Of a DNA stretch of 38,681 bases, positions 1 to 38,681 are shown one piece after another. The DNA comes from a virus, in the IMG/VR virus record IMGVR_UViG_3300050119_000054, positions 1 through 38,681 of that record; one strand, given 5' to 3'. The position numbers were made by a program, and so were the translations under genes. Below the pieces are notes generated by a model. The model searched no databases. It had not been told where the DNA came from and worked only from the letters and a program-made list of their open reading frames with translations. Within the stretch, counting starts at the first letter, position 1, and each line of letters opens with the position of its first letter.

Positions 1-144
1 TTATTCAACATCCACTGCAATGGCATTTAGTGCCGTTGGTTCTTCTGGTCAATTATTTCAATCGTCTGGAACTACTGCTCCTGGATGGACAACTTCAACT
101 TATCCAGCAACGAATGCGGTTAGCACTCTTTTATACGCCTCAAG
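1..144. repeat. Terminal direct overlap, left copy (circular-map artefact)
   Basis: Bases 1-144 recur at 38538-38681 with two differences: T127 versus A38664 and T132 versus A38669. Both copies lie in the same frame of one tail-fibre gene. The left copy keeps the frame open, while the right copy gains a TAA. I read this as the overlap left when a circular or circularly permuted genome is assembled linearly, with errors or variation near the contig end. A true short terminal repeat is possible but less likely in a P22-like headful phage. Confidence 0.9.
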
Positions 145-676
145 TGCCAATGTAATGGCAGCTTTAACTACGGTTGATAGCGCTTCTCTAGTGACCGATG
201 GCTCGGGCGTTCCAGCATGGCAAGCATTAGGTGCTGGACAGATTTTGGTTGGAACAACTGCGGGCGCTCCGGCGGCAACTGCTATTAATTCTGGCGCAGG
301 AATTTTAGTTGCAAATGGTTCTGGATCAATCACCGTATCGGCCACAGGCGGTGGTATAGGATGGGTTTCTCAAGCATCAACACCCGTAACAGCCGCAATT
401 AATACGGCTTATGTTGTAACCGATGCAAGTACTGTTACTTTTACGCTCCCAGTCACAGCTGCTTTAGGCTCTGTAGTAAGAATTGCAGGACATGGAGCAG
501 GTGGATGGGTTCTTTCCCCAGGAGCCGGTCAAACTATTCTATGCAATGGAACAAGTGCTTCCACGAGCATCACTTCAGGCGAGGCTGGGGATTGTATAGA
601 AGTAGTTTGCACTGTGGCAAACACAACCTGGAACACATTATCTTATGTCACCTTGGCTGGCTTCACTATTTCTTAA
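1..676 (+). CDS. Tail fibre/adhesin, C-terminal part (gene continues from 37822)
   Basis: This is the 3' part of a gene whose 5' part is 37822-38537. Joined across the circular junction it encodes 463 residues. The part here is Gly/Ser/Thr/Ala-rich with repeated segments of the type SGQLFQSSGTTAPGW and GQILVGTTAGAPAAT, a pattern common in trimeric beta-rich fibres. The last ~105 residues form a distinct domain resembling the C-terminus of the protein at 37359-37808 (NxxYxxxxxxxTxTLP ... W.L.P.AGQ.I). It probably serves in receptor binding or as a fibre tip. The nominal in-frame ATG at position 20 is internal, not the real start. Confidence 0.85.
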   Translation, partial: YSTSTAMAFSAVGSSGQLFQSSGTTAPGWTTSTYPATNAVSTLLYASSANVMAALTTVDSASLVTDGSGVPAWQALGAGQILVGTTAGAPAATAINSGAGILVANGSGSITVSATGGGIGWVSQASTPVTAAINTAYVVTDASTVTFTLPVTAALGSVVRIAGHGAGGWVLSPGAGQTILCNGTSASTSITSGEAGDCIEVVCTVANTTWNTLSYVTLAGFTIS

Positions 677-689
677 TAAGGATTAAATC

Positions 690-1487
690 ATGTCTACTGG
701 AATAAATGGTGTAGGTAACGCGCTCACTGGCCAATCTGGAACCGGCGCATTCACAGGGAATGTTAGCCCTACGATTACGACTCCTAAGATTGTGACCCAG
801 ATTCAAGATGTGAATGGCAATCCCATTATAGGTCTGGGCGCGGCCGCTTCTGCTGTTAACTATATATCAACGACAAACGCCGCTACCAACCAATCGGTTC
901 AAGTGAATTTCACCGGTTCTGATACGGATGTTTATTCAGTTTTTGCCAATAAAGGTGCAGGATCATTTTCATTTAAAACTACAAATACAAGCGGTGTAAC
1001 TTATTTCACAGGAACTGCTCTCCAACACACATCCAGCTTTATTTTTGCTAATACTGCAAACAATAACAATTTTACATTCCCAGATGTAAGTGGGACTGTT
1101 GGATTAATTATTGCTGATACAACCTGGTCTCCCGTACTAACTGGGTCAGGCGGAGGAAGTGCAACGTATGCACTTCAATCTGGCTCTTATACCCAGATTG
1201 GAACTAGGGTACTCTTTGATTTAGCTATAGTGATTACTGGATCAACTTTATCAGGAAATATTACCATTACAGGATTGCCCATAACAAATGGGGCATATTA
1301 TGTTGCATTATCTATTACTGCAACTTCATTAGGTGCAACATCCACACCAAGTTTAATGGCAGATATTGTACCGTCATCATCAGTTATTAATCTATTTACA
1401 TTTGTCGCTGGATCAACAACTGCATTGACAGCTACAAATCTTGATACAAGTGCAGTTATCTTAATTTCAGGGCAATATCACATCTAA
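690..1487 (+). CDS. Putative tail fibre/appendage protein
   Basis: A 265-residue Gly/Ser/Thr/Asn-rich, beta-prone protein with almost no charged residues, typical of virion fibre proteins. A central stretch (SFIFANTANNNNFTFPDVSG, near residues 114-133) resembles repeats in fibre proteins of environmental phages. No enzymatic motif is seen. AAGGAT lies upstream of the ATG, 13 nt after the preceding fibre gene, so the two are probably co-transcribed. The structural role is inferred from composition and position. Confidence 0.65.
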   Translation: MSTGINGVGNALTGQSGTGAFTGNVSPTITTPKIVTQIQDVNGNPIIGLGAAASAVNYISTTNAATNQSVQVNFTGSDTDVYSVFANKGAGSFSFKTTNTSGVTYFTGTALQHTSSFIFANTANNNNFTFPDVSGTVGLIIADTTWSPVLTGSGGGSATYALQSGSYTQIGTRVLFDLAIVITGSTLSGNITITGLPITNGAYYVALSITATSLGATSTPSLMADIVPSSSVINLFTFVAGSTTALTATNLDTSAVILISGQYHI

Positions 1488-1533
1488 TTAACCAACGGAA
1501 TGTAATCATGGCGTTCCAAAAAAGGAGCATCAA

Positions 1534-1788
1534 ATGTCACAACTATCGGTAATCTTAGAAGAGTTCGCAGCAAAGGCTAAAGAACTGGAGGCTTTGTTAC
1601 AATCGCATATAGCAGAGATTACAGACATCGTAGGGGCTCTATCTCCAATTATTGAAGTTCTTGTTCCTGGAAGTGCTGGTATTATCGGAACAGTGAATGA
1701 GGTGGTCAATGCTGTCAGTACTCTTGCCCCTGCTACTGCTTCTGTGTCTCAATCATCCTCATCTAACGCACCTGTTGCAACTAGCTAA
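1534..1788 (+). CDS. Small protein with helical N-terminus and hydrophobic middle
   Basis: 84 residues: an amphipathic Glu/Ala/Leu-rich N-terminus (1-25), a hydrophobic middle (about 30-68, TDIVGALSPIIEVLVPGSAG onward) and a Ser/Ala-rich tail. AAAGGAGC precedes the ATG at good spacing. It lies between fibre genes and the endolysin, so a holin-like or membrane role is conceivable. However, the hydrophobic stretch is not a clear transmembrane helix and no holin family is recognised. Confidence 0.6.
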   Translation: MSQLSVILEEFAAKAKELEALLQSHIAEITDIVGALSPIIEVLVPGSAGIIGTVNEVVNAVSTLAPATASVSQSSSSNAPVATS

Positions 1789-1801
1789 TGGAGTGTTCAT
1801 A

Positions 1802-2011
1802 ATGGTTAAGTTGACTACTAAGAAAAGAAAAGAATTACCTAAGAGTGAATTTGCAGGCCCTGACCGTTCATATCCTGTGAACAATAAAAGTCACGCCGCT
1901 AACGCAAAAGCTAGGGCGTCAGAGATGGAAAACAAAGGGAAACTGTCTCCTGCTGGAAAGGCAAAAATAGACGCCAAGGCAGATAGAGTACTTAAACTAA
2001 AAAAGAAATGA
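1802..2011 (+). CDS. Small basic phage protein (SHAxNAxAR motif)
   Basis: The start chosen is ATG 1802, with GGAG at 1790-1793, giving 69 residues. The longer reading from 1697 would run through the upstream gene. The protein is Lys/Arg/Ala-rich, with the pattern FAGPDRSYPVNNKSHAANAKAR seen here as FAGPDRSYPV at about residue 17 and SHAANAKARA at about 29. This pattern recurs in small phage proteins of unknown function encoded near virion genes. Strong positive charge suggests contact with nucleic acid or capsid. Function unknown. Confidence 0.7.
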   Translation: MVKLTTKKRKELPKSEFAGPDRSYPVNNKSHAANAKARASEMENKGKLSPAGKAKIDAKADRVLKLKKK

Positions 2012-2020
2012 GGAAATAAA

Positions 2021-2149
2021 ATGGCCAAAGAGATGAAATCAAAAAAAGAAGTCAAGAAGCCAAAAAAAATGGTCATGGATAAGCATCCTGATGCTAAGCA
2101 AGATGCTAAAATGATGAAAAAAATGGTTAAAAAAGACTGTATGAAATAA
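2021..2149 (+). CDS. Very Lys-rich 42-aa protein
   Basis: A 42-codon gene with GAGG about 7 nt before its ATG, 9 nt after the preceding basic gene. Roughly four residues in ten are lysine and Met is frequent, with MAKEMKSKKEVKKPKKMVMD at the start. It fits the run of short, tightly spaced genes at 1.5-2.4 kb. It may be a DNA- or RNA-binding or virion-packaged peptide. That is inferred from charge alone; no family is recognised. Confidence 0.6.
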   Translation: MAKEMKSKKEVKKPKKMVMDKHPDAKQDAKMMKKMVKKDCMK

Positions 2150-2157
2150 GGATAGCC

Positions 2158-2358
2158 ATGGACATTAAAGACGATTTTGGTTGGAAAAAACCCAAAGAAG
2201 ATTTTAGTTTCAATGAAAAAACTGACGTCCCGCTTTATAAGCGCGGCTCATCATACAACAATTACAAAGAAATGGTTCCAGATTCAATGAAGGGCGTAAA
2301 AGGTTCAGAGAAAAACATCATTAATAAATCAGATTATACACAACGAGGGGCAAAATAA
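2158..2358 (+). CDS. Small charged protein, unknown function
   Basis: 66 residues rich in Lys, Asp, Ser and Tyr (MDIKDDFGWKKPKEDF at the start). No membrane segment or known motif. AAGGAT stands 7 nt before the ATG. The neighbouring 221-aa gene starts 2 nt after its stop, so translation is probably coupled. Unrecognised. Confidence 0.6.
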   Translation: MDIKDDFGWKKPKEDFSFNEKTDVPLYKRGSSYNNYKEMVPDSMKGVKGSEKNIINKSDYTQRGAK

Positions 2359-2359
2359 A

Positions 2360-3025
2360 ATGGGTATTCTTTCTATTCATCGCGATTGGGGGATCACACC
2401 TGCCATCGTTCGTATCAGTACAACTGACTCTTTAGCTATAATTACTACTCCTGGATATATTCTGGCACAACAAGCGAATATTGAGCTTGTAAATTCAGGA
2501 ACTTTTGAATGGGATCCAACCGATTACGTATTGGTTTATTATAGTGACAATGGCGGATCATGGGGATTCTTTAGTTACGTCCCTTCTACTCAATCTTTGG
2601 TTCCAGCGTCTAACCAAAAAACCGTTTCAGTAACTTTGACAGCTGCTCAAGTATTAGGTATGTATGCAGCGCCTGTATTGATTGTGGCTGCACCTGCAAC
2701 TGGATTTGCTGTATATCCAGTTGCAGCGCAAATAACCACTTTGGTTAGCACTGTGTTTGCAGGCGGCGGTGCTGCTCAATTGCAATGGAGTAATGCTGTT
2801 CATGCAACAGGTACTTTGGCCTTAGATGCGGTTACCCCTGCTGCTGAAATTACTGCTGCAACATCACAGGTTTACACACAATACGGAGTGGTAACTACAA
2901 CTGCCAATGCTATTGCTACAGTAAATGGAATTGGATTGTACTTCAGTAATGCTACTGGTGCGTTCACAGGTGGAGCTGGATCAACAGTTACCGTTTCAGT
3001 AAGTTACATGTTAATTCCTGTGTAA
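2360..3025 (+). CDS. Tail protein with fibre-type N-terminal domain
   Basis: 221 residues. The first ~75 (RDWGITPAIVRISTTDSLAI ... GTFEWDPTDYVLVYYSDNGG) align by eye with the N-terminus of the tail fibre encoded at 37822 (RDYGVTPCIVRMLTTDNLAT ... GAFQWVSTDLVLADYSN). This domain may therefore be a common attachment module for two different appendages. The remaining 145 residues are Ala/Thr/Val-rich and beta-prone. It is the last gene of the tail cluster, followed by a structured intergenic stretch. Confidence 0.7.
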   Translation: MGILSIHRDWGITPAIVRISTTDSLAIITTPGYILAQQANIELVNSGTFEWDPTDYVLVYYSDNGGSWGFFSYVPSTQSLVPASNQKTVSVTLTAAQVLGMYAAPVLIVAAPATGFAVYPVAAQITTLVSTVFAGGGAAQLQWSNAVHATGTLALDAVTPAAEITAATSQVYTQYGVVTTTANAIATVNGIGLYFSNATGAFTGGAGSTVTVSVSYMLIPV

Positions 3026-3153
3026 TAAAAAAGGCTTGACCCGCTGCACAAGTAAGGTTAAGTTATCGAAACAAGGCCGCCAAGCCTCTGGAACTAAAAA
3101 ATCCATGCTCAAATCGTGCGGTCTTCCTGTTCCATAAATAAAAGAGAGACAAC
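3026..3153 (+). other. Structured leader upstream of the 82-aa gene
   Basis: 128 nt without a gene. A 7-bp stem (3032-3038 with 3081-3087, AGGCTTG/CAAGCCT) encloses about 40 nt. A second pairing, GGAAC 3090-3094 with GTTCC 3129-3133, follows. GCAC 3046-3049 could pair with GTGC 3116-3119 across the first stem. It ends in the ribosome-binding site AGAGAG of the next gene. It may be a 5' leader or processing/termination structure; no T-run is present. Confidence 0.35.
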
Positions 3154-3402
3154 ATGAATAGACAATCATTAGAAACAAGAAAAATTGATTTACAACGCAA
3201 TATTGATAATTCATTATCAAACCACAATGGTCTATTGGGGCGTTTGGCAGAATGTAATTATCAGATTGAAGAGTTAGATAAAAAAGAAGCGGCCGCTAGA
3301 TTATCATGTGCTAAAGTAGAAAAAACAAAAAAAACAAAGAAAGCTTCATCCATCAAAGCTCCTTCTATCAAAGATGCTGCGATAAAAACCGATAAAGCTT
3401 AG
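3154..3402 (+). CDS. Small coiled-coil protein with Lys/Ala tail
   Basis: 82 residues: a heptad-like charged N-terminal half (about 1-50, with LETRKIDLQRNIDNSLSN and YQIEELDKKEAAARL) and a low-complexity Lys/Ala/Ser tail. No signal peptide or membrane segment. AGAGAG precedes the ATG; the same A/G-rich ribosome site recurs before several genes of this genome. It sits between the tail genes and the endolysin. A lysis-accessory role is possible but unsupported. Confidence 0.6.
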   Translation: MNRQSLETRKIDLQRNIDNSLSNHNGLLGRLAECNYQIEELDKKEAAARLSCAKVEKTKKTKKASSIKAPSIKDAAIKTDKA

Positions 3403-3403
3403 T

Positions 3404-3482
3404 CACACCCTAACAACAGCCACAACGCATAAGCGTGCAACCGTTTAGTAAAAACGAACCTTGGGTGTGTTGCAGTGGCTGT
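3404..3482 (+). ncRNA. Candidate pseudoknotted RNA element upstream of the endolysin
   Basis: Two perfect stems interleave. CACACCC 3404-3410 pairs with GGGTGTG 3463-3469 (7 bp), and ACAGCCAC 3416-3423 pairs with GTGGCTGT 3475-3482 (8 bp). The order a-b-a'-b' is that of an H-type pseudoknot. The intervening loop holds two further hairpins: ACGC/GCGT 3425-3436 and CGTTT/AAACG 3442-3456. The two long stems could instead be mutually exclusive alternatives. It could be a leader switch, an end-protecting structure or a small RNA. Confidence 0.45.
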
Positions 3483-3510
3483 CAATTCCATACCGTGTTA
3501 AAATTCATTT

Positions 3511-3547
3511 GAGGCATGGTTTTAAATTCTCTTTTTTTCCATGCCTC
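3511..3547 (+). promoter_or_regulatory. 9-bp hairpin just upstream of the endolysin ribosome site
   Basis: GAGGCATGG (3511-3519) pairs perfectly with CCATGCCTC (3539-3547) around a 19-nt loop that contains a run of seven T. The Shine-Dalgarno GAGGTG (3554-3559) follows 6 nt later. The stem may insulate or modulate translation of the lysis gene, or act as a weak terminator on upstream transcription. Its function is inferred from position only. Confidence 0.45.
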
Positions 3548-3562
3548 GCCTATGAGGTGATT

Positions 3563-3976
3563 ATGGACGAACTTACGCAACGCATTGCAATTCATGAGGG
3601 TTTTGATTCTAAGATGTATCGAGATACGCTTGGAAACTGGACTATTGGATACGGCACATGCTTATCAGACGGAATTACTCAGCATCAAGCGCAATTACTC
3701 CTTGAAGATGGTATTCAGATTGCCAAAGATGATTTAGCAGGAAAGTCATTCTATGAGGGCCTAGACCCTGTGCGCCAGGGCGTTTTGATTGAATTTGTCT
3801 ATAACATTGGCATAGATGGTCTTCTTTCATTCAAGCAGATGCTACAAGCAATTTCCGTAAAAGATTGGGCAACTGCTGTTGCTCAAGCCCGTGATTCAAA
3901 GTGGGCAAAAGAAGTAGGTTCAATCAGAGTAAACGACATGTGTGCGAGGCTACTGACAGGTGAGTATGCTTCCTGA
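3563..3976 (+). CDS. Endolysin, T4-type lysozyme (GH24)
   Basis: A 137-residue muramidase that should hydrolyse the MurNAc-GlcNAc bonds of peptidoglycan at lysis. The catalytic triad of the T4 lysozyme family is visible: Glu12 in IHEGF, Asp21 in YRDTLG and Thr27 in WTIGYGT. The length fits a minimal GH24 enzyme. I chose ATG 3563 because GAGGTG precedes it at 3 nt and the family begins there; the longer reading from 3461 would cross the hairpin at 3511-3547. There is no signal peptide, so a holin or host export would be needed. Confidence 0.92.
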   Translation: MDELTQRIAIHEGFDSKMYRDTLGNWTIGYGTCLSDGITQHQAQLLLEDGIQIAKDDLAGKSFYEGLDPVRQGVLIEFVYNIGIDGLLSFKQMLQAISVKDWATAVAQARDSKWAKEVGSIRVNDMCARLLTGEYAS

Positions 3977-4409
3977 AGAAGTCGAAGAAGTGCGCGTCAT
4001 GACGATTGTTCGCAAACTGCGGATTAAACTACTACCAGAGCAAGCAGAGCAGGTTAAGCTCTTCTGCTGGATTCGTAGCAGACCTGATTTAGAGCCTTAT
4101 GCCATGCATTTGGCGAATGAGCGCAAGACTTCTTTTATCACAGGCACGCTTCTTAAGATAATGGGCGTAAGAGCTGGCGCAAGCGATGTCATGCTTCCTA
4201 TTGCTCGCCAAGGCTTTCATGGTTTGTTCGTCGAGCTGAAAGCAGGGAAAGGACGCATGACACCTAACCAAAGAAAGTTCCTAGCCGACATGACCACACA
4301 AGGTTATTTATCAGTATGCTGCACAGGCTACGAATCAGCCCGTGCATTTATCGAGGCTTACATGGGCGACGGCAATCTATCCAACATTTGCACGAATCGC
4401 GTAGCTTGA
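3966..4409 (+). CDS. VRR-NUC domain nuclease
   Basis: About 147 residues. The second half carries the VRR-NUC (PD-(D/E)XK type) pattern: GASDVMLP, then FVELKAGKGRMTPNQRKFL, with Asp of GASD, Glu-x-Lys of VELK and the conserved Gln of PNQ as probable active-site residues. Phage VRR-NUC proteins are thought to act on branched or flapped DNA in recombination or packaging. The start overlaps the endolysin by 11 bp; ATG 3966 is preferred to GTG 3960. The 3' end overlaps the convergent recT-like gene by 52 bp. Confidence 0.85.
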   Translation: MLPEEVEEVRVMTIVRKLRIKLLPEQAEQVKLFCWIRSRPDLEPYAMHLANERKTSFITGTLLKIMGVRAGASDVMLPIARQGFHGLFVELKAGKGRMTPNQRKFLADMTTQGYLSVCCTGYESARAFIEAYMGDGNLSNICTNRVA

Positions 4410-5383
4410 TTATGGTTCATAACCTCTACACTGTCTGCTTTTAAATACTTCAAAGCCTTAGCCAATTTCTCAGCTTCGACATTCTTTTCGCTTAACATCC
4501 CTGAGATATAATCCAATTCATCATCAGTTATCGTCGCAAGGTCTTCAGCCGTGAGTTCAACAACTGTAGTTTCGTGTCTAGGAGCATCCATTTTATCAGC
4601 GTCTGTTCCTTCGCTTGCCTCCTGCGTTGAATGCATATCAATATCTTTATTCACCATATTTGAGCTATCTTGAGGGGATTTAATTTCATCGACTGTTACT
4701 CCTTGTCGTTGTTTGTATTGTTGCTTGAGCAATTCCGTTCGCGACTTCGGAGAAGATTGCGTCATGGTTGTTTGTGTGGTGAACTCTGCGTCTATGTAGT
4801 CTGATACTTCCTCCGCTATTTTGATGCCACGTAATGCGTCTGGGAAGGCGTCACGGCATGCGAATGAGCGGGCACGCATCTTTAGCATGCGCGCAGGATA
4901 TTGCTTCCATGGCCCTGGTTTTTGCAATAAACCTGCTCTAGTGGCATCATCCAAAGAAAACACAGAAACTTTATCTGCTCTACCTCTTCTTTTAACTGTG
5001 CATTTAAAGGCAGCCACTATCGAACCATTTAAAATTGGCTCTTCTATAATATCCACGAAATCAGGGTGTTTCATGACTACCGCAAGAAGGCCATCCCCCC
5101 AAATTACGGGTCTCCCGTTGATTACCGCAATATCTTGAATCGACTGTTCGATACTTAAACCTAACTGATATCCCATGCTCATTGCCACGAAAAGGTCTGT
5201 AGGTCGTCCGGTGAAGCACTTAGGGATTACCCCTGATTTAGAAAGCTCCATTGCTAACTGACGGTAGTATGGAGCTTTTGATTCTGAGAATAGTGAATCA
5301 TTAAGAATTGTATCTTTCTGGTTATTCAATTGACTTTGCAAAGTCATTACTTGTTCTTTCAATATCGTTAATTCGTTGCTCAT
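4358..5383 (-). CDS. recT: RecT-family single-strand annealing protein
   Basis: 341 residues. The core (about 40-200) has the RecT layout: KSGVIPKCFTGRPTDLFVAM, QLGLSIEQSIQDIAVINGRP, GDGLLAVVMKHP, and RMLKMRARSFACRDAFPDAL near the end. It should bind single-stranded ends and anneal complementary strands, working with the exonuclease encoded at 6396-7226. The C-terminal ~130 residues are acidic and low in complexity, perhaps for partner binding. It is the last gene of the leftward recombination operon, starting in an ATGA overlap with the 51-aa gene upstream. Confidence 0.88.
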   Translation of the reverse strand: MSNELTILKEQVMTLQSQLNNQKDTILNDSLFSESKAPYYRQLAMELSKSGVIPKCFTGRPTDLFVAMSMGYQLGLSIEQSIQDIAVINGRPVIWGDGLLAVVMKHPDFVDIIEEPILNGSIVAAFKCTVKRRGRADKVSVFSLDDATRAGLLQKPGPWKQYPARMLKMRARSFACRDAFPDALRGIKIAEEVSDYIDAEFTTQTTMTQSSPKSRTELLKQQYKQRQGVTVDEIKSPQDSSNMVNKDIDMHSTQEASEGTDADKMDAPRHETTVVELTAEDLATITDDELDYISGMLSEKNVEAEKLAKALKYLKADSVEVMNHNQATRFVQMLDRLPSPM

Positions 5384-5535
5384 CTTCCTAGCTCCCTTCT
5401 CATTTTGAATACTTTCTTGCGTAGCGCTTCAAGGTCTTTTTCTAGTTCTCGGAGTTCTTCTAGTTTTTCTTCCTCTGAGTTCATTTCGTACTTTGCTTTG
5501 ATTCCTGGGAATATTTCATCGAATAGGTCTGACAT
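5380..5535 (-). CDS. 51-aa charged coiled-coil protein in the recombination operon
   Basis: 51 residues (MSDLFDEIFPGIKAKYEM at the start), followed by a strongly charged helix with heptad leucines (about 24-49). Its stop overlaps the recT-like start as ATGA, and it lies 7 nt after the Rha stop. Its length is below common annotation cutoffs. Position suggests an accessory to annealing or a helicase/SSB contact. Function unknown. Confidence 0.65.
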   Translation of the reverse strand: MSDLFDEIFPGIKAKYEMNSEEEKLEELRELEKDLEALRKKVFKMRRELGR

Positions 5536-5542
5536 GGTTTTC

Positions 5543-6250
5543 TCACTCTTCTTTTTTTGTTAGTAGCATTGGCAATGGTGATCTAGGGAATATTTTTGCT
5601 AAAGAGCATACTTTTTCTTTCGCAATCTGAAAACATTCTTTGTAAGGTATATCTTTAGACATACTATCTTTGAGAGAAATTGCTATGGCTTCGTCAGCCA
5701 TTTCAATAAGTCTTAATTGACGAATAGACATAACATCTCTTGCATTAGGAAATCTCTCCTCTAAGATAAAAAGTCCGGTCAATTCCATCCTAGAAAAGTT
5801 CATATAATATTTTTCTGCTGACTTGCTGCCTTGTTCTTTTGCATAAATAATGAATCTTTGTATGATGTCAGTACACTCTTTTCTCATTGCTTTTGTTTCT
5901 GTGCGAGAAGAAAGCCATTCAATGTTTTTTTCATTTGAAACCTTTGTCAAAATTATTTGGCGCATATGATAAAACTGCTCAACCAATTTAATTTTGAAAT
6001 CAATTACCTCTGGCGAGTTTTTCATTAACGCTATTAGCAGAGAGGCCTGAAGTTCACTCAACAAATATACGTCAACTTCTTTTTTCCATACCCTTCTTTT
6101 GGTAGTGCCTATATTAGCAAACGCTTTTATTTGAGCATGGGTTTTTAATAGGGCAACGATGGAACGATGCTCCATGTTTAAACCTAAAGCTAAGGATGCT
6201 GAATCTGTAAACACATTATTTCCTATTATTACTACTAATTTATTTTGCAT
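5543..6250 (-). CDS. Rha-family phage regulatory protein
   Basis: 235 residues. The N-terminal ~105 match the Rha domain: a DNA-binding-like start (LGLNMEHRSIVALLKTHAQI), then VYLLSELQASLLIALMKNSP and VIDFKIKLVEQFYHMRQ, the family's signature. Rha proteins are phage regulators tied to lysogeny control and host-factor dependence; several act as antirepressor-like factors. The C-terminal half is a separate helical domain. A good promoter with an inverted repeat stands immediately upstream (6285-6341), so it is probably controlled independently of the exonuclease. Confidence 0.85.
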   Translation of the reverse strand: MQNKLVVIIGNNVFTDSASLALGLNMEHRSIVALLKTHAQIKAFANIGTTKRRVWKKEVDVYLLSELQASLLIALMKNSPEVIDFKIKLVEQFYHMRQIILTKVSNEKNIEWLSSRTETKAMRKECTDIIQRFIIYAKEQGSKSAEKYYMNFSRMELTGLFILEERFPNARDVMSIRQLRLIEMADEAIAISLKDSMSKDIPYKECFQIAKEKVCSLAKIFPRSPLPMLLTKKEE

Positions 6251-6284
6251 ATCAATCCTTAATCAAGCAATTAATCACATGATT

Positions 6285-6313
6285 ATTATAAATCAAACAA
6301 ATAGATATGTCAT
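6285..6313 (-). promoter_or_regulatory. Promoter of the Rha gene
   Basis: Read leftward: ATGACA (6308-6313, 5 of 6 to consensus), 17-bp spacer, TATAAT (6285-6290, perfect). The predicted transcript starts about 28 nt before the Rha ATG. Operator-like repeats lie in the spacer and just upstream. Confidence 0.7.
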
Positions 6314-6341
6314 TTGAAATAACAGATTTATTTGTTTGATT
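6291..6341. promoter_or_regulatory. Inverted-repeat operator at the Rha promoter
   Basis: AATCAAACAAATA (6291-6303) is repeated exactly in reverse complement at 6329-6341, 25 bp apart. One arm fills the promoter spacer and the other lies upstream of the -35 box. Each arm contains AAACAAAT, the 8-mer found at the other early promoters of this genome. A repressor, possibly Rha itself or the Cro-like protein, is the likely ligand. Confidence 0.6.
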
Positions 6342-6395
6342 TTCACTAATTGGTCAATTATATGCTAGATTAAGTTTCAAAAAGTAGGGTTAGAT

Positions 6396-7226
6396 TTACT
6401 TCACTAAAAACGAACGACCTCTTTTGCCACTCTTCCAGGTACAAAGAGCCTTCCCTGCCCCATCGGTCAAAGTATCACTTTCACCCATGTACGCCATAAT
6501 ATTCATCTTGGACTTTTCCATTAATTCTTCATAACCAGATATCCTAGTTTTGCACTGAACATAAGCGGCAAGATTGCTGTCAATAAAATCAGTCGATACA
6601 ACTTTGTTTTCAGGAACAGAAGTCGGAAACTTCAATTTATAATCATTCAAATTCACAAGCGCAGGTTCTGTCTTAGTCTGTACGCATTCCCAGAATTTTA
6701 AATCAGCTTCTAAAATCATGCTTTCTAGTTCTTGGTCACGTTCGTACTCGAATTGTAGGTACTCATTGCCGCCAATTAGGATTGCGAAGTAACCTTTGTC
6801 GGCTTCGGAAACCATAACTTGCTTTGCAATCTGAATAAGGTATTGTGCTGGTACGCCGTCTTGGAAAGAATCATCCCACTCTTTGCGCATGAATGAGCCA
6901 ACGTTCTTTACTTCTACAACTGCGTTTTGAATCGGTATATAACCATCCAGGTTCGCGAACAGAAAGTCATAGTCTTTATGATGGACTGTATCGGGTGTCG
7001 TAACGTCAACACCGTTTAATTCTGCGAAGTGCTGCAATATAACAGACTCAAGTTTGTTTCCCCAGAACTGACGTTCAGTTTCGACTTGCTCAGTCATTGT
7101 TATGATGCCGGTCTTTTCTAGGAAGAGCTCGTATGGGGTTTTATATGTGCTTGCACCCATGATGATTGGACTATCCGAGGCTCCAATTCCCTGTAATCTG
7201 GCCTTTCTCTGCTCTTCTGTAATCAA
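6396..7226 (-). CDS. YqaJ/lambda-type exonuclease
   Basis: 276 residues. RLQGIGASDSPIIMGASTYK near the N-terminus is the usual opening of YqaJ-like phage recombinases. ANLDGYI, then VEVKNVG give the catalytic Asp and Glu-x-Lys of the PD-(D/E)XK fold, and AQYLIQIAKQVMVSEADKGY is the conserved Gln helix. It should resect double-strand ends to feed the RecT-like annealase. The start chosen is TTG 7226: GGAG (7234-7237) precedes it by 7 nt. The longer TTG at 7256 lies beside the promoter -10 box and has no ribosome site. Confidence 0.88.
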   Translation of the reverse strand: MITEEQRKARLQGIGASDSPIIMGASTYKTPYELFLEKTGIITMTEQVETERQFWGNKLESVILQHFAELNGVDVTTPDTVHHKDYDFLFANLDGYIPIQNAVVEVKNVGSFMRKEWDDSFQDGVPAQYLIQIAKQVMVSEADKGYFAILIGGNEYLQFEYERDQELESMILEADLKFWECVQTKTEPALVNLNDYKLKFPTSVPENKVVSTDFIDSNLAAYVQCKTRISGYEELMEKSKMNIMAYMGESDTLTDGAGKALCTWKSGKRGRSFLVK

Positions 7227-7256
7227 GGTAAATCTCCACTTTTGTAATGAAAGCAA

Positions 7257-7285
7257 AGTATACTACAAACATTTGTTGACGTAAA
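7257..7285 (-). promoter_or_regulatory. Leftward early promoter (exonuclease operon)
   Basis: Leftward TTTACG (7280-7285), 17-bp spacer, TATACT (7257-7262). It is back to back with the rightward promoter; the two -35 boxes share 2 bp. The operator at 7265-7276 fills its spacer. Confidence 0.7.
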
Positions 7286-7296
7286 CAAATATTTGT
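7265..7296. promoter_or_regulatory. Paired operators between divergent early promoters
   Basis: Two 12-bp near-palindromes, ACAAACATTTGT (7265-7276) and ACAAATATTTGT (7285-7296, perfect), have centres 20 bp apart, two helical turns. The first covers the spacer of the leftward promoter and touches the rightward -35; the second covers the rightward spacer. This is the geometry of a CI/Cro-type switch. The adjacent Cro-like gene is the obvious candidate ligand. Confidence 0.65.
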
Positions 7297-7304
7297 ATGA
7301 TAAT
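7276..7304 (+). promoter_or_regulatory. Rightward early promoter (cro-like operon)
   Basis: TTGACG (7276-7281), 17-bp spacer, GATAAT (7299-7304). Transcription should begin near 7311, which excludes ATG 7293 as the start of the downstream gene and supports ATG 7344. Confidence 0.7.
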
Positions 7305-7343
7305 GTAAAAAAAGAGCAACAAGGACAACAATGGCGGTACGAA

Positions 7344-7562
7344 ATGACATTAGACGAAGCAGTACAATTTTTTGGAAGTGGTAGACAGATTTGCATGGCG
7401 TTGGGGATTAGTCCTCAGAACTATACGCATTGGCGGTCACGAGGGTTTATCCCTGGGTTACAGCAATATAGGCTTGAGAAACTATCAGAAGGGAAGCTTA
7501 AATCAGATGATGGAAAACGAGGAATTACAGGAGTTCCGGGCATGGAAACGTGCGAAGGATAA
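7344..7562 (+). CDS. Cro-like repressor (P22 Cro type)
   Basis: 72 residues from ATG 7344 with GGCGG upstream. LDEAVQFFGSGRQICMALGI then SPQNYTHWRSRGFIPGLQQY then RLEKLSEGKLK follows the helix-turn-helix layout of P22-Cro-like proteins, including the C-terminal YRLEKLSxGKL motif. It is the first gene of the rightward early operon and likely binds the operators at 7265-7296, repressing both divergent promoters. An upstream in-frame ATG (7293) overlaps the promoter and is rejected. The protein may instead be the only switch regulator, since no S24-type CI is seen here. Confidence 0.82.
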   Translation: MTLDEAVQFFGSGRQICMALGISPQNYTHWRSRGFIPGLQQYRLEKLSEGKLKSDDGKRGITGVPGMETCEG

Positions 7563-7707
7563 GAACGAACTAGAAGAGGCTTTCCATGCGCTTGAGCAGT
7601 CTATCAAGCCTGGCAATGCTCGCGGTTATAATTGCGTTATGCCATCATTGGCGTATAAGACTTTGGCTGTTGCTTTGTTGGCTTTGAAAAAGGAGATAAT
7701 TCCTTGA
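7507..7707 (+). CDS. Small helical protein, unknown function
   Basis: 66 residues from ATG 7507 with AGAAGGGAAG upstream, overlapping the cro-like gene by 56 bp in another frame. Charged N-terminal helix (ENEELQEFRAWKRAKDKNEL), then a more hydrophobic C-terminus (YKTLAVALLALKKEI). The next gene starts at its stop (TGATG). Not recognised. Confidence 0.55.
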   Translation: MMENEELQEFRAWKRAKDKNELEEAFHALEQSIKPGNARGYNCVMPSLAYKTLAVALLALKKEIIP

Positions 7708-7847
7708 TGTATTTTGCGTGGGCGTTGTTATCAATTTGCGTTGTGGTTTTTTCAATTTATTTGGGTGTCGCAATGCCTTTAATTTCGTACAGAATTAAGC
7801 GAAAAATACGCAGGATTATTTACAGAATTAGGAGTTATTTTAGATGA
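7707..7847 (+). CDS. 46-aa single-pass membrane protein
   Basis: 46 residues: a hydrophobic helix at about 3-30 (WALLSICVVVFSIYLGVAMP within it), then a very basic tail (RIKRKIRRIIYRIRSYFR). AGGAG lies 11 nt upstream, and it overlaps both neighbours by 1-4 bp, so it is translationally coupled. The basic tail would stay in the cytoplasm. An early inner-membrane protein, perhaps for superinfection exclusion, is a guess. Confidence 0.6.
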   Translation: MYFAWALLSICVVVFSIYLGVAMPLISYRIKRKIRRIIYRIRSYFR

Positions 7848-7879
7848 ATTTTAAAGGTTTTTTAACTAAGGAGAAAACA

Positions 7880-8161
7880 ATGGGTAAGTATATTAATTTC
7901 AAGAATATTTCATCAAAAAAAGTAACACTAAAAGCACCGGTTTATTTTTATATGGATAGATGCAATATTATGGAGTCATTGAATATTAAAAAATTTGAAG
8001 ATGATGACAATGAATTTGAGGTTCAAGTATCGACAGTGTATTCAGGTGGCTTTAATGTTTGGTTTGATAGTATAGAAAAAGCACAAAAACTATATGACTT
8101 TCTAGTCAATATGCTTATAAATGATATTGGCGGCCAAATTGATTTAAACGATTACAGATAA
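7880..8161 (+). CDS. Small early protein, unknown function
   Basis: 93 residues from ATG 7880, which has AAGGAG 6 nt upstream. An alternative ATG at 7844, overlapping the previous stop and with its own AGGAG, would add 12 residues. Lys/Asp/Asn-rich with aromatic strands (KAPVYFYMDRCNIMESLNIK, VYSGGFNVWFDSIEKAQKLY). No known motif. Confidence 0.6.
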   Translation: MGKYINFKNISSKKVTLKAPVYFYMDRCNIMESLNIKKFEDDDNEFEVQVSTVYSGGFNVWFDSIEKAQKLYDFLVNMLINDIGGQIDLNDYR

Positions 8162-8178
8162 TTAACCATGGGGCGTAG

Positions 8179-8436
8179 ATGAAAATCGACATAGATTACC
8201 TAGACTTTCAGAGTCTTATTTTATACGCAATGCGCTACGCCCTAGGTCGTAAAACGTTTGCAGTAAGTGATGTTGCAGAGATGATAGAAGACCACATGCA
8301 GGAACTTAACAAATCGACTATGGAATTAATGGTTAGAGACATAGAAAAAGAAAGTGAAAGGCACAATTTAGGCATGGAAATGGACAAGAAAATTTGGCTG
8401 GATTTGGTGGTTAAATTGAAAGGAAGATTAAAATGA
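8179..8436 (+). CDS. Small helical early protein, unknown function
   Basis: 85 residues, alpha-helical and charged. It starts MKIDIDYLDFQSLILYAMRY and has a segment VSDVAEMIEDHMQELNKSTM that resembles a short helical bundle. The stop overlaps the next start (ATGA). Unrecognised. Confidence 0.6.
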   Translation: MKIDIDYLDFQSLILYAMRYALGRKTFAVSDVAEMIEDHMQELNKSTMELMVRDIEKESERHNLGMEMDKKIWLDLVVKLKGRLK

Positions 8437-8627
8437 AAAATATCAAAATTTTCGAAGTATTACGCGATAATTTACGGGAAGCAAAGCAAGATTTAATGAA
8501 TCATTTAGCGGATAATTACATAGATATAGACTACGATTCTAGGCTGATTATTGTAGGTGAGATACGTGCGTTATCTTCTGTTATTGCGCAGTTGCGTGGC
8601 ATAATTAAGTGGGGAGATGTTGAATGA
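8433..8627 (+). CDS. Small helical early protein, unknown function
   Basis: 64 residues, charged and helical (KIFEVLRDNLREAKQDLMNH). The C-terminal half is GEIRALSSVIAQLRGIIKWG. ATGA overlaps join it to both neighbours, implying coupled translation from the early operon. Unrecognised. Confidence 0.55.
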   Translation: MKNIKIFEVLRDNLREAKQDLMNHLADNYIDIDYDSRLIIVGEIRALSSVIAQLRGIIKWGDVE

Positions 8628-8824
8628 ACGAGGATTTGATTTATAATTTTGCCTTTGAAGTAAACAAATGGATATTAATTATTAAAGGGCTTGATTATGT
8701 CGTAATGCCTGGCCTGCATGAGCTTTTTGAGGTTTCAAAATCTGATTTTGCTAAGCTTATACTTTCTTCAGAACATGACATCAATCAGTATCGGTTTGTT
8801 CTTTCGATAAAACAGATTAAGTAG
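8624..8824 (+). CDS. Small early protein, unknown function
   Basis: 66 residues with many hydrophobic and aromatic residues (NEDLIYNFAFEVNKWILIIK). It is the last gene before the structured noncoding stretch. ATGA overlap with the previous gene. Unrecognised. Confidence 0.55.
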   Translation: MNEDLIYNFAFEVNKWILIIKGLDYVVMPGLHELFEVSKSDFAKLILSSEHDINQYRFVLSIKQIK

Positions 8825-8970
8825 TGGAGATGTTACTAATACTTATGCAGAACAACCCAAGGCACGTCCTGGTGTGGAATTGCTAAGAGCTGAGACCAAT
8901 AACTATCTGCGATACGGTAGGCCAGCCACAAGCATCCGTTGTAACGCGCAGAGTTGTTCTGCACCCTTTA

Positions 8971-9076
8971 TGAGACACGACAAGCCTACCAAGCACTCAT
9001 GAGTCTAAATACTTCTGGAAGTGAGCGGAGGTTCGATTCCTCGGGGCTGTGGAGACGTCGCCACCGTGTCTCACCA
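8971..9076 (+). ncRNA. tRNA-like domain with CCA end inside the structured RNA
   Basis: On the + strand a 9-bp stem (8971-8979 with 9065-9073) contains a 7-bp acceptor-like helix GAGACAC/GTGTCTC, followed by A and CCA (9073-9076). A hairpin GTGG/CCAC (9049-9064) sits where a T-arm would. Inside, GGAGG-TTCGATT-CCTC (9027-9042) is a canonical T-loop sequence, itself closed by a bulged stem 8980-8987/9044-9050. No acceptable anticodon arm could be drawn, and the length (~105 nt) is too great for a normal tRNA. Confidence 0.45.
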
Positions 9077-9217
9077 TAAACCTCTCGCCGATAAGAGGCT
9101 CGACGGTTAAGAAAACCGCTTTAAATATCGAGACAAAGGCCGTTACTGGACGTAAACCAGCATTCCCTCATAGAACACAATTTAACCATTATTAGAACAA
9201 TTTGTTTTTAATCTGGA

Positions 9218-9246
9218 TTGACAAGCTATTGATTTTACAGTAATGT
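9218..9246 (+). promoter_or_regulatory. Possible rightward promoter inside the structured region
   Basis: TTGACA (9218-9223) is a perfect -35 box. 17 bp downstream, TAATGT (9241-9246) is only a half-match -10. Transcription would begin near 9253, just before the first of three consecutive hairpins (9257-9338). AAACAAAT occurs in reverse at 9200-9207. If active, it would make a separate ~120-nt RNA or serve the replication genes. Confidence 0.4.
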
Positions 9247-9256
9247 AGGTTTTAAA

Positions 9257-9338
9257 GGACGAGCCGTAATCTCGTCCCCAAGACCTGCCCTAGTGGGCAA
9301 GGAGTGATTTAGAGAAGGCCTTCACACCTTTCTAAATC
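9257..9338. ncRNA. Three consecutive strong hairpins (second half of structured region)
   Basis: Hairpin 1: 9257-9277, 7 bp, loop CCGTAAT. Hairpin 2: 9284-9302, 7 bp with one bulged A, loop TAGT. Hairpin 3: 9306-9338, 12 bp with one bulged G, loop of 8. The loops of hairpin 1 and of 9146-9160 share CGTAA. Spacing of only 3-6 nt between stems suggests one folded unit. None is followed by a T-run, so these are not simple terminators. Confidence 0.55.
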
Positions 9339-9383
9339 TATTGAATGCTTAACGTGATAGGAGTCACATCAAACATGCTCACA

Positions 9384-9411
9384 ATTATAACACCAATCAT
9401 TTACCTGTCAA
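9384..9411 (-). promoter_or_regulatory. Consensus leftward promoter facing the structured RNA
   Basis: Leftward TTGACA (9406-9411, perfect), 16-bp spacer, TATAAT (9384-9389, perfect). It is the closest to consensus of any promoter I found here. Transcription would start near 9377, at the edge of the structured region, and run against the surrounding rightward genes. An operator-like sequence (9409-9423) overlaps the -35 box. Confidence 0.65.
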
Positions 9412-9423
9412 CATTTGTTTGCA
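9409..9423. promoter_or_regulatory. Operator-like site overlapping the leftward -35 box
   Basis: Read leftward it is GCAAACAAATGTTG, sharing its first 13 bases with the operator copy at 19585. It includes AAACAAAT (9413-9420). A repressor bound here would block the leftward promoter. Confidence 0.5.
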
Positions 9424-9471
9424 TCAACCTAGCTATTTTTTTTCGTTTCTTAACTGAGAGGGATTTTTATC

Positions 9472-9582
9472 ATGCGTAAATTGCTTATTGCACGGTCATT
9501 GCTACATGGCAAAGGAATGCCAATTTCTTATCACAAGTTTACTGTTAAGCGTCAGGAAGAGATTTTGAGGGGTATGTTATGA
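9472..9582 (+). CDS. 36-aa basic peptide upstream of the initiator
   Basis: 36 residues (MRKLLIARSLLHGKGMPISY at the start). GAGAGGGA stands about 8 nt before the ATG, and its stop overlaps the initiator start (ATGA). This coupling is the main support. Basic, no known motif; it may simply drive translation of the initiator. Confidence 0.5.
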   Translation: MRKLLIARSLLHGKGMPISYHKFTVKRQEEILRGML

Positions 9583-10358
9583 ATTATTCCTTCGATCATA
9601 TTGTGGCAACAAATCACGGAGTCAATGAGGCTATCTTTTTAAACAATTTAGCTTTTTGGATCAGAACAAACTGGGCAAAAAATAAAAATTTTCATGATGG
9701 ACGAACTTGGTCTTACAATTCATACGCTGGATTTATTAAGTATTTTCCTTTCTGGACAGAGAAACAAATTAGGACAATTGTTAACAGTTGTGAGAAGCAA
9801 GGGTTATTGTGTTCGTCTAATTACAATACTGCAAAATATGATCGCACAAAGTGGTATTCTTTAACAGATAAAGGGTTAAAGCTCTTTCCTGACCTCATTT
9901 GCCCAAATGGGCAGATGGAAGAGACAGATCAGGCAGTACCATCTGCCCAAATGGGCAGACCTATACCAGATATAAACACAAATATAAAACAAGATAATAA
10001 TATATGCGTAAACGAAGAAACCGAAACCACACCTGACCATTGCAACGCTAAAGCGTCGCGTAATTTACTTGCTGAAAAGCTAAAGCCCTATACAGACACC
10101 TGGAATGAGCTAGCGGTACCCAAAGGCTGTCCAAAGATAGGGAAGGACAAGCGCCAATTGAAGACCATCGAGAGGCATATCAAACAAATTGAAACCGAGT
10201 GGGAAAACAAGTTCAACCCTGAAAGCTTTCGTATCTGGTTAACCAAGGCTATTGATTCAGAGTTTTTTATGCTGACTAATTTTAAGCATCCGATGGATAT
10301 TTGCTTACGATATAAACACTTCACCGCAGCTTATGATAAAATTATGAACACAAACTAA
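9579..10358 (+). CDS. Replication initiator / helicase-loader type protein
   Basis: 259 residues. The N-terminal ~105 look like a winged helix-turn-helix of phage replication proteins (LNNLAFWIRTNWAKNKN, GFIKYFPFWTEKQIRTIVNS, CEKQGLL, TKWYSLTDKGLKLFP). A low-complexity linker (~110-150) is followed by a helical C-terminus that could contact the helicase. The gene sits immediately before a DnaB-type helicase, as lambda O/P or P22 gene 18 do. Two 21-bp palindromic repeats and an AT-rich tract lie inside the linker-coding part, as in lambda O, where the origin is within the gene. Confidence 0.75.
   Translation: MNYSFDHIVATNHGVNEAIFLNNLAFWIRTNWAKNKNFHDGRTWSYNSYAGFIKYFPFWTEKQIRTIVNSCEKQGLLCSSNYNTAKYDRTKWYSLTDKGLKLFPDLICPNGQMEETDQAVPSAQMGRPIPDINTNIKQDNNICVNEETETTPDHCNAKASRNLLAEKLKPYTDTWNELAVPKGCPKIGKDKRQLKTIERHIKQIETEWENKFNPESFRIWLTKAIDSEFFMLTNFKHPMDICLRYKHFTAAYDKIMNTN
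9896..9960. repeat. Two palindromic iteron-like repeats in the initiator gene (candidate origin)
   Basis: Copies at 9896-9916 and 9940-9960 agree at 19 of 21 positions, and each contains the inverted repeat TGCCCAAATGGGCA. Their start-to-start distance is 44 bp, about four helical turns. An AT-rich stretch (9961-10012) follows directly. This is the layout of a lambda-type origin: initiator-binding iterons plus an unwinding element. Confidence 0.55.
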
Positions 10359-10372
10359 AAAAGAGAGAAAAA

Positions 10373-11761
10373 ATGAGAGATAAGTTTACCAACGTTAGGC
10401 TGGAAGAGCAGGTATTGGGATCGATGTCGAACATATCCTTACCGAATAACGCGATTTTGATGGATGCAATGGATCTACTCCATGAGTCATGCTTCACATC
10501 CTTTGAGCGTAGAGCATTATTTCAGTATCTTATGCAACAACATGTTAATGGGAAAGAGATTTCACCTTCGGCATTAACTATGGATTTGTTAGGCAAAGAC
10601 GTCGATATGTTCCAGTTGCTGATTAACCTAACATCCGACAAACCTAATTATGAAAATTCATTGACACCATGGGTACATGAGCTGAACGATTTGCGGATAG
10701 ATAGAGGATATACAGAGACATTACGATCAGCCTGGGAATTAATGGCAAAAGAAACGGACAGACCTACCAGGCGAGAACACGCGGAAAGCATTCAAGATAA
10801 GCTAATAGGACTGATCGATATCAACACCGCTTCCGCAAATATACTGGTCAACACCGTTGACGGTATGAAAGAACTACAAAAAGCTGATGATAACAATGTT
10901 ACGAAAATACGGACGGGCCTTGCAAATCTGGATGAATTTTTACGAGGTGGTATTAATGCAGCCTCTCTTGTAGTAATTGGCGCGGCTCCTTCTGCGGGTA
11001 AAACGCATTTAGGATTAAAGATGCTCTATGAAATGCATTGTTTGCAACCTGAAAAAGAGGCGATAATTTTCACTCTTGAAGGAACACGAGTTAGCATCAA
11101 CGAAAGACTTGTATCACACCATTGGGGAAAAGATTATAAATACATGTCCAAAGATGAACGCAGAAGCGCCAGAGAATCTTTCTCTCAATCAAACATATCT
11201 ATCAGCGAGAAACAAGAAATCACCTTAGACCGTATTCAAAATGCTTGTAAACGCGTGTCAATGAGGAAAGGAATATCTGTGGTCATGGTCGACTATCTAG
11301 ATCGCATCAAAAAGCCTAAAGGTGAAATGAGACAGGACGAGAAGCTTGCAGAGATTGCTAACGGTTTGGCAAACATGGCAGTATCTTTGAATTGCATTGT
11401 GATCTTAACTACTCAGCTAAACAAAGAGGCAATTAAGCGCAGCAACAGACGTCCTGAGCCGGTTGATTCTAAAAACTCTTCTGGTCAGGCAGAGGCTGCT
11501 AGTTACTGGTTTGGCATAAAGAGGATCTCACAGTGGGATGAGGGTGTAAAATATCCTGACTCTAACCTGGTAGAGCTTATTGTAGGTAAAAACCGCAATG
11601 ACTCCCTGGAAGGAATTGTTTATTTTGAAGGAAAGAATGGTTTATACAATGAAATTGATCAAAACTATGCGAGAGAGTTAGTAATTCAAAGTGATGAAAT
11701 GAGGAAATCAAAACCGCACAATCATCCCATCGATAAAAAAACATGGTTTGAGCTTAAATGA
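10373..11761 (+). CDS. dnaB: Replicative DNA helicase, DnaB family
   Basis: 462 residues. The N-terminal domain (1-105) has the DnaB opening VRLEEQVLGSM and HESCFTSFERRALFQYL. The RecA-like domain carries Walker A GAAPSAGKT (203-211), the IIFTLEGTRVSINERLVSH segment, Walker B VVMVDYLDR (304-311), and TTQLNKEAIKR with the sensor Gln. The C-terminus includes SYWFGIKRI and VGKNRN with the arginine finger region. It should form the hexamer that unwinds phage DNA. AAGAGAGAAAA precedes the ATG. The stop overlaps the next start as ATGA. Confidence 0.93.
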   Translation: MRDKFTNVRLEEQVLGSMSNISLPNNAILMDAMDLLHESCFTSFERRALFQYLMQQHVNGKEISPSALTMDLLGKDVDMFQLLINLTSDKPNYENSLTPWVHELNDLRIDRGYTETLRSAWELMAKETDRPTRREHAESIQDKLIGLIDINTASANILVNTVDGMKELQKADDNNVTKIRTGLANLDEFLRGGINAASLVVIGAAPSAGKTHLGLKMLYEMHCLQPEKEAIIFTLEGTRVSINERLVSHHWGKDYKYMSKDERRSARESFSQSNISISEKQEITLDRIQNACKRVSMRKGISVVMVDYLDRIKKPKGEMRQDEKLAEIANGLANMAVSLNCIVILTTQLNKEAIKRSNRRPEPVDSKNSSGQAEAASYWFGIKRISQWDEGVKYPDSNLVELIVGKNRNDSLEGIVYFEGKNGLYNEIDQNYARELVIQSDEMRKSKPHNHPIDKKTWFELK

Positions 11762-11997
11762 TCCCACCAAAATTTAAATCATACTGCCAGTCTATCGGGA
11801 TAATACTTTTACCGGAGGACTTGCGGTATTTAACAGAGGCTTTGCGACTGATACCGTTCTGCGACCATAGAAGCGTTTTAAAGCGTTATAGTGACTAGTG
11901 GCTGCATGGACAGCAAGATTGTGAAGATAATTGCAAGGCGGTCAACGTTGGAAGGCGTAGGGCTAATATTTGGCTTAGAAAGAGGGGAGAAGAATAG
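11758..11997 (+). pseudogene. Small gene interrupted by an in-frame TAG
   Basis: ATG 11758 overlaps the helicase stop. Reading gives 46 residues to TAG 11896-11898, then continues in the same frame for 32 residues (WLHGQQDCEDNCKAVNVGRR, RANIWLRKRGEE) to TAG 11995-11997. The second half resembles the conserved ending (NxGRRxANxWLR) of a family of small phage proteins, so a 79-residue protein seems to be the ancestral product. CAG to TAG would explain the lesion. Alternatives are amber read-through, sequence error, or a genuine 46-residue product. Confidence 0.55.
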
Positions 11998-12121
11998 TGC
12001 GTGACAAACGCCAAATAAACGATTTAAAATCCACCGCGCTACCTTTGTACCAGATTTTGTAGATAGGTTCCAACCTGCCAGCTTAGACTGGTCTAATAAA
12101 CATAGAAAGAGGTATTTATGA
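11997..12121 (+). pseudogene. Small gene apparently frameshifted
   Basis: GTG 11997 has GGGGAG 7 nt upstream and opens a frame (RDKRQINDLKSTALPLYQIL) that ends at TAG 12060. One extra base in the TTTT run (12055-12058) would shift it into a frame ending FVDRFQPASLDWSNKHRKRY-L at TGA 12119-12121. That stop overlaps the next gene's start as ATGA, the usual junction in this genome. The reconstructed product is about 41 residues. The lesion may be a sequencing indel, decay, or a frameshift site. Confidence 0.45.
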
Positions 12122-12384
12122 GCGAAGTTAAGACTGGATTGGAAAGGGCGCATGAGATTAATCGTCTTAGAAGAGAATCCGGTGAAAAAATTGTAATAAA
12201 GACGCCTTTAGAGAAAGCAGCTGGGAAACCGGATTCTCTTCGATTAGCCATAAATGGAAAGTGTTATGATTGTATTGGTCAGGATGCTGATCCAGATTGG
12301 CGAGGCTCAATAAGAGAATGTGTTTGTAAAGATTGCCCTCTCTATCCAGTTAGGCCTTATCAGAAAAAGATAGACCAAGAATAG
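12118..12384 (+). CDS. Small putative zinc-binding phage protein
   Basis: 88 residues. The C-terminal half has Cys pairs in the order CYDC (54-57) ... CVCKDC (72-77), followed by PLYPVRPY, resembling small phage and prophage proteins with a CxxC...CxxxxCPLYPxR pattern thought to bind zinc. The N-terminus is a charged helix (LERAHEINRLRRESGEKI). AAGAGG precedes the ATG. It is the last gene of the rightward early/replication operon, facing a convergent operon. Role unknown. Confidence 0.7.
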   Translation: MSEVKTGLERAHEINRLRRESGEKIVIKTPLEKAAGKPDSLRLAINGKCYDCIGQDADPDWRGSIRECVCKDCPLYPVRPYQKKIDQE

Positions 12385-12391
12385 ATAAATC

Positions 12392-12436
12392 ACCTCTTCA
12401 GCAAGCTAACTTTCGCGGTTAATGAGCTGAAGAGGT
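12392..12436. terminator. Hairpin between convergent operons (probable terminator)
   Basis: ACCTCTTCAGC (12392-12402) pairs perfectly with GCTGAAGAGGT (12426-12436), 11 bp, enclosing 23 nt with a minor inner stem. It lies between the stop of the rightward gene (12384) and that of the leftward gene (12445). No good T-run follows on either strand, so it may need Rho or act mainly to insulate the two transcripts. Confidence 0.6.
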
Positions 12437-12444
12437 AAAGAGTC

Positions 12445-12669
12445 TCAACCAACGTCGATATGAGCAATCAACTGAAGGTCTTTCAAAACTTCGGTTTGGA
12501 TCCGCATTTGCTGAAGAATAAGCTTGTCGGTTTTGGCTAAGTCTTGCATGACTCTGACAAGTTCTCTTTGCTGAGACATTGTGATGTCACTTTTCTCAGT
12601 AACCACGGTTGCAGTTGCTCCGGCAAATACAGTCGCAGCACTTAGTAAAATAATCACACCTAGGGGCAT
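12445..12669 (-). CDS. Small membrane-anchored coiled-coil protein
   Basis: 74 residues from ATG 12669, one base after the CsrA stop and with AGGTGAG upstream. Residues 1-24 (PLGVIILLSAATVFAGATAT) form a transmembrane helix or uncleaved signal. The rest is a charged helix (MSQQRELVRVMQDLAKTDKL ...) likely to be a coiled coil in the periplasm. The layout recalls single-pass i-spanin-like or envelope proteins, but no such family is recognised. The longer reading into the CsrA gene is rejected. Confidence 0.6.
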   Translation of the reverse strand: MPLGVIILLSAATVFAGATATVVTEKSDITMSQQRELVRVMQDLAKTDKLILQQMRIQTEVLKDLQLIAHIDVG

Positions 12670-12670
12670 T

Positions 12671-12856
12671 CTACTCACCTTTTTTCCTCCGTTCGTTAGC
12701 ATCAATTTTATCCTGAATTTCTTGTCTGTAGATAGTGATGTGTTTTGGGGCGTCAATTCCTATTGAGACAGTATTGCGATCAATTCCTTTAACCGTAAGA
12801 ATTATATCATCCCCAATGATTATTCTCTCATTTACGTTTCGTGTGATAAACAACAT
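12671..12856 (-). CDS. csrA: CsrA/RsmA-family translational regulator
   Basis: 61 residues, the usual CsrA length. It starts MLFITRNVNERIIIGDDI, then GIDRNTVSIGIDAPKHITIY and RQEIQDKI, matching the whole CsrA fold. The RNA-binding Arg44 is present; the usual Leu4 is Ile. CsrA dimers bind GGA motifs in mRNA leaders and control host metabolism and virulence. A phage copy could reprogram host translation or act on phage mRNAs. It is the third-last gene of the leftward accessory operon. CsrA homologues are common in gammaproteobacteria, which bears on the host guess. Confidence 0.93.
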   Translation of the reverse strand: MLFITRNVNERIIIGDDIILTVKGIDRNTVSIGIDAPKHITIYRQEIQDKIDANERRKKGE

Positions 12857-12859
12857 AGT

Positions 12860-13057
12860 CTATTCGTCCTTGCGATGGAATGCAGCCAGGACACGCTTTA
12901 AATTGCGTAATAGAGTGACTTGCTGCTCTTCACTCAAAGAAAACTGAATCTCGTGGTCTGATTCGCGGTTTAAAAGATGCAATGACAAGTTTGTATGCTC
13001 CGTTTCTGGCTCTAGTGTTACGAAGTATAGGTTGTCGAGCAGGTCTGTTATGTCCAT
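12860..13057 (-). CDS. Small acidic protein, unknown function
   Basis: 65 residues, acidic, starting MDITDLLDNLYFVTLEPETE. The C-terminal helix LSEEQQVTLLRNLKRVLAAF is amphipathic. It ends 3 bp before the csrA start, so the two are probably co-translated. Not recognised; a partner or decoy for CsrA is a speculation from position only. Confidence 0.6.
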   Translation of the reverse strand: MDITDLLDNLYFVTLEPETEHTNLSLHLLNRESDHEIQFSLSEEQQVTLLRNLKRVLAAFHRKDE

Positions 13058-13084
13058 TTTTTTCTCCTTGTTATTAATTAAAAA

Positions 13085-13246
13085 TCATTCCTCAAAATCT
13101 GGGTAAAACTGCTTTAGTAACGCCGCGTATTGTTCGGCGATACTGTCTACTAGGTCGTAAAATGCGTTGCTATCATCACTTGCCATCGGGAACTGTATTG
13201 CTTTAAGTTGGCCTAGGATTTGCATTGCTTTGTCTCTGGTTGTCAT
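13085..13246 (-). CDS. 53-aa protein, unknown function
   Basis: 53 residues, helical (MTTRDKAMQILGQLKAIQFP at the start), with FYDLVDSIAEQYAALLKQFY following. Its start overlaps the upstream gene's stop (ATGA). Too short for common length cutoffs, but the coupled junction supports it. Unrecognised. Confidence 0.6.
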   Translation of the reverse strand: MTTRDKAMQILGQLKAIQFPMASDDSNAFYDLVDSIAEQYAALLKQFYPDFEE

Positions 13247-13428
13247 TTTTCACGTTCCCCACAGTATTTGCATTTAAAATGCGCCTCGTTTGAATGTCGA
13301 TATTCATGCTCACAGTAGTTATCGATTAAGGATTGGATTTTTTTTGGTAGGTGCAGGAACATGGCTATATCTGTATCCATAACTGCATCGTATATGTCTT
13401 GCAACTCTTCTTTCGTGAAGTTATTCAT
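13243..13428 (-). CDS. MNxFTK-family small protein A (zinc-knuckle tail)
   Basis: 61 residues starting MNNFTKEELQDIYDAVMD. A shared segment KIQSLIDNYCEHE is followed by a CxxC pair (CKYCG), so Cys-x-His plus CxxC could bind zinc. The same start and middle recur in the next two genes upstream (13421, 13642). Function unknown; it belongs to a tandem paralogue array. Confidence 0.65.
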   Translation of the reverse strand: MNNFTKEELQDIYDAVMDTDIAMFLHLPKKIQSLIDNYCEHEYRHSNEAHFKCKYCGEREK

Positions 13429-13645
13429 TTATTTCTCTAATTAATTCGCATTTTTGACAAGCATCAAAACTCAGTCCTTGCTTACTTCCTCTAGCGTATA
13501 TCCATTCGTGTTTGCAGTAGTTATCGATCATGGATTGGATTTTTTCATCCAAATGTAAAAATTTATCATTTATTTCTTTGTTAGGAATCCCAAAGTCAAC
13601 GCAATCAGCAATATATTGTAGCTCGTCTTTAGTGAAGTCATTCAT
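13421..13645 (-). CDS. MNxFTK-family small protein B (zinc-knuckle tail)
   Basis: 74 residues from ATG 13645, starting MNDFTKDELQYIADCVDF. Shares EKIQSMIDNYCKHE with A and ends with CQKCELIREINE. The start was chosen to match the family; the reading from 13663 adds only six residues without support. It overlaps A by 8 bp. Confidence 0.65.
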   Translation of the reverse strand: MNDFTKDELQYIADCVDFGIPNKEINDKFLHLDEKIQSMIDNYCKHEWIYARGSKQGLSFDACQKCELIREINE

Positions 13646-13842
13646 AAAACATACCTCTTGCATTTAATGCACATTGGGTTTGCCGGTGAAACTAACATTT
13701 CATGCTCGCAATAATTGTCGATTAGAAATTGAATTTTATTCATTAATGGTTCATACATGCTTCTAGGCCAGTTCGTTATGTTAAAGTCACTATCAACACA
13801 TTCCTTAATCAATTCAAGATCGTCTTTCGTGAAGTTATTCAT
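13642..13842 (-). CDS. MNxFTK-family small protein C (zinc-knuckle tail)
   Basis: 66 residues from ATG 13842, starting MNNFTKDDLELIKECVDS. Shares NKIQFLIDNYCEHE, then CIKCKRYVL. It overlaps B as ATGA and D by 8 bp. The longer reading from 13935 would run back through gene D. Confidence 0.65.
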   Translation of the reverse strand: MNNFTKDDLELIKECVDSDFNITNWPRSMYEPLMNKIQFLIDNYCEHEMLVSPANPMCIKCKRYVL

Positions 13843-14014
13843 TATCACCACTCTCGAAAATATCTTGTTGCAAAAATTGCATCTCAAGTTGTAAAACACG
13901 ATCTTGTAGTGCCATGACAATATCATGTAGCCCACTGTGGACTCTTAGTATCATGTCTATTGTTTCTTTCATCGACAACCCTAGTCTATACTCGTCTTTC
14001 GTGAAATCATTCAT
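13835..14014 (-). CDS. MNxFTK-family small protein D (divergent body)
   Basis: 59 residues from ATG 14014, starting MNDFTKDEYRLGLSMKET. The rest is a coiled-coil-like helix (IVMALQDRVLQLEMQFLQQD) with no CxxC. Only the start is shared with A-C, as if a common initiation segment had been joined to a different body. Confidence 0.6.
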   Translation of the reverse strand: MNDFTKDEYRLGLSMKETIDMILRVHSGLHDIVMALQDRVLQLEMQFLQQDIFESGDNE

Positions 14015-14180
14015 CAAACCATTCCTCAATAGCATCAAACTCTTCTAATATGCCTTGCATCTTATAACGCTCGATACTATCTACGATCCCAGGGATAACG
14101 CCTATAGATAGAAGTTCTTTTAGTGCGTTACGCCTGTATTGTATGTAGTCTTGTAGGTCTTGTTTTGTGAATTCATTCAT
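14007..14180 (-). CDS. MNxFTK-family small protein E (divergent body)
   Basis: 57 residues starting MNEFTKQDLQDYIQYRRN; the remainder is a charged helix ending EEFDAIEEWFDE. It overlaps D by 8 bp and F as ATGA. Short, but the shared start and coupled junctions support it. Confidence 0.6.
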   Translation of the reverse strand: MNEFTKQDLQDYIQYRRNALKELLSIGVIPGIVDSIERYKMQGILEEFDAIEEWFDE

Positions 14181-14518
14181 CCCAAATATTCCCTAGAATA
14201 TTGCAGACACAACTCATGAATCCTAAGAACGCACATGCTCAATCCTTTTAAATTTGGATAGTTCATATATCCCTCATCATTAGGGGTGAAGTCACAATGC
14301 CTAACCCCTTCAAATATAATTTCACCAGCCAACAATATCTGTATCCCCGTGTTAGCTTCATTCCAATGGTCTGACTCCACATTGCAACAACACCACTCGA
14401 TTACCCTAAATGGAATTTGTGTATAATGTTCATGGTTCTTGGTCAGGTCATACTGGAGCATTAAAGTGCCAATTATTTCTTCATTAGGCCATTTTTTATA
14501 TACTTCGAATTCATTCAT
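14177..14518 (-). CDS. Small protein F with MNEF start, unknown function
   Basis: 113 residues from ATG 14518 (MNEFEVYKKWPNEEIIGTLM). The start fits the MN-x-F pattern of the neighbours, but the body differs: Cys-rich patches (EWCCCNVESDHWNEANTGIQ) and beta-prone. The reading from 14533 would add five residues. Unrecognised. Confidence 0.6.
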   Translation of the reverse strand: MNEFEVYKKWPNEEIIGTLMLQYDLTKNHEHYTQIPFRVIEWCCCNVESDHWNEANTGIQILLAGEIIFEGVRHCDFTPNDEGYMNYPNLKGLSMCVLRIHELCLQYSREYLG

Positions 14519-14760
14519 TTTATGATTTCCCATAATTCACAATCTCTACGCTCAATAATTTGGTCTGCACATAAAAATTGCAATACATCTCTGTCGAGCA
14601 AATATTTAGGTTTGTCCCAATACAATGAATATCCATTATTAAAGAATTCAAAGTAACCACCATATTCTTCTTCAAGAAAATCTTTGTCCCGCTGCATTGG
14701 TGTAGGCTCTAAATAGCTAAGAACATCGTATGCCAGTATGTATCTTGCGTCAGTACTCAT
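14515..14760 (-). CDS. Small protein, unknown function
   Basis: 81 residues rich in Tyr, Asp and Glu (YILAYDVLSYLEPTPMQRDK). ATGA overlaps with both neighbours. No motif recognised. Confidence 0.6.
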   Translation of the reverse strand: MSTDARYILAYDVLSYLEPTPMQRDKDFLEEEYGGYFEFFNNGYSLYWDKPKYLLDRDVLQFLCADQIIERRDCELWEIIK

Positions 14761-14990
14761 CCCTGCTTCATCCTCAATTTAACCGCAAATGCTTCTTTGA
14801 TTTCTTCGGCTATTTCGTCGATTATCATCCAATCACTAAGAGCCATATCTTCATATCTGTCCAGAACTTCTTTGATAGTCTCTTTTATGCTGAAGCCGTT
14901 GATTGTGTAATCCATGTTTTTTAGGTTCGATGGAATTGTGCCTGTTAGGCCACCGTTGTATAGGTCATCCATCAATATATCCAGTTTCAA
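14757..14990 (-). CDS. Small acidic protein, unknown function
   Basis: 77 residues from ATG 14990; ATG 14972 is an alternative start. Acidic helical body (SIKETIKEVLDRYEDMALSD, IIDEIAEEIKEAFAVKLRMK). It overlaps the upstream gene by 26 bp. Unrecognised. Confidence 0.55.
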   Translation of the reverse strand: MKLDILMDDLYNGGLTGTIPSNLKNMDYTINGFSIKETIKEVLDRYEDMALSDWMIIDEIAEEIKEAFAVKLRMKQG

Positions 14991-15213
14991 TAAATTGGTT
15001 AAGTATAGTCACAATCTTAGTGGCCATTTCTCTAGTAAGATGCATCCTTGCCATACATTGGCCATTATGATGCGTTCCTGACTCGCATCCCATCCAAATT
15101 TTATGGTCTTCTGCACAAGATGATTTTTGTATAGAGCATTCCCGGTCATTGTCATCTTTGAATTCAATTAAACCAAATCCCCTGTGAGTTTCACTAGCAA
15201 TAAATTCATTCAT
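14965..15213 (-). CDS. Conserved phage protein (CSIQxSS ... ARMHLTR type)
   Basis: 82 residues. The segments FKDDNDRECSIQKSSCAED, IWMGCESG and CMARMHLTREMATKIVTILN recur in small conserved phage and prophage proteins of unknown role, often in early regions. It starts MNEF like its neighbours. A DNA-mimic or host-takeover role cannot be deduced. Confidence 0.65.
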   Translation of the reverse strand: MNEFIASETHRGFGLIEFKDDNDRECSIQKSSCAEDHKIWMGCESGTHHNGQCMARMHLTREMATKIVTILNQFIETGYIDG

Positions 15214-15545
15214 CTATTCGCACTCCAAATCCAATCAGGATGTTCTTCACATGCATCACGCATGGCTCTTAGTGTTTTTACGAAGTGATCGTATGAACCC
15301 CAGCCGTTAGGTGGATTTAAGTTGGTTAACATTTCTTTGTTAACTTTAAATTTACCTATGTATTTGTTAATTTTCTTTAAGGACTTTATTCCGTTTAATT
15401 CTTCAATCTTTAACATACAACTATCATCAGGATATAGCGCATACCACATCGGCGACAAATTATAAGTTATATTAAACGATAGGCCTTCTGGTTCGTGGCC
15501 GCAGGTTTCGCATTTTGGTGGTTGCAATATTAGGTCAAGGCTCAT
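15210..15545 (-). CDS. Conserved phage protein with N-terminal CxxC
   Basis: 111 residues. CETCGHEPEGLSFNITYNLS near the N-terminus and NPPNGWGSYDHFVKTLRAMR followed by DACEEHPDWIW are the recognisable parts of a widespread small phage protein family of unknown function. The single CxxC could join another ligand to bind metal. It overlaps its neighbour as ATGA. Confidence 0.7.
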   Translation of the reverse strand: MSLDLILQPPKCETCGHEPEGLSFNITYNLSPMWYALYPDDSCMLKIEELNGIKSLKKINKYIGKFKVNKEMLTNLNPPNGWGSYDHFVKTLRAMRDACEEHPDWIWSANR

Positions 15546-15555
15546 TTAAATTATC

Positions 15556-15729
15556 CTATAATCGGTTGTATTGATTACATTTAACGCAATACATTTCTGA
15601 ATAACGTCTTATTCCATGCTCACTACCATCATTAGCCAATAAACGCTTGTTTTTAAAATAACCACCCCAGTGGCGCAATGTATTCAAATCATAGGAATGC
15701 AAGCATATTATTTTACTTAGCCATTTCAT
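15556..15729 (-). CDS. 57-aa protein with C-terminal CxxC
   Basis: 57 residues (MKWLSKIICLHSYDLNTLRH at the start), ending YCVKCNQYNRL. GGAG lies 9 nt before the ATG. The CxxC with His residues suggests a small zinc knuckle. Unrecognised. Confidence 0.6.
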   Translation of the reverse strand: MKWLSKIICLHSYDLNTLRHWGGYFKNKRLLANDGSEHGIRRYSEMYCVKCNQYNRL

Positions 15730-15787
15730 CTATAATTCTCCAATTTAATAAGGTGACAATAGGCAGTGTTGGTTAACTGCTAGGATG

Positions 15788-15946
15788 CTATTTTTTTCCC
15801 AATACTTTATAGGCTAGCTCTATGTTTCTCAGTACGTCGGATAGGTTCTGTCCATATCTCATAGTTATCTTGTAATCAACCAGATGAACATTGTCCGCAT
15901 CCCCAAAACCCAAAATGGCACGTCTAATCCGTGCTGCTATTGTCAT
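15788..15946 (-). CDS. 52-aa basic protein, unknown function
   Basis: 52 residues (MTIAARIRRAILGFGDADNV at the start), basic at the N-terminus, with a helical C-terminus (LSDVLRNIELAYKVLGKK). It begins 3 bp after the upstream stop. Unrecognised. Confidence 0.55.
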   Translation of the reverse strand: MTIAARIRRAILGFGDADNVHLVDYKITMRYGQNLSDVLRNIELAYKVLGKK

Positions 15947-15949
15947 AAA

Positions 15950-16729
15950 CTATCTATAAAACTCCCCGCATTTTTTGCACATGCAATTATGAGGAAAGTC
16001 AGCCTCAATTCCGCATTCACACATAACTTCATTGGACTGGGTGTCAATATAATAAGTATTTCCTGCCACTGAGTGACTAAACTTCATAAACGGTATTTCT
16101 CGGCATCTGTTCTTATCATGCTGGCATTCAGACTGCCACGTTATTTGGCCGCATTTATTACATTTTTTCCATACATCCCCTGGTCGTCCAATGTTTTCAT
16201 GCTGGCATTCAGGCAATACACAATCAGGGCAGTTTCTTGGGGTTATGCCGTGTGGACATTTTGTGTCTAGCTTTGCGCCTGATACTTCGCAGTATTCTTC
16301 TTTGGGTTCTAGCATTGATTGCCAATATTTTATCTGCGATTCGATTAGGGATTGTTTTGTTGGGTATAAAATCGATTCATGAAAAAGTCCCTCGTAATGC
16401 AACAAATAATAAATATAGTTTTGTCCCCCCATCTCAGAATGTGTAATTTCATCGTTACACAATTGATTTTCTTCTCCTAAAAACCAAACTTCTTGGCCTT
16501 TTTCATACTTCTGCTTTGGTTGCGTGAGTTCTTGAAGTTTGGCGATTAGGTGGTCTATTTCATGCAAAAGAAAGTCGTATTCATGACTCATAATTTCTTC
16601 GTCTTCAAAGCATAGCGTCAGATAATTGCAACATGCTCCAGTACCTTCTGAAAGAGTAATTGAATACCAGCCGTACGGTAATTTTTTTGCTATTTCGTGG
16701 CAAAATTTTAACTTCTCGTAGTCAATCAC
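15950..16729 (-). CDS. Multi-zinc-knuckle protein, unknown function
   Basis: 259 residues from GTG 16729, which overlaps the stop of the 36-aa membrane gene (GTGA). The longer ATG reading at 16810 would cover that gene. The N-terminal 110 residues are mixed. From about 170 on there are many Cys/His pairs (CPHGITPRNCPDC, CQHE, KKCNKCGQ, CQHDKNRC, CECG, CMCKKCG), perhaps three or four zinc knuckles. The start MIDYEKLK copies that of the neighbouring small gene. Nucleic-acid binding is plausible. Confidence 0.6.
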   Translation of the reverse strand: MIDYEKLKFCHEIAKKLPYGWYSITLSEGTGACCNYLTLCFEDEEIMSHEYDFLLHEIDHLIAKLQELTQPKQKYEKGQEVWFLGEENQLCNDEITHSEMGGQNYIYYLLHYEGLFHESILYPTKQSLIESQIKYWQSMLEPKEEYCEVSGAKLDTKCPHGITPRNCPDCVLPECQHENIGRPGDVWKKCNKCGQITWQSECQHDKNRCREIPFMKFSHSVAGNTYYIDTQSNEVMCECGIEADFPHNCMCKKCGEFYR

Positions 16730-16836
16730 TTTAGATGACCCCCTAAATACAAGCATAGCGCACACATAAACCAGCCAATAAAATAGGCTATAATCGGCTT
16801 GTTCATCCATTTAGTTAACTTGTCATAGTCAATCAT
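16726..16836 (-). CDS. 36-aa single-pass membrane peptide
   Basis: 36 residues: MIDYDKLTKWMNK, then a hydrophobic helix (PIIAYFIGWFMCALCLYLGG). GGTGA precedes the ATG. It overlaps the upstream gene by 8 bp and the downstream gene by 4 bp. Its first eight codons resemble those of the next gene. Confidence 0.55.
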   Translation of the reverse strand: MIDYDKLTKWMNKPIIAYFIGWFMCALCLYLGGHLK

Positions 16837-17035
16837 TCTTGTCACCAAACATATAAAGCGCCTTAATAGCCCACATAATCGACTGTTCTAAATTTGTAGA
16901 CGCAATCGATATTTCTCGGGATTTACCTATCTCGTTAAACTTAGCCTCTAGTTGTTCGGCGATAGTTTTTAATTCAATCGAAAATTCATGCAGCTTATGA
17001 CAGCTATTATATTTTTTTCTAAATGTATCAGTCAT
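16829..17035 (-). CDS. Small helical protein, unknown function
   Basis: 68 residues, charged and helical (KLHEFSIELKTIAEQLEAKF). It overlaps both neighbours by 8 bp. Resembles short helical proteins of phage early operons. Unrecognised. Confidence 0.6.
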   Translation of the reverse strand: MTDTFRKKYNSCHKLHEFSIELKTIAEQLEAKFNEIGKSREISIASTNLEQSIMWAIKALYMFGDKND

Positions 17036-17246
17036 TCTTACCTTCCTCTGTCATAGATAACATAGTGATAGGGTCAACAAGGTTATTAAAATTAAGCGTC
17101 ATAAAGTTACACACGGCATTCATGCGATACTTGAGGTCAGTGTTCTGCTCCTCAAGACCCTCTATCCTTTTGAGCAATAGAACGGATACGCTTGCCCATT
17201 CTTGGTTATGTATTTTTGATTCTATGTCTGTTCCCATTAGGTACAT
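17028..17246 (-). CDS. Small coiled-coil protein, unknown function
   Basis: 72 residues; the middle (SVLLLKRIEGLEEQNTDLKY) looks like a short coiled coil. GGAG precedes the ATG 3 bp after the XRE repressor's stop, so it may be co-translated with it. Unrecognised. Confidence 0.6.
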   Translation of the reverse strand: MYLMGTDIESKIHNQEWASVSVLLLKRIEGLEEQNTDLKYRMNAVCNFMTLNFNNLVDPITMLSMTEEGKND

Positions 17247-17249
17247 GAC

Positions 17250-17714
17250 TCACTCCTTACCTTCTAGTTCGGCAATCCAGTTTAAGACAATCCCAAAAGC
17301 TTGGAACGCTGGCGAATATCCGGTGCTTTCACTTACCTGTTTTGCTATTTCTACCCGTGATTTTAATATATTTAGTGGGAATGCGTGCTGGGTGAATTTT
17401 ATTCCCGTCCCTAAATTACTCAGCGCTGGTATGTCTTCACTTATTGTTGGAATATCCGCCACTGCGCACGTATCTCCGAATACCATATCTGGAGTTATTC
17501 CTTCTTCATAGGCAGGAAATTGAGATTTAAACTCACTCATGCTAAAACCATAATGCTTGCAAATGCCTTTCATATATTTGTCGTTAGGCGGTTTTTTGCC
17601 AGTCTCCCACTGATACACGGTATTGTACGACACCCCGAAACTGTCTGCGATTTGCTGTCGCGACCACTTCATTGCCTCGCGTTTAATTGTTAGGAATTGG
17701 CCTAGGGTCATCAT
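17250..17714 (-). CDS. XRE-family helix-turn-helix regulator
   Basis: 154 residues. The N-terminal domain (1-65) is a Cro/CI-type helix-turn-helix: SRQQIADSFGVSYNTVYQWE (18-37), then TGKKPPNDKYMKGICKHYGF. The C-terminal ~85 residues lack the S24 protease Ser/Lys pattern of LexA/CI repressors, so RecA-induced self-cleavage is not expected. It is inside a long leftward operon rather than beside the 7.3-kb operators. It is a candidate second regulator of the shared AAACAAAT sites. Confidence 0.82.
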   Translation of the reverse strand: MMTLGQFLTIKREAMKWSRQQIADSFGVSYNTVYQWETGKKPPNDKYMKGICKHYGFSMSEFKSQFPAYEEGITPDMVFGDTCAVADIPTISEDIPALSNLGTGIKFTQHAFPLNILKSRVEIAKQVSESTGYSPAFQAFGIVLNWIAELEGKE

Positions 17715-17715
17715 A

Positions 17716-18009
17716 TTATTCGCTCTCTTTTTTTAGGTTAAATTTAGCTTTTATAATTGCTTTGTAGTGGGGCAATAAATCTATTATTTTTTCTAGGTCG
17801 TTGGTATAAATCGAATCCGTACCGGCCGTATAAAACCGGTATTTAGTGTGCAAACCGGAAGTAAAACTTGATTTTGACCCGCAATATGTAACCTCAAAAA
17901 CTCCGTACACATCATAATCTGTATAAATTCTTTCTAAAAAATCGTTGATTGTTTTGAAGCGCATATCCTCAACATAGACAGTTTTGTATTTCATCCAATT
18001 AAACATCAT
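17716..18009 (-). CDS. Small protein, unknown function
   Basis: 97 residues, Tyr/Lys-rich and beta-prone (GVFEVTYCGSKSSFTSGLHT). Starts in an ATGA overlap with the upstream gene and ends just before the XRE gene. Unrecognised. Confidence 0.6.
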   Translation of the reverse strand: MMFNWMKYKTVYVEDMRFKTINDFLERIYTDYDVYGVFEVTYCGSKSSFTSGLHTKYRFYTAGTDSIYTNDLEKIIDLLPHYKAIIKAKFNLKKESE

Positions 18010-18419
18010 TCATCCTTAAGTTTAAGTTCGTGTTCAATTTTTTTGGCGTCATTTTTTTTAAATGCTTCTTTTAATCCTGGATGCCTGTCAACATCCGCGT
18101 ATCCTATAAAGTCCATACGATAACCTTCTGGGTAATGTTGTTTGAATGTTTCATGCCTATCTGGGCTTGACCCTTCCAAAACCCCAAGATCGTGCGGCAT
18201 ATATCCCTCATGGCTGCATAAATGGCCACCTAGAAATTCCCCATCCTCGGCCATCAAAGTTGCATCGTACCACCCTGGTCTTCCACCGTTGTTAAATCCG
18301 TATATTACCGGTAATTCTGACAATGGTTTTTCGTGTGGATTGAATAACGCATAACGCTTACCTTCCATTGAATATAAATGCTGCGCTAGGTATAGATTTT
18401 CAGCGGCTTTTGTGGTCAT
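18006..18419 (-). CDS. Small protein, unknown function
   Basis: 137 residues with a Gly/His/Pro-rich middle (NNGGRPGWYDATLMAEDGEF, HLCSHEGYMPHDLG). Its last seven residues, ELKLKDE, also occur at the end of the next gene (18416) through a 23-bp DNA repeat. Coupled ATGA junctions on both sides. Unrecognised. Confidence 0.6.
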   Translation of the reverse strand: MTTKAAENLYLAQHLYSMEGKRYALFNPHEKPLSELPVIYGFNNGGRPGWYDATLMAEDGEFLGGHLCSHEGYMPHDLGVLEGSSPDRHETFKQHYPEGYRMDFIGYADVDRHPGLKEAFKKNDAKKIEHELKLKDE

Positions 18420-18640
18420 ATTTCATCCTTAAGTTTAAGTTCGTTCTGTATGTGTCGGTCTACGTATAAAACTTGCTTGGCGAAGTCTACTAGGGCATAC
18501 CAGGCGGCTATATTGCTTGTCTCTCTATAAACCTTCCTTTCTTCGTTGCAAACAACTACCGTTACCTGCCCCTCTTTGGTTAATGTCGCGTATATTTCGT
18601 GGTCTTCGCCCATTAGTTCGTATAGGGTTAATGTGTTCAT
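18416..18640 (-). CDS. Small protein, unknown function
   Basis: 74 residues, mixed alpha/beta (EIYATLTKEGQVTVVVCNEE), ending NELKLKDEI. The C-terminal tag is shared with the downstream gene. ATGA overlaps at both ends. Unrecognised. Confidence 0.6.
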   Translation of the reverse strand: MNTLTLYELMGEDHEIYATLTKEGQVTVVVCNEERKVYRETSNIAAWYALVDFAKQVLYVDRHIQNELKLKDEI

Positions 18641-18858
18641 GATTTACACTCTCCAATTCCTTTGCCATCGTTCCATAATTGCATAGCTTCAAAAATATCT
18701 TCTCTTCCAGGTCTTTTGTAGAAGTGTCTGAAATATGCGTTGCATTTTTTACATTGGTATTCTGTTAAGGACTCCATGTGCATACTATTTGGCCCGTGAC
18801 TACCTATATTTTCCCAGGCATGCGTGGCTCCACAACCTTTTCCAATTATGTCGCTCAT
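18637..18858 (-). CDS. Small putative zinc-ribbon protein
   Basis: 73 residues. CGATHAWEN near the N-terminus and YQCKKCNAYFRHFY in the middle give Cys/His ligands consistent with one zinc site. Similar short CxxC proteins are common in phage early operons. Function unknown. Confidence 0.6.
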   Translation of the reverse strand: MSDIIGKGCGATHAWENIGSHGPNSMHMESLTEYQCKKCNAYFRHFYKRPGREDIFEAMQLWNDGKGIGECKS

Positions 18859-19040
18859 AGTGATTGCTCCTCAATTTCTAACGCCACGCAATACGCCTCA
18901 CCGGCTGTGTAGCATTCTCTTTGGTCATTAAAGTATTCTGATGTGTGAATCGGCGTTTCATCCTTGAAAGCCGTGAAGAAATATACGATTTCGCCCTCGT
19001 GGGAACCTGTGCCCCATTCGTAGGTGTATTTGTAGGTCAT
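18855..19040 (-). CDS. Small beta-prone protein, unknown function
   Basis: 61 residues from ATG 19040 (MTYKYTYEWGTGSHEGEIVY), one base after the secreted protein's stop. The longer reading from 19139 would overlap that gene and is rejected. Unrecognised. Confidence 0.6.
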   Translation of the reverse strand: MTYKYTYEWGTGSHEGEIVYFFTAFKDETPIHTSEYFNDQRECYTAGEAYCVALEIEEQSL

Positions 19041-19041
19041 C

Positions 19042-19203
19042 TTAATCACACCTCGTATTGCCGAATGAATCAGTTGTACACTCAGTCGTTTGGCCGTCAT
19101 CACTTGTACAAGTAGTTGTTCCGAATCCGTCCGTCTCACAGTCGAAGCCTGCGTATGAACAGCATGAAAGGATTATTAGGGATATTGCTAGTAGGTTTTT
19201 CAT
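19042..19203 (-). CDS. Secreted Cys-rich small protein
   Basis: 53 residues. MKNLLAISLIILSCCSYAG is a signal peptide; the mature part has CETDGFGTTTC, then CTTDSFGNTRC, two copies of a T/D-GFG/SFG-T-x-C motif with four Cys that could form two disulfides. LSCC could also act as a lipobox. GGAG lies 7 nt before the ATG. It should be exported to the periplasm, perhaps to alter the envelope or block superinfection. That role is inferred. Confidence 0.65.
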   Translation of the reverse strand: MKNLLAISLIILSCCSYAGFDCETDGFGTTTCTSDDGQTTECTTDSFGNTRCD

Positions 19204-19211
19204 TTTTGTTG

Positions 19212-19231
19212 CTCCACTTTTGGTTTATCGT
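19212..19231. repeat. 20-bp direct repeat in a leader, copy 1
   Basis: CTCCACTTTTGGTTTATCGT is identical at 19346-19365. Read leftward it holds the GTGGAG ribosome site of the Cys-rich secreted protein. The repeat looks like a duplicated translation-initiation cassette. Confidence 0.8.
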
Positions 19232-19338
19232 TACTCGTCAATATCAATATCAAAATCATCTATCTCGTAATCTTCAAAACTGTATTCTGATTCTGTCATG
19301 CTCTCATCATCGATTATTCTGCCATATTCGTCTTTCAT
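19231..19338 (-). CDS. 35-aa very acidic peptide
   Basis: 35 residues, about half Asp or Glu (SFEDYEIDDFDIDIDE at the end), with no basic region after residue 7. GTGGAG precedes the ATG within the repeated leader. Very acidic phage peptides can be DNA mimics, for example against host nucleases or repressors; that is a suggestion only. Confidence 0.5.
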   Translation of the reverse strand: MKDEYGRIIDDESMTESEYSFEDYEIDDFDIDIDE

Positions 19339-19345
19339 TTTACTA

Positions 19346-19365
19346 CTCCACTTTTGGTTTATCGT
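19346..19365. repeat. 20-bp direct repeat in a leader, copy 2
   Basis: Identical to 19212-19231. Read leftward it supplies the ribosome site of the acidic 35-aa peptide. Confidence 0.8.
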
Positions 19366-19383
19366 ATTAATTTGTAGCGACCC

Positions 19384-19539
19384 TTAGGCCGCCTTTTTAG
19401 TTTGTTTTAAGCATCTGATGAAATGATCATAAACTTCCTGGGTGTCTTTCATGAATCCAGTGATTGTCATGATGTCTTGATTTGCGAACATTGGATGGTT
19501 TTGAACTTCTAACAACCACTCGATTACTAATCCTCTCAT
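19384..19539 (-). CDS. 51-aa protein, first gene of the leftward operon
   Basis: 51 residues (MRGLVIEWLLEVQNHPMFAN at the start), helical, ending KQTKKAA. AAGGGG precedes its ATG. It is the promoter-proximal gene of the long leftward operon, about 38 nt beyond the -10 box. Unrecognised. Confidence 0.6.
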   Translation of the reverse strand: MRGLVIEWLLEVQNHPMFANQDIMTITGFMKDTQEVYDHFIRCLKQTKKAA

Positions 19540-19577
19540 TTTCTGCCCCTTTTTATGTTTATCGTTTCAATGTGGTA

Positions 19578-19606
19578 ATGATAGCAAACAAATGTTTGCA
19601 TGTAAA
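19578..19606 (-). promoter_or_regulatory. Promoter of the long leftward operon
   Basis: Leftward TTTACA (19601-19606), 17-bp spacer, TATCAT (19578-19583). The architecture copies the leftward promoter at 7257-7285, including an operator in the spacer. It should drive the ~29 genes down to 12445. Confidence 0.7.
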
Positions 19607-19621
19607 CAAATGTTTGCATAT
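19585..19621. promoter_or_regulatory. Two tandem 18-bp operators
   Basis: AAACAAATGTTTGCAT occurs at 19586-19601 and 19604-19619, an exact 18-bp period. One copy fills the promoter spacer; the other lies upstream of and overlapping the -35. The core CAAATGTTTG relates to the operators at 7265-7296. Confidence 0.65.
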
Positions 19622-19689
19622 AAATTAAAATAATTTTGATTAATAAGTTAGCAGGGCTTTAAATGTAGTATGTACAAGCTAAACGCCGA

Positions 19690-19724
19690 TTATCCACAGA
19701 TTTATGCCCTATTTTTGTGGATAA
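19690..19724. other. Inverted pair of DnaA boxes (candidate origin)
   Basis: TTATCCACA (19690-19698), a perfect consensus DnaA box, faces TGTGGATAA (19716-19724), its exact inverse, 17 bp apart. It lies in an AT-rich gap between divergent operons. It may be a host-DnaA-dependent origin or a DnaA-regulated promoter. It competes with the iteron-type candidate at 9896-9960. Confidence 0.5.
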
Positions 19725-19733
19725 ATCAGGGCT

Positions 19734-19761
19734 TTGATTTAAACAAATTGTGCGGTATTAT
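19734..19761 (+). promoter_or_regulatory. Promoter of the packaging/virion operon
   Basis: TTGATT (19734-19739), 16-bp spacer, TATTAT (19756-19761). AAACAAAT (19741-19748) lies in the spacer. It precedes the first virion-side gene by about 30 bp. Confidence 0.5.
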
Positions 19762-19790
19762 ATAAACATACTATTTAATAGGGGTTAAAA

Positions 19791-20018
19791 ATGTCTCGAG
19801 ACAGCAAACCAGAATACGAAGCTAGTTACGGCGGCGGTGCAGTTGAACACGAAAAATACTGCATGCCAAGCGGTTACAAGCAAGTCACTGAAGAGATGAA
19901 CCGCATGTCTAAATATCCAGGCTGGAACAGCAGAGCAGACGACCAAGCCGCGTATCCACGGGCCAAAATGGAAGGCGCGAAGAGTCGTAAACAAGAGATG
20001 GGCGGCAAAGGTTTGTAA
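19791..20018 (+). CDS. Small Gly/Lys-rich protein, first gene of the virion operon
   Basis: 75 residues, hydrophilic with Gly, Lys and Met ([20 protein letters not shown]). AGGGGT precedes the ATG. No motif recognised. Position before the small terminase suggests a packaging-related or late regulatory role. Confidence 0.6.
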
Positions 20019-20049
20019 TACACGTTTCCGGCACTAAAAGAGAAAACAC

Positions 20050-20433
20050 ATGGCAGAACGAATAGCTCACTTCAATGAAAAGTATGCAGAATGGATGGAC
20101 GGAAAAGCCATCGACCTTTTTAAGGAAGGAAAGAGCATTACTGCCGTGTGTTGCGCACTTGAAATAGACCGCGACACATATTATGAATGGCGCAACAACC
20201 CGGCCCATCCTTTTTACAGAGCGGCAAGACGTGGTGAAATGCTCTCGCAATCTTATCTTGAATCAAAAGGAATGGACGGAATTTTCGGGGAAACTGAAAG
20301 CTTTGCTGGCTCAAGCTGGCAATTCATCATGAAAAACCGCTTTCGTGACAGCTACTCAGACCAGCAAAAGCCCGAGAATAACAGCGCGGTTGAGATGCTT
20401 TTGACTATGCTGGCGAACAAAGAAAAAGATTAA
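20050..20433 (+). CDS. Terminase small subunit (probable)
   Basis: 127 residues. A helix-turn-helix near the N-terminus (AIDLFKEGKSITAVCCALEI, DRDTYYEWRNNPAHPFYRAA) fits small terminases that recognise the pac site. The middle (SWQFIMKNRFRDSYSDQQKP) matches the terminase-small-subunit pattern of KNR(F/Y)RD. It is followed, after four small genes, by the large terminase. AAGAGAAAA precedes the ATG. Confidence 0.75.
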   Translation: MAERIAHFNEKYAEWMDGKAIDLFKEGKSITAVCCALEIDRDTYYEWRNNPAHPFYRAARRGEMLSQSYLESKGMDGIFGETESFAGSSWQFIMKNRFRDSYSDQQKPENNSAVEMLLTMLANKEKD

Positions 20434-20459
20434 TAAGTATCAAAAAAGAGAGAAAATCA

Positions 20460-20843
20460 ATGGAAGAAACAAACGAACCTATGCAAGATAGCAATCGCTA
20501 TGAGCTTGCAGAATGGATACATAAAACCGTCTTAAAAAGAGTCAACGAGTCTCTCAAGCAAGAAAAATCACAGCTTGATAGCTACAAATCAAAACTACAA
20601 TCAAAATATGAAGACGTGAGCGAGTCATTGCGTCAAATACAGGCGACTTGCGATACATACTCGCGTGGGTTAAAGGCGCACGAAGACAAGATAGAAGCTC
20701 AAGAGCGAGCATTATCTGATAGACATGGGAGCTTACAGCATATTTACGACAAGATGATACGCATTGAGCAACTGTTACAGCGTGGCGAATGGCCTGGAAT
20801 ATTACCGCCGATTGATTTAAATTTTTCCGAGAGTGATGAATAA
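20460..20843 (+). CDS. Coiled-coil protein, unknown function
   Basis: 127 residues, predominantly coiled coil (about 28-105, for example KQEKSQLDSYKSKLQSKYED), with a Pro-rich end (GEWPGILPPIDLNF). AAGAGAGAAAA precedes the ATG, and its stop overlaps the next ATG (TAATG). A packaging accessory is possible from position. Confidence 0.65.
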   Translation: MEETNEPMQDSNRYELAEWIHKTVLKRVNESLKQEKSQLDSYKSKLQSKYEDVSESLRQIQATCDTYSRGLKAHEDKIEAQERALSDRHGSLQHIYDKMIRIEQLLQRGEWPGILPPIDLNFSESDE

Positions 20844-21028
20844 TGGACGCACAATCTTTCAACGAAAACATTACAATCCTCACTGATAGCGAAGAAAAAG
20901 TCATTGAAATAATCAAATCACACCACGTCATGCAAGACCAGTTTAGGCAATTAACATTACATATTGAAGAGTGTTACGGGCGCATTGAGCGGTTGAGATT
21001 GCTTGTTGAGTCTAAAATACTATCATGA
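20843..21028 (+). CDS. Small helical protein, unknown function
   Basis: 61 residues, charged and helical (EEKVIEIIKSHHVMQDQFRQ). Joined to both neighbours by stop/start overlaps. Perhaps a partner of the preceding coiled-coil protein. Unrecognised. Confidence 0.6.
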   Translation: MDAQSFNENITILTDSEEKVIEIIKSHHVMQDQFRQLTLHIEECYGRIERLRLLVESKILS

Positions 21029-21210
21029 CCGTGAGTTACTACTGGCATGAGTTTATCGATAACCCTGATTTAAAAAAATACTTGGTCATGCAGCGAAGAG
21101 ACAGATACTATGACCTGGTAGACTTACGCAATGGCCGAAAGGTTTTAACATCCACAATGGACTTGAGCGAGTATCTAAAACATGAAGACTCAAAACCTAC
21201 AGGCAAGTGA
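21025..21210 (+). CDS. Small protein, unknown function
   Basis: 61 residues, aromatic and basic (TVSYYWHEFIDNPDLKKYLV). ATGA overlap with the previous gene; 29-bp overlap with the next. Unrecognised. Confidence 0.55.
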   Translation: MTVSYYWHEFIDNPDLKKYLVMQRRDRYYDLVDLRNGRKVLTSTMDLSEYLKHEDSKPTGK

Positions 21211-21379
21211 AGAGGATAGAACCTATAGACAGCACATGATTATGATGTTGCGTGCTATGGGTCACGAAGACATTCCGCACCGTATTATGACAGACGATCA
21301 ATTGCGTAATGCCGTTGAGGATTGCAAGATTAAGTTTTTGCGTAAATTACAAGTAGAAGCCGAATGCAATCAATCTTGA
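21182..21379 (+). CDS. Small protein upstream of the large terminase
   Basis: 65 residues, charged helical (YRQHMIMMLRAMGHEDIPHR). The start lies inside the previous gene; ATG 21236 is an alternative. It overlaps the terminase start by 16 bp. Unrecognised. Confidence 0.55.
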   Translation: MKTQNLQASEEDRTYRQHMIMMLRAMGHEDIPHRIMTDDQLRNAVEDCKIKFLRKLQVEAECNQS

Positions 21380-22908
21380 TGCAAGATGCTTTATTAAAAC
21401 TAAAGGACTTTCAGTACTTCGCAGAGTCTTTTTTTCGTATTCGCACTAAGTCGGGCAGCGTTGACAAGTTTGTGCTCAATCGTGCTCAGTTATATATTCA
21501 CGCGCGCATTGAGGCGCAACTTAAAGAGACGGGGAAAGTTAGAGCAATCATCCTTAAAGGCAGGCAACAAGGATGCTCAACATACGTACAGGCTCGTTAC
21601 TTTCATAAGACAATTACAAACCGCGGTATAAAAACTTTTATCCTGACCCATGAGGCAAGCGCAACAAAAAACTTATTTGATATGACAAAAAGGTATTATG
21701 AGTATCTGCCCGCTGGACTTATCCCAAGAGCAAACAGAGATAGCCAAAAGGAGCTTAAGTTTGAGTCAATCGATTCAGGATATGCTATCGGTACGGCCGG
21801 GTCAAAGGGCACGGGACGCTCACAAACAGTTCAGTTGTTACATGGCTCAGAAGTATCATTTTGGCCAAACGCAGCAGAGCATGCACAAGGCTTGATGCAA
21901 GCAGTTGGCGACCAAAATGATACAGAGATAATCCTTGAGTCCACGGCAAACGGTATTGGCAACTACTTTCATTCTGTGTGGATTGCAGCAGAGCAAGGCA
22001 AGTCAAACTTTCAAGCCATCTTCGTTCCGTGGTACTGGCAGCCCGAGTATAAAGCATATTATAGTCAATCTCATGACGAGATATATTTAAGCGCCGAAGA
22101 GCAGCAATTGCTAGATGTTTACGCTGGCAATGGCATGACGCGTGAGCACATCTATTGGCGCAGGTTTAAAATCGGCCAGTTCAGCAACGACCATGAGCTA
22201 GGTGTAAGGCTATTTAATCAAGAGTATCCATGCTGCGCTAAAGATGCGTTTCTTAACCCGGTTGAGGATACTTTTATACCGTCTCATTTTGTGCTTGCAG
22301 CTCGTAACGCTAAAGTTGAGAGCGCAGCACAAACGCTTGTCATAGGCGTTGACCCCGCAATTGGTGACAATGACCGTTGCGTTATCATTAAGCGCAAAGG
22401 ACGCATTGCATATGACTGCGAGATACTGCGCAATCACAATACAATGGAGTTGGCAGGTAAGCTTAAGACCATGATTGATAAATTCAAGCCTACAAAGGTA
22501 TTCATCGACTGCATTGGCATAGGCGCGGGCGTTGTGGATAGGTTGCAAGAGATGGGATACCCATGCGTTGAGGGCGTAAACGTTGCCAGGTCTGCCAATG
22601 ACAAAGAGCGTTTCGCAAACCTACGCGCTGAGCTATGGAGTGAGATGCGAGACTGGCTAACTGGAGAAATACCTGTACAAATACCAGATAGCGACGAGAT
22701 ACACGCCGATTTATGCAGCCTGGGCTACAAGCACAAGAGCAACGGCCAGTTATTAATTGAGTCAAAAGATGATTTACGCAAGCGCGGTATGCCATCCTGT
22801 GACTTAGCGGATGCTCTTATGCTCACATTTTCATCAGGGCAGTATCTAGGAGAGTCATCCTTCAAAGCTTCATTTATGCCCGAACAACATCGTTCAATGT
22901 TTACCTGA
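21364..22908 (+). CDS. Terminase large subunit (packaging ATPase/nuclease)
   Basis: 514 residues. The ATPase domain has KGRQQGCST (65-73) as Walker A, unusual in having Cys where Lys or a hydrophobic residue is common, TFILTHEA, and IILESTANG with Glu192 as the Walker B/catalytic carboxylate. The nuclease domain has VIGVDPAIGD (Asp330), VFIDCIGIG and DLADALML as the three acidic sites of an RNase H fold. It should translocate DNA into the prohead at the portal and cut it by the headful mechanism typical of P22-like phages. Confidence 0.93.
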   Translation: MQSILMQDALLKLKDFQYFAESFFRIRTKSGSVDKFVLNRAQLYIHARIEAQLKETGKVRAIILKGRQQGCSTYVQARYFHKTITNRGIKTFILTHEASATKNLFDMTKRYYEYLPAGLIPRANRDSQKELKFESIDSGYAIGTAGSKGTGRSQTVQLLHGSEVSFWPNAAEHAQGLMQAVGDQNDTEIILESTANGIGNYFHSVWIAAEQGKSNFQAIFVPWYWQPEYKAYYSQSHDEIYLSAEEQQLLDVYAGNGMTREHIYWRRFKIGQFSNDHELGVRLFNQEYPCCAKDAFLNPVEDTFIPSHFVLAARNAKVESAAQTLVIGVDPAIGDNDRCVIIKRKGRIAYDCEILRNHNTMELAGKLKTMIDKFKPTKVFIDCIGIGAGVVDRLQEMGYPCVEGVNVARSANDKERFANLRAELWSEMRDWLTGEIPVQIPDSDEIHADLCSLGYKHKSNGQLLIESKDDLRKRGMPSCDLADALMLTFSSGQYLGESSFKASFMPEQHRSMFT

Positions 22909-22950
22909 TGACGTGCTACACTATCTGTATTATTTTAAATAGGATTTAAA

Positions 22951-25011
22951 ATGGCACGTAAAAACCCTGTAATGGCACAAAAGATAAGAGATTGCGTAGA
23001 AACGTGGGAAAATTACTGGCACGATAACAAAAATAACTACATAGAGTACGTGCAATTCATTTTTGGAAATCAATGGCTGGATGAAGAGGCGAGAGTATTT
23101 GAAACTTACAAAAAGATACCGCTAACGTTTAATAAGATTGCGCCTCTTGCTAACCACATGCTTGGAGAACAACGACAAAACACTCCTACCCTTGAATGCG
23201 TTCCGGAAGAGGATACCCCGGAAGAAACTGCAGAGGTACGCGAAGCATTGGTCAAAGATATCACGCTTAATAGTGATACATCTGTAGTGTTTCAGACTGC
23301 GTTTCAGTGCGCAATTACAGGCGGTTATGGTGCTTTCTATGTCGACACAGAATACGAGAGTGATTATTCATTTGACCAAGTTATACGTATTCGCAAGATT
23401 GAAATACCCACGCGTTGCTATTGGGACACTAGCTCAATCAGCCCAACTAAAGTAGATGGATTGCACGCAGGGTTTCGTACTCGCATGTCCCGAGAAAAGT
23501 GCGCGGCGTTGTATGGCAAGAAAGTAGAGCAATCAATCCCTCCATCAAATCTCGAGGAAGGCTCAGTATCCAATGACGATGAATCGGTTACGATATACAC
23601 CCATTGGGAACGTGAGTACATGACTACCAAGCTGTACAAGCTAAGCAATGGCAAAACAGTTGACGATGAAGGTTTTAGAGACTTAGAGTGTATAGAAATA
23701 GATGGAAAAGAAATGCTACTTGATGACGGCGAACTTGTGACAATAGAGGGAAAACGTAGCAGCCCAAGATACAAAGTGCGTAAGTATGTCTATGCAGGAG
23801 ACTACGAACTTGAAGCCGAAGATTTTCCCAGCCAGCAATTGCCTCTTGTGTTCGTTGACCAAAACTCATTTTTCAATAAAGAGGGCAGCCAGGTTACGCG
23901 CTCGTTTTTTAAAGACACTAAAGACGCTCAGCGTTATATCAACTATCTTGGCACGCAATCAGCATACCTGGTTAAGATAGGACGTTACGACCAGTTCTTA
24001 ATTGCAGCAGGTAATGCGCGCAGCAATGATACTGCTCAAATATGGCGCGACCCCTCAAACATACAAGGTGGCTTAAAGTTCGACGAAGTGGCGAGTGGAT
24101 TCACTCCTCAGCAATTAAAACCGCCAGAATTGTCAGTATCATTAACACAGCAATATGAGCGTGCGGAACGTGACATACAGACCTGTACGGGCATGTACAA
24201 CACAATGACCGGAGACCAAGGCAATGAGACATCTAAGTTGGCTATTGACGCTCGCACTAAGCGCGGAAATTTTAATACTTTTGTACCAAAAGATTCATTA
24301 GATAGAGCAATTACGGTTTGTGGTGAGATAGTAAACGAGATGATACCGTTTATTTATGACACAGAACGCACAATGATGCTTGGCATGAAAGATACTGGCT
24401 CAACCGCGGTAACTCTTAATAAGTCACAAGACATTTACGGCGGTAAAATACAAAACGACATGACAAAAGGCCGATACAAGATACGCTTAATGCCTGGGCC
24501 AAGCTTCGAGGGGCAGAAACAAGAGGCTTTAAACTCAATGCAGCTTATACTTCAAGCAAACCCACAGCTTTTTAATTTAATTGCAGATTTATACGTTGAA
24601 AACTTGCCATTGATGAACAATTTGCAGCTTCGTAACCGGCTTAAAACCATTGTGCCGCCCGAGGTCATCGAAGCGGGCAAAACAGGACAGCCAGTGCCAC
24701 CAAAACCACAGCCACCAGACCCAATGATTGAAGTGAAGATGAAAGAGCTTGCATTGCAAGAAGAGAAGTTGAAGATTGAGCAAGAAAAATTACAGATGCA
24801 AGGCGTAGAAACAGGCCAGCAGTTGCAGATGAAATGGCAAGAACTAGAAGCCAAGCGAGAAGAAGCGGCGGCCAAACTAAAAGAAATGGAGTTGAGATAC
24901 ATGGCTGAGACTGGGCGCATGGAGGCGGATGCAAGTATCGCTCATGCTAACAACATAGTTAAATTGCTAGTAAGCGCACATAAACAACCAAAAAAAGAGG
25001 GTAACGAATGA
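22951..25011 (+). CDS. Portal protein, P22 gp1 type
   Basis: 686 residues, near the 725 of P22 gp1. NYIEYVQFIFGNQWLDEEAR and PLTFNKIAPLANHMLGEQRQ are typical of the N-terminus. The C-terminal ~90 residues form a long Gln/Glu-rich coiled coil (EEKLKIEQEKLQMQG), the position of P22's barrel. It should form the dodecameric ring for DNA entry and exit. The stop overlaps the scaffold start (ATGA). Confidence 0.92.
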   Translation: MARKNPVMAQKIRDCVETWENYWHDNKNNYIEYVQFIFGNQWLDEEARVFETYKKIPLTFNKIAPLANHMLGEQRQNTPTLECVPEEDTPEETAEVREALVKDITLNSDTSVVFQTAFQCAITGGYGAFYVDTEYESDYSFDQVIRIRKIEIPTRCYWDTSSISPTKVDGLHAGFRTRMSREKCAALYGKKVEQSIPPSNLEEGSVSNDDESVTIYTHWEREYMTTKLYKLSNGKTVDDEGFRDLECIEIDGKEMLLDDGELVTIEGKRSSPRYKVRKYVYAGDYELEAEDFPSQQLPLVFVDQNSFFNKEGSQVTRSFFKDTKDAQRYINYLGTQSAYLVKIGRYDQFLIAAGNARSNDTAQIWRDPSNIQGGLKFDEVASGFTPQQLKPPELSVSLTQQYERAERDIQTCTGMYNTMTGDQGNETSKLAIDARTKRGNFNTFVPKDSLDRAITVCGEIVNEMIPFIYDTERTMMLGMKDTGSTAVTLNKSQDIYGGKIQNDMTKGRYKIRLMPGPSFEGQKQEALNSMQLILQANPQLFNLIADLYVENLPLMNNLQLRNRLKTIVPPEVIEAGKTGQPVPPKPQPPDPMIEVKMKELALQEEKLKIEQEKLQMQGVETGQQLQMKWQELEAKREEAAAKLKEMELRYMAETGRMEADASIAHANNIVKLLVSAHKQPKKEGNE

Positions 25012-25913
25012 GTGAATCAAGAGTAGATAGTTTATTGCTGGGTTTAGTCCCTGAGCCAACAGTATTAGTGGATGATGTCAGACCAGTTGAAGACCGTAAG
25101 CCAAACACGGTTGAGACGGATATTGGCCGCGATGATGTTCATGAAGACGAGCCAAGTGTAGAACATGAAGAAACAGAACTGACAAAACCGACAAAACCCA
25201 TTAAAGATAAAGTTGAGTCAGTTCCAACCGATGATTATGGCAATGAAGTCGTAAAGCAAGAAAAAACGTATACTGAGGCCGAAGTGCAGGCCATGATTCG
25301 CGACAGGTTAAGTCGAGGAAGGAAAGTAGAGCAGCCGCAACAGTATCAACCTCCCGTCCAGCAACCACAACAACAACGCCAAGAATTTGAATATGATGCT
25401 GATAATTCGGATAGCTGGGAAGCACAACTTGAGGGGTTTATCGAAAGCACGCTAACCAAACGCGAGCAAAAGGTTAAACAGATTCAGTGGCAACAACAAG
25501 AACAAGAGGCGCAAGCTAACTTCGAAGTAAGATTTAATGCAGGGGCAGCGAAGTATAGCGATTTCGAGTCAGTAGTTATCGGCAAGCCTTTAACAGCTCA
25601 AATGGTTACAGCAACGCGAGGCATGGATGACCCCGCAGCATTCATATATGCAGCAGCTAAAACACAAGCGCCAGAATTAGAAAGGATATCAAAACTTAGC
25701 GACCCATATTCACAGGCGGTTGAATTAGGGCGACTAGAGGAGCGTATGCGCAAGTCTCGTGCGTCTGTGAGTGGTGCGCCACGCCCTATCGACCAGATTA
25801 AAGGCGATAGCGTAGAAAAGGAACATCAACCACGGACATGGAGTATAGACGATAAATTACAGGCCGATGAGCGTGCAATGCGTAAAGAGCGTATGGGAAA
25901 TAGAAAAATTTGA
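25008..25913 (+). CDS. Scaffolding protein, P22 gp8 type
   Basis: 301 residues, like P22's 303. Acidic N-terminal half, Gln-rich middle (QQYQPPVQQPQQQRQEFEYD) and a basic helical end (ADERAMRKERMGNRK), the coat-binding hook expected of gp8. Its place between portal and coat supports it. It should direct procapsid assembly and then leave. Confidence 0.8.
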   Translation: MSESRVDSLLLGLVPEPTVLVDDVRPVEDRKPNTVETDIGRDDVHEDEPSVEHEETELTKPTKPIKDKVESVPTDDYGNEVVKQEKTYTEAEVQAMIRDRLSRGRKVEQPQQYQPPVQQPQQQRQEFEYDADNSDSWEAQLEGFIESTLTKREQKVKQIQWQQQEQEAQANFEVRFNAGAAKYSDFESVVIGKPLTAQMVTATRGMDDPAAFIYAAAKTQAPELERISKLSDPYSQAVELGRLEERMRKSRASVSGAPRPIDQIKGDSVEKEHQPRTWSIDDKLQADERAMRKERMGNRKI

Positions 25914-26164
25914 ACATGTGGGTTGAAGGTGAAAACACGTATACGGAGATATGCGCAGAGTGTATAAAAACTCTTTATTTTTATATTGGGGAGGATGTTG
26001 AGAAGGCTTACCCAGAAGAGCGCCTGGACATGGACGCTTTTGAAAAACTTTGCACAACGGCAACAGGATTACCAGTCGCATTTATGACGGATGAAAACAA
26101 AGTCACAATATGGCCTACGCCTAATTCAAATATGATGATCGGTGTATATTATGAGTTTGACTGA
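25910..26164 (+). CDS. Small protein resembling part of the gp4-type adaptor
   Basis: 84 residues from TTG 25910 overlapping the scaffold stop (ATG 25916 is the alternative). The C-terminal TGLPVAFMTDENKVTIWPTP ... GVYYEFD has the same pattern as MGLPRYIIIQPQTNLTVIQV ... YPGPSQPYL in the gp4-like protein at 27863. It may be a truncated duplicate of the adaptor's beta region, inserted between scaffold and coat. Function uncertain. Confidence 0.55.
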   Translation: MNMWVEGENTYTEICAECIKTLYFYIGEDVEKAYPEERLDMDAFEKLCTTATGLPVAFMTDENKVTIWPTPNSNMMIGVYYEFD

Positions 26165-26306
26165 ATACAATATGTAGCATAAACTATCAATTGATGCGTA
26201 GTAGGCCGAAATCCATCATTCGGGAATTGGAGTGTACACGCTTTCCTCCGAGCAATAGTAAAGGTGTTCCATCAGGAACGTATTTAATGTTGCCCAGGAG
26301 ATTACC
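26165..26306 (+). other. Gene-free leader of the coat gene
   Basis: 142 nt between the adaptor-like fragment and the coat gene. It contains a GTTCC/GGAAC hairpin (loop ATCA) and the coat ribosome site AGGAG (26296-26300). No convincing promoter is seen. It may help set the high coat expression by stabilising the mRNA end. Confidence 0.35.
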
Positions 26307-27572
26307 GTGGCCAATTTATTCCAAACAACGCAATACATACTCGATGAAGTATTCATTCGGTATATAAACTATTTAAACTTCGCAAAAGTTGCAAACAGAA
26401 ACCTCGAAGCAGACTTCAAAAATCTAAAATATGCAACTGGACAAACAATCAACTATCGTCTTGAAGAAAGATTTCTTGGTGGTTATGGCGCAACTGCTAC
26501 AGACGAAGCAGTAGTGCAAGTTGTTCGTCCTTTGACAATCGACACTCAGTTCAACTCATTAGTGTCTTTCAATGGTATGGAATTAACATTCGATCGTGCG
26601 CGTGACCAACCATACTTAGATATGATGTTGAAACCACGTGCTAAACGCTTAGCGAACAACGTTGAGTCATTCATTTGCGCTCAAAACTTCCAGCCTGCGG
26701 TTTATCAAACTACTGGTACCCCTGGTGTTCCAATCACATTACAGACTGTTTTAAACACAGATGCGTACATGACTGAACTCGGTATCCCCGAAGACGGTAA
26801 CAGATACTTTGCAAACAGCCCTGGCGTTTCAGCTGCTTTATCAGGTTCTTTGTACACTGTATTTAACATGACTGTTAACCGTGGCGCATTGATGGACGGC
26901 TTTATCGGTCACTTGTCAGGATTTGACTTCTTCAAGACTAACTTCTTGACTTATCAAACTGCGGGTACTGGTGAAACTGGTTCGTCTGGTGTTGCTGGGT
27001 TCTTGTTGGCAGGAACAATTACTAACGGCCCTATCAGCTCAGGAAATACTTTTGTATTGACTGGATTGATTGCAAGCCAACCACATCCGTTCAATGTTGG
27101 TGACAAGATACAATTTGCCCAGGCGGCAGGCGTGTTCATGGTCAACCCATTGGCGTCAGCAGGTCAAACAGGTGGATATATTCCATTGCAGCAAACGGCG
27201 CAGTTCGTTGTTGTGTCTTCAACTGTTTCTGATAGCGGTGGGAACGCTACAATCACAGTAAGCCCAACAATCGTCGTAAGTGGAGCACGTCAAAATATTT
27301 CTGGCGCGATTCCAAACGGTGCTCAATTGTTGCTTGCTGAAAGTCATAACGAATCAATTGCGTTTCATAATCAGGCTATTGTATTTGCAGCCCCTCCAAT
27401 CACTGAGTTAAAAGGTGGTGTTGAGGCGGTTACGACTTACAGTGACTTGTACAAAATGGCAATGACATACACGATAGGTTCTGATATTCGAAACTATGTC
27501 CAGTTAGACCGTTTAGATATCATCGCAGGTGTTGCAATCAACCCTGAATGGGCTGTAACTGTAATGTCCTAA
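26307..27572 (+). CDS. Major capsid protein, P22 gp5 type
   Basis: 421 residues, compared with 430 in P22. The opening NLFQTTQYILDEVFIRYINY and TGQTINYRLEERFLGGYG fit the P22 coat family (HK97 fold). The middle (about 230-330) is Gly/Ser/Thr-rich and probably corresponds to the family's inserted domain. Start is GTG 26307 with AGGAG 6 nt upstream. A stable GNRA hairpin follows the stop. Confidence 0.92.
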   Translation: MANLFQTTQYILDEVFIRYINYLNFAKVANRNLEADFKNLKYATGQTINYRLEERFLGGYGATATDEAVVQVVRPLTIDTQFNSLVSFNGMELTFDRARDQPYLDMMLKPRAKRLANNVESFICAQNFQPAVYQTTGTPGVPITLQTVLNTDAYMTELGIPEDGNRYFANSPGVSAALSGSLYTVFNMTVNRGALMDGFIGHLSGFDFFKTNFLTYQTAGTGETGSSGVAGFLLAGTITNGPISSGNTFVLTGLIASQPHPFNVGDKIQFAQAAGVFMVNPLASAGQTGGYIPLQQTAQFVVVSSTVSDSGGNATITVSPTIVVSGARQNISGAIPNGAQLLLAESHNESIAFHNQAIVFAAPPITELKGGVEAVTTYSDLYKMAMTYTIGSDIRNYVQLDRLDIIAGVAINPEWAVTVMS

Positions 27573-27579
27573 AGGTTTG

Positions 27580-27593
27580 GGGGCGCAAGCCCC
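27580..27593 (+). terminator. GNRA hairpin after the coat gene
   Basis: GGGGC-GCAA-GCCCC: five G-C pairs with a GCAA tetraloop, 8 nt after the coat stop, followed by TATTCTC. With so weak a T-tract it is more likely a partial terminator or an mRNA 3'-stabilising hairpin that raises coat over downstream tail products. Confidence 0.6.
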
Positions 27594-27629
27594 TATTCTC
27601 AATTCGCGAATCACGAATGAGGTATGTTC

Positions 27630-27881
27630 ATGGCAGAAGTTATCGACAAACAAGTTTTGTACCAAGGACGATGGGTATCAAGACAGCACTTCGCGGCCTT
27701 TATTTATAAAAAAGATGGCCAAAGATTAGTAAATAATTATGATGAATTTGCCAATTTAATTGCAAGCGGACTATGGTACGCAGAAAAAAAAGACATCCCA
27801 GAATTAAACAAAATAGAGCCAGAAAATAACGTGGTAGATATCAAACCCAAGAGGGTACGAAAATGTCGCAACCAACGATAA
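27630..27881 (+). CDS. Small virion-region protein, unknown function
   Basis: 83 residues from ATG 27630 (GAGG 7 nt upstream; ATG 27624 is too close to it). YQGRWVSRQHFAAFIYKKDG resembles short proteins found between coat and tail-neck genes. The end is Lys/Arg-rich. It overlaps the next gene by 19 bp. Possibly a head decoration or connector; unproven. Confidence 0.6.
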   Translation: MAEVIDKQVLYQGRWVSRQHFAAFIYKKDGQRLVNNYDEFANLIASGLWYAEKKDIPELNKIEPENNVVDIKPKRVRKCRNQR

Positions 27882-28612
27882 CAGTTAACGAATTCATCTT
27901 TGATTCGTTTCAGATAATAAGCGCTGCGACGCCTACTGTTCCTTTGCATGGCAACGATTTGCAAGTCGGTCTTAATATTCTTAATCGTCTGATGGACCAA
28001 TACAGCGCCACCGGATTAATGATAACTGTTTCACAACAGGTTGATTACTTGCTATCAATTGGACAGGGGACTGTTACAAACGGAAACGCTGATTATGTTC
28101 CTACACCTGACATCAATCCGACCTCGGTTCCTACATGCCCAGGCAGGCTAGCAAACTTAATAAACGCATGGATTACGCTAGATAACGTCACGTATCCATT
28201 GATTGATGAGTCACGCACAGAGTTTTGGAGCAGTTACAAATACGCGCCTTTGATGGGATTGCCAAGATATATCATCATTCAACCGCAAACCAATTTAACA
28301 GTGATACAAGTCTATCCAGGGCCTAGCCAACCATACTTGTTGTCGCTGTATGCTAAGTGGCAATTGCCGTACTTGACTCTTGGCGGACAGATGGGCGAAC
28401 TGCCTACTTACTACTTTATGTATTTACAATTTGCTTTGGCTAAGTATTTAGCGGTTTATAAAGCGCGTATGGAGGCGTGGACGCCGCAATTAGAGGGCAT
28501 GTTTAGAGACTTAGAAAAAGATATGATTGCATCTAGCAGTACAAATCTCGATATCAACATTAACAATGAATCGTGGCTTAATGGCGCATGGCGGGTACGC
28601 GCAGGGATTTAA
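27863..28612 (+). CDS. Tail accessory factor, P22 gp4 type
   Basis: 249 residues. FQIISAATPTVPLHGNDLQV and LNILNRLMDQYSATGLMITV at the N-terminus and GLPRYIIIQPQTNLTVIQVY further on are typical of gp4-like head-to-tail adaptors, which bind the portal after packaging. It is longer than P22 gp4 (166 aa). AGAGGG precedes the ATG. The next gene is gp10-like, as in P22. Confidence 0.8.
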   Translation: MSQPTITVNEFIFDSFQIISAATPTVPLHGNDLQVGLNILNRLMDQYSATGLMITVSQQVDYLLSIGQGTVTNGNADYVPTPDINPTSVPTCPGRLANLINAWITLDNVTYPLIDESRTEFWSSYKYAPLMGLPRYIIIQPQTNLTVIQVYPGPSQPYLLSLYAKWQLPYLTLGGQMGELPTYYFMYLQFALAKYLAVYKARMEAWTPQLEGMFRDLEKDMIASSSTNLDININNESWLNGAWRVRAGI

Positions 28613-28627
28613 CACAAGAGAGAAAAC

Positions 28628-30424
28628 ATGCCAGTTAAAGACCTACCAATAATGAATTTTTACGATGTTCAGCGTTTCTTGCAATATAGTCCGCAAGATT
28701 GTGCGAACTGGTATTCAGTTGAAACGCCAAGCGGAAAGAAAAGCAAAGCATTATACCCAACCATGGGACGCAAACATATTACGAGTTCAAGCGGCGTTAA
28801 TGTGCTGAATTATAGTACGCAACCTCGGAAGATATTCAAGTCAATCAGTTTTTTGTATGTTGTAGTAGGCTCAGTAATCTACCAGGTAGACCAGTTTTTA
28901 AACTCAATCGTGATATCAACGCCCGCTTTTACAAAAACATCAGGGGCATTAGAGTTCGATTATTTACCGACTGTTCAAACACCAAGTTCAGGCGACCCAC
29001 CAAGTTCAAACACGCAGGCAGTTTTTTGTATGTTTTGCGATGGAACAAATATTTTTGTGATTGATGAATCAACGGGTTCGTTTACGGTGGTCGATGACAC
29101 CAACGCACCTCCACAGCCTTTATATGTGGCGGCATTTGGCAATAGATTTGTTGTTTCCAGTGCTAACTCGACCCAATTTCAATTAACTCAAGTCAATTTA
29201 GGGGCGCCTTACGATAAAAGTACCTGCTTTACTGTAGCGGGCCAGGTGGTGTTTGCCCAAGAAAGCGGAATAATTCGTCAGATGACAGTATTATTCAATA
29301 ATCTTTATATTTTCACAGATTATACAACGGGGGTTTGGTCTAATACGTTCAGTTATTTTAGTACTAGCGATATAACTTCAGCTTTCCCATTTAAGAAGAA
29401 CACATCATATAACTTGGACTATGGAATTGCCGACCCAGATTCTTTAGACGTAGATTTTGGTATGATGGTATGGTTAGGTCAAAATAGGAATGGGCTTGTA
29501 ACATTCTTGTCGAGCAATGGTCAGAGTGCTGAGCCGATATCAACGCAAGCCGTAAATACATTGCTACAAAGTATAGCCAATACATTTTCAGCCAGGGCTA
29601 CAGGTTCGTTCAATACATCAGGGTTTTTATACCAGTATGAGGACACTATTTTTTATAGGGCATCAATTGGTTCATACATTGGTTATGAAACGCTTGATAG
29701 AACGCAGTCAGGGCATACATTAGAATTTGTTTTTGAACGTAAAGAATGGCATAGATGCATTGAAGTAAATGGTGAGCGCAATATTATTCAGGAGCACGAG
29801 TTTTTTGCAAACCGCCATATTGTGACCTGCTTGGGACAAACATGTTTATATAACATGTCAGGCCAGTATTATTATAATGAAATTCAAAATACAGCAGAGA
29901 CTAATCACCAGGCTATAGATGCCTTTATTGCGCAGCCATTCCGATATGAGAACGTGACACCGATTATCTTCGAGGCGGACTATAGCGAATTTATTACGGA
30001 CTACGTACAGATTGATTTTGTGTTTGGCGATAATACTTTTATTTATTCTACGGGCGCGACCGATACAACGGTATTCATCATCAAGGAAGGAACCGAAGAC
30101 AATCCTATTTATCTGGTATCAGAAGACCGTATTAACTTTATTGTGGAAGAAGGTACTCAGTACCCTGGTTTGAGCAGTTCTACTTACGGCGCTTTGTATA
30201 AGCCTCACATTGAGTTATTTTGGTCTGAAGATTCTGGAATAAGTTATAATTCAGCTGACGTTTTAGAGTTCAGCCAATTAGGTATTTATTCTTGGCGTAT
30301 GCGTTGGTATCAACTTGGGGCGTCCCGCAATAGGGTTTACAAATTAATCTGCGTGAGTCCTGCACCAATCGTTATTTTAGGAGCCGTCCAGAATGTGCGT
30401 CGGTCAAGCGGGGGTGCTAACTAA
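28628..30424 (+). CDS. Packaged-DNA stabilisation protein, P22 gp10 type
   Basis: 598 residues, longer than P22 gp10 (472). A largely beta-stranded protein beginning PVKDLPIMNFYDVQRFLQYS, with NWYSVETPSGKKSKALYPTM typical of the gp10-like tail-hub family. LYVAAFGNRFVVSS and IADPDSLDVDFGMMVWLGQN lie within the propeller-like core. It should close the portal channel below gp4. AAGAGAGAAAA precedes the ATG. Confidence 0.82.
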   Translation: MPVKDLPIMNFYDVQRFLQYSPQDCANWYSVETPSGKKSKALYPTMGRKHITSSSGVNVLNYSTQPRKIFKSISFLYVVVGSVIYQVDQFLNSIVISTPAFTKTSGALEFDYLPTVQTPSSGDPPSSNTQAVFCMFCDGTNIFVIDESTGSFTVVDDTNAPPQPLYVAAFGNRFVVSSANSTQFQLTQVNLGAPYDKSTCFTVAGQVVFAQESGIIRQMTVLFNNLYIFTDYTTGVWSNTFSYFSTSDITSAFPFKKNTSYNLDYGIADPDSLDVDFGMMVWLGQNRNGLVTFLSSNGQSAEPISTQAVNTLLQSIANTFSARATGSFNTSGFLYQYEDTIFYRASIGSYIGYETLDRTQSGHTLEFVFERKEWHRCIEVNGERNIIQEHEFFANRHIVTCLGQTCLYNMSGQYYYNEIQNTAETNHQAIDAFIAQPFRYENVTPIIFEADYSEFITDYVQIDFVFGDNTFIYSTGATDTTVFIIKEGTEDNPIYLVSEDRINFIVEEGTQYPGLSSSTYGALYKPHIELFWSEDSGISYNSADVLEFSQLGIYSWRMRWYQLGASRNRVYKLICVSPAPIVILGAVQNVRRSSGGAN

Positions 30425-30744
30425 TGGCCAATACACTCATGCTTTTAAGGGTGGATGGATGCCCTACGCAAGATGACGATTTAAGTTTTCCATTGAAAAG
30501 TTGGCTTAGCATTATTGCTGATACTATTAATTCTAGCATTGACGCGATCGAATTGAACATAAATTTTTTAAATCAGTATATCAGTGTTGATGGTTTTATA
30601 GTGCCTTCATTAACAGCGGTGGAAATTGCTGCAATAGCCGCTGATTTGGTTAATGGTGTACTATTATACGATACAACCAATAACGTTTACGTGGGCCAGC
30701 AGGCTGGCTCTTTAGTTAAATTTACGACAAGTTCATATCCTTAA
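30424..30744 (+). CDS. Small tail-region protein, unknown function
   Basis: 106 residues. The N-terminal half is helical (DDLSFPLKSWLSIIADTINS). The end, LVNGVLLYDTTNNVYVGQQA, resembles a motif at the tip of phage fibre and head-fibre proteins. It starts in the stop of the gp10-like gene (TAATG). It sits where P22 has its tail needle gp26, but it lacks the long coiled coil of that protein. Confidence 0.55.
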   Translation: MANTLMLLRVDGCPTQDDDLSFPLKSWLSIIADTINSSIDAIELNINFLNQYISVDGFIVPSLTAVEIAAIAADLVNGVLLYDTTNNVYVGQQAGSLVKFTTSSYP

Positions 30745-30753
30745 GGGGCAATC

Positions 30754-31419
30754 ATGAGTTGGTTTTCAGAGTTATTTAATCCAGGGCATGGGTATAAGCA
30801 GGCTGAGGATATTAGCAAGCAAGGATATGATGAGGCGCAGCAAAATTTACAGCCATATAATGAAAATGGAAAAAATGCTGGTAAAAGTTTGTATGAACAA
30901 TTAATGAACTACATGAATCCTGAAGAGCTTCAGAACAAGTGGGCCGAAGGTTATAAAACGAGTCCATATGCTCAACAACAGCTTGCACAAAACATGGATT
31001 ATGGGCAGTCAGCGGCTCAACAAATGGGGCTTGGTGGTTCAAGTGCAGCGCTTGCAAATATCCAGAACACTGGTTCAAATATCATGAACAAAGACCGTCA
31101 GCAATACATGGATGACTTGCAGCATAAATACGAGCAAGGAACAGGTATTGGTGAAAATATGTATGGAACGGGTGCAAGTACTGCAAATCAGACGGGTCAA
31201 AATTCTATTAATCAAGCAACTACTCAGGCAGGATTAAAGTTTGGGCAAACAAATGCTGGCCCAGAATTGCTTGGGAAAATGGGGAAGGGAGCGCTCAGTT
31301 TACTTATGCAATATTTAACTGGTGGCATGGGTGGAATGAGTGATACAGGCGAGCAAACCGGTTCATTTGGTCGCGGTATGTTCACGCCTAACAGCGGTTA
31401 CAAACCAGGAGCATATTAA
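30754..31419 (+). CDS. Probable DNA ejection protein (P22 gp7 position)
   Basis: 221 residues. MSWFSELFNPGHGYKQAEDI followed by Gln/Asn/Tyr-rich helices (DEAQQNLQPYNENGKNAGKS) and a Gly-rich end. This is a pattern common in podovirus internal or DNA-transfer proteins. Its place as the first of three genes before the tail fibres matches gp7 in P22's gp7-gp20-gp16 ejection set. AAGGGG precedes the ATG. Confidence 0.65.
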   Translation: MSWFSELFNPGHGYKQAEDISKQGYDEAQQNLQPYNENGKNAGKSLYEQLMNYMNPEELQNKWAEGYKTSPYAQQQLAQNMDYGQSAAQQMGLGGSSAALANIQNTGSNIMNKDRQQYMDDLQHKYEQGTGIGENMYGTGASTANQTGQNSINQATTQAGLKFGQTNAGPELLGKMGKGALSLLMQYLTGGMGGMSDTGEQTGSFGRGMFTPNSGYKPGAY

Positions 31420-31421
31420 TC

Positions 31422-32612
31422 ATGGCTCTAAACATTCCTATGCCAAAAAGAGGTGCTGATATTTTTGATGAAACATTCACAAGTTTGAACGATATCCTTG
31501 ATAAGGCACGCCAGGCGTCATTAGAGCGTGGTAAATTTCAGGAGATGCAACGGCATAATGGTGCTGATATTGGGTTGAGGAAAGAGGCTGGTGCTCGTGC
31601 TGGTGCGTCTGCGGCTAGAGAGGCGGCTTTGCAGCCATTGAGAATGGAATTGCTAAAAGCTCAGATGGAAAAAGCAAAAAAAGGGAACAAGTCATTTACT
31701 GAAAAACTTGATGAACTGTCAAATTATTTTGGCGCAGGTCAAGAGGGAAATGCTGAAACAAAGAATCCTGCTATGAACGAACAGCAACAAAATCCTATGG
31801 AGCAAGGGCAGGTTCCTCAAGGTAAAGGCCCAATGTCTAACCCTCCTATGGAAGAAGAGGAAGAAGAAGAACAAGAAGGCGGAATAATCCCGCCAGAAAC
31901 ACATGAAAAAATGACAAACATGATGAACAGCCCAAAATTCAAAAAGATGGCTGAAAATCCTATGATGAGGGGATTTTTGGGAGGCATGATGAAAAAGGAG
32001 TTTGGGTTTAATCCTTTTGATGCTAATGCAATCAAAGAACCTCCAGAAATGAAGCGAGCCGCAGAGTTAAAAGACAAAATAGCTCTTGAGAAATTTAAAC
32101 ACGAAGAAAAACTAGCAGATGAACAACATAAAATTGATTTAAAAAATGATGAAACAAAACAAAAAACTATCGAGGCGTCACGAAAAGATATCCCAATGCT
32201 AGAAGAAAGCCTTCATTCCTTGGATGTAATGGAAAAGATAGCTAAAAATAATCCTGACTTATTCGGTCATTGGATAATTGGTAACGACCTTGCTGCCAGA
32301 TGGTCAGACAATCCTAATGCGGGGACGTGGCAAGCAGAAGGAGTGCAGCCAATTGTTGATACAGAGATGAAACTTTCTGCAAAAGGGAATATCCCAGCCC
32401 TTAAATTTGCTATAGCCAACAAGCCTAATTTTGCAGAAACCCAGCAGGTAGCAATGGCAAAAATAAAAGCTAACAAAGCTAGAATAATTAGAGCGTTATC
32501 GCGAAGCGTTGAGGCTACGGGTGATAGGTTGGTAATTGATCCAAAAGGGAAAATACATATTTCAACGGCTGAAATGGCAAAAGACATACCGAAGGGGTGG
32601 AAGCTTGGCTAA
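31422..32612 (+). CDS. Probable DNA ejection protein (P22 gp20 position)
   Basis: 396 residues: a helical start (DIFDETFTSLNDILDKARQA), an Ala-rich segment, a low-complexity Gln/Glu stretch near 125-150 (PPMEEEEEEEQEGGI), and a C-terminal helical domain. There are no enzyme motifs. Length and place match P22 gp20 (internal head protein ejected with DNA). GGAG lies 9 nt upstream. Confidence 0.6.
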   Translation: MALNIPMPKRGADIFDETFTSLNDILDKARQASLERGKFQEMQRHNGADIGLRKEAGARAGASAAREAALQPLRMELLKAQMEKAKKGNKSFTEKLDELSNYFGAGQEGNAETKNPAMNEQQQNPMEQGQVPQGKGPMSNPPMEEEEEEEQEGGIIPPETHEKMTNMMNSPKFKKMAENPMMRGFLGGMMKKEFGFNPFDANAIKEPPEMKRAAELKDKIALEKFKHEEKLADEQHKIDLKNDETKQKTIEASRKDIPMLEESLHSLDVMEKIAKNNPDLFGHWIIGNDLAARWSDNPNAGTWQAEGVQPIVDTEMKLSAKGNIPALKFAIANKPNFAETQQVAMAKIKANKARIIRALSRSVEATGDRLVIDPKGKIHISTAEMAKDIPKGWKLG

Positions 32613-34695
32613 TTCAAAATGGGATGAATCATTATTGCGTCCGGTTGGTGGAAAGCCAGCCAAAAAAAAATCAAGCGGCTCTTCTTGGGATGAGTCTAAA
32701 CTAAGAGCGCTAAAAACTGAAAGCCTAGAAGAAGAAAGCGCTGAAGATGAAAATCAATTCATGCCTCCTGAGCGTAAAAAAGGATGGCCAGGTGTCGCTC
32801 AAGATATTGGCGATATACCAAAGGGTATTGGTAATTTTATTGGCGATATTCCCAAGAACGCCGCACAAGGCTGGGGGCAGATTTTTAAAGAGCCTGGAAG
32901 AGCGGTCAAGAATGTTGCCGCAGGATTTGGAGAGGCAGCCGAAAGCATTCCCAATGCACCACATAATTTATTAAAATATTTGAAAGAAAAAGGGATTCAA
33001 GGGGCTGTCCCATATCTTGAAAAATATACCCCTTATATTCCTGATTTAGGTATTGAGAAAAAATTGGGGTTAGACATTCCTCATGAAGGAGATACAGCAC
33101 TTCGTCAAATGGGTATGTTTTTGCCTTTGCCAAAAATTCTCCCTCAAGTTCCTGGAATTAAAGGAGCTATTGAAAAACAAACTGGCAGACATTCGCGTGT
33201 TAAAGATTTAAAAAACAAACTGCAAGAAGCTGGGTTAACCGCAGAAGACGCAGATCGTTTTCTAAAACAAGCGGAATCAGAGGCGCATATAGAAACAGGA
33301 GCGACTACCCCAAATGGATTAGCAAGAAAACAGAAGCTTGGGAAAGAAAATATAGCAGCTCTCGAAGAGAAATTAACCAATATTGGAGCCTTCCCCAAAA
33401 CTCAAGCGCCAAAGTCTCCAGAACTTCCTCCCGAGCATCAATTTGAATCCATGTCTGAAAAGACAGCTCCATTATTAAAAACCGCAGAACAGAAATCAGC
33501 GGAAACTGAACAAGCTATTAAAACTCATTTAGGGGAAGGTAAAACTCACCATTTACATTACGGAACAGAGATTGAGAAAGGTAGAAAAGCAGTTGAAGAG
33601 TTGAATAATAAAAACTATGAACCCGTTAACAAAGAACTAAAAGAAAATAATGTTGTTATAAAAGAGCCAGAAGAGGCCCAAAAAGTAGCTCAGCATGTAG
33701 CTGATATAATTGGTTCACATGACATATGGTCAAAAGAAGTAAACGCACTTCCAGAACAAGTCGAAGCAATGAACAAAGGAGAATCTGTTTCCGCGAATAC
33801 TTATTTGCAATTATATAGAGACACGCAAAAAGCCGCGATTGATGCCTACCATGACATGAAGGATAATGGAGGAACTACTCGCGGGCAAGAAGCATATGAT
33901 CGTATGAGAAAGTTACAAGCTCTTGGCGGCCAAATGTGGGGAACATTAGAAAAAAGTTTGCCAGAAGAAACCATGAAAAAACTGAAGGAAGCGCAAACAT
34001 TTTTTAAGGAGAACGTTGTTCCTATGCGACAAAACCCTACATTTCATAAAGTAAAAAAGAAAGGGAAAGTCAAAGGGATTATGGAGGCGAACATCGGCAC
34101 AGAAGAAGGACAAGACTTGCTTCGACAAATGACATTTAATAATCCAGAAGCACTGAAGAGTGCGGTAGGTGAAAAATTCTCTTCCAAGCCTCAAGAATTG
34201 TTTAAGCCAAATGAAGAACTTGAAACAAATTATTTGCCTAGAATGCCAGAACTACAAAAATTGATGCAAGAGCACCGTGAGGCAGCCGTAGAGCACAAAG
34301 AAACCAACGAACTCCATAAACAGGCTTTAGAGCACGATAAAGAACAAAAAAAAATAGCTGAGGAAAGAGCAAAAGAGCGGTCTGCAATCCAAAACAAACA
34401 TGAACAAAAACAGGAAGCACATTTAAATATTAGAGCTGCCGAAGAAGCTTCAAACGCTGAAACAAAAGCAAAAACTCAAAAAGAAATTAATAAAGAAAAA
34501 GAAAAACTCGCTATGGCTGAAAGACATCATGCAAAAATCAAAGGCCTTGCAGAGGCTAAAAATCAATCTTTGAAAAATAAGATGCAGCATGAAAAAGACT
34601 TGAAGGAAGCAGAAAAAGAGGTTCAAAGGATACGCAGGAATCTTAGTAAAATGGGACATTTAACATTGAAAATAGCCAGGAAGATTCTACCATGA
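32605..34695 (+). CDS. Probable DNA ejection protein (P22 gp16 position)
   Basis: 696 residues from TTG 32605, which overlaps the previous stop by 8 bp and has AGGGGTGG upstream; the longer ATG reading from 32536 would cover the end of that gene. The start carries a repeated motif (SKWDESLLRPVG, then SSWDESKLRAL). The middle has short amphipathic stretches. The last ~150 residues form a Lys/Glu/Ala-rich coiled coil. Place and length suggest the gp16-like protein that enters the host envelope, though no lytic transglycosylase motif was seen. Confidence 0.6.
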   Translation: MANSKWDESLLRPVGGKPAKKKSSGSSWDESKLRALKTESLEEESAEDENQFMPPERKKGWPGVAQDIGDIPKGIGNFIGDIPKNAAQGWGQIFKEPGRAVKNVAAGFGEAAESIPNAPHNLLKYLKEKGIQGAVPYLEKYTPYIPDLGIEKKLGLDIPHEGDTALRQMGMFLPLPKILPQVPGIKGAIEKQTGRHSRVKDLKNKLQEAGLTAEDADRFLKQAESEAHIETGATTPNGLARKQKLGKENIAALEEKLTNIGAFPKTQAPKSPELPPEHQFESMSEKTAPLLKTAEQKSAETEQAIKTHLGEGKTHHLHYGTEIEKGRKAVEELNNKNYEPVNKELKENNVVIKEPEEAQKVAQHVADIIGSHDIWSKEVNALPEQVEAMNKGESVSANTYLQLYRDTQKAAIDAYHDMKDNGGTTRGQEAYDRMRKLQALGGQMWGTLEKSLPEETMKKLKEAQTFFKENVVPMRQNPTFHKVKKKGKVKGIMEANIGTEEGQDLLRQMTFNNPEALKSAVGEKFSSKPQELFKPNEELETNYLPRMPELQKLMQEHREAAVEHKETNELHKQALEHDKEQKKIAEERAKERSAIQNKHEQKQEAHLNIRAAEEASNAETKAKTQKEINKEKEKLAMAERHHAKIKGLAEAKNQSLKNKMQHEKDLKEAEKEVQRIRRNLSKMGHLTLKIARKILP

Positions 34696-34706
34696 GTATA
34701 AAAAGA

Positions 34707-34734
34707 TTGTTTTTTGTTCAATTGATTATATAAT
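34707..34734 (+). promoter_or_regulatory. Possible promoter before the tail-fibre block
   Basis: TTGTTT (34707-34712), 16-bp spacer, TATAAT (34729-34734, perfect). It follows the end of the ejection genes and precedes the small membrane peptide and fibre genes, which it may drive separately. Confidence 0.5.
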
Positions 34735-34764
34735 GCAATCTATGAATAAAAAGAGGGGTGATTT

Positions 34765-34878
34765 ATGTTTAGATGTTTTATTGGTTTGATAGCACTGTAT
34801 ATCGTGTTTGTATTGATAAGTGGATCTGCGTTTATGGAAGTGATCCGTGAATCTATAGGAATTACACCCCGCGAGTAA
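34765..34878 (+). CDS. 37-aa single-pass membrane peptide
   Basis: 37 residues: MFRC, then a hydrophobic helix (FIGLIALYIVFVLISGSAFM), then a short polar end. GAGGGGTG precedes the ATG. It has its own probable promoter, in an otherwise empty gap of about 250 nt between ejection and fibre genes. It may be an accessory (moron-like) membrane protein. Unrecognised. Confidence 0.6.
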   Translation: MFRCFIGLIALYIVFVLISGSAFMEVIRESIGITPRE

Positions 34879-34945
34879 ACTATAGAGCAATTCGCAAAAC
34901 AGGTATACAATAAGGCATTCAAACAGAGGATTGTGAAGAATAAAT

Positions 34946-37000
34946 ATGCTGACATTATCATTTAATCCAGTGTGGAATTTTCAGGATCTTACTGGACTCC
35001 AAACTAACTCGAACTACTATTTGTTTACATTACAGAACACTTTCCCTTATTTATTCTCACCGATATGGAAGGATCCAGACTTCATAAGCAATTGGAGCGA
35101 TCCGATTCAGTTTTTGGCCAATGGAACACTTCCTCCAAATCTTTACTGGGATGACTCACTAACGTACCGCTTAGAAGTCAGAAAAGGCCCTACTCAGTCT
35201 GACGCACTTATTTATCTTGTAGAAAACTACATTCCAAATTCATCAGGTGATATACCAACACCGTCGTCAGAAGCGGCTACAACAGATAACCAATTAAGCA
35301 ATCCACAATTTGCGACTGTTTATCAAACCCCAATCACAAGCACTGCGACTACAATTAATTTTGCACCTGGCTGGCAAATAGTTGGGGCTGGCGGCTCAGA
35401 TGGAAGTGTAACGATTACTCAAATACAAATTGACGGAAGTGCAGATGTTGAAACTAATCCTTCTTATGCAATTCAGATAACAAGCAGCGGTTGGTCTACA
35501 ATCACCTTACAACAAATATTTAATGGCAATGGGGCGCTTTGGGCTGGCCAAGCGGTCACTATGAGCCTAACAGGTTTATCAAGTCCAGAAGGATTAACGG
35601 TAACGGGTAATATTCACTATTCAAACGGCGTCACAAGCCAAAGTGTTATTACAGCGGTTTTAAGTGCGGGGTATAATGAATTTATAGGGGCATCAGCTCT
35701 TGACTCAAGCACAAATACTGACCCTCCTTCATCAGCTCAAACTATCTATCAATTAACTTGGGCGGCTGGTGGAACTGTTACTTTAACAAGTCTTCAATTA
35801 ATTGGCGAAGCCGATCCTGTAGAAATTCCTTATCAGCAAGTTACTTTAGAACGCCAGCTTGACCAAGAATTTCATTATTATTCTCCTCAACTGGCCTATA
35901 AGCCAGTTCCATCTTATTTGGTAGGATGGGACTTTGCTTTTAATCCATGTCAGGCATTGGGAACGACTGTCGCAGCGGTTACAACAGGAAGCGCGAACAG
36001 TTCATATTATGTTGCCGATCAGACCATATTATTTCAATCTGTAGATGCAAGTTTTGGAATGACTCAAAATGCTAGCGGAATGGTATTCACTGCGGCAAAT
36101 ACGAGTTCATTTGCCTTGGTTCAGTACTTAAGCTCAGTCACTGCGGTTGAGCTATTAAGCCAAAGAATGTCATTGCAGCTTAAAGGGTTAAGCAATCAAT
36201 CAGGATTAACGGGGACAGTCTCTCTAGCCTGGATTAATGGCTCACTTCCAAGTGTGCCAATCAGCTCAAATTATGTTTCAGTTGTTGCCAGTATTGTGTC
36301 AGGTGTCCCCACTTTACAAAGTGGCTGGGCTTTCGTGCCAAGAGGACAATTAAGCGTTAACGCTCCTTTCACTCTTTCTACTTCTAGCCAAGCTTTGAGT
36401 TTTAATCAATTCGATGCTACGGCCGTTAGTGGTATTGCTAGTGCCACTTATTTTGCCGTAATTATTGCATTTAACTCAGTTACTGCGGCAAAAACAGTCA
36501 CATTGAATTATTGCTCACTTAATGGTGGAGATATTCCTAGTAGACCTTCTGCGGAATCCCCAGACCAAACAAAAGCGCGTTGTTATTACTATTATGAAAC
36601 GAGTTACGCAATTGGTATTATTCCGGGGGCAAACTCAGATGTAAATTGCCTTAATTTTGCTCAAGGAGTACTCACTTCTTCTGGAACGGACGGTTGTATT
36701 CCTGCTGCATTTTCGTTCAGATACAGGGTTGGAAAGCGAACAGCGACACCGACGCTAACTTTATACTCCACTGTAGGAACTTCAGGAAACGTAGGGGCAG
36801 ATATAACAAATGTTTCGTTCAATACACTTACAAACGCACCTATAACGAACTGGGTGGCTCAAACAAATGGATTTAATGGTGCCGCTTATGTTCCGGCTCA
36901 ATTAACAACCAAAATCAGCACATGCACATCAGGCCCCAATCCATCAAGCTGGATTCAGTTTCAATACGTATCTGACGCTCGTCTTGGACAGGTTAACTAG
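34946..37000 (+). CDS. Large tail/adhesin protein
   Basis: 684 residues, Ser/Thr/Gly/Ala-rich and beta-prone. The N-terminus (NPVWNFQDLTGLQTNSNYYL, then LPPNLYWDDSLTYRLEVRKG) is distinctive and could attach to the tail. Two internal segments of about 150 residues (GWQIVGAGGSDGSV and later WAFVPRGQLSVNAPF regions) look like carbohydrate-binding jelly-roll domains. No hydrolase motif. It is the first gene of the fibre block and is probably a receptor-binding or tail-spike-like component. Confidence 0.65.
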   Translation: MLTLSFNPVWNFQDLTGLQTNSNYYLFTLQNTFPYLFSPIWKDPDFISNWSDPIQFLANGTLPPNLYWDDSLTYRLEVRKGPTQSDALIYLVENYIPNSSGDIPTPSSEAATTDNQLSNPQFATVYQTPITSTATTINFAPGWQIVGAGGSDGSVTITQIQIDGSADVETNPSYAIQITSSGWSTITLQQIFNGNGALWAGQAVTMSLTGLSSPEGLTVTGNIHYSNGVTSQSVITAVLSAGYNEFIGASALDSSTNTDPPSSAQTIYQLTWAAGGTVTLTSLQLIGEADPVEIPYQQVTLERQLDQEFHYYSPQLAYKPVPSYLVGWDFAFNPCQALGTTVAAVTTGSANSSYYVADQTILFQSVDASFGMTQNASGMVFTAANTSSFALVQYLSSVTAVELLSQRMSLQLKGLSNQSGLTGTVSLAWINGSLPSVPISSNYVSVVASIVSGVPTLQSGWAFVPRGQLSVNAPFTLSTSSQALSFNQFDATAVSGIASATYFAVIIAFNSVTAAKTVTLNYCSLNGGDIPSRPSAESPDQTKARCYYYYETSYAIGIIPGANSDVNCLNFAQGVLTSSGTDGCIPAAFSFRYRVGKRTATPTLTLYSTVGTSGNVGADITNVSFNTLTNAPITNWVAQTNGFNGAAYVPAQLTTKISTCTSGPNPSSWIQFQYVSDARLGQVN

Positions 37001-37011
37001 GAGAACAAAAA

Positions 37012-37347
37012 GTGGCAATTCCTTACGGCAGTTCGTTTGACATTACAATCCCATTCAGCGACACGGATGCGCAATTAACTTTAAGCGCAACAGATGTTCT
37101 GACATATACAGTTCCAGGTATAGCAACACAAAAATACACGGTTCTATTTTCTTACAACGCGACAGAAAATGTGTATGTAGGACTTAATGTTACTCCGGCA
37201 GTTCCTATGGCCAACAGTATAACAACTGTATCTTTTGTAGAATTTAGACCCGACAAACGTTATGTGAAAGGTGGCGATGTGTTATCATTTATAACACCAG
37301 ACACAACCGTTTACATGGGTATATCCCTGCGTGGAATCCCAAACTAA
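37012..37347 (+). CDS. Small beta-rich tail protein
   Basis: 111 residues, beta-sandwich-like (PYGSSFDITIPFSDTDAQLT ... DTTVYMGISLRGIPN). Starts with GTG after GGAG, 12 nt beyond the large adhesin. It may be a fibre connector or cap. No family recognised. Confidence 0.6.
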   Translation: MAIPYGSSFDITIPFSDTDAQLTLSATDVLTYTVPGIATQKYTVLFSYNATENVYVGLNVTPAVPMANSITTVSFVEFRPDKRYVKGGDVLSFITPDTTVYMGISLRGIPN

Positions 37348-37358
37348 GTGAGACATTC

Positions 37359-37808
37359 ATGCCTGTAAATGTAATTGCTTTTAGCCAATTTACAAACGGC
37401 GGAACTCTTGTAGAAGGGGACATTGTCGTTGGTTTGGCAGACGGAACAAATGCTCAGTTTACAACTGCCAATGCGAGTGGTTTCTCCTGGGGCACAGTAA
37501 CAACATCAACAAACATGGTTACTAATGCAGGCTATATCACGAATAGTGGCAGCCTGATTACTTTGACTCTTCCTACAGTTTCATCAGTCGGCGATTACTT
37601 ATCAGTAGTAGACCTAGGGGGAGCATTGTGGCAAATAGCGCAAAATGCAGGACAAAGCATCATTGTCGCCCCACAAGTTTCAACACAAGGCGCAACAGGG
37701 TATCTTGCTTCTAATTTTTCATATTGTTCAATGACTCTGGTATGTGTGATTGCAAATCTAACGTGGTCAATGCTCGGAAGCCCACAAGGGACTTTAACCA
37801 TAAATTAA
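37359..37808 (+). CDS. Tail protein with fibre-type C-terminal domain
   Basis: 149 residues. The N-terminal ~45 (FSQFTNGGTLVEGDIVVGLA) is a short attachment-like part. The last ~100 (NAGYITNSGSLITLTLPTVS ... WQIAQNAGQSIIVAPQ) match the C-terminal domain of the neighbouring tail fibre that ends at 676. It looks like a short fibre with a shared tip domain. Confidence 0.65.
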   Translation: MPVNVIAFSQFTNGGTLVEGDIVVGLADGTNAQFTTANASGFSWGTVTTSTNMVTNAGYITNSGSLITLTLPTVSSVGDYLSVVDLGGALWQIAQNAGQSIIVAPQVSTQGATGYLASNFSYCSMTLVCVIANLTWSMLGSPQGTLTIN

Positions 37809-37821
37809 TTAAGGGTAAAAA

Positions 37822-38681
37822 ATGGCTATAACAAGTTTGGTCAGAGATTACGGTGTAACCCCTTGTATTGTCCGAATGTTAACTACTGACAACTTGGCAA
37901 CGATTACCACAGCGGGTTATCTTGATACACAAACAATAGCTTTTAATAAGATTAATGGCGGCGCATTCCAATGGGTAAGCACTGATTTAGTTCTCGCTGA
38001 CTATTCAAATGGGCAAGCATTCTTTACTTTATCAAGCGACTTTTCTTCTCTTGTTGATTTCTTTGAACCTGGCGGCGGAACTGTAACAAGTGTTGCGATG
38101 ACTGTCCCTGGATTTTTATCGATTGCAGGTTCGCCTATTACAACAAGTGGTACATTGGCCGTAAGTTATTCGGGCACAGCACTTCCTGTTCTTAATGGTG
38201 GAACTGGATTAACAAGTACTGCAAACAATGGAGTGTTTATAGCTGGCAATACTGGAACGCCTGCATGGCTAGCAAATAGCGGTACCCCAGGATTTGTACT
38301 CACCGCAAACAGCGGCGCCCCTCCTTCATGGCAATCTGTGACGGCAGAAGGAGCAATTACAACAATTGATGGTGATTCAGGAAGTATAACCGCTTCTGCT
38401 GGTGTAGTTACAATCAATGGAGGCACAACTGGATTAACGACAAGCGGAAATAGCCACACTCTTTCTTTAACGGGAATATTGGCATTAGCAAATGGTGGTA
38501 CTAATGCAGACTTAACTGCAAGTGCAGGAGCCGTTTCTTATTCAACATCCACTGCAATGGCATTTAGTGCCGTTGGTTCTTCTGGTCAATTATTTCAATC
38601 GTCTGGAACTACTGCTCCTGGATGGACAACTTCAACTTATCCAGCAACGAATGCGGTTAGCACACTTTAATACGCCTCAAG
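37822..38681 (+). CDS. Tail fibre/adhesin, N-terminal part (continues at 1-676)
   Basis: AAGGG precedes ATG 37822. The attachment domain (about 1-75, RDYGVTPCIVRMLTTDNLAT) is shared with the protein at 2360. Then follow Gly/Ser/Thr-rich repeats (LNGGTGLTSTANNGVFIAGN, and later LALANGGTNADLTASAG) typical of fibre shafts. In the linear copy the frame ends at TAA 38668-38670, created by a base that differs from the left overlap copy (A38669 versus T132). In the circular genome the gene runs on to 676 for 463 residues. Confidence 0.85.
38538..38681. repeat. Terminal direct overlap, right copy
   Basis: Repeats bases 1-144 with mismatches at 38664 and 38669. The second mismatch turns TTA into TAA. 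The left copy is taken as correct because it keeps the fibre gene open. Confidence 0.9.

Follow-up and report, generated by a model that had tools for sequence, protein, structure and literature searches.

A candidate antisense RNA and a tRNA-elbow-like module in the gene-free region beside the replication genes of a P22-like phage

The gene-free region upstream of the replication genes of a P22-like podovirus may be a composite of two RNA elements: a leftward antisense RNA directed against the replication leader and a separate, tRNA-like module on the plus strand. The module favors the plus strand and the two ends of the region favor the minus strand, and the parts are therefore read as two elements lying side by side, an interpretation held at about even confidence. 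The initial annotation had proposed a structured noncoding RNA of about 530 nt. Its structured and noncoding character is well supported by covariation within 111 nt and by a consensus promoter that reads into the region, but a single sense-strand RNA of 530 nt is not.

The window, the entire stretch of DNA analyzed here, is the whole virus record of 38,681 bases (Table 1). The HTH repressor-like and Rha-like genes suggest that the phage is temperate, despite no integrase or partition gene being recognized among the ORFs tested in the record. The second-best promoter of the genome (11/12 positions) lies on the minus strand at 6285-6313, just upstream of the Rha-like gene. On its left the gene-free region is bordered by a 66-aa ORF ending at 8824, and on its right by rep and then the DnaB-like helicase gene. 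As the initial annotation stated, no credible ORF is found here: between 8824 and the start of rep at 9579 there are zero ORFs of at least 50 aa, and two overlapping short ORFs near the right border are the only ones present. A protein reading of the 530 nt was dropped for lack of an ORF. The region is also less AT-rich than its surroundings, with a GC content of 0.51-0.55 at 8901-9100 compared with 0.407 genome-wide, and the helices named earlier all exist, namely 11 bp at 8846-8856/8953-8963, 9 bp at 8971-8979/9065-9073, 7 bp at 9257-9263/9271-9277, and a 12-bp hairpin at 9306-9338.

Table 1. Coordinates of the gene-free region, its predicted elements, and the genes that define its setting.
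Feature	Position	Strand	Basis or remark
Rha-like regulator gene	5543-6250		
Left hairpin-bounded domain	8841-8966	minus	11-bp perfect helix, extended by G-U pairs on the minus strand
Conserved 111-nt module	8967-9077	plus	Homologues and covariation
Linker with small hairpins	9078-9247	unassigned	No excess structure on either strand
Four consecutive hairpins, 5' end of predicted leftward RNA	9248-9378	minus	Folding z -5.89
34-codon ORF (putative)	9375-9479	plus	Sequence; AGGAG at 9359-9363
Sigma-70 promoter, TTGACA-N16-TATAAT, extended -10 (TG)	9384-9411	minus	Reads leftward into the region
36-codon ORF (putative)	9472-9582	plus	Overlaps the 34-codon ORF and the rep start
rep, replication initiation protein / DnaD-like helicase loader	9579-10358	plus	phrog_11233, E 3.7e-30; phrog_6493, E 1.7e-24
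DnaB-like replicative helicase	10373-11761	plus	phrog_19, E 6.8e-58; PF03796, E 7.1e-35
HTH repressor-like gene	17250-17714		
Terminase	21364-22908		
Portal	22951-25011		
Major head protein	26307-27572		

The earlier description of the region as densely folded holds for the named stems, but the sense strand exceeds chance only modestly and the minus strand folds clearly better. Over 8826-9400, the folding z-score is -2.26 on the plus strand, a modest excess over chance (2/100 shuffles), and -4.55 on the minus strand; over 8838-9378, the minus strand reaches -4.86 (0/100 shuffles). The bias resides at the two ends, with z-scores of -5.89 on the minus strand vs -3.48 on the plus strand for the right end (9378-9248) and of -3.21 vs -1.19 for the left end (8966-8841). 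Shuffled sequences match the between-strand energy difference of the whole region in 0 of 120 cases, of the right end in 2 of 300, and of the left end in 1 of 300; for the 111-nt module 87 of 300 do so, and its difference is thus not beyond that of shuffled sequence. No strand difference is present at 9078-9247, and within it the stretch 9078-9215 (z -0.4 and -1.1 on the two strands) has no excess structure. The advantage of the minus strand stems from helices whose G-U pairs are possible on that strand alone, for instance a 13-bp hairpin at 9376-9345.

Leftward transcription is predicted from the promoter at the right border. A scan of 7200-10400 contained one perfect sigma-70 site, and the promoter at 9411-9384 is the sole 12/12 match genome-wide, with 0.05 expected per genome in dinucleotide-Markov sequence. 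The predicted start, at about 9378, coincides with the right border of the gene-free region. Upstream of rep homologues in viral contigs (33 non-redundant regions), 12 promoter-like sites occur on the minus strand vs 4.35 in shuffles (maximum of 8 across 20 rounds), and 4 on the sense strand vs 4.55. This enrichment lends weak support to an antisense promoter, as divergent genes upstream of rep could explain part of it. No strong intrinsic terminator was found for the leftward RNA: the hairpin at 9279-9255 is followed only by UUUAAAA, and a short RNA ending after the fourth hairpin, near 9240, would have no good U-tract. Consequently, the predicted length may be about 135, 300, or 540 nt. A plus-strand promoter at 9219-9247 (TTGACA-N17-TAATGT) matches at only 9/12 positions and is not relied on.

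The 5' end of the predicted RNA is complementary to the start codon (AUG, 9375) and to the AGGAG of the 34-codon ORF. In its first hairpin (9345-9376), the antisense strand displays the loop CUCCUA, and the matching sense-strand hairpin displays the Shine-Dalgarno loop UAGGAG. The overlaps of the 36-codon ORF with its neighbors make it a candidate for translational coupling; no homologues were found to confirm either short ORF. In the proposed mechanism, the leftward RNA would start from the consensus promoter immediately ahead of the rep/DnaB operon, and its 5' hairpins would face the leader of the replication mRNA, which runs rightward; this leader includes the translation start of a short ORF that is chained by overlaps to rep. 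Pairing of the two loops would block translation of the short ORFs and hence of rep, the putative target, or else trigger cleavage by RNase III. In either case, synthesis of replication proteins would be limited, as with lambda OOP or plasmid CopA.

Such an arrangement has known counterparts. The P22 sar RNA is a small antisense RNA that covers the ribosome-binding site of its target, ant; the RNA predicted here would likewise be a small antisense RNA of a P22-type phage lying over the ribosome-binding site of its target, but the candidate target is the replication leader. Control by CopA/CopT involves a leader ORF and loop pairing. It differs in being a proven plasmid system, whereas the present case concerns a phage with a DnaD-like loader and is predicted from sequence only. 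Two features expected of a cis-antisense RNA of the OOP, sar, or CopA type, a strong promoter opposing the target operon and complementarity to the translation start of the target, are seen here at the level of sequence in the 12/12 extended promoter on the minus strand and in the match to the putative 34-codon ORF. In the literature, sar is listed as a phage antisense RNA, and CopA/CopT of plasmid R1 as a cis-antisense RNA system that inhibits translation through translational coupling (PMC5415839). Transcription of lambda OOP proceeds leftward from the pO promoter, which lies upstream of O, and the RNA covers the end of cII (PMC5869508). Like OOP, the predicted transcript would be a leftward antisense RNA located just upstream of a replication initiator gene in a temperate-type phage (PMC5869508; PMC3349717). 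In contrast to OOP, which is short and overlaps the end of cII with a clear terminator, tO, no strong terminator is seen here, and the predicted 5' end lies opposite the beginning of a short ORF. The predicted RNA may accordingly be called OOP-like in its would-be mode of action, and is not a proven member of that class.

The second element, the 111-nt module, is the part of the region for which a homologue exists. Among terminase-homology loci, its sole real match is a locus (L050, 60-170) with 79% identity to the window over 8967-9077 (E 1e-20). The copy is also present at 60-170 of L318, and an identical sequence lies at 3139-3249 of a second contig of the same phage (L321). There it sits between the small and large terminase genes in the sense direction; a 118-aa ORF stops about 10 nt before it, and a 96-aa ORF starts 28 nt after it. 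Similarity between the window and L050 stops abruptly a few bases beyond the outer helix on both sides. In L321, a 13-bp direct repeat (AAGGATTGATTGA) at 3120-3132 and 3262-3274 flanks the module, an arrangement suggestive of insertion with a duplication.

An outer helix (8971-8979/9065-9073) encloses the module and an inner, acceptor-like helix (8983-8987/9044-9048) lies within it. The remaining parts are an arm with a stem of 6-7 bp and a loop of 20 nt (8994-9000/9021-9027), a T-arm with the loop UUCGAUU (9028-9031/9039-9042), and a hairpin, H4, with the invariant loop AGACGUCG (9049-9052/9061-9064). The alignment with L050 is gapless, and 14 of the 23 differences among 111 positions fall in helices. 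All 28 proposed plus-strand pairs are nonetheless still standard; nine have changed, five of them on both sides, and the T-arm GAGG-UUCGAUU-CCUC of the window becomes UGGG-UUCGAAU-CCCA in the homologue. When the same helix sites were substituted at random, all pairs survived in 4 of 20,000 trials. The four one-sided changes are G-U-compatible on the plus strand only, and RNAalifold gives -33.95 with 32 pairs on the plus strand vs -29.6 with 23 pairs on the minus strand; the outer frame, T hairpin, H4 hairpin, and part of the arm can also form on the minus strand. The plus-strand covariation is good evidence, though not conclusive, as it comes from only two distinct sequences. A short-ORF reading of the module was set aside, there being no ribosome-binding site and the stops differing. 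The left domain (8842-8967) directly adjoins the module, with which it shares an outer frame of the form TTATG-helix...helix-CACC (a weak match, 4.2 bits), and the two may be distant tandem copies.

In its architecture the module resembles the elbow of a tRNA from which the decoding parts are absent, and it is closer to the tRNA-like domain of tmRNA than to a tRNA. Like the tRNA and tmRNA families of Rfam, it has a T-arm with a UUCGANU loop and an acceptor-like helix close behind, and like tmRNA it has no D-stem. Unlike either, it has no anticodon arm, which is also missing from the covarying structure, and no tag ORF, while its acceptor-like helix is 5 bp long, is not followed by CCA, and is enclosed by a further helix. 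Cloverleaf, 7-bp acceptor, and anticodon arm are all lacking; ARAGORN at default settings calls neither tRNA nor tmRNA, and Rfam reports no tRNA in the module. The L050 copy has a weak Rfam score for the tmRNA 3' end (15.2 bits, E 4e-4; gathering cutoff 47), with neither the tag ORF nor the score of a tmRNA. With the score threshold lowered to 60%, ARAGORN calls a minus-strand tmRNA, but this is noise, shuffles giving more than one call per sequence. The module may thus be described as a small, unnamed RNA family represented by two distinct sequences; excised from operon transcripts, it would become a small RNA mimicking tRNA toward a host factor.

Other tRNA-like or structured RNA sequences were seen in the loci examined. 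A related phage (L147, 3276-3336, plus strand) carries one with a 7-bp acceptor helix, a D-arm, and a perfect T-arm (TCACAAG...GGCGGGTTCGATTCCCGCC..CTTGTGA) and no anticodon arm; it is preceded by a 9-bp hairpin and is called by neither ARAGORN at default nor Rfam. Between its terminase gene and the following late gene, L104 has a minus-strand tRNA gene (5676-5747; Rfam 36.4 bits) that ARAGORN misses at default and whose anticodon loop, judged by eye, is apparently 9 nt. L154 has an int-alpA RNA match on the minus strand (6687-6752) scoring 35.1 vs the Rfam gathering score of 35.8.

Further relatives were sought widely. A homologue with compensatory changes exists for the 111 nt but not for the rest: the whole 530 nt has no match in the phage collection or in the sampled genomes, the genome searches having had no positive control. 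A DNA search with the module in phages and plasmids gave no real match, nor did a DNA query of 369 gammaproteobacterial and 385 alphaproteobacterial genomes, again without a positive control. When about 2.9 million bases of related and pattern-matched loci were scanned with a covariance model built from the two module sequences (R1), no additional member emerged; the model's three matches in the 385 alphaproteobacterial genomes (L322-L324) were rejected as chance in GC-rich sequence. A pattern search of viral contigs returned the known lineage and two chance matches; a further pattern, built on the invariant loop, picked out 86 stretches, none with a convincing match to R1. The region is also absent from loci reached via the rep and DnaB neighborhood.

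The main rival of the composite reading is a single noncoding RNA transcribed leftward from its own promoter over about 540 nt (from 9378 to about 8838), a new class of large structured RNA comparable to GOLLD and ROOL with the module as one domain. This reading is less likely than the composite one. In its favor, the promoter matches consensus, the whole minus strand folds with a z-score that no shuffle equaled, both end domains prefer that strand, and the GC content differs from that of the genome. Against it, the homologue covers 111 nt only and stands alone between genes in its own locus, the changed module pairs favor the plus strand, and no 3' terminator was found. Both GOLLD and ROOL are cage-forming phage RNAs, and tRNAs may be carried in a linker of GOLLD (PMC12286853). 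They are, like the present region, phage-borne, structured, and several hundred nt long. However, no Rfam match at a useful threshold occurs here, the strands of the parts differ, and instead of a several-hundred-nt structure conserved across phages, only 8967-9077 has a homologue. That neither family was recognizable had already been remarked, and Rfam agrees: the whole window contains no family at gathering score, the GOLLD, ROOL, OLE, and HEARO models do not match, and relaxing the threshold to E 10 across 8700-9600 gives only two chance matches to other families. A variant, rather doubtful, combines the new-class leftward RNA and its promoter with a mobile tRNA-elbow-like cassette built into it, itself a new family occurring in two phage lineages at unrelated loci.

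It is unlikely that the region is a decayed or foreign, functionless insertion whose hairpins and promoter are leftovers or chance. Its absence from the closest terminase relatives examined and its odd GC content would suit such an origin, but a 12/12 promoter is hardly expected by chance in one genome, and random substitution rarely leaves every module helix intact. An element acting as DNA, either a replication origin or protein-binding inverted repeats beside the replication genes, is very unlikely; the position upstream of rep/DnaB, the many inverted repeats, and the flattening of the GC skew near 8800 are in keeping with it, but no iterons were found, and G-U-dependent strand bias and covariation are signatures of RNA. 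Least probable is the single sense-strand RNA of about 530 nt first proposed, which shares the plus strand with the module and the genes and has the modest plus-strand z-score in its favor, but is not supported because conservation is limited to 111 nt, folding of the end domains is better on the minus strand, and the region is missing from the closest terminase relatives examined.

Should the composite reading hold, an OOP-like antisense RNA would control the replication operon of a P22-type phage, and the classical OOP-type mechanism would extend to an uncultivated lineage. The 111-nt module would then constitute a new family of small RNAs, tRNA-like and without a decoding part, that is carried at variable positions in phage genomes. 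Such a tRNA mimic would be a candidate partner of host tRNA-handling proteins or of defense proteins that target tRNA.
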